Part shown: positions 1 to 36,970 of the stretch, in pieces
Layout: each line of letters opens with the position of its first letter
Numbering within the stretch: the first letter of the stretch is position 1
From: Desulfurivibrio sp.
Lineage (GTDB): Bacteria; Desulfobacterota; Desulfobulbia; Desulfobulbales; Desulfurivibrionaceae
Reading direction: 5' to 3'
Assembly (NCBI GenBank): GCA_013791995.1
Contig: VMSS01000130.1
Coordinates: 1 to 36,970 of the forward strand
Length of the DNA stretch: 36,970 bases
Program-made: the position numbers and the translations under genes
The notes under the pieces: model-generated
Seen by the model: only the letters and a program-made list of their open reading frames with translations
What the model was told of the DNA's origin: nothing
Databases searched by the model: none

Positions 1-1167
1 GGAAATCCTGCCGAACTTGGGAGGGGTCACAATTTCAAATTTCAGGGGATCGCCATTTTCGTCCGTACCGGCAAGCTCAATGGACAAGGCCTCATTGGGC
101 TTTGTCATACGCCAGCGCGATTCGCTGGCCACCGGCGGCGCATTGGGCGGCGGAGCTGCAGGTTCGGCAACAACCGGCGGTATCCCCTCCATCCCAGCAA
201 CCTGCGTCTCCTGAGCGGGCGGCACGACGGGGACCGGCATCTCGCCTTTCTTGTTTTTCATGAAGTAATACCCCCCGCCACCGGCCAGCAGGATGAGGCA
301 AAACGCTGCAACAGCCATGTTTTTTTTCTTTCCGGCTTTCGTCGGTGGGGCAAAGGGGTGATCGGTGCCCGAAGCAGAGGGCTGTTCCCGGCTATTGTCC
401 ATTGTGGCCTCCGCTAGAAAATCCGGCACATCCGAAGCAGGAGCGGCAGTGGCAAAAATATCTTCTTCGCCCAACCCTCCCTGCGACGCTGTCCCACCAG
501 CATTTGTTGCTTCATCGGGGATATCGGGCAGGTCGCCAAAATCAAACTCATCATCATCAAACCCGCCATCATCCGGCAAACCAAAATTATCTTCTCCAGA
601 GGCGGTAGCCCCTGCTTTTCCGCTTTCGTTCTCAGCCACTTCGGCAAAAGTCACCGTTTCCGGACCAAATGACTCCTCTCCGTCCATATTGGAAAAAAGC
701 TGGTCAACGTCATCCTTGCTGGGAGCACCAAGACCATCGGCCACTACTGATTCGCCGGAACTCTTTTCTGCTCCCGCGCTGGCGAAAAGACCATCGATAT
801 CCGACTGGTCCAGGTCAAAATCGTCAGTAGCCGGGGACGCAGCCGCTGCTGGCGCTTCCCCGCCGCCAAGCAGGGAATCGATGTCAGACTGATCCAACTC
901 GGAAAATCCTTCGCCGCCTGCACCGGCGGAAACAGGCGCGGCCGCATCGCCGCCCCCAAAAAGGGCGTCAATATCGGATTGATCCAACTCACCTGCATCA
1001 TCATCGCCTGGTGTCGGTTCACTGGGAGCCGCCGTACCGCCACCGAGCAGGGAGTCGATGTCGGACTGGTCCAGTTCACCCGGAACTTCTTCCGGAGCCG
1101 CGGGCTTGTCTTCCGCAAGATCGGTAAGCCAGTCGTCTATTTCAAGGCCTGATTTTTCTTCTGCCAT
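1..1167 (-). CDS. Single-pass membrane protein with tandem FliM-N-terminus-like LDQSDIDxLLGGG motifs in its cytoplasmic part and a probable Ig/cadherin-like (Big_9-type) extracytoplasmic region; C-terminus beyond window edge
   Basis: Reverse-strand reading from ATG at 1165-1167 stays open to the window edge: MAEEKSGLEIDDWLTDLAEDKPAAPEEVPGELDQSDIDSLLGGG...ELDQSDIDALFGGG...ELDQSDIDSLLGGG...LDQSDIDGLF...KKKNMAVAAFCLILLAGGGGYYFMKNKKG...ENGDPLKFEIVTPPKFGRI. Absent from the ORF track because no stop lies within the window. Confidence 0.85.
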   Translation of the reverse strand, partial: MAEEKSGLEIDDWLTDLAEDKPAAPEEVPGELDQSDIDSLLGGGTAAPSEPTPGDDDAGELDQSDIDALFGGGDAAAPVSAGAGGEGFSELDQSDIDSLLGGGEAPAAAASPATDDFDLDQSDIDGLFASAGAEKSSGESVVADGLGAPSKDDVDQLFSNMDGEESFGPETVTFAEVAENESGKAGATASGEDNFGLPDDGGFDDDEFDFGDLPDIPDEATNAGGTASQGGLGEEDIFATAAPASDVPDFLAEATMDNSREQPSASGTDHPFAPPTKAGKKKNMAVAAFCLILLAGGGGYYFMKNKKGEMPVPVVPPAQETQVAGMEGIPPVVAEPAAPPPNAPPVASESRWRMTKPNEALSIELAGTDENGDPLKFEIVTPPKFGRIS

Positions 1168-1202
1168 ACCCTCACCCGATACTTAGCGGCTCACATAGTC
1201 GC

Positions 1203-1748
1203 TTACTGCATATATACATAACTATGGAGCGCCCGATAAATGGGTTCCGACATCTCAACATTCACCACGTAGGAGCGACGCTCGCCCCGGGTATTCACCG
1301 CTATAATATGAATCCGCAGATACCCGTCCACTTCCTGGAGAATTCCGGAAACCCGCTGTTCATTCTCGCCTGGTGCTGCTGACCGCCACACGGCCAGCGA
1401 CTCGTTGCTGATCACCGCGGCCATTTGCTCGGCCAGGGTCGCGCCAAGCAGGGAAACCCTTTGCCTGGTTGAAAATTCGCTGAGAACAATAAACGGCTCG
1501 ATGGTCACCGGCTCGACCGCAAAAAAACCGTGCATCTGCTCCATTGCGTCACTGCCAACCATGGCCACCAAGCCGGTGAGCGACGTGTAGTTTCTCTGCT
1601 GACTGATCACCCCGTCGCCTGTCCCACCCCGACCATCCTCCTCTTTTTCCACGGCCAAGGACCCGGTTGCCCAAAAAACGCAGAGCAGAACAAGCAGTAT
1701 CGCGGGCGTCGGAATACCAATTTTTTTGACAGCTCCAGATATCGTCAT
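1203..1748 (-). CDS. Secreted FlgO-like protein (N-terminal signal sequence)
   Basis: 181-aa ORF; hydrophobic N-terminus; central FIVLSEFSTRQRVSLLGATLAEQMAAVISNE resembles FlgO-domain proteins; same direction as two further FlgO-like genes. Confidence 0.7.
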   Translation of the reverse strand: MTISGAVKKIGIPTPAILLVLLCVFWATGSLAVEKEEDGRGGTGDGVISQQRNYTSLTGLVAMVGSDAMEQMHGFFAVEPVTIEPFIVLSEFSTRQRVSLLGATLAEQMAAVISNESLAVWRSAAPGENEQRVSGILQEVDGYLRIHIIAVNTRGERRSYVVNVEMSEPIYRALHSYVYMQ

Positions 1749-1762
1749 GCGCGGCGCTCCTC

Positions 1763-2521
1763 TTACCGGCCAATGCCCTTTACGGCAATTTTATAGGGCG
1801 GCACAGACGGCTGGAACAAGCCGAGCAGTTCCCGGTTAAGCGGCATTGAGTAACGCCAGGAGGTCTTGACTGTCCCGTCGCTGAGACGGACAAGACGACC
1901 TTGGATAATCAGGGTTTTGCGGGTATTGGAAAAGGTGGTCACCACAACATATTCGAGTTCGGGCGCTCTGTCCGCCAACTCGCCGATGTTTCGGGTAAGG
2001 ATGAATTCTCCGGTTTGAGGCAAGATGGTGATCTCCTTGCCCATGCGCAGCTCTGTTACTTTGAGGCCGCGGTCCGTCAGGTCGGTAAGCAGGTATTCTC
2101 CCATGACTCGGCCGAACTCGGTATCCCGCTTGAGATCGGAAAGGGGCACGGCATTGACCACCGCAATCCTGCCAGTGAAATTCTTATCGCTTTCTTCCTG
2201 CATGTTGTAGAAAATCTTTCCGGCCACATCCTTGGACATTTCCGAAAGGAGACTTTCCGTTCCCATGGTTTTTGAAGTATCCGACATGTACTGATAGACG
2301 TTATACTTGGTCGGCACCCTGCGCACTTCCGCCGTTGATTGTGCCGGGGTGGAGGCAGCCTTACCCGGAGCCTCCGGTGCCGGCGTCAAAACGGCCTTGG
2401 CCATTCTGACTTCCGTCGTGCCCTCGGGCTTGGCCTCCTGCTTGACGGTCACACATGCCGTGCCACCAAACAGAACCAGCACCAGGCAACAGAATATCGC
2501 TTTTCTACTTCCCTTTTTCAT
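1763..2521 (-). CDS. FlgO-family lipoprotein
   Basis: 252-aa ORF with lipobox (LVLFGGTAC) and FlgO-like core (IAVVNAVPLSDLKRDTEFGRVMGEYLLTDLTDRGLKVTELRMGKEI). Confidence 0.75.
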   Translation of the reverse strand: MKKGSRKAIFCCLVLVLFGGTACVTVKQEAKPEGTTEVRMAKAVLTPAPEAPGKAASTPAQSTAEVRRVPTKYNVYQYMSDTSKTMGTESLLSEMSKDVAGKIFYNMQEESDKNFTGRIAVVNAVPLSDLKRDTEFGRVMGEYLLTDLTDRGLKVTELRMGKEITILPQTGEFILTRNIGELADRAPELEYVVVTTFSNTRKTLIIQGRLVRLSDGTVKTSWRYSMPLNRELLGLFQPSVPPYKIAVKGIGR

Positions 2522-2593
2522 CCTGTCCTCCCTGAACCGTTATGCTTTCTTCCCGTGAAAATCATGTTTCTGTGCGTCCCTGCGGATATACTA

Positions 2594-3295
2594 TCATAAC
2601 TCAAGTTTTTTCAAATAGAGCGGCTCTGGTTTTCCCTCCCGGACGGAGGCGCTGTCCGCAAGCAGCAGCTCGGCCAGTTGATTTCTCGGGATTATGGCGG
2701 TAGCCGAGGAGAGGAGTTTAGCACTCCTGTTGTCGATGATCCTGGCATTGATGACAATACTGTCTTTGTTGGGGGTGTAGGTGCCGGTGAGCATGGCACC
2801 TGCGGCCACGGTCTGGCTGATCTCGTTGGGGTTTCGCGAAAGGCCGAATTCGCCGCGTTTTTCCTGAAGCATGACAGCCTGGCTCTTCCGGATTTCAAGC
2901 ACATCGTAATGGCGCTGCTGCATCTCGTTCATCAGTTGCTCTGCCAGATACCGGCCCAAAGACGAAGTTCGGGAAAGTTTTTTCAGCTCCACAAAGGTGC
3001 AGATCATAACGCCCTGGCCCAGATCGCCGTTTTCCGGATCAGCATCCGCCAGATTGCGGAACAGCTCGTTGGCCAACCCCTGTATCTCGGTGGGCGAGGC
3101 AGCGGCTTCATTCACCGTGAGCGGCGGGGATACAACCGGAGCAACGGTTTCCACTATGGGTTTTTGGGGTTTGTCCTGGGTGAAAGGCCAAAAGGCCAAG
3201 GCCTGAACCGGGAAAAAAAGCAGGGCAAGCGCCACTATTAGAGGATAGAAAGAAGGGGTCGGTCGGACAAAGTAGTGTTTCCTTGGCAATTGCAT
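2594..3295 (-). CDS. FlgO-family secreted protein
   Basis: ORF 2594..3391; internal ATG at 3295 has an AAGGAG ribosome-binding site and is followed by a signal peptide (MQLPRKHYFVRPTPSFYPLIVALALLFFPVQALA); FlgO-like core VMICTFVELKKLSRTSSLGRYLAEQLMNEMQQRHYDVLEIRKSQ. Confidence 0.75.
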   Translation of the reverse strand: MQLPRKHYFVRPTPSFYPLIVALALLFFPVQALAFWPFTQDKPQKPIVETVAPVVSPPLTVNEAAASPTEIQGLANELFRNLADADPENGDLGQGVMICTFVELKKLSRTSSLGRYLAEQLMNEMQQRHYDVLEIRKSQAVMLQEKRGEFGLSRNPNEISQTVAAGAMLTGTYTPNKDSIVINARIIDNRSAKLLSSATAIIPRNQLAELLLADSASVREGKPEPLYLKKLEL

Positions 3296-3604
3296 ATGTC
3301 GCCGTTCTCCTTTATTATGTGGCCCCGGAAAAGCCGTTTCCGGGCGCCAAACGCCATTGGCGGAAAAAACTCCCGGTTTGTCCTTAATCATCGGTTGGAT
3401 AATACTTTGTCTTTAACAAAAAATTCTTTTCAGATTGAGAGGATAGCCCATTGACCCCTTCCAGATCGTGTCAGTTGGAGCTTGTTTCGCTCTCCGACAA
3501 CCATATATGGTATAACCATTGAGACAGCCAGCTACATCTTGCGGAAAAGCACAACGAATCCCAGCACTGATTTTTTTTCTGCAATCCGCTCACGAGGTGG
3601 GGGT

Positions 3605-4105
3605 ATGACCGACCCGGAAAGTTTGCTGGCGGAAGAGATTCTCATTGTCCGTCACTCCGGAGAGATTCCGGAAATCGCCTTCCACGGTTCCCTGTATTAT
3701 CTTTGCGAAGATCCGACCGGACCCCAACTCACGCTGACGGAAAAAGAGCGGGATGTTCTGCGCCAGCAGGTGGTGGCCCGTTACCGGGAGATTCTGCTGC
3801 GGGACCTTAACCCGGATAATCGGGACGCCACCATCTACCGGGGGTTGAAACGCTGCATTTTTAATTGGGAGCGGCTCGGTAAATTCTGCAAGCGGCAGGG
3901 CCTGGCCGTTGAAGATGTCCGCCAGGAGATCGCCAGGGCCTTGCGCTCTTTTCTGCATCAGGAGGCGAACGAGGTCCGGGCAGGGCTCCGGCACTCCTGC
4001 CTCAACTGCACTAAAGAGGAACTGGGGATTTTTGCCGGGGCAATAGGAGTCCGACCGGAGGAGCTGCCGGAAGGACTTGAGATGCTCTTCTGCACCCCGG
4101 CTTAA
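3605..4105 (+). CDS. Conserved hypothetical protein
   Basis: ORF 3482..4105; ATG at 3605 (MTDPESLLAEEILIV) has purine-rich GAGGTGGGGG upstream; no family recognised. Confidence 0.65.
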   Translation: MTDPESLLAEEILIVRHSGEIPEIAFHGSLYYLCEDPTGPQLTLTEKERDVLRQQVVARYREILLRDLNPDNRDATIYRGLKRCIFNWERLGKFCKRQGLAVEDVRQEIARALRSFLHQEANEVRAGLRHSCLNCTKEELGIFAGAIGVRPEELPEGLEMLFCTPA

Positions 4106-4242
4106 AAGAAGTTGAACAAAGTCGTCTCACCGGTGAAAACCGGTGCCCAGTTTTTCTGCAGTTATCCTAAAAATGACTGGTTTCCGGCTTTCGCCGGAAT
4201 GACAAAATATCGCGATTTACGCCTTGTTACACGCCGATCAAA

Positions 4243-5532
4243 TTACACAGTACGGATTTTTTTGATCAAGGAGGTGGTGGAGTAACTTTCCACCAGAGGG
4301 ATGGAGAGGACCCGGCCGCCCGCGGCCAGCACCTCCGGCGCGCCGACTATTTTTTCCACCGGCCAGTCTCCGCCCTTTACCAGCACATCGGGCATCAGGG
4401 TCGCGATGAGCTTTTGCGGCGTTTCTTCCCCGAAAATCACCACATGGTCCACACAGCCCAAGGCCGCGATAACCCTGGCCCTGCTCTGCTCATGGTTCAT
4501 TGGCCGGTCATCGCCCTTGCCTAAGGCCCGCACCGACGAATCGCTGTTGACCCCGACCACCAGACAATCGCCTTCCCCGCGGGCCTGCTCCAGATAGGTA
4601 ACATGCCCCTGATGCAGGATATCGAAACAGCCGTTGGTGAACACCACCTTGCGGCCCACCGCCCTGTATCGGACAGTCAATGCAGCCAACTCATCAAGTT
4701 CCATGATCTTGTCCTGATCGTAAAACCTGTACGGAGTGACCCCCGCCGTGTTGAAGCGCTGCCTGATCTCCCGCATCCCGGCCGGATCGATTTCGACCCA
4801 GGCTTCGGTTGGTTCTGCTCCACCCTCGGCCATAATCGTGCCATCCGGCCCGATTATCAGAGAATGGCCGCCGAACTCCGTTTTTCCGTTAATGCCGCAC
4901 CGGTTGCAAGCCACCACAGCAATCTGGTTTTCAATAGCGCGGGCCTGCGCCAGAGTCCGCCAATGCTCCCGACGGGCTGCGGGCCACTGTGCGCTCACCA
5001 CCAGAAGTTCCGCGCCTTGGGCGACCTGCGTTTTGGCCAGATCGGGAAACCGGAGGTCGTAGCAAACCATCCCGGCCACTGTCCCGAGTTCGGTATCAAT
5101 CGGCTGGGGGTTGTTCCCGGCGCTGAAATACTGATTTTCGGTCATGGGGACGAAGAGCTGCTGCTTGCGGATCGACCCGGAAACTCCGCCCGGCCCGACA
5201 ATGTACAGGGTATTATAGATGGTGCTGTCGACCTCGGTGAGCACCTCCTCGGGCAAAGAACCGGCCAGATAAATGGAGTACTGTCCGGCTAGTCGCTGCA
5301 TTTCTTCCAGCACCTCCACCGTCTGCAGGGCAAAATGCTGGAGCCGATCGTAGGCAAAGCCGCAGCTCCACAACTCAGGCAAGACGATAATGCCGGGACC
5401 TTCAGGGGCCAGACGGGCCAGAGCCGCACGCACCGTGGCAAGATTCGCCGCCGGTTCGCCCTGCTGCACGTCAAACTGCACAAACCCGGCATGGTAACAG
5501 GGAGAATTAATCTCGGTGATGTTTGTATTCAT
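4243..5532 (-). CDS. Fusion protein: N-terminal carbon-nitrogen hydrolase (nitrilase superfamily) and C-terminal RfaE2/HldE-C-like nucleotidyltransferase
   Basis: Nitrilase catalytic triad contexts PELWSCGF (E), IRKQQLFVP (K), GMVCYDLRFPDL (C); C-terminal VVFTNGCFDILHQGHVTYLEQAR...LVKGGDWPVEKIVGAPEV typical of RfaE2. Start chosen at MNTNITEINSP (5532); the ORF itself extends to 5805. Confidence 0.85.
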   Translation of the reverse strand: MNTNITEINSPCYHAGFVQFDVQQGEPAANLATVRAALARLAPEGPGIIVLPELWSCGFAYDRLQHFALQTVEVLEEMQRLAGQYSIYLAGSLPEEVLTEVDSTIYNTLYIVGPGGVSGSIRKQQLFVPMTENQYFSAGNNPQPIDTELGTVAGMVCYDLRFPDLAKTQVAQGAELLVVSAQWPAARREHWRTLAQARAIENQIAVVACNRCGINGKTEFGGHSLIIGPDGTIMAEGGAEPTEAWVEIDPAGMREIRQRFNTAGVTPYRFYDQDKIMELDELAALTVRYRAVGRKVVFTNGCFDILHQGHVTYLEQARGEGDCLVVGVNSDSSVRALGKGDDRPMNHEQSRARVIAALGCVDHVVIFGEETPQKLIATLMPDVLVKGGDWPVEKIVGAPEVLAAGGRVLSIPLVESYSTTSLIKKIRTV

Positions 5533-5749
5533 GGAGTAAGAATGACCCGCTCCACCGTTTTTGTCAATATGAGGTTGCAAGGGTGCGTGCAACCCTGTTG
5601 TTTCAGTATTGACAGCCTGTCTGCCGTATGGGATGTTTTGGGTATGCTTGGAAACAAGCGTGTGTTCAAGGTTTGCGGAAAACAGCGCCCAACTTTTGGC
5701 AACCGCCGCAACGCATTGGTAACCACAAAACAGGCATTCAACCGCATCT

Positions 5750-7882
5750 ATGGAAGTCACCCTCGCCCTTGCCATCCTCCTCGGAGTCGGTTTTGCCGCG
5801 GCCAAGCTCGGTCAACTGGTCCGTCTGCCTTCGGTCACAGGATATGTCTGCGCCGGTCTCATCCTCGGTCCTTCGGGCTTTGCCTTCATCACCCCGGAAC
5901 TCATCGGAGACAAGCTCGCCCACTTCAACCAGATCGCCTTGATGCTGATTGCCTTCGGTATCGGCGAGCACCTTGAGCTGAAACGGCTTAAAAAAACAGC
6001 GCGCACGGTTTTTTCCATCGGTTTTCTCGAAGCATTCCTCGCCTTTGCTTTTGTCGCGACCGCCATTTTCCTGATTGCTTTCTTTTTGGATCTGGGCCCG
6101 GCTGACTGGGTGTTGCGCCATTACCTGGCGCTTGCCGTGCTCCTCGGCTCCGTTGCCATTGCCACCGCACCGGCTTCCACCCTCTCGGTGATGCGGGAAA
6201 TGCGGGCAAAAGGGACCTGGACCACAACCCTCTTCCAGGTGGTTGCCATTGACAACGGGCTGGCAATCATGGCTTTCGGCATAGCCGCCTCCCTGATCCG
6301 GCATTTTGGTGAGGGGGGCAGCGGTACGGCGCTGGGAGGGTGTTTGATCAGTCTTCTGGAAATCGCCGGTTCCCTGCTGCTCGGGGTGCTGACCGGCCTG
6401 ATCATCGCCTATGTCGGCTCAAAAATAAAACGACGCAGCGAGATGTTAACCGCAGGTCTCGCCCTTTTGCTGCTTTGCGGAGAAACAGCCACTTTCCTCG
6501 ATTTTTCCCCCTTGCTTGCCGGGATGGCCGCAGGGTTTACCATTGTCAATCGAGACAGCCGGGATGTTCGTTTTTTCCGAACCTTGAACAGTTTTGAATC
6601 TCCGATTTATGTCCTCTTTTTTACCCTGGCAGGGGTGCATTTTAATCTCAAAGAGTTCGCCGTTGCCGGGGGATTGGGGCTTGTCTATTTCTTTTGCCGG
6701 GCCGGAGGGAAAAACCTCGGGGCGCGGCTGGGAGCACAGTTTTCCAACGCCCTACCCTCCGTCCGGTTTTTTTTAGGACAGGCCCTGGTGCCGCAGGCCG
6801 GTGTCGCCATCGCCCTCATATTTCTCACCGAGTCCACCCCGGAATTGCAAATCTATACCCCCTTCCTCACTCCGATCGTGCTGGCCGGGGTATTCCTTGC
6901 GGAGCTTGCCGGCCCGGTTTTGGCCCGGCAAGCTGTGGTTAAGGCGGGCGAAGCATGCATTATCGAACCATGCCCCGCAAAATGCGAAGAGGGGCAGCAC
7001 ACAACAACCGACCTCAACCCCGAGTCCGTGCAGTTGATCCCCTGGTCCTGGGAAAAACTTGTTCCGCCTGTCCAACAGGAAGGGCAGGTTATTTTCGGCG
7101 CCGCGCACATGGCCACCGTTGCCGGATTGGCAAGGATGTCCACGATCATCGCCCACCATCATAATGCCCGTCCCTGCGCGGTTCGCGTTATTCCAAAAAC
7201 TCTCGGCAGATACTATGGAGAGCTGCAGGCGGAAACAAGGCTTCTCTTTGCGGTTGAGACGGCTGAGGTGAAAAATATCGGTTATGAGCTGAACACGGCA
7301 ATAGTACAGGAAAATAATGTGGCGGACGGCATCCTCGCCCAGGCGGAAAGCACGAAAACCTTTGCCATCGTCCTCGGCCATCCGCTGCAGGGAACCCACA
7401 AGGAGTTTGAAAAGGTTGTCGAACAGGTTGTCTGCCGCGCCACCTGCCCGGTGATCATCGTCCGCTTTGCCGGAGTGCTCCACACGGAGCATATTCTTGT
7501 CCCGGTGACGGGCAGCGAGGATATCATTGCCTTAAAGGATATAATCTGCGCCCTGGGCAAGGTGGGGGAACATCGCATCACCCTGCTGGGGGTTTTGCCG
7601 TCCGATGAAAGGGAGGAGGATATTGACGCCGCCCGCAAAAAAATGGAATCCTGGAGCCATGCCGTCGGCTTGGACAGCTGCGTCTGCTCCAAAGTCATTG
7701 CCACGGAAGCACGACTGGAAGCCATCGTCGAAGCGGCGGCCGAACATGATCTGGTCGTGATGTCCAGCACCTTCAGCCAGGGCCTTGAGCGGATTGTCTT
7801 CGGCTCGCTGGCGGAAAACGTGGCGCAACACTGCGGCAAGCCCATGCTCATTATTTACTCCCCAAATTCCCAGCGCACATAG
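5750..7882 (+). CDS. CPA2-type monovalent cation:proton antiporter with C-terminal universal-stress-protein domains
   Basis: 710-aa ORF with multi-TM KefB-like N-terminus (GYVCAGLILGPSGFAFITPELIGDKL...) and Usp-like C-terminus (HTEHILVPVTGSEDII...DLVVMSSTFSQGLERIVFGSLAENVAQHCGKPMLII). Confidence 0.88.
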   Translation: MEVTLALAILLGVGFAAAKLGQLVRLPSVTGYVCAGLILGPSGFAFITPELIGDKLAHFNQIALMLIAFGIGEHLELKRLKKTARTVFSIGFLEAFLAFAFVATAIFLIAFFLDLGPADWVLRHYLALAVLLGSVAIATAPASTLSVMREMRAKGTWTTTLFQVVAIDNGLAIMAFGIAASLIRHFGEGGSGTALGGCLISLLEIAGSLLLGVLTGLIIAYVGSKIKRRSEMLTAGLALLLLCGETATFLDFSPLLAGMAAGFTIVNRDSRDVRFFRTLNSFESPIYVLFFTLAGVHFNLKEFAVAGGLGLVYFFCRAGGKNLGARLGAQFSNALPSVRFFLGQALVPQAGVAIALIFLTESTPELQIYTPFLTPIVLAGVFLAELAGPVLARQAVVKAGEACIIEPCPAKCEEGQHTTTDLNPESVQLIPWSWEKLVPPVQQEGQVIFGAAHMATVAGLARMSTIIAHHHNARPCAVRVIPKTLGRYYGELQAETRLLFAVETAEVKNIGYELNTAIVQENNVADGILAQAESTKTFAIVLGHPLQGTHKEFEKVVEQVVCRATCPVIIVRFAGVLHTEHILVPVTGSEDIIALKDIICALGKVGEHRITLLGVLPSDEREEDIDAARKKMESWSHAVGLDSCVCSKVIATEARLEAIVEAAAEHDLVVMSSTFSQGLERIVFGSLAENVAQHCGKPMLIIYSPNSQRT

Positions 7883-8107
7883 CGGGGAAAAAAGCAGCAG
7901 GATCTTGCGAGAACGCTGAACCGGTAGGGTGCTGTTTCTTCTCTGGCGACCAAACACTTAATATTCTTGAATAGCTCCATATTGTCAGGTAGATATGGAA
8001 TACCCTGTTCATTGTAAGCTGAAATTGTCTGGTCCGTTGGACCCCTTTTCAGGGGATGTACCTGAGCAATAATACTATTGCCAGCACCCACAAAAAATAA
8101 CGGAAAT

Positions 8108-8848
8108 ATGGCACTCGCGAGCTTTTCCTACAAATTATTATCGGTTATTTCTGTGTTCATAGGGAGCATATCCCTTGTTCTGTTCTTTGCCTTTGTTCTT
8201 GGTGGACCCCTAAAAATAATTGACCTGAAGTTAGACGACACAGGAACATTGCTGACAAACACATTCCTCTCTGTCATGTATTTCGTTCAACACAGTTTAA
8301 TGATCAGGGACTCAATACGTAGTAAAATTATAAAAATACTACCGAATGAATCTTTTTACGCTTTCCACTCAATCAGTTCAGGCACAACACTCTTTTTGGT
8401 AATCATCTTCTGGCAAGAAAGTCCCTCAATAATCACATCTTTCGCTGAGCCCTATTGTGTGATATTGAGGCTTCTGCAATTTATTTCTATTTTAGGGCTG
8501 ATATGGGGAGTGAAATCCTTAAAAACCTTTGACCCTTTTGGCAGAAAACAAATTTCTAAATTTATAAAAAATAAAAAGGCGGAGCAAGAAAATCAATTTG
8601 TATACAGTGGACCTTACAACTTCATTCGCCATCCATTCTATTTTTTCATTCTCATAATGATCTGGGCCTACCCAATAATTTCGGCAGACAGATTGTTATT
8701 TATATGTCTTTGGACAGGTTGGATAATTATTGGAACGATTCTTGAGGAAAAGGATCTTGTTAACCAAATTGGCGAGGAATATCGAGAATATAAAAAGAAA
8801 GTGCCAATGCTTATTCCATATAAAATATTCACAAAATTAGAAAAATAA
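8108..8848 (+). CDS. NnrU/isoprenylcysteine-methyltransferase-like integral membrane protein
   Basis: Multi-TM ORF with C-terminal GPYNFIRHPFYFFILIMIWAYPIIS...EEKDLVNQIGEEYREYKKKVPMLIPY, typical of PEMT/NnrU-like membrane methyltransferases; markedly AT-rich relative to flanks. Confidence 0.75.
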   Translation: MALASFSYKLLSVISVFIGSISLVLFFAFVLGGPLKIIDLKLDDTGTLLTNTFLSVMYFVQHSLMIRDSIRSKIIKILPNESFYAFHSISSGTTLFLVIIFWQESPSIITSFAEPYCVILRLLQFISILGLIWGVKSLKTFDPFGRKQISKFIKNKKAEQENQFVYSGPYNFIRHPFYFFILIMIWAYPIISADRLLFICLWTGWIIIGTILEEKDLVNQIGEEYREYKKKVPMLIPYKIFTKLEK

Positions 8849-8923
8849 AGCGGCACCGGTCTGGTGCTGGTCGTTTCGGCGACCGCCGTCATCGCGGATG
8901 TGCTGTCCGGGGTGTTCAACTAG
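8849..8923 (+). pseudogene. 3' remnant of a GC-rich membrane-protein gene
   Basis: In-frame SGTGLVLVVSATAVIADVLSGVFN* directly after the stop of the AT-rich ORF, with no start codon or 5' part; abrupt composition change. Confidence 0.45.
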
Positions 8924-9107
8924 GTTTCCGAAGGACAGGTTTATCCTGCCGCCTGACGTCGCACTTCTGTTGCTAAATTCTTGCAACCAGCATCACCATT
9001 GCCCTGCTCAGGGTTCCCGGAAAGGATGCTTGACAAGCCCCGCCTTCCTGCTATCTTTGTGGCAATAATTCATCCATTGCCAATACTTTTCCGGAGACCG
9101 GAGATTC

Positions 9108-11036
9108 ATGAAAAAAACAGTAACCTTCCTGCCCGACAACATCGTCATCGAGGTGGATAACGGAGAAAACTTGCTGAGCGCCGCGGCCAAGGCCGGGGTT
9201 TTTGTCCAGGCTTCCTGCGGCGGCGACGGGGTGTGCGGTAAGTGCAAGATAAAGGTCGAACAGGGCGAGGTTGCCGCCAACAAGGCAATGCAACTCAAGG
9301 GTGATGAACATGCGGCCGGCTTTCGTCTGGCCTGCCAGTCTTCGGTCATCGAGGATCTGGTGGTCTTCGTCCCCGCCGCAACCAGCAAGGACGGCAAGGC
9401 CCTCAAGGCCAAGCCAAAGACCACTCGCTCCATCTCCGCCCGGTCGCTGGACCACCTCATCGGCACCTGGCAGGTCTCGCCGCCGGTGGAGAAGCGCTTC
9501 CTCACCCTGGATCCGCCTACGCTGGAAGACAACGTGCCCGATCTCCAGCGGTTGATGCGGAGTATCAAGAAAAAATGCCACGATTGCTCCGAGCCCACCT
9601 ACGACCATCCTGAGCTGTTGATGGAGCTGCCCTTCACCCTGCGCGAAGCGAACTGGCAGGTGACGGCGATCATGCTGCGCGGCAAGCGGGCCGAGGAGCC
9701 GGACCGGATCATCGCCATAGAACCCGGCGACACCACGGGCAATCTCTACGGGTTAGCGGTGGACATCGGCACCACCACGGTCTGCGGGGTATTGATCGAC
9801 CTGAACTCCGGCGAGGTGGTCGCCGAAGCTTCGGCCTACAACGACCAGATCAGCTGCGGCGAGGATGTCATCTCCAGAATCATCTATTCCCAGAGGCCCG
9901 GTGGCCTCAAAGCACTTCAGGAGAAAGTGGTCCGCACCATCAATTCGGTGATCGAAACCGTCTGCAAGAAGGTGATTATCAGCCCCAGCAACATCAGCTA
10001 CATCATGGCCGCTGGCAATACCATCATGAGCCATCTGCTCTTGGGCTTAAACCCTAAATATCTGCGCGAATCCCCCTATGTCCCGACCTGCAGCCATTTC
10101 CCGCTCACCCGGGCCGCAAGCTTGGGCATCCACGCCCATCCCTCGGTACGCCTCTTCCTCTACCCTGCAGTGGCAAGCTATGTGGGCGGTGACATCATCT
10201 CAGGGGTGCATGCCTGCCAGATGCACAAAAGCCCCAAACTCACCCTGTTCATTGACATCGGCACCAACGGCGAGATCGTGGTGGGCAACGAGGAATGGAT
10301 GGTCTGCGCTGCCTGTTCCGCTGGCCCTGCTTTTGAGGGCGGCGGGATCAAGCACGGGATGCGGGCCAATGCCGGAGCCATCGACAATTTCCATATCCAC
10401 CCGGAAACACTGGAGCCGATGATCATCACCATCGACCGGATCAAACCCTGCGGTATCTGCGGCTCCGGGCTCATCGCCATAGTGGCCGAGCTGCTGGAAG
10501 CCGGGGTCATCGACCAGCAGGGCAAGTTCAACCGCAGTCTCGATCATCCCCGGGTCCGGGAAGGGGTGGACGGCTATGAGTATGTGCTGGCCTGGTCCAA
10601 GGACACCCTCATGGGCGAGGATATTGCCATCACCGAAGTGGATCTGGACAACCTGATCCGAGCCAAGGGCGCCATGTACGCGGGCTACGTCACTCTACTC
10701 GAATCCGTGGGCATGACCTTTGGAGATCTGGACCGGGTGATCATGGCGGGCAACTTCGGAGCCTATATCGACCTGGAGCAAGCGATCTGCATCGGGCTGC
10801 TGCCGGACATCGACCGCGACAAATTCTACTATCTGGGCAACGCTTCAATGCTCGGCTGCCAGATCAGCCTCACCGACCATGTTCGCTTTCGGGAACGGAT
10901 GATGGTCAGCTCGCTGCTCACCAACCTGGAACTCTCGGAGAGCGCCCAGTTCATGAGCCATTACATGGCCTCGCTTTTCCTGCCCCACACCGATATGGCC
11001 CTTTTCCCCTCGGTGCAGGAGAAGCTGCCGCGGTAA
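9108..11036 (+). CDS. RACo-type corrinoid activation/regeneration ATPase (2Fe-2S ferredoxin domain plus DUF4445/ASKHA domain)
   Basis: 642 aa; ferredoxin cluster motif CGGDGVCGKCKIKV...C; ASKHA-like GLAVDIGTTTVCGVLIDLNSGEV, LFIDIGTNGEIVVG, KPCGICGSGLIAIVAELLEAG, VIMAGNFGAYID. Confidence 0.9.
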   Translation: MKKTVTFLPDNIVIEVDNGENLLSAAAKAGVFVQASCGGDGVCGKCKIKVEQGEVAANKAMQLKGDEHAAGFRLACQSSVIEDLVVFVPAATSKDGKALKAKPKTTRSISARSLDHLIGTWQVSPPVEKRFLTLDPPTLEDNVPDLQRLMRSIKKKCHDCSEPTYDHPELLMELPFTLREANWQVTAIMLRGKRAEEPDRIIAIEPGDTTGNLYGLAVDIGTTTVCGVLIDLNSGEVVAEASAYNDQISCGEDVISRIIYSQRPGGLKALQEKVVRTINSVIETVCKKVIISPSNISYIMAAGNTIMSHLLLGLNPKYLRESPYVPTCSHFPLTRAASLGIHAHPSVRLFLYPAVASYVGGDIISGVHACQMHKSPKLTLFIDIGTNGEIVVGNEEWMVCAACSAGPAFEGGGIKHGMRANAGAIDNFHIHPETLEPMIITIDRIKPCGICGSGLIAIVAELLEAGVIDQQGKFNRSLDHPRVREGVDGYEYVLAWSKDTLMGEDIAITEVDLDNLIRAKGAMYAGYVTLLESVGMTFGDLDRVIMAGNFGAYIDLEQAICIGLLPDIDRDKFYYLGNASMLGCQISLTDHVRFRERMMVSSLLTNLELSESAQFMSHYMASLFLPHTDMALFPSVQEKLPR

Positions 11037-11054
11037 TAATGATCTGAGAAAAAA

Positions 11055-11132
11055 CCCCTTCGACAGGCTCAGGGCGAACGGAATTTTAATGTATTAAGAG
11101 AATCACCGTTCACCCTGAGCCTGTCGAAGGGT
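11055..11132. repeat. Intergenic inverted-repeat element (CCTTCGACAGGCTCAGGGCGAACGG / CCGTTCACCCTGAGCCTGTCGAAGG)
   Basis: Arms 11055-11081 and 11106-11132 are near-perfect reverse complements around an AT-rich loop. Confidence 0.9.
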
Positions 11133-11192
11133 CTGCACATACAAGCACCTGTTTCGGGACGATTTTTACCTTTTACGAGCCCAACAACGCCC

Positions 11193-12011
11193 ATGGAAGA
11201 CATTGAACCCGACCTTGCGGTCTGTTTGATCCACGACCCGGCCCGGCCTGAAGCGCTTTTTCCCTTTCTCGATGCGCTTACCGCCAATGCAGGCCAGGTT
11301 GCTCTTGAAATAATCGTGGTTGCCAACCAGCCGGAGCATTCGGCAATTAACCGGCTGGAACGGAATTTTCCGGAGATCACCATCCTGGAAAACAACACCC
11401 CCGACCACCCGGCCAAGGGACGCAACCATGCCTGCCGCCTGACCAAGTCCCGCTATTTCTCTTTCTGGGATGAAAGCCTTCTTCCGCGCCCCGGCTGCCT
11501 CGAAACCCTGGTCCGGTTTCTCGATGAAACCCCGGAAGCGGGTTTGGTCGCCCCCCGGGTCGTTGACGCCCAGGGCATGGTGCAGCCAACGGTGCGCTCC
11601 GCTCCGTCGCTGGCCACGATCCTCTGCCAGCACACCCCGCTGGGACAATTGCTCTCGGCCGCTCCCCGCATTCTCAGGCAACATCTGCTCATCGAACAGG
11701 ACCACTTGCGTTCCTTCGAGGCCCAATGGCTCCTGGCCACCTGCCTGGTGATCCGGAGGGAGGTGGCCGAAGAGATCGGCCTGCTTGACGAAGGCTTTAC
11801 TTGCCTGTATGCCGATGCCGATTATTGCATGCGGGCGAGCCAGGCAGGCTGGCATCTCCACTATCTCGCCCAGGCTGTGGCCCTCCAGACACGACCGGAC
11901 TCCAGCCATGTTTCACAACGGTTTTCCGCAGCCGATACCCCCCGCCTGGTGGGCGATTGCACTCGGTTGCTCTTGAAAAAATGGCTGCGGCCCGCGCAGT
12001 TGCCCGCCTGA
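11193..12011 (+). CDS. Family 2 glycosyltransferase
   Basis: 272 aa; IIVVANQPEHSAINRLERNFPEITILENNTPDHPAKGRNHACRLTKSRYFSFWDESLLPRPGCLETLVRFL...GLLDEGFTCLYADADYCMRASQAGWHLHYL typical of rhamnosyltransferase-like GT2. Confidence 0.85.
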   Translation: MEDIEPDLAVCLIHDPARPEALFPFLDALTANAGQVALEIIVVANQPEHSAINRLERNFPEITILENNTPDHPAKGRNHACRLTKSRYFSFWDESLLPRPGCLETLVRFLDETPEAGLVAPRVVDAQGMVQPTVRSAPSLATILCQHTPLGQLLSAAPRILRQHLLIEQDHLRSFEAQWLLATCLVIRREVAEEIGLLDEGFTCLYADADYCMRASQAGWHLHYLAQAVALQTRPDSSHVSQRFSAADTPRLVGDCTRLLLKKWLRPAQLPA

Positions 12012-12028
12012 TTCACTCAAAAACCCCC

Positions 12029-12076
12029 GTTGAAAAGTTGTTGGCCTTCTGTTGATTGCCTGTTGAAAACTTGTTG
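12029..12076 (+). repeat. Pair of direct repeats GTTGAAAA(G/C)TTGTTG
   Basis: Copies at 12029-12043 and 12062-12076 differ at one base. Confidence 0.7.
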
Positions 12077-12173
12077 ATTACCTTTTGCCCGCCCTGAATT
12101 CCGCAATATGCCAAGGATTCCCGACTCGGGTCTCCGACCGGTCTTTCACCCTCCTGCTGTTGATTTCTTTCAC

Positions 12174-12187
12174 GTTTCACGTGAAAC
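12174..12187. promoter_or_regulatory. Candidate ParB-binding parS site (GTTTCACGTGAAAC)
   Basis: Perfect 14-bp palindrome identical to the core of the widely conserved parS consensus TGTTTCACGTGAAACA. Confidence 0.75.
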
Positions 12188-12388
12188 CCTCCGAAGCTGG
12201 GATGTGGTTACTCCCGCGACAAAGTGCCACGCTGCGCAAAAACTACCCGCATGCTATTCTCCCGATGGATACAAATTACTCAGACTCCCCCATGATCCAA
12301 ACAGTCCGACGAAGGACCACCCTGAAATTATACGCGTTGATTCAAGGGAATGCCCCCTTCCCGCAAACAGTGGCATGATTCGTGATAT

Positions 12389-12402
12389 ACTGTGCGCACA
12401 GT
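12389..12402. promoter_or_regulatory. Perfect palindrome ACTGTGCGCACAGT, candidate operator
   Basis: 14-bp perfect palindrome about 60 bp upstream of the ATG at 12465. Confidence 0.45.
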
Positions 12403-12464
12403 GCGTTGTTTAATCGTTTTACCCACATTATTATATGTATTCATCAGAAGGAGGATTGCACCCC

Positions 12465-12884
12465 ATGAAGAAAGCAAAAATGTTACGGATCAGCACCATT
12501 CTGGCAGGCTCCCTGCTCACCGCCACCATGGCCTGGGCAGCCACCGACTACACCGCCATGACCAACGAAGAACTGGCGGCACAGCGCGGCTCCATGAAAC
12601 AGTCCACGGTGGAAGAACGGAGCGCCTTCCAGAACGAATGGCAGAACCGGGTCCAGAAGATGAGCCCGGAAGAAAAACAGAAAGCCATGGGGCAGCCGGA
12701 AAATGCGCCGCGTGATGGATCGGGCCAGAAAAATGGGAAGGGCGAACAAAAACAGGAGCGCAACCAGGAACGCGTGCAGCAGCGTCAGGATCAGGGCTCC
12801 GGTTCGGGCATGGGTGGAGGGAATATGGGCTCTTCTGGCGGCGGTATGAGCCGAGGCAGTATGGGTGGTGGTGGCCGCAGGTAG
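12465..12884 (+). CDS. Secreted DUF1104-like protein with Gln/Gly-rich C-terminus
   Basis: Signal peptide MKKAKMLRISTILAGSLLTATMAWAA; DYTAMTNEELAAQRGSMKQSTVEERSAFQNEWQNRVQKMSPEEKQK; RBS AGGAGG upstream. Confidence 0.75.
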   Translation: MKKAKMLRISTILAGSLLTATMAWAATDYTAMTNEELAAQRGSMKQSTVEERSAFQNEWQNRVQKMSPEEKQKAMGQPENAPRDGSGQKNGKGEQKQERNQERVQQRQDQGSGSGMGGGNMGSSGGGMSRGSMGGGGRR

Positions 12885-12903
12885 AATCGCTCCGGCTTTC
12901 CCC

Positions 12904-12936
12904 GGGCCGACAGCTGCTTGCTGTCGGCCCATTTCT
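12904..12936 (+). terminator. Intrinsic terminator-like hairpin
   Basis: GGGCCGACAGC (12904-12914), loop TGCTT, GCTGTCGGCCC (12920-12930), then ATTTCTTT. Confidence 0.7.
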
Positions 12937-12961
12937 TTGCCCAACAAACAAGGACGACACC

Positions 12962-13660
12962 ATGCCGCTTGTTGAAGCCAGAAACCTTGAAAAAACCTAT
13001 ATAACCGGGGAAGTCCGGATACAGGCAATCCGTAAAATCGATTTTACCATTGAACCGGGCGCCTTCGTATCCTTTGTCGGGCCATCGGGCAGCGGCAAAT
13101 CCACCCTGCTCAACATGATCGGCTGCCTGGACCCGCCCACGGCCGGAACGCTTTCCGTTGCCGGCAAGGATATCGGAACGCTTTCCCGCAAGGAGGGCGC
13201 GCATTTCCGGGGAGAGCATATCGGCTTTGTTTTCCAGGACTTCAACCTGATCCCGGTCCTCACCGTGTATGAAAACATCGAGTATCCCCTGCTCATGGTG
13301 CAGAACTGGCCTCCGGCAGAACGCAAAAAACGCATCTCCCAGATTCTCGCCGCAGTGGGCATGGAAGATCAGGCGCAAAAATATCCTGGTCAGATCTCCG
13401 GCGGTCAGAAGCAACGAGTCGCGGTGGCCAGAGCCCTCATTACCAACCCAAAACTGGTGCTGGCCGATGAGCCCACGGCCAATCTCGACCGGGAAACGGC
13501 AAACAGGATTATCGCCCTGATGAAACGGATGCGCGACGAATTCGGCACCACCTTCATCTTTTCCACCCATGATCCGAAGGTGGTGAAAAACGCCGAAATC
13601 ATTTTCACTTTGGAAGACGGCGCGCTCAAGCAGTCTGACAACGGAGGGATCTATGCTTAG
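12962..13660 (+). CDS. ABC transporter ATP-binding protein (LolD/MacB-like)
   Basis: Walker A GPSGSGKST, signature ISGGQKQRVAVARAL, Walker B LVLADEPTANLD. Confidence 0.92.
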   Translation: MPLVEARNLEKTYITGEVRIQAIRKIDFTIEPGAFVSFVGPSGSGKSTLLNMIGCLDPPTAGTLSVAGKDIGTLSRKEGAHFRGEHIGFVFQDFNLIPVLTVYENIEYPLLMVQNWPPAERKKRISQILAAVGMEDQAQKYPGQISGGQKQRVAVARALITNPKLVLADEPTANLDRETANRIIALMKRMRDEFGTTFIFSTHDPKVVKNAEIIFTLEDGALKQSDNGGIYA

Positions 13661-14900
13661 TATCGTGAAAATTGCCACCAAAAACCTCCTCCGCTACAAA
13701 AGGCGTACCATGCTGACCACCGCTCTCATCTCCCTTGGCGTGGTGGCAGTTCTTCTGTTCATCGCCGTATCCGGCTCATTCAAAAGCCTGATGATCGGCC
13801 AGATAACCGACTCGGTCATGGGGCACTTGCAGATCCATCGCAAGGGGTATGTGGCCTCCATCGACAATCTGCCGCTCAACCGCAACCTCAACGACAAACA
13901 GATGGCAAAGGTGGAGGAGATCCTCCGCGCCGAACCGGAAGTGGAATCTTTTACGATCCGGCTCAAACTCGGCGCCATGTTCAGCAATTTCACCGAAACA
14001 ACCAATATCCGCCTCAATGCCGTGATCCCGGCTGAAGAATTCAGGACCATGCCACTCCTGGCCTCCCGGATCTCCGAAAAAATGGATGCCGAGGAATTGC
14101 TTTCACGCGGCGGGATTCTGGTTCCGGAACTTCTCGCCAAAGGCATGCAGGTCAAGGTGGGGGATACGGTGGTGCTGGTGGCCACCAATCGGGATGGCTC
14201 GGTCAACGGCAAGCCTTTTGTCGTGCATGGTGTTCTTTCGGGAATTTCCGGGCCTGGAGGCCGGGATGGCGCCATTCATATCGACGATGCCAGGGAACTG
14301 CTGCGCATCGACGGCGTAGAGATAAGCGAGATCGCCATCCGCCTCAAAAATATCGCTGCCCTGCCGAAAGTGACCGCGAAACTCGAACAACAGCTCGGCT
14401 CCCTCACAAACAAGGAGGGCAAACCGGTTTTCGAAATCCACACCTGGGAAAAACTCTCTCCCTTTTATAATATCGCCAAGATGATCTCCCTGATGACCCT
14501 CTTTATCAAGGTCATGCTGGTGGCCATCGTGCTGGTCAGCATACTGAATGTGATGATCATGGCGGTTTATGAGCGGATCGGCGAAATAGGCACCATCGCG
14601 GCCATCGGCACCACTCCGGGGAAAATCCTCTCCCTTTTTCTCACCGAAGGCTTATTGCTCGGCATTGTCGGCACGCTGACGGGCACCGTTATCAGCCTTG
14701 CTGCCATTGCCGGGCTGAACAGCGCGGCGATTACCTTTGATTTCGGCATGCAGACGGGGTTGCTTCTGCAGCCGACCATCTCGGCTCGGGAAATAATTCC
14801 CATCCTGATTATTGTCATCGGCATTGCGGTGCTGGCAAGCTTGCAGCCTGCCTTCAAAGCCTCGCGCATGGATCCGATCACCGCACTCAGGCATGTGTGA
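13653..14900 (+). CDS. ABC transporter permease (FtsX/LolC-like)
   Basis: 415 aa; N-terminal TM, large periplasmic domain, three C-terminal TMs with VYERIGEIGTIAAIGTTPGKILSLFLTEGLLLG; overlaps the ATPase gene. Confidence 0.92.
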   Translation: MLSIVKIATKNLLRYKRRTMLTTALISLGVVAVLLFIAVSGSFKSLMIGQITDSVMGHLQIHRKGYVASIDNLPLNRNLNDKQMAKVEEILRAEPEVESFTIRLKLGAMFSNFTETTNIRLNAVIPAEEFRTMPLLASRISEKMDAEELLSRGGILVPELLAKGMQVKVGDTVVLVATNRDGSVNGKPFVVHGVLSGISGPGGRDGAIHIDDARELLRIDGVEISEIAIRLKNIAALPKVTAKLEQQLGSLTNKEGKPVFEIHTWEKLSPFYNIAKMISLMTLFIKVMLVAIVLVSILNVMIMAVYERIGEIGTIAAIGTTPGKILSLFLTEGLLLGIVGTLTGTVISLAAIAGLNSAAITFDFGMQTGLLLQPTISAREIIPILIIVIGIAVLASLQPAFKASRMDPITALRHV

Positions 14901-14939
14901 CGGAGTCGCACATTTACCTTAATTCCGGAGTTGAAACCC

Positions 14940-15680
14940 ATGTTGAGAAAAATCTTCACCGCTCTTGCCTTTTGCGCCGCAGTCCTGGCAGCCGTGCCGG
15001 CCATGGCCCTGGACGGCAACGCCATCCTGACCAAGGTCGACCGGAACCTGCAGCCCCAATCCTATGAAATGTACCGGAAGCTGATCAATATCGAACCGGA
15101 CGGCACCAAGAAAGAATTTGTCCTCTACAGTGTAAAAAAAGGCGATGACAAGGTCGTGGCCCTCTTTCTTTCTCCGGCCAGCGAGAAAGGCCGCGCCACC
15201 TTGCGCCTTGGCGACAACATGTGGCTTTACATCCCCAATGTGGGCAAACCCCTGCGTATCACCAGTCTGCAGTCCGTGGTGGGCGGGGTCTTCAACAACG
15301 CAGACATCCTGCGCCTTGATTACGCCACGGAATACTCGGTGGAGAAAGTCGCGGAGCAGGGCGAGAACTATCTCCTGACCCTCAGGGCCAAAACCACAAC
15401 GGTTGCCTATGACAGGATTGAGATGCTGGTAAACAAAAAAGCCCTGGTGCCAACCTCTGTCGCCTGCTACGCGGTAAGCGGCATGCTGATCAAAACCCTC
15501 TACTACAAGGAACTCAAGGATTTTGGCGACGGACTGAAACGGCCCTCGGTAATAGAAACGGACAGCCCTCTGTATAAGGGATATAAGTCGGTCATGGTCT
15601 ATGCCAAGATCCAGAAAAAAGAACTGGCGGACGAAATTTTCACCCTGAACGGCCTGCCCCGCATCGAGGAACTGCGCTGA
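14940..15680 (+). CDS. Outer-membrane lipoprotein-sorting (LolA-like) protein
   Basis: Signal peptide; DGNAILTKVDRNLQPQSYEMYRKLINIEPDGTKKEFVLYSVKKGDDKVVALFLSPASEKGRATLRLGDNMWLYIPNVGKPLRI typical of the family. ATG 14940 preferred over TTG 14931. Confidence 0.88.
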   Translation: MLRKIFTALAFCAAVLAAVPAMALDGNAILTKVDRNLQPQSYEMYRKLINIEPDGTKKEFVLYSVKKGDDKVVALFLSPASEKGRATLRLGDNMWLYIPNVGKPLRITSLQSVVGGVFNNADILRLDYATEYSVEKVAEQGENYLLTLRAKTTTVAYDRIEMLVNKKALVPTSVACYAVSGMLIKTLYYKELKDFGDGLKRPSVIETDSPLYKGYKSVMVYAKIQKKELADEIFTLNGLPRIEELR

Positions 15681-15682
15681 AA

Positions 15683-16987
15683 ATGGTGAGCCAAAAGCGA
15701 ACCTTTCGCCTGCTTGCCCTTGCTCTTGCCATCGTCCCCGCGCAAGCCTCCGCAGGAGATGAATACGGTTTCGACCTGGATGAATTTGAGAAAAAAGACA
15801 AGGCGTGGGGCGGGTATGCAGAGTTCAAATGGGATCGGAGCGATATCAATCAGGACGGCGCCCTCTCTGCTCTCAATTTTTATAAAGATCCCCGTTCCAG
15901 CCTGGAGAGCTTAAGCTCGACCCTGCAGCTTAACGGCAGTTACAGCAGGGGAGTGACAACCTTCAACTGGCTCGTGCAGGCAACCGGCTCCCAGGATGAC
16001 CTGGGATGGACCGACAAGGCCGACATTTTTGAGGGGTATGCCAGCATCAAGGCAACCCCCAACCTGAACATGGATATCGGCAAAAAGGTATTCAAGTGGG
16101 GCAAGGGATATGCCTGGAACCCGGTGGGCTTTATAGACCGGGTCAAGGATCCGAACAATCCGGAAGAAGCACTGGAAGGCTATATCGGCGCGGGTCTTGA
16201 TCTGGTCAAAAGCTATGACGGGGCCCTGCAGACCGTGGCCCTGACCACTGTGGCACTGCCTGCCTGGCGAGGCGTGAATGAAGACTTCGGCGTGCAGGAC
16301 AATGTGAATCTGGCTGCCAAGCTCTACCTGCTCTACAGGGATACGGATATAGATTTTCTCTGGTATACGGGTAACAGCCGCTCAACCCGGTATGGCGTGG
16401 ATTTTTCCAGAAATCTGGCCTCCAACCTGGAAGTGCATGGCGAATTGGCCCATGTTCCCAATCAGACATACAAGGTACTGGACGAATCCGGGCAACTGAC
16501 CGCCAGAGAGACAAGCGACACCAGCTATCTTCTGGGGTTACGCTATCTCACGGAAAATGACCTCACCGCCATTGTTGAATTCTACCATAACGATGACGGC
16601 TATACCGAAGGGGAAATGGAGCGTTTTTTCCAAAAAGTCGACACCGGCTCTTACCAGTTTGTTACAACCGGCGATGACACCCTTTTAGGGCAGGTTGCCG
16701 TCATCAGTGAGAGCGGATACACGAAACCGCAACCAGGGCGGGACTATCTGTATACCCGGGTCACTCAAAAAGAACCCTGGGACATCCTCTATTTCACGCC
16801 GGGGGTGACAATCATCCTCAACCTCGACGATGAAAGTTACTCTCTCAGCCCGGAGATGCTCTACACCGGTTTTACCAACTGGGAGATGCGCCTCAGGTTT
16901 TCCTACCTCAACGGCGGCCGGATGAGTGAGTATGGAGAAAAACAGAACAGCAACAAAGTGGAAGTGCGCCTCAGATATTTCTTCTAG
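15683..16987 (+). CDS. Outer-membrane beta-barrel protein
   Basis: 434 aa; signal peptide; alternating amphipathic strands; C-terminal aromatic VEVRLRYFF. Confidence 0.85.
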   Translation: MVSQKRTFRLLALALAIVPAQASAGDEYGFDLDEFEKKDKAWGGYAEFKWDRSDINQDGALSALNFYKDPRSSLESLSSTLQLNGSYSRGVTTFNWLVQATGSQDDLGWTDKADIFEGYASIKATPNLNMDIGKKVFKWGKGYAWNPVGFIDRVKDPNNPEEALEGYIGAGLDLVKSYDGALQTVALTTVALPAWRGVNEDFGVQDNVNLAAKLYLLYRDTDIDFLWYTGNSRSTRYGVDFSRNLASNLEVHGELAHVPNQTYKVLDESGQLTARETSDTSYLLGLRYLTENDLTAIVEFYHNDDGYTEGEMERFFQKVDTGSYQFVTTGDDTLLGQVAVISESGYTKPQPGRDYLYTRVTQKEPWDILYFTPGVTIILNLDDESYSLSPEMLYTGFTNWEMRLRFSYLNGGRMSEYGEKQNSNKVEVRLRYFF

Positions 16988-17934
16988 CCAACAACCCAGA
17001 GCGCCACATCGCTGACATTGGCCAGCACCCGATCAGATACCCCCTGAAAGATGCCTTTGCTTATGTCTTTATGGCGGCGGCCCATGACCACGGTGCCGTA
17101 ACCATCATGCTTTACCAAGCGAACAATCTGCTGGCCCGGTTCAATGCCCGTGTCGGTTTGCAGGCGGTGTACCCGCTCCATGGGAAAACCGTTTTCCCGT
17201 AAAATCTGCTCTGGTCCATGGAAATGAAAATGGCCATCCGCATCCCCTTGCAGGTGCTGGTCCACCCACTCCTTGCCCCATTTTTCATAAAAAAGATCTG
17301 TGGGATAGACTTTCTCCTGGGCCAGCATGGAGCATGAATGGAACAAGGTTATATCCACCAGAGGGTTATTTTTCAAAATAAAGGCGAGATGATCTATGGC
17401 GTCAAGGGTGTGAGGGCTACAATCGACCGGAACCAGGACCTTGTTGGAGTGGATATCGCCATTGACCACCCAGACAGGGATGCGATCGTTTTGGGCAAGG
17501 ATAGTGGCGGAAATGCTTCCCGAGACGATCTTTTCAAGGAGGCCCAGATTTTTTTTCCCGATGACTATTGCATCAAACTTTCCCTGGATGGCCGTATGGA
17601 TGATCTTGTGAGCCACCCCGCCCGACGAGATGCTGACCTCAATTTCTATCTGGTTCTCTGCAAAGCCATTCTTGAGAAATTCCTCCTTCAACTCGAGAAG
17701 ATGGGTTTTACACCCGGCAAATTTCTTTCTCTCGGTATTGCCAAGAGTCGCAAGAATATCCTGCTGCTCAAGCAATTCGCCGGATGCCTGGCTGCCGTAA
17801 TGGGGAACGACGGTATGAAAATAAAAAATCACATCAATATCTCCGCTGAACACGCCGCGAAGATATTGGGGAATTTTCCGGCAATAGACAGTATTCTCAA
17901 CTGCCACAAGAATTTTACGCGTCATGCGAAACAC
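16984..17934 (-). CDS. Tandem universal stress protein (two UspA domains)
   Basis: 316 aa; KILVAVENTVYCRKIPQYL...FDAIVIGKKNLGLLEKIVSGSISATILAQNDRIPVWVV, then NKVLVPVDCSPHTLDAIDHLAFI...GTVVMGRRHKDISKGIFQGVSDRVLANVSDVALWVV. Confidence 0.88.
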   Translation of the reverse strand: MFRMTRKILVAVENTVYCRKIPQYLRGVFSGDIDVIFYFHTVVPHYGSQASGELLEQQDILATLGNTERKKFAGCKTHLLELKEEFLKNGFAENQIEIEVSISSGGVAHKIIHTAIQGKFDAIVIGKKNLGLLEKIVSGSISATILAQNDRIPVWVVNGDIHSNKVLVPVDCSPHTLDAIDHLAFILKNNPLVDITLFHSCSMLAQEKVYPTDLFYEKWGKEWVDQHLQGDADGHFHFHGPEQILRENGFPMERVHRLQTDTGIEPGQQIVRLVKHDGYGTVVMGRRHKDISKGIFQGVSDRVLANVSDVALWVVG

Positions 17935-18017
17935 CTCGGCAAAGTATTTTGCAATGCTCTTCTTGTTCAGTATAGCAAAAAACCATGCCTATCTTGACAT
18001 TTTTATAGGGGATACCC

Positions 18018-19091
18018 ATGCCGAACACTATGGATCAGGCGCTTAGTTTTCAAATCATAAAAAATAATCTGCCGGTCGGCTACTCTGTTGTTAATGCGGA
18101 AGGGGTCATCATTGAGTTCAACAAGGCAGCCGAGGAAATCACCGGGTATTCCCAGGGCGAGGTTCTCGGAAGACTTCACGCTGAATTGCTGCATGGCACC
18201 ACAGACGTCCATGCCTGTCCTTTGTTTGAAAACACCTTTGAAAAGCGACAGGGAACCGTTGCAAGCGAAACAAGGATCACCAGGAGGGATGGACAGACAA
18301 TCGATGTTCTGGTGACCACCGTACCCCTGATAGACGAACAGGGAGTTTTCTGGGGCGGCGTGGCTCTTTTCCGTGACATTACCCAGGCAAACAAGCTGAA
18401 AACGGAACGAAAAAACATGCTTTCCATGTTTGCCCATGACATGAAGAACCCCATCGTCTCATCGGCAGGCTTTATTGAGCGAATTTTAAAGGGAAAGGCC
18501 GGGGAGACAACCGACAAGCAGAGACAGCACCTGGAGGTAGTTTACGGCAATTTAAAAAACCAGGAAGAACTCATTGATGGTTTTCTCGTTTTTTCCCGGT
18601 TGGAGCACAAGGAATGTGTTCCCCAGTACACACAATTTGATCTTGCCGGACTGGTGGTTACTGCCATCCAGAACCTGGAAATTGAACTGGAGAAAAAAGC
18701 GATTTGTCTTACTTTTAACCAGAACCGAGGAGAAACCTTCCCGGTGTTTGCGGATAGCCTCTTGATCCAGCGCGTCATTTCAAACCTGATCGGGAACGCC
18801 ATCAAGTACTGTGACATCAACGGGAAAATCAACGTCTCCATTCATCGTGAAAAAGGAGGCACAACGCTGGAGGTGGCGGACAATGGTCCGGGAATAAGCG
18901 AAGAACACCTCGCCCATATCTTTGAGCCTTTTCGCCGGGGTGTTCATGACACCAAAGGCTCCGGGCTGGGACTTGCCATAGCAAAAAGCATTCTGGAATG
19001 TCATAACGGAAAAATTAGTTTTAAAAATAACCCGGAAAAAGGCGCTGTCTTCTCTGTTACATTACCGGAATCGACACCAGGGATGGAATAA
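18018..19091 (+). CDS. PAS-domain sensor histidine kinase
   Basis: PAS (VGYSVVNAEGVIIEFNKAAEEITGYSQGEVLGR), HisKA (MFAHDMKNPIVSSAGFIERIL), HATPase (NLIGNAIKYC, DNGPGISEEHLAHIFEPFRRG, GSGLGLAIAKSI). Confidence 0.92.
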   Translation: MPNTMDQALSFQIIKNNLPVGYSVVNAEGVIIEFNKAAEEITGYSQGEVLGRLHAELLHGTTDVHACPLFENTFEKRQGTVASETRITRRDGQTIDVLVTTVPLIDEQGVFWGGVALFRDITQANKLKTERKNMLSMFAHDMKNPIVSSAGFIERILKGKAGETTDKQRQHLEVVYGNLKNQEELIDGFLVFSRLEHKECVPQYTQFDLAGLVVTAIQNLEIELEKKAICLTFNQNRGETFPVFADSLLIQRVISNLIGNAIKYCDINGKINVSIHREKGGTTLEVADNGPGISEEHLAHIFEPFRRGVHDTKGSGLGLAIAKSILECHNGKISFKNNPEKGAVFSVTLPESTPGME

Positions 19092-19092
19092 G

Positions 19093-19227
19093 ATGGTGCA
19101 TTGGATGCTCCGCCATACAAGCAGCCTGCTCGACTGGCTCGCCGTTTTCCTCGTTGTTTTTCTCTTTGTCTTCCTGATCCAGTTCCTGATCAATTTCCTG
19201 AAAGGGCCTGAAGACCGGGAGGAGTGA
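19093..19227 (+). CDS. 44-aa single-pass membrane peptide next to the histidine kinase
   Basis: ATG one base after the kinase stop codon; translates to MVHWMLRHTSSLLDWLAVFLVVFLFVFLIQFLINFLKGPEDREE*; below the ORF-track cutoff. Confidence 0.6.
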   Translation: MVHWMLRHTSSLLDWLAVFLVVFLFVFLIQFLINFLKGPEDREE

Positions 19228-19449
19228 GATTCGGCAGGGGGACAGGGGCAACTGTAGGGCTTAGTAAAACCCAGCGGGGTATCCTTTTGCATCATACCCT
19301 CGTTTATTTTATGTTGCCAGGGATGGTCCTCGTTTAACATGCGTCATACAGCACCATCAAACTCCTCCATGGCCCAATCTCGTGCAGCAGGTTGACACTT
19401 GGCAGCCATACCTGTGGCGAATGAAAAAACCGATCAGGGGACAGACAAG

Positions 19450-20427
19450 ATGAAACCGTTTGAGATACACAAAAGTGAGGTTCAATCAACCATCTCGGAA
19501 CTGCAGACAATGATCGAAAAACTCCGGGTGATCGAGGAGTCTTTTCTCAGCCAGGAAGAAGCCCTGTTTGTCATTTCCGAATTTGCCTATGACTGGGAAT
19601 ATTGGCAGGATGCTGCCGGTAATTACAAGCATGTCTCCCCCTCTTGCGAAAGCATAACCGGATATACCCCCAAAGATTTTTACCAAGATCCCAACCTGCT
19701 CCAGGAAATTATTATTCCCGACGACTGGCAGCAGTGGAAAGAGCACCGGCACACCATGGCCAAGAACGGTAAAGTTGAGCCGCTGGAATTCAAGATCCGC
19801 TCACGGGATGGAGAAACAAAATGGATTCATCATGTCTGCAGAACGGTATTTAACAGCGCGGGAGAAAATATCGGTGTCCGGGGCAGCAACCGGGATATTT
19901 CCGATCTGAAAGCATTACAGGGAAAGCTCAAACATGTGGCGGACCATGACCCGCTCACCGGTCTTGCCAACAGATCGCTTTTTTTAGAACATCTCACCCA
20001 CAGCATGGCCGAGGCTGCGCGGATGGACTGGACGCTGGTCTTGGTCTATATCGACCTGGACGGCTTCAAGCAAATTAATGACACATACGGCCACGAGGCA
20101 GGCGACCATGTTCTAAAACGGGTTGCCAGAGATCTTAAAAAGAGCCTGCGCCAGGAAGACATCATCGCCAGATTCGGCGGCGATGAGTTTGTCGGCCTCT
20201 TTCATGTCAGCTCCCATGCCGATGCCGACGCCTTGAAAAAGAAAATTCTCGAGCAAATAGGCTCCGAGATTGTCTGCGATAAGTTTCAGATCAACATCCG
20301 CTTCAGCATTGGGATGAGCGTCTATCCTCATGACAGCGCCGATATCGACACGCTCTTCAAAATCGCCGATAAAGAAATGTACGCCATGAAAGTTAGAAAT
20401 AAGACTTTGCGCGAAGGTACACAGTAA
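19450..20427 (+). CDS. PAS-GGDEF diguanylate cyclase
   Basis: PAS (EYWQDAAGNYKHVSPSCESITGYTPKDFYQDPNLLQEIIIPDD), PAC (EFKIRSRDGETKWIHHVCRTVFNSAGENIGVRGSNRDISD), intact GGDEF (ARFGGDEFVGLF). ATG 19450 preferred; ORF extends to 19399. Confidence 0.9.
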   Translation: MKPFEIHKSEVQSTISELQTMIEKLRVIEESFLSQEEALFVISEFAYDWEYWQDAAGNYKHVSPSCESITGYTPKDFYQDPNLLQEIIIPDDWQQWKEHRHTMAKNGKVEPLEFKIRSRDGETKWIHHVCRTVFNSAGENIGVRGSNRDISDLKALQGKLKHVADHDPLTGLANRSLFLEHLTHSMAEAARMDWTLVLVYIDLDGFKQINDTYGHEAGDHVLKRVARDLKKSLRQEDIIARFGGDEFVGLFHVSSHADADALKKKILEQIGSEIVCDKFQINIRFSIGMSVYPHDSADIDTLFKIADKEMYAMKVRNKTLREGTQ

Positions 20428-20428
20428 G

Positions 20429-20518
20429 GATGGTGGCCGGATTCTTGCCGGAAGACCCAAAATCCTCATCAAGGACCTTTTCGAGGTCATGGGCGAAGTG
20501 CTGGCAAATCGCGATTAA
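20429..20518 (+). pseudogene. Short coding-like remnant without start
   Basis: In-frame DGGRILAGRPKILIKDLFEVMGEVLANRD* right after the GGDEF gene; no start codon or upstream portion. Confidence 0.35.
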
Positions 20519-20582
20519 CCAACCCATGAACATTCAATCCGGGTTACCATAATATCCTGACGGATTGGGGCAATAGGGCTCG

Positions 20583-20762
20583 AATCAGCCACCCGGCCAT
20601 GAGTACGATCTCAACATCAAAACCGTGCTCCGGGGGCTTGCCGACCAACAGATCTCGGCCACCGCAGCCATGACCATCAAGGAGATCGCCGCAGCCAACA
20701 ACACCTCGCCCATGGATATCTTTGAAGCGCTCCGGCAGGTGGTAGCGGAAAACCGGAATTGA
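20583..20762 (+). pseudogene. 3' remnant of a coding sequence
   Basis: Reads NQPPGHEYDLNIKTVLRGLADQQISATAAMTIKEIAAANNTSPMDIFEALRQVVAENRN*; coding-like but no plausible full-length 5' end. Confidence 0.45.
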
Positions 20763-21038
20763 ACACGCCCGGAGACTAGGTATATCCACCGATTTCCGCG
20801 CCAATTCGATATTTTTTACACGTTTTCATCCTGTTGCCTGTTGACATCCTTTTTGTAAAACGCTATTTTCCCACGTTACCATGCACTCTTACACTCGGGA
20901 AAACCGCCGTTTCCGTCAGGAGCGGGACAACACAATATAGCCATTGAACTGGCAAAAACGACATAAGGAGCCGCAACGGATTTTTTTTCCGGAGCGACTC
21001 CTAAATATACGTTTGAATCTACAGCACGGGAGAAAACA

Positions 21039-21932
21039 ATGATCAAGGTAGCAGCCATTGCGGAAAGCATCAACATCATGGGTAAAAGAAGTGGCACCGC
21101 CATGAAGGAACGGAATCCTGCCCCGGTTCAGGAGATGGCCAAAGAAGAGACCGCCGCCGGCGCCTCCTACCTGGATCTCAACATCGGCCCGGCACGCAAA
21201 GATGGAATCGAGCTGATGCCTTGGGTTGTGCAGACCGTGGAAGCGGCCAGCTCCCTGCCCCTCTGCCTGGACACCACCAACACCGATGCCATGGCTGCCG
21301 GCTTCAAGGTCGTTAAAAACCGTGAAGCTGCGATCATGAACTCCATCTCCGCCCAGCCCGAGCGGATGGAAAAGCTGATCCCGGTTGCCGCCGAGGCAGG
21401 CTGCAACGTTATCGCCCTGCTCTGGGGCCCGGACGGCATGCCCCGCGACTCCAACGAGCGCGCCGCCATGGCTGTGGACCTGATGATGGCTCTGGCCGAG
21501 GCAGGCATCCCCAATGAAAAAATGCTTTTTGACCCGATCGGCACCCCCATCACTCTGGGCGCCGACCAGATCGCTTCCGGCCTGGAGTTCATGGAAATGC
21601 TGCAGGAAATCGCTCCAGGGGCCGGTTCCACCGTTGGTCTGTCCAACGTCAGTAACGGCGTGGCCGAACACCTGCGCAAGTACCTTGACCGCACCTACCT
21701 CATCATGCTGATGAAGTACGGGATCACCACCGCCATCGTCAACTCCTACGATACCGAGCTCATGGCCATCTGCAAGGGCGAGCGCCAAGACCTGGTGGAT
21801 ATGGTCCACAACATGATGGACGGCAACGATCCCGATCCATCCGGTCTGACCGGCACCGCCATTGAGCACTATAAAACCTATAAGGTGCTGAGCGGCCAGA
21901 ACGTATTCAGTGAGTCCTGGCTGACTCTGTAA
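21039..21932 (+). CDS. acsE: Methyltetrahydrofolate:corrinoid/iron-sulfur protein methyltransferase
   Basis: 297 aa pterin-binding TIM-barrel; AAIAESINIMGKRSGTAMKERNPAPVQEMAKEETAAGASYLDLNIGPARKDGIELMPWVVQTVE...LCLDTTNTDAM. Confidence 0.85.
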   Translation: MIKVAAIAESINIMGKRSGTAMKERNPAPVQEMAKEETAAGASYLDLNIGPARKDGIELMPWVVQTVEAASSLPLCLDTTNTDAMAAGFKVVKNREAAIMNSISAQPERMEKLIPVAAEAGCNVIALLWGPDGMPRDSNERAAMAVDLMMALAEAGIPNEKMLFDPIGTPITLGADQIASGLEFMEMLQEIAPGAGSTVGLSNVSNGVAEHLRKYLDRTYLIMLMKYGITTAIVNSYDTELMAICKGERQDLVDMVHNMMDGNDPDPSGLTGTAIEHYKTYKVLSGQNVFSESWLTL

Positions 21933-21984
21933 GAAAGCGGTAGTATATAGAGGCCGCTTTCTCGAATTCGGGACGGCCTTTCTA

Positions 21985-22014
21985 AAAGAGGAGGCCGTGG
22001 CCTCCTCTTTTTTT
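21985..22014 (+). terminator. Intrinsic terminator
   Basis: AAAGAGGAGGCC-GT-GGCCTCCTCTTT perfect 12-bp stem followed by a T-run. Confidence 0.85.
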
Positions 22015-22024
22015 ATTGTAGGGA

Positions 22025-22609
22025 ATGAAAATTATGGCGGACATCCCTTCGCACCACATGATCTACGGCAGCCTGGTCGATTTTGTCACCGGCGAATCGC
22101 TGGTGGACACCGATGACGAACGCTACCGACAGAAACTGGCCCGGATGCTCGTTGAGGAAAAAGGGTTTGCCAAGACCGAGCTGGCCATGCGGCGCAGGAT
22201 TGAAACCCTGTTTGCCAAACAGTTCGTGGCCTCGAAAATCGACATTGTGGTCAACATCGCAGGACAACAGGTGATGGTGGTGCGATACGGCCCCGGCTCA
22301 CTGGTGACCCGTGAACGTGCGGCCATCGCAGCAGCCCGGGTGCTGGAGGAAAATCAGCTGATTCCTCTGGCAGTGGTGACCAACGGCGAGGATGCGGAGT
22401 TGCTGGATGTCAGAACCGGCAAGGTGCTGGAGACAGGATTGGCCTCGATCCCGACCAGAGAAGCGATTTTGGCCATGATGCCCAGCCTGGATTTCAGCCC
22501 CACTGCACAGGAGCGTCGCGAACCGGAACTGCGCATCCTCAATGCCTTTGACGTTGAGGTCTGTTGCGCCGGCACCCCCTGCGCATTGCCAGGGGCAAAA
22601 GAAGGCTGA
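22025..22609 (+). CDS. Stand-alone type I restriction enzyme R-subunit N-terminal-like (HSDR_N_2) domain protein
   Basis: MIYGSLVDFVTGESLVDTDDERYRQKLARMLVEEKGFAKTELAMRRRIE...KIDIVVNIAGQQVMVVRYGPGSLVTRERAAIAAARVLE resembles this nuclease-like family; start may be 22034. Confidence 0.7.
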   Translation: MKIMADIPSHHMIYGSLVDFVTGESLVDTDDERYRQKLARMLVEEKGFAKTELAMRRRIETLFAKQFVASKIDIVVNIAGQQVMVVRYGPGSLVTRERAAIAAARVLEENQLIPLAVVTNGEDAELLDVRTGKVLETGLASIPTREAILAMMPSLDFSPTAQERREPELRILNAFDVEVCCAGTPCALPGAKEG

Positions 22610-22685
22610 AATTTTGCCACTAACCCCACGAAAGGGCACGAAATAAAAACTCGGTTCATTCTGAAAAAAACCTGCTACGGCCCGC

Positions 22686-22716
22686 AAACCCATAAACATT
22701 TCGTGTTTATGGGTTT
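22686..22716 (+). promoter_or_regulatory. Perfect 13-bp hairpin upstream of the DAHP synthase gene
   Basis: AAACCCATAAACA-TTTCG-TGTTTATGGGTTT; 32 bp between the hairpin and the ATG at 22749. Confidence 0.6.
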
Positions 22717-22748
22717 TGTGGCACACGTTATAACCTGGAGAAAACACC

Positions 22749-24095
22749 ATGACACAGCGCCCCTGGAGCAAGACGAGCTGGCAGCAGTTCAACGCCCTGC
22801 AGCAGCCCAACTGGCCTGACAAAAAAGCGTACGAGGAGATTGTGCAGACCATCTCCCTGTTGCCCCCCCTGGTCTTTGCCGGAGAGATTCGCACCCTGAA
22901 GAAGCAGCTCGCCATGGCTGCCGAGGGCGAAGCCTTCCTGCTCCAGGGCGGCGACTGCGCCGAGGAATTTTCCATGTGCAACGCTCCTTCCATCCGGGAA
23001 CTTTTAAAGGTTATCCTGCAGATGGCGGTGATCATGAGCTACGCGGGCGGCAAGCCGGTGATCAAGGTGGGCCGCATGGCCGGACAGTATGCCAAGCCCC
23101 GCTCCGCCGACACCGAAATGGTAGACGGCATCGAGATGCCCAGCTACCGTGGCGATATGGTCAACGCCATCGACCCAACCCCCGATGCCCGGCGGCCGGA
23201 CCCGCAACGGATGCTCAAAGGATACCATCTGGCCTGCGCCACCATGAACATCCTGCGCGCCTTCACCATGGGCGGCTATGCGTCGCTTGAGCGGGTACAC
23301 TCCTGGAACAACGAATTCGTGGGCCGCTCCCCTCAGGGTCAGCTCTACGACAAGCTGGCCCGCCAGATCGACCAAGCCATCAACTTCATGCGCATCGTGG
23401 GCATCGACACCGATATCCCCCAGCTCAATCAGGCCAGCTTCTACACCTCCCACGAGGCGTTGCTTCTCGGCTACGAGCAGGCCCTGACCCGCCAGGACTC
23501 AACCACCGGCGACTGGTATGACTGCTCTGCCCATATGCTCTGGATCGGCGAACGCACCCGCCAGATCGACGGGGCACATGCGGAATTCTTCCGGGGGGTA
23601 CACAACCCCATCGGCGTCAAGATCGGACCCAGCCACGACATCGACAACGTTAAACGGCTGGTGCAGACGCTGAACCCTGAGAACGAGCCCGGACGGTTAA
23701 CGCTCATTACCCGTTTCGGCGCGAAAAAAATCGGCAACGGGTTGCCCGCTTTGGCCCGCGAGATGAAAAAAGAAGGATTCAAGCTGGTCTGGAGCTGCGA
23801 CCCCATGCACGGCAATACATACACTGCGGAAAGCGGCCACAAAACCAGGAATTTTGACGAAATCATGAGCGAAATCCGCTCGTTTTTCGAAATCCATTGG
23901 GCCGAAGGCACGGTTCCCGGCGGCATCCATTTCGAAATGACCGGGGAAAATGTCACCGAATGCACGGGCGGCGGCCGAAAGATCCTCGACCACCATCTGG
24001 CCGACAACTACCTGACCAACTGCGATCCGCGCCTCAACGCCGAACAGAGCCTGGAACTTGCCTTCCAGATCGCCGAATTGATGCGGGAGAAATAA
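22749..24095 (+). CDS. Class II 3-deoxy-7-phosphoheptulonate (DAHP) synthase
   Basis: 448 aa; LPPLVFAGEIRTLKKQLAMAAEGEAFLLQGGDCAEEF...KVGRMAGQYAKPRS...DPMHGNTY...GGIHFEMTGENVTECTGG. Confidence 0.95.
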   Translation: MTQRPWSKTSWQQFNALQQPNWPDKKAYEEIVQTISLLPPLVFAGEIRTLKKQLAMAAEGEAFLLQGGDCAEEFSMCNAPSIRELLKVILQMAVIMSYAGGKPVIKVGRMAGQYAKPRSADTEMVDGIEMPSYRGDMVNAIDPTPDARRPDPQRMLKGYHLACATMNILRAFTMGGYASLERVHSWNNEFVGRSPQGQLYDKLARQIDQAINFMRIVGIDTDIPQLNQASFYTSHEALLLGYEQALTRQDSTTGDWYDCSAHMLWIGERTRQIDGAHAEFFRGVHNPIGVKIGPSHDIDNVKRLVQTLNPENEPGRLTLITRFGAKKIGNGLPALAREMKKEGFKLVWSCDPMHGNTYTAESGHKTRNFDEIMSEIRSFFEIHWAEGTVPGGIHFEMTGENVTECTGGGRKILDHHLADNYLTNCDPRLNAEQSLELAFQIAELMREK

Positions 24096-24182
24096 AAAGA
24101 ACTTGCCCCGCACGCGCGGGAGCTGTTACACACTCTCTTTCGCGCACGCACACGAAATCGCGAACGAGAACAACATAACCAG

Positions 24183-24360
24183 ACTGGTGCCTGCCCTTTG
24201 ATACAAGCGGCGGGAGAATAGGGAAGACGGTTAAAATCCGTCACGTTGGGCCGACGCTGTGAGCGGGGACCGACGCCGCACATGCCACTGCCGTAAGGCG
24301 GGAAGGCGCGGCGAAGGGTGGAGCCGCAAGTCAGAAGACCTGCCAGTCTGGAAAAACAGG
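24183..24360 (+). ncRNA. Cobalamin (B12) riboswitch
   Basis: GGTGCC...GGGAGAATAGGGAAGACGGTTAAAATCCGTCACG...GCTGTGAGCGGGGACCGACGCCGCACATGCCACTGCC...GGGAAGGCGCGGCGAAGGGTGGAGCCGCAAGTCAGAAGACCTGCC; matches conserved cobalamin riboswitch segments including the B12 box. Confidence 0.9.
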
Positions 24361-24376
24361 AACCATCCGTCCAGAT

Positions 24377-24417
24377 AATTCCGCATCGCCGTTACCGGTG
24401 GTGCGGAATTTTTTTTT
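24377..24417 (+). terminator. Intrinsic terminator, probable riboswitch expression platform
   Basis: AATTCCGCA ... TGCGGAATT followed by T-run, between aptamer and downstream ATG. Confidence 0.8.
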
Positions 24418-24451
24418 GCCCGCGGCCGGAAGACAATAAAGGAGCATCACC

Positions 24452-25783
24452 ATGAAAACCCAACTGGAACTGGCCCGTGACGGTATCATCACCGAACCCA
24501 TGCAACAGGTGGCAACAAACGAAGGCTTTCCCGCCGAATCGATTCGCGCCCTGGTGGCCAAGGGCGAAATCGTCATCCCCTGCAACCCCAACCGGCCCGC
24601 GCAAAAAGCGGTGGGCATCGGCACCGGTCTTCGGGCCAAGGTCAACGCCTCCATCGGCACCTCCTCGGATATCGTTGATCTCGACCTCGAAACCCGTAAG
24701 GCACGGGCAGCGGAAGAGGAGCAGGCCGACACCCTGATGGAGCTTTCCACCGGCGGCGACCTTGACCACATCCGTCGCGAAGTTCTGGCCGCCACCGCGT
24801 TGCCGGTGGGCAATGTGCCCCTGTACCAGGCCTTTTCCGAGGCGAGCAAAAAATACCACAACCCCAACAAACTCGATCCGGAATACCTCTTTGAGCTGAT
24901 CGAGCGGCAGCTTAGCGACGGCATCTCCTTCATGGCAATCCACTGCGGCATCAACCGCTTCAGCATCGAACGGGTGCGCAAACAGGGCTACCGTTACGGT
25001 GGGCTGGTCTCGAAAGGCGGCACCTTCATGGTCTCGTGGATGGAGCATAACAGACAAGAAAATCCGCTCTACGAGCAGTTCGACCGGGTATGCGGACTGA
25101 TGAAAAAATATGATTCAGTGCTCTCGCTGGGCAACGGCATCCGGGCCGGGGCCATCCACGACAGCCACGACCGCGCCCAGATGGCGGAGATGATCATCAA
25201 CTGCGAGCTGGCCGAGATCGCCCGGGACCTGGGCTGCCAGGTGATGGTGGAGGGGCCGGGTCATGTGCCGCTGGATGAGATCGAAGGCAACATCATGCTG
25301 GAAAAACGGATGAGCGGCAAGGCGCCCTACTATGTGCTGGGACCGCTGCCCGCCGATACCGGCGCTGGCTACGATCATATCACCGCCGCCATCGGCGCCG
25401 CCCATTCGGTGCGCTACGGCGCGGACCTGATCTGCTACATCACCCCGGCCGAACACCTGGCCCTGCCCAATGAGGCTGATGTGCGGGAAGGGGTGCGGGC
25501 TACCCGGCTGGCGGCCCGGATCGGCGACCTGGCTCGGTATCCTGAGCGGCGTGAGCGGGAAAAACAGATGGCTATCGCCCGCCGGGACACAAACTGGGAC
25601 CGGCAGATGGAGCTGATGATGTTTCCGGAAGCGGCCCGAAAGATCCGGGAAAGCCGCTCCCCGGAGAACAGCCGGACCTGCACGATGTGCGGAGATTTCT
25701 GCGCAATGGAACGCGGCATCTCACTCTTTAAAGACGACATCCGTGGCGACAAATGCGGATGTCAGGGGGTAGTCGAAGGGTGA
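24452..25783 (+). CDS. bzaF: ThiC-family radical SAM enzyme, probable 5-hydroxybenzimidazole synthase (BzaF-like)
   Basis: ThiC-like throughout (GTGLRAKVNASIGTSSD, MEGPGHVPLDEIEGN, GPLPADTGAGYDHITAAIGAA) but preceded by a cobalamin riboswitch, not a TPP riboswitch; C-terminal cysteine motif CTMCGDFC. Confidence 0.75.
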   Translation: MKTQLELARDGIITEPMQQVATNEGFPAESIRALVAKGEIVIPCNPNRPAQKAVGIGTGLRAKVNASIGTSSDIVDLDLETRKARAAEEEQADTLMELSTGGDLDHIRREVLAATALPVGNVPLYQAFSEASKKYHNPNKLDPEYLFELIERQLSDGISFMAIHCGINRFSIERVRKQGYRYGGLVSKGGTFMVSWMEHNRQENPLYEQFDRVCGLMKKYDSVLSLGNGIRAGAIHDSHDRAQMAEMIINCELAEIARDLGCQVMVEGPGHVPLDEIEGNIMLEKRMSGKAPYYVLGPLPADTGAGYDHITAAIGAAHSVRYGADLICYITPAEHLALPNEADVREGVRATRLAARIGDLARYPERREREKQMAIARRDTNWDRQMELMMFPEAARKIRESRSPENSRTCTMCGDFCAMERGISLFKDDIRGDKCGCQGVVEG

Positions 25784-25789
25784 TGTCAT

Positions 25790-25943
25790 TAATACCGTTC
25801 ACTTACAGCGCTCCGTTGCCTTATAACGTCACCCCGGCGAAGGCCGGGGTCCAGACCCGAGTCCAGAGACTGGATTCCGGCCTTCGCCGGAATGACGAAC
25901 CGGATTTCGCACGACGGTGGCAGAGCTTAAGTGAACGGCATTA
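25790..25943. mobile_element. MITE-like element with ~16-bp terminal inverted repeats and nested palindromic repeat
   Basis: Left end TAATACCGTTCACTTA (25790-25805); right end is reverse complement of TAATGCCGTTCACTTA (25928-25943); internal arms CGTCACCCCGGCGAAGGCCGGGGTCCAG (25827-25854) and CTGGATTCCGGCCTTCGCCGGAATGACG (25870-25897). Confidence 0.6.
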
Positions 25944-25961
25944 CCTTTAGGGGCCAGATTT

Positions 25962-26555
25962 TTACAATCTGGGCGGGCCGAGCAGGATCATGTCGGCGAT
26001 GGTCTTCTTCACCTTGGGCAATTGGTCCTGCTGCTCCCCCAACAACTCCTGCTCCAGGGCGACCAGTCCCCGAAACAGGGAAGCCCGCTCCACCATGGGT
26101 ACTGCCTGCCGATCCCCCACGATCTCCTGGCAGCGGAAGCAGCCGGGAAATTTTTTGATCTGACCATTGGGATAGGTAAGACTGGAGGGCACTCCGTGCA
26201 TCCGGCAGATCATCAGCCGATGGTGGTAGAGTCCGCATCGCCCTGCTTCGTTGAGCGGGCACATGACCTGGGGCCGTTCGTCTCTGGCCAGTGCTCTTTC
26301 ACAGGCTGCACCATACTCTGCGGCTCGGTTTTCAATCTCCTTGCGACGCTCCGGTTCAAGCTCCAGGAGTCCCTGCCAGAGATAGGCCCATTCCACATAG
26401 GTATGGTGCTGAAAATAGGAATCGCAACAGTTATCCGGGCAGCCGTCGCAGGTGAAATCCAACTGGCGGGCGACTATATCGTAGGCCTTTTCCATACGGT
26501 CATACAGATCGGCTATTTTCGCGGCAAGTTCCGGTTGCAGAATCAATGCTTCCAT
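25962..26555 (-). CDS. YkgJ-family cysteine-cluster protein
   Basis: 197 aa; [15 protein letters not shown]...[25 protein letters not shown]...[10 protein letters not shown]. Confidence 0.8.
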
Positions 26556-26628
26556 GATTGTATGTCCTCATTGTGTTGAAAAAAAGCAATCTACCCGAAA
26601 ACAACCATTCCTTCAAAGACATCCGCCC

Positions 26629-27981
26629 ATGACCTCCCTTCTTCCCTGTTTCAAGGCTTATGACATCCGCGGCCGGGTGCCCGATGAACTGAACGAACCC
26701 CTGGCCTTTCACATCGGTCAGGCCTACAGCGCCAAATTTACTCCGAAAAGGGTAGCCATCGGCCACGACATCCGCCTCTCCAGCCCTGGTCTGGCCAAAG
26801 CGCTGGCCAAGGGCTTTCTTGCCGCCGGGGTGGATGTGGTGGACCTGGGTCTTTGCGGCACCGAGGAGATCTACTTTAGTGCCTTCCATCTTGAGGTGGA
26901 CGGCGGGGTCATTGTCACGGCCAGCCATAACCCGGCGGACTACAACGGCATGAAGCTGGTCCGTCAGGGAGCCAGGCCCATCTCCGGCGACACCGGCCTT
27001 AAAGAGATTGAGCGTCTGACTACGGATGGGCATCGCCTTACCGCGGACAAACCCGGCACCCTGACCCGTCTGGACAACAAGCCCGCCTACATCGACCATC
27101 TGATGGGTTATGTCGATACCACACGCCTGCGGCGGCTCAAAATCGTGGCCAACCCCGGAAACGGGTGCGCCGGAGCGGTGATCGACCGGCTGGCTGCGAA
27201 GCTCCCTTTTGACTTCATCAAACTCCAGTGGGAACCGGACGGCTCTTTTCCCAACGGGGTGCCCAACCCGCTACTTCCGGAAAACCGGGAGATCACGGCC
27301 AATGCGGTGCGGGAACATGGCGCGGATTTCGGCCTTGCCTGGGATGGCGATTTTGATCGCTGCTTTTTCTTTGACGAACAGGGGGGCTTTATTGAGGGCT
27401 ACTACCTGGTGGGATTGCTGGCCCAAGCCATGCTGGCCAAGCATCCCGGAGCGAAGATCATCCACGATCCGCGCCTGGTGTGGAACACCCGGGAGATTGT
27501 CCGACAGGCGGGCGGCATCCCGGTAATGAGCAAGACCGGCCATGCCTTTATCAAGGAGCGGATGCGGGACGAAGATGCAGTGTACGGCGGCGAGATGAGC
27601 GCCCACCACTATTTCCGCGATTTCGCCTACTGCGACTCGGGCATGATCCCTTGGCTGCTGGTCGCGGAAATTCTTTCTCTTTCCGGTCACACACTTTCAG
27701 AGCTTGTCAGAGATATGCAGGAGGCCTATCCGGTAAGCGGCGAAATCAACAACCGGGTTGCTGACCCTGCGGCGGTGATTGCCAGGGTTGAGGATTTTTA
27801 TGCCGCGATGGAAGGAGAGAAGGACTACACAGATGGCTTGAGCTTTACCGCAAAAAATTTCCGTTTCAATATCCGCAGCTCCAACACCGAGCCGGTCCTG
27901 CGCCTGAACGTGGAAAGCAAGGGCGATCCTGCCCTGCTCGCCGCCACAACAGAGGAACTGCTTTCCCTGATCCGGAAATAG
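26629..27981 (+). CDS. Phosphomannomutase/phosphoglucomutase
   Basis: [92 protein letters not shown]. Confidence 0.92.
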
Positions 27982-28018
27982 GGAGGTGCAGATGCCCCTA
28001 CCCTGTGATCGCTTATTT

Positions 28019-28210
28019 TCAGTGGGCAGTGAAAATCGCTAACAATCCGTGCACAGTGGCGGTGGCAACAAAAACCAGGCCAACCTTGCGGTGAAGGGTT
28101 GGTTTCACCTGGATCCAGCGCTGGCCGGAAAACAACTGAAACATGAGCAGCATGAAATTGATGGCTCCGAGGAGCTGCACCAGAGAAATTCCGCCGATCC
28201 GCATAATCAC
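28019..28210 (-). CDS. Small integral membrane protein
   Basis: 63 aa; MIMRIGGISLVQLLGAINFMLLMFQLFSGQRWIQVKPTLHRKVGLVFVATATVHGLLAIFTAH with two plausible TM segments. Confidence 0.5.
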   Translation of the reverse strand: MIMRIGGISLVQLLGAINFMLLMFQLFSGQRWIQVKPTLHRKVGLVFVATATVHGLLAIFTAH

Positions 28211-28295
28211 ACTCCCCCAGAGACCTGCAATCGATTAAAAAGCTCCCTTGACTTGTTGCCGTCATTCCGGCAAAGCCAGAGGGCCCTGTTTGTCG

Positions 28296-28661
28296 TTATT
28301 GCAAGCCCACTGTCGCTGTTGCCGTATTGGCGCTGCCATGCACATTACATGAGGCTGCCGATTCAAGGGTGATTGGCCCATCCATCACATACTCAAAACT
28401 GCGGCTGAACTCGGCGGCTTCCGGAGTATTGGTCCAGCCGAATTCCCAGCGAGCCATCTCCTTCCCGTTGATTGTGAGAGACACCTGTTTCGTGTGATGT
28501 AAAAAATTGTTGCCGCTGTGGGTAACAAAAAGGGTAATTGTGATTTTCTCGCCTTGCGCCGCACTCGCCGGGGCTTCCAACCGGACAGCCGACTTATTCG
28601 CCAGAGCCGGACCCGCGCAGACAAAGAGCAGAACACCTGCAAGCAGCATTATTTTTTTCAC
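28296..28661 (-). CDS. Exported desulfoferrodoxin/superoxide-reductase-like domain protein
   Basis: 121 aa with signal peptide; VTHSGNNFLHHTKQVSLTINGKEMARWEFG...SCNVHGS resembles the desulfoferrodoxin Fe-binding fold with C-x2-H. Confidence 0.75.
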   Translation of the reverse strand: MKKIMLLAGVLLFVCAGPALANKSAVRLEAPASAAQGEKITITLFVTHSGNNFLHHTKQVSLTINGKEMARWEFGWTNTPEAAEFSRSFEYVMDGPITLESAASCNVHGSANTATATVGLQ

Positions 28662-28700
28662 AGCACTTCCCCTTGTCCGTCTTTTGATGAAAAAACCGTT

Positions 28701-30944
<2,244 letters not shown>

Positions 30945-31161
30945 TTATAAGCCGTTACAAAACAACCTTTGGGTGAAAAAACAGGTGTGTAACACGTGCT
31001 GGAAAGACAAAAGAATTAGCATATACCGGTTGGGATTGCAAATATCATCTTGTCCGGCCCCCTCCTCCTTTCCGTTGCTCTCCCCTGATTTTACCGATTG
31101 TTTTCCTCGTCTCGCCGCCATACAATGAAGCATCTCATTCACACAGACCGGAGGCCTCTGC

Positions 31162-31569
31162 ATGGACGAATTTTCCTGGAATGACAAATACAGCATTGGC
31201 AACGACCAAATCGACGACGAACACCACCGTTTGCTTGAGCTGGCCAACGAGGTCGCCGCCTTTGCCAACAGCGGAGAAAAGCTCGAGCGGATCAAGGTGG
31301 CCATTGTCGCACTCTATGAATACGTGAAAACCCATTTCCAACATGAAGAAGAATATATGATCCAGCTTGCCTATCCGCAGTATGAAGAACATAAAAAACT
31401 GCACGAAGAGATCATCGCCGGAATGAACGACATCATGAAACACAGCGGCAATCTGGATGCGCTGGTGTACAAATTCAAGCGGCTGATGAACTCCTGGGTG
31501 CTGGAACACATCCTGACCGAGGATTCCCGGATAGCTTCAGCCAAAAAACCCGAAGAAGCTGCGGATTAA
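31162..31569 (+). CDS. Bacteriohemerythrin
   Basis: 135 aa; [28 protein letters not shown]...[30 protein letters not shown]...HILTED. Confidence 0.93.
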
Positions 31570-31589
31570 CAAACGAGCGAGGCACATTG

Positions 31590-31910
31590 ATGATTATTAC
31601 CACCACCCCCAGCCTTGATGGAAAAAAAATCTCCGCCTATCTGGGGGTTGTCACCCGCGAAGCCATTGTCGGGGCCAACCTGTTCCGCGATCTTTTCGCC
31701 AGCATCACTGATATCGTGGGCGGCCGCTCCGGCGCCTATGAAAAAGAACTACGCCGGGCCAGAGAAATCGCCTTTGAAGAAATTACCACTGCGGCAAGCC
31801 AGCTTGGCGCCAACGCCATCGTCGGAGTTGATATCGACTATGAGGTCCTGGGAGAGAGAAACGGAATGCTCATGGTCAGCGTCAGCGGCACCGCTGTCAG
31901 AACAGAGTAA
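31590..31910 (+). CDS. YbjQ/UPF0145 family protein
   Basis: [86 protein letters not shown]. Confidence 0.92.
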
Positions 31911-31949
31911 CCTGCTTCCTCCCAACAAACACATCCAGGACAATCAAAC

Positions 31950-32345
31950 ATGACCAACATACCCAAAACCGTATCCCCCTTTGTCATTTACCTGTTTATG
32001 GTAATCGGCCTGCTCTCCGCCGTGGCCTTCAGGCTGCTGACCATCATCAACACCTTTTCCCCCTCTCTCATGCGGCCGGTCTGGTATTTCGGGGTCATCG
32101 GCTATATCTTCTTTTTCGCCTACCGCTACCATATTTCCGAGAAACGAAAAAGCGCCATCCGAGCCAACAGGCTGCTGGAAAAAATTCAAGGCGGCGGTGC
32201 CATCACCAGCGAAGACCGGGTGCTCATCGCCTATGTCCTCTCATCCATCATCAAATCCAAGGAAAACCTCAACTACCTGTTCATCTTTGCCCTATCCATT
32301 GCCGCGGTTGGGGTGGATATCCTGCTGGCACTGCGGGGATATTGA
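31950..32345 (+). CDS. Hypothetical membrane protein
   Basis: 131 aa, three probable TM segments; close co-directional spacing with the UPF0145 gene. Confidence 0.7.
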   Translation: MTNIPKTVSPFVIYLFMVIGLLSAVAFRLLTIINTFSPSLMRPVWYFGVIGYIFFFAYRYHISEKRKSAIRANRLLEKIQGGGAITSEDRVLIAYVLSSIIKSKENLNYLFIFALSIAAVGVDILLALRGY

Positions 32346-32500
32346 GCGGAGCAGCGACAAACACCTGATCCACAGGGATGTTTTCTTTTCCCCAGAAATC
32401 TTCCGAACCGTGAAAAAATCCGGCCCGATTATTTTTTGTCTGGTTTTTTCTTCCACAGTTATTATAGTAACAATTATCATTAACTCTAAAAAGGTGACTC

Positions 32501-32680
32501 ATGGATATTACTGTTGATAAGAATGTTGTTGAATTCAAGCCGGGAAACGCCCAGGAAACTGCGGCCATGGAGATTCTTTGGCGGATCATTGTGGACTGTA
32601 TACGGGACAACAAAAAGCTGGTGCCCATCGGTGAATACATCCCGAGCAAGGAAAACCTGGCCCGTTTTGTCATCGAATAA
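32501..32680 (+). CDS. Small conserved-looking hypothetical protein (59 aa)
   Basis: MDITVDKNVVEFKPGNAQETAAMEILWRIIVDCIRDNKKLVPIGEYIPSKENLARFVIE*; AAGGTGA upstream; missed by the track length cutoff. Confidence 0.65.
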   Translation: MDITVDKNVVEFKPGNAQETAAMEILWRIIVDCIRDNKKLVPIGEYIPSKENLARFVIE

Positions 32681-32753
32681 ATTTCAGCGCCGAACCCTGT
32701 GACCAGTCGGATTGCGGCACAAGGTTCTATAGCTCAAAAAAAGGAGACCCATC

Positions 32754-32909
32754 ATGGACAAGTATGAATGCCCCTGCGGCTATGTGTATGACCCGGCGGA
32801 AGGTGACTATGAGCACGGCATTGAGGCGGGTACCGCCTTTGCCGATCTGCCGGACGACTGGGTCTGCCCCAAGTGCGGGGCGGAAAAGGAACATTTTTAT
32901 AAAGTGTAG
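32754..32909 (+). CDS. Rubredoxin
   Basis: [51 protein letters not shown]; both CPxCG-type knuckles; RBS AAGGAGA. Confidence 0.95.
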
Positions 32910-32940
32910 CCCTCCCGAAGCACGATTTTCACCCCACTCT

Positions 32941-32986
32941 CCCCCAGGAAGCTTCCCCCTCCCCCGGCTTCCTGGGGGTATTTTTT
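32941..32986 (+). terminator. Intrinsic terminator after rubredoxin
   Basis: CCCCCAGGAAGC...GCTTCCTGGGGG (12-bp perfect stem) then TATTTTTTT. Confidence 0.9.
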
Positions 32987-33142
32987 TCTGCCCCCTTGCC
33001 AATCCCGCCGTTTGCTTCCATAATCTTCTCAACACCGCTTCTTTCCTTTATAATTTCAAGTCACAGCAGATCGTCGATGCCCACTTGGGGGATATACAAA
33101 CGAGGATATCGATCGTGAAGAACTTTCCCGCAATGGTATCCC

Positions 33143-34222
33143 ATGGCTAAAACCGTTACGATTCTCGGGGCTGGCCCGGCAGGACTCACTGCCGCCATCG
33201 TGCTGCAGAAGGCGGGCTACCAGGCGCTGGTCTATGAAAAAAACCGGGATGTGGGCCGCGTTTTTTACGGCGATCTCCAGGGACTGGAAAACTGGTCGGA
33301 AAATCTCGATGTACTTGCCGAATTCGAAGCGCTTGGCCTGGCCATCAACTTCGACTACACACCCTTTTCCGCGCTCACCGTGTTTAACGGGGAAAAAGTG
33401 TGGCCCTTTTCCTGCGACCGCCCCGGCTTTTATCTGATCCGGCGTGGAGCAATGGTCGGCAGTCTCGATCACGGCCTCAAGGAGCAGGCCCTGGCAGCCG
33501 GGGCTACTATTTTATTTAACCAGAGCCTTGCCGCGGCAAAGGCGGACATTGTTGCCAGCGGCCCCATTGTGAGCCATCGTTTTGCCACTGACCTGGGCAT
33601 TGTTTTCAAAACAAGCCTGCCTGATTCGGCGTACGGGTTGGTCAACGACCAAGCGGCCTACAAAGGGTATGCCTATCTTCTTGCAGCCAAAGGATATGGC
33701 TGCCTCTGCACCGTTCTCTTTGACAATTTTTCCGAAGTACACCGCTGCCTTGCGGAAACGGAAAGGATTTTTCGGAAATTTGTCGACTTTGACATGGAGG
33801 ACCCTAAAAAAGTGGGGGGCATGGGCGGATTTCTGCTTGTCCCTGTGTTTGAAAAAGAACACCGCCTTATGGTTGGCGAAGCTGCAGGGCTGCAGGACAT
33901 GCTCTGGGGGTTCGGCATCCGCACCGCTGTTGCTTCAGGCGCTCTGGCAGCACAAAGCATCATCTCCGGCACCAGCTATCAGGAAGCTGCCCGTCGTCGA
34001 TTTCTCTCCAAACAGAAAGCCGGCTTCGTCAACCGCTATCTCTGGGAAACGTTCGGCCGCAATAACTACAGCCACATCATGGACCGGATCGACCACTGCG
34101 GGGATCATCGCAAATTTTTCCATGATTTCTACAACCTCAACCTCCTGCACCGGCTCGCCTATCCTTTTGCTTTTCATTCTTTAAAAAAGAGGTACAATCT
34201 CCTGTCTGACGATGTGCAATGA
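33143..34222 (+). CDS. FAD-dependent oxidoreductase (geranylgeranyl-reductase-like)
   Basis: Dinucleotide-binding motif ILGAGPAGLTAAIVLQKAGYQALVYEK; LMVGEAAGLQDMLWGFGIRTAVASGALAAQSI. Confidence 0.85.
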   Translation: MAKTVTILGAGPAGLTAAIVLQKAGYQALVYEKNRDVGRVFYGDLQGLENWSENLDVLAEFEALGLAINFDYTPFSALTVFNGEKVWPFSCDRPGFYLIRRGAMVGSLDHGLKEQALAAGATILFNQSLAAAKADIVASGPIVSHRFATDLGIVFKTSLPDSAYGLVNDQAAYKGYAYLLAAKGYGCLCTVLFDNFSEVHRCLAETERIFRKFVDFDMEDPKKVGGMGGFLLVPVFEKEHRLMVGEAAGLQDMLWGFGIRTAVASGALAAQSIISGTSYQEAARRRFLSKQKAGFVNRYLWETFGRNNYSHIMDRIDHCGDHRKFFHDFYNLNLLHRLAYPFAFHSLKKRYNLLSDDVQ

Positions 34223-34277
34223 TGTGCACACCCATTGTAGAGATTTTCAACCGCAAATCGCAATAATGTAATCCGCC

Positions 34278-34493
34278 ATGAATATCAACACCGAAGACCA
34301 GGCGAGAGAGGCCATCGCCCTCTGGCAGACCGACCCGCCCAGGGCGCAGCTCAAAAACCTGAGGCTAGCCCTGGAATCCCTTGAACTGAGCCAGATGTAT
34401 TATGAGCAGAAGGGCAACGTGCAAGGTATGGCAAGGGCTGACGCCTGCATGGCCTTCATCGCCACCCGCATCGCGGAAATTGACACCGATTAG
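34278..34493 (+). CDS. Hypothetical protein
   Basis: 71 aa, helical; plausible start downstream of the preceding gene. Confidence 0.55.
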   Translation: MNINTEDQAREAIALWQTDPPRAQLKNLRLALESLELSQMYYEQKGNVQGMARADACMAFIATRIAEIDTD

Positions 34494-34508
34494 GTCGGGG
34501 AGCGCACC

Positions 34509-34715
34509 ATGCACACCATTCTTGCCACCACCGGCCTTGTGCTCTCCATTGTAGGGCTTGTTATCTCAGTAGCGTTCTGGATTCCCAGGCTCTGCGACCA
34601 GACACGGCTGAGAGAGATCCTTGGCTCGAGATATCCCGTCGTCTACGTGGTCTATATTGCCAATGGCCCCCTGCTCCTGATTCTTGGCCTGATTTTGGCC
34701 GTAAAGTTCCGTTAG
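34509..34715 (+). CDS. Small membrane protein
   Basis: 68 aa with N- and C-terminal hydrophobic segments; GGGGAG RBS upstream. Confidence 0.55.
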   Translation: MHTILATTGLVLSIVGLVISVAFWIPRLCDQTRLREILGSRYPVVYVVYIANGPLLLILGLILAVKFR

Positions 34716-34732
34716 GCAGGAAAAAAGCCGTG

Positions 34733-35020
34733 ATGAAAATTTTCAGCTGTATCTGCCTCGCACTCCTGCTCGGCCTTGGCAACAGCGTTGCCTTTGCCGG
34801 AAACGAGCAGTGCGCCGAGCTGATCAACACCCGGTGCCAGGGATGCCACTACAAGTCCCGTATCTGTCAGGCACTCGGCAAAAAAAGTAAATGGAAATGG
34901 AAAAGAAGCGTCAGCAATATGGTCCGTTACGGAGCCAAGCTTTCCGGAGCGGAACAAAAGATTGTTATCGAATGCCTCAGCTCGGCCCCGGTCGGGGCTG
35001 ATTATGTCTGTAAAGAGTAA
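34733..35020 (+). CDS. Small periplasmic cytochrome c-like protein
   Basis: Signal peptide MKIFSCICLALLLGLGNSVAFA; single heme motif CQGCH; W..SVSNMVRYGAKLS. Confidence 0.75.
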   Translation: MKIFSCICLALLLGLGNSVAFAGNEQCAELINTRCQGCHYKSRICQALGKKSKWKWKRSVSNMVRYGAKLSGAEQKIVIECLSSAPVGADYVCKE

Positions 35021-35059
35021 CAACCGCGCATCGATACCACACACTAACGAGGAAACATC

Positions 35060-35554
35060 ATGAGTGCAGAGAGCACAGACGGCTGGAACGCGGGCATGGG
35101 CATGTCCCTGCTGGTCAAACTGAAAAGCGACCTGAAGGCTGCCATGCTGAAAAAAGACGAGGTGGTCAAGGGTGCGTTACGCATCATCATCAGTGAATTC
35201 CCCACCAAGATCACCACCCCCATAACCCTGGAAAGCGGCAAAAAGAGCACCCGGGCCAAGCGGGACGACGAAATCACCGACGACGACATCATCAGCCTGA
35301 TCATGGGGTTATGCAAATCGGAACGGCAGACCCTGGAGTATAAGAAAGAGGCCAGCTCCGAGTATCTGGAGATTCTGGAGTCGTACCTGCCCAAGATGGC
35401 CACGGAAGAAGAGATCGGTGCCTGGGCCAAGGAAAACATCGACCTCTCCCAGTTCAAGAACGCCATGCAGGCCATGGGTCCGATCATGAAGCATTTCGGC
35501 AAGAGCGCGGACGGTAATGTGGTGAAAAAGGTGCTGGCGGGTATGGCAGGTTAA
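35060..35554 (+). CDS. GatB/YqeY-domain protein
   Basis: LLVKLKSDLKAAMLKKDEVVKGALRIIISE...YLEILESYLPKMATEEEI...GPIMKHFGKSADGNVVKKVLAGM. Confidence 0.92.
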   Translation: MSAESTDGWNAGMGMSLLVKLKSDLKAAMLKKDEVVKGALRIIISEFPTKITTPITLESGKKSTRAKRDDEITDDDIISLIMGLCKSERQTLEYKKEASSEYLEILESYLPKMATEEEIGAWAKENIDLSQFKNAMQAMGPIMKHFGKSADGNVVKKVLAGMAG

Positions 35555-35560
35555 AGGACG

Positions 35561-36970
35561 TTACACCCCTCCCGCCACCAGCGCCTTGAACTCTTCATCA
35601 TCCAGGGCTTCTTTCTCAAGCAGGACTTTCGCGATCTTTTCCAAAAGAGACCGCTGTTCGACCAGGGTTTTCTCCACCAGCACCATGCGTTCATCGATGA
35701 TCTTGCGCACCTCCTCATCAATGAGCAGGGCGGTCTGATCGCTGAATTCCTTCGCCTGATACACCCCCTGTTGCAAGAACTGGTTCGCCGGCTGCTGGTA
35801 GGTGACCTGGCCGAGCTTTTCGTTCATCCCGTACATGGCCACCATGCTGCGGGCTATGTCTGTGGCCCGTTGCAGATCGTTCTGGGCACCGGTGGTGATC
35901 TCGTTGAATATGATCTTCTCCGCGGCCCTCCCTCCAAGCAGCACATCGATCTTCTCCAGCAACTCGGTCTTGGACATCAGAAAACGGTCCTCGGTGGGCA
36001 GCTGCATGGTATAGCCCAAGGCACCGATACCCCGGGGGACGATGCTGATTTTGTGCACCTTTTCCGCGGTTTTGCGGAAGGTGGCCACCAGGGCGTGCCC
36101 GGTTTCGTGATAAGCCACGGTCTTTTTTTCCGTCTCGTTAAGCACCCTGTTTTTCTTCTCCAGACCGGCAACGATCCGGTCGATGGCCGCTTCAAATTCC
36201 GTGGCCTCCACCACATCCTTGCCCTTGCGCACCGCCAGCAGCGTTGCCTCGTTGACCAGGTTGGCAAGATCCGCTCCGGTAAAACCCGGAGTACGACGGG
36301 CAAAGATCTCCAGATCAACCTCCGGGGCAAGTTTGATCCCCTTGGCATGCACTGCCAGAATCGCCACCCGCTCCTTGAGGTCGGGCCGGTCCACCAGGAT
36401 ATGCCGGTCGAAACGACCCGGCCTAAGCAGCGCCGGATCAAGGATCTCGGGCCGGTTGGTGGCGGCGAGAATCACCACCCCTTTGTTCACCTCAAAACCG
36501 TCCATCTCGGCAAGCAGCTGATTCAGGGTCTGCTCCCGCTCGTCATGCCCCCCCATCATGCCGCTGCCCCTGGCCTTTCCCAGCGAGTCCAGCTCATCGA
36601 TGAACACGATGCAGGGCGCCTTGGCATTGGCCTGCTCAAAGAGATCGCGCACCCTGGCCGCGCCGAGCCCAACAAACATTTCGATGAAATCCGAACCGCT
36701 GATGGAGAAAAACGGCACCCCGGATTCCCCGGCCACCGCCTTGGCCAACAGGGTCTTGCCCGTGCCCGGAGGTCCGACCAGAAGGATGCCCTTGGGAATC
36801 TTCGCACCCAGCCGGGTGAATTTTTCCGGGGTTTTCAAAAACTCGATCACCTCGGCCAGCTCCACCTTGGCCTCCTCCTGCCCGGCCACCGAATTAAAAT
36901 CGACCCCCAAATCGGTCTGGGCGATGATCTTGGCCTTGGATTTCCCCAGAGTCATCATGCCTCCGCCGCC
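35561..36970 (-). CDS. ftsH: ATP-dependent zinc metalloprotease FtsH (N-terminus beyond window)
   Basis: Walker [12 protein letters not shown] region, HETGH zinc motif, [21 protein letters not shown]; frame open to the edge reading [14 protein letters not shown]. Confidence 0.93.

Follow-up and report, generated by a model that had tools for sequence, protein, structure and literature searches.

A membrane protein family of Desulfurivibrio and its relatives with tandem FliM-like motifs, a probable multivalent docking scaffold for CheY~P

We analyzed a 36,970-nucleotide stretch of DNA from Desulfurivibrio sp. (the window) and identified at its edge a gene for a membrane protein that carries four FliM-N-like motifs and a degenerate fifth one in tandem. 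The protein is probably a membrane-anchored multivalent docking scaffold for CheY~P and a likely flagellar accessory, with CheY binding, location and direction of effect being inferred.

In the textbook picture of the motor, each FliM subunit offers CheY~P a single peptide, and the C-terminal helix of CheZ binds CheY. Residues 8-15 of E. coli FliM (Q-A-E-I-D-A-L-L) form a helix in the complex with CheY, in which D12 makes a salt bridge to CheY K119 (PMC7012829). CheY-P binds at the EIDALL motif (PMC9126983), and phosphorylation of CheY increases its affinity for the FliM peptide 20-fold (PMC7355467). In Caulobacter FliM (peptide ILNQDEIDSLLG), replacement of I-D by W-A abolishes the two-hybrid interaction with the CheY-like CleA (PMC5677366).

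Results

Layout of the window protein

The features of the window protein and its upstream neighbors are collected in Table 1. The ORF has an ATG start and remains open to the contig end, with window position 1 at the first base of contig C55. On contig C42 (L003:3-1391) there is a second copy with 90% identity over 587 bases, and the assembly thus seems to contain two strain versions. This copy provides the missing C-terminal half, 462 aa up to the stop codon. Recovery of the full gene, which the earlier note had advised, was therefore achieved in part: the remaining half is visible in the C42 copy, while the window ORF itself is cut by the contig end. The two pieces were left unjoined, and full-length homologues of about 590-810 aa were used in their place.

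Table 1. Features of the motif-array gene and its operon, in window coordinates
Feature	Position	Strand	Remarks
Motif-array membrane protein ORF	1..1167	-	389 aa, 3' end cut by contig edge
Start of periplasmic part, tandem cadherin/Ig-like beta domains	about 1..144	-	
Single transmembrane helix	about 259..318	-	KKK directly before
Degenerate motif 5, KDDVDQLFSN	688..717	-	weaker; helix 153-161 in orthologue model
FliM-N-like motif 4, LDQSDIDGLF	784..813	-	sequence; helix in orthologue model
FliM-N-like motif 3, LDQSDIDSLL	868..897	-	sequence; helix in orthologue model
FliM-N-like motif 2, LDQSDIDALF	958..987	-	sequence; helix in orthologue model
FliM-N-like motif 1, LDQSDIDSLL	1045..1074	-	sequence; helix at equivalent place in orthologue model
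Conserved N-terminal DDWLxDL segment	1117..1137	-	resembles DDWAAAL of FliN, same genomes
181-aa envelope protein, LpoB-like predicted fold	1203..1748	-	directly upstream of motif gene
FlgO-domain protein, 252 aa	1763..2521	-	Pfam PF17680, E=9e-26
FlgO-domain protein, 265 aa	2594..3391	-	Pfam PF17680, E=1e-35

The acidic tail that bears the motifs has a net charge of -64 over 275 residues, with acidic, Gly/Ala-rich linkers between the motifs. It is inferred to be cytoplasmic, since no signal peptide precedes the transmembrane (TM) helix and lysines lie in front of it. In a full-length homologue the cadherin/Ig-like periplasmic region spans about 310 aa. The tandem FliM-N-like motifs of the earlier note are present, with coordinates right to within a few bases, and the KKK, TM helix and cadherin-like segment were all located after them as it had described.

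In Pfam searches, the window ORF matched neither the FliM domain (PF02154), the genome's FliM being encoded elsewhere, nor the CheZ domain (PF04344). The TM helix is followed by cadherin-type beta domains instead of a FliL domain (PF03748). A search of PDB sequences with the family alignment A1 returned only weak matches, to MmpL5.

The AlphaFold model of a same-genus orthologue, run with 19 sequences, predicts a mostly disordered tail (pLDDT below 50) interrupted by short helices of 8-9 residues at 34-41, 62-69, 93-100, 123-131 and 153-161, one per motif. These are followed by a TM helix at 282-306 and by beta domains with pLDDT near 90. Foldseek matched the periplasmic part to cadherin repeats (E near 1e-13) with low TM-scores, so only the domain type is assigned.

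Conservation of the motif array

The window motifs match the FliM peptide residue by residue in the register of E. coli residues 8-15, and the four window copies meet, at the level of sequence only, the pattern of the CheY-binding N-terminal FliM peptide, Q-x-[DE]-[IV]-D-x-L-L. Both the I and the D that are needed in Caulobacter FliM are kept. The combination of a predicted helix with a conserved I-D pair is that of the CheY-P-binding peptide class (FliM-N / CheZ-C). In several homologues the degenerate fifth motif reads SQEEMDxLF or SQDDVDxLF.

Among the four window copies, 51 of the 60 compared residues are identical and 33 of those 51 are written with different codons; therefore, the array is not a fresh DNA duplication. 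In the window protein and 11 same-genus orthologues, amino-acid identity is 96.1% in motif columns versus 65.3% in linker columns, and, among identical residues, synonymous codon differences make up a similar share (0.37 in motifs, 0.45 in linkers). The motifs are under purifying selection, because they are conserved far above the linkers at similar synonymous divergence. Using a lenient expression, which itself imposed the Q, we counted 87 motif copies in 21 family sequences, with 0 to 8 per protein. Thus the copy number does vary among homologues, a point the earlier note had proposed to check, and the loss of motif conservation that it held would refute its reading is not observed.

A motif pattern scan of the window's own genome yielded 14 matches versus 7 in the reversed control. 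Five of the 14 are the four motifs of the window protein and FliM. The other nine, one copy each and all readable in open frames, were judged to be chance matches without further test: one lies in a 475-aa ORF that, judging by its beginning, resembles DnaB (L155, EEQDDIDGLLDD), a second in a short XseB-like ORF (L153), and seven in frames 81-222 aa in length, of which five overlap longer ORFs.

FliM and CheY of the same genome

The N-terminus of the genome's own FliM is ILSQDEVDALLKG. The best own CheY (contig C119) shares 58% identity with E. coli CheY and retains D57, T87, A90, I95, Y106, V108, K109, T112, K119 and K122, with K92 replaced by Q; the residues that dock FliM are kept. Its gene is flanked on one side by a fliA-like gene and on the other by the gene for a second FliL-like protein, which has 297 aa and no motifs (region L223:605-1887); in Desulfobacterales, this slot is taken by the FliL-array gene described below. 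The family's N-terminal DDWLxDL and the FliN N-terminus (L004, L238-L247) may represent a second shared short motif, and EDWESAF in the FliL-like protein adjoining cheY (L223:605-1495) also resembles it.

Operon and envelope neighbors

The motif gene forms an operon with the genes for two FlgO-domain proteins and the LpoB-like protein, and is not adjacent to the main flagellar cluster. A FlgO domain (PF17680) is present in the products of two upstream genes and absent from the motif protein. FlgO is a component of the H-ring in Vibrio (PMC6375700). The 181-aa gene lies upstream in 27 of the 29 family loci examined; the exceptions are one contig end and the genome G022, where this gene was not found. 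In most genomes with the family there are about four FlgO matches, and in G000, G007, G019 and G022 one of these lies within about 17 kb of FliM on the same contig.

Taxonomic distribution and co-occurrence with FliM

Of the order's 194 genomes, 69 were read as having a family member, at E below 1e-50 in the alignment search. By their FliM, the same genomes divide into three classes: canonical (67, at E below 1e-50 and including three with fragments assigned by hand), divergent (74) and without a match (53). The family is present in 64 of the 67 canonical-FliM genomes, in none of the 74 divergent-FliM genomes and in 5 of the 53 FliM-less ones (odds ratio 521, Fisher p 3e-41); these five genomes are 73-93% complete. 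The p value is uncorrected for shared ancestry: FliM classes follow the families of the order, and the joint presence is largely a matter of clade, which means that single genomes cannot be counted as independent evidence. CheA was found in 165 of the 194 genomes. The earlier note regarded occurrence mainly in genomes lacking CheY or FliM partners as a refutation; on the contrary, the family occurs almost only together with FliM and CheA.

In a sample of 297 genomes of the phylum, full-length members are confined to the window's own order. In the streamlined 1.7-Mb genome G022 of the same family (L033), FliM is kept and the motifs are eroded. The divergent FliM proteins of the order's other families (L127, L128, L130) start with EPILxKxxIxxLLxxIKSG, an altered CheY-binding peptide.

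Several weaker candidates were set aside. Weak matches to alignment A1 at model positions 330-440, seen in many genomes, cover only the cadherin-like domains and were not counted. Window-query matches in G046, G075, G125 and G143 lie beside FliM, cover only the linker/TM part, and were judged to be FliL and left out. A weak match on contig C175 has no motif.

Tandem arrays on other proteins

We scanned 84,980 species genomes for pairs of Q-x-D-I-D-x-L motifs with a spacing of about 25-35 residues, a pattern that limits what the scan can find. It returned 53 stretches versus an estimated chance expectation of 0.0005-0.017, which were sorted by ORF reading and by Pfam, PDB and neighbor searches. 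The window family accounts for 10 of the 53; outside it, most tandem-motif proteins are flagellar or chemotaxis proteins.

The largest group (28/53) consists of TM proteins with a FliL-like C-terminal domain, several of these stretches being cut by the stretch end or representing two pieces of one gene. These FliL paralogues have 3 to 12 motif copies, one TM helix and a FliL-like domain, and are found in flagellar operons of Desulfobacterales. Their assignment rests on a profile match to the solved FliL 9hmf (E=1e-7) and on an hhalign match with FliL (94%); of 21 members, 6 are recognized as FliL by Pfam. For 19 of these stretches the flanking genes include FliA and FlhG homologues, and in G373 the array gene follows fliL-M-N-O-P-Q-R-flhB-A-F-G-fliA by ORF reading. 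The FliL-like stretch L186 (Nitrospinota) gave no convincing Pfam match.

Four stretches are of the CheZ type, three by Pfam (L163, L183, L187) and one by likeness to L163 (L205). They are alphaproteobacterial CheZ proteins, with the arrays at the C-terminus in L163, L183 and L187, and in the Azospirillum loci L163 and L205 a cheY homologue adjoins the array-bearing CheZ. One stretch encodes a planctomycete FliN. Another four encode DUF2497 proteins, L193 being confirmed and the others assigned by likeness. These PopZ-like proteins (L190, L193, L200, L201), from Magnetospirillum and other Rhodospirillales, have two Q-D-D-I-D-A-L-F motifs, and such pairs could bring CheY to a polar organizer.

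The remaining six stretches, four further planctomycete, one Desulfovibrio and one Lentisphaera, have no assigned domain. The Planctomycetota and Lentisphaera proteins (L172, L188, L204, L209, L192) carry 3 to 10 copies without a confident Pfam domain. Repeated QDDLDALLGEL or QDDIDDLLAGL units occur in Desulfovibrio-type proteins (L122/L144 in G207, and L171, which has a weak Pfam match to the CheZ C-terminal part). Proteins of about 205 aa in G269 (L123/L145) and G234 (L124/L146) have two LDQxDIDSLF motifs, no obvious TM helix and a short C-terminal part of unidentified type. The motif may not be only flagellar, since pairs are also found on DUF2497 and on unannotated planctomycete and Lentisphaera proteins.

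Discussion

We propose that the window protein would be an inner-membrane scaffold anchored by its one TM helix, with a disordered acidic cytoplasmic tail that displays four or five copies of the FliM/CheZ CheY~P-binding peptide. Close to the flagellar motor, the tail would most likely gather CheY~P, or receivers of the CheY type, at the membrane, and the cadherin-like stalk in the periplasm would probably act with the FlgO-like and LpoB-like envelope proteins that the operon also encodes. The array might tune the CheY~P that reaches FliM, either as a local reservoir or as a competitor; our data cannot choose between the two. Topology, CheY binding, motor location and reservoir or competitor action are all inferred, as there are no binding, expression or localization data. 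The proposal is weakened by the place of the operon apart from the main flagellar cluster, by the clade-bound co-occurrence, by G022 with its retained FliM and eroded motifs, and by the motif pairs on DUF2497 and unannotated proteins. CheY-type receivers are the most likely partner because CheZ, the CheY~P phosphatase, carries such arrays. The multivalent docking scaffold suggested by the earlier note is thus supported, and between the partners it named, an inferred binding of CheY is indicated rather than of a FliM/FliN-type protein, because arrays are also found on CheZ, FliL-paralogue and FliN proteins.

The operon admits a different use of the same docking, in which CheY~P on the tail alters the periplasmic FlgO/LpoB-like module, as an inside-to-outside switch of the envelope, the flagellar ring or surface behavior, and does not tune FliM. 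We consider this unlikely. The conserved operon with two FlgO-domain proteins and the LpoB-like protein is in its favor, as are the non-motor targets of CheY in Shewanella (PMC7666153) and the place of FlgO in the Vibrio H-ring (PMC6375700); however, there is no evidence of coupling between tail and periplasmic part, and the arrays on FliL, CheZ and FliN have other partners, thus an array need not drive such an output. Less likely again is that the motifs bind another flagellar partner (a C-ring, export or stator protein) as an assembly tether, their likeness to the CheY site reflecting shared helix chemistry. While the resemblance of DDWLxDL to the FliN N-terminus of the same genomes and the FliL-paralogue arrays within the flagellar operon would fit a tether, the same arrays are borne at the C-terminus by CheZ, whose known partner is CheY, and the published partner of the FliM peptide is CheY or a CheY-like protein (PMC9126983, PMC5677366).

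It is very doubtful that the family belongs to a GltJ-like machine of the envelope or gliding type that is not flagellar and whose input would be CheY-like or of the small-GTPase type. GltJ of the Myxococcus gliding machinery has a cytoplasmic disordered tail, one TM helix and a periplasmic part, a similar layout, and the NCBIfam GltJ model (NF033761) gives a weak match over the linker and TM helix. However, this match (18.3 bits) is far below the cut-off of 450 and falls in low-complexity sequence, and the family co-occurs strongly with canonical FliM. Scarcely tenable is an ordinary low-complexity repeat expansion without function, to which the acidic, Gly/Ala-rich linkers and the variable copy number might point: the copies differ in codons and not in residues, the same arrays recur on unrelated motility proteins, and the identity of 96% in motifs versus 65% in linkers already provides the purifying selection that would refute it.

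The CheY-docking peptide itself is already known, whereas for its tandem arrays on membrane proteins we found no description; the literature search, which left most subscription papers outside, returned no account of tandem or multivalent CheY-docking motifs. It is quite possible, though still short of probable, that membrane-anchored multivalent CheY~P arrays represent an undescribed layer of flagellar control, a reservoir, buffer or condensate at the motor, which has arisen several times by moving the FliM/CheZ peptide onto unrelated proteins (the cadherin-type protein, a FliL paralogue, CheZ, FliN, DUF2497) and multiplying it there. If many bacteria have such arrays, proteins missing from current chemotaxis models, as far as we found, would determine the amount of free CheY~P, the sensitivity of switching and its location. 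Peptides offer an easy way to test the arrays, from which a clear prediction for motor bias follows.

Among known systems, GltJ resembles the window protein in layout only, without a significant sequence match. The Vibrio H-ring protein FlgO is related through the two FlgO-domain proteins encoded in the operon, and its domain is absent from the motif protein. The FliM N-terminal peptide shares with the array the core Q-x-[DE]-[IV]-D-x-L-[LF], an equal predicted helix length, and the I and D known to matter; in FliM, however, it is a single N-terminal copy before the middle and SPOA domains, whereas the window protein is a TM protein that lacks a FliM domain and has four to five copies along its disordered tail. 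CheZ has the same motif type, in tandem copies in some Alphaproteobacteria; in contrast to CheZ, the window protein is membrane-anchored and has no CheZ domain. The FliL-paralogue arrays share the layout of tail and TM helix with the window protein, whose periplasmic part is cadherin-like instead.
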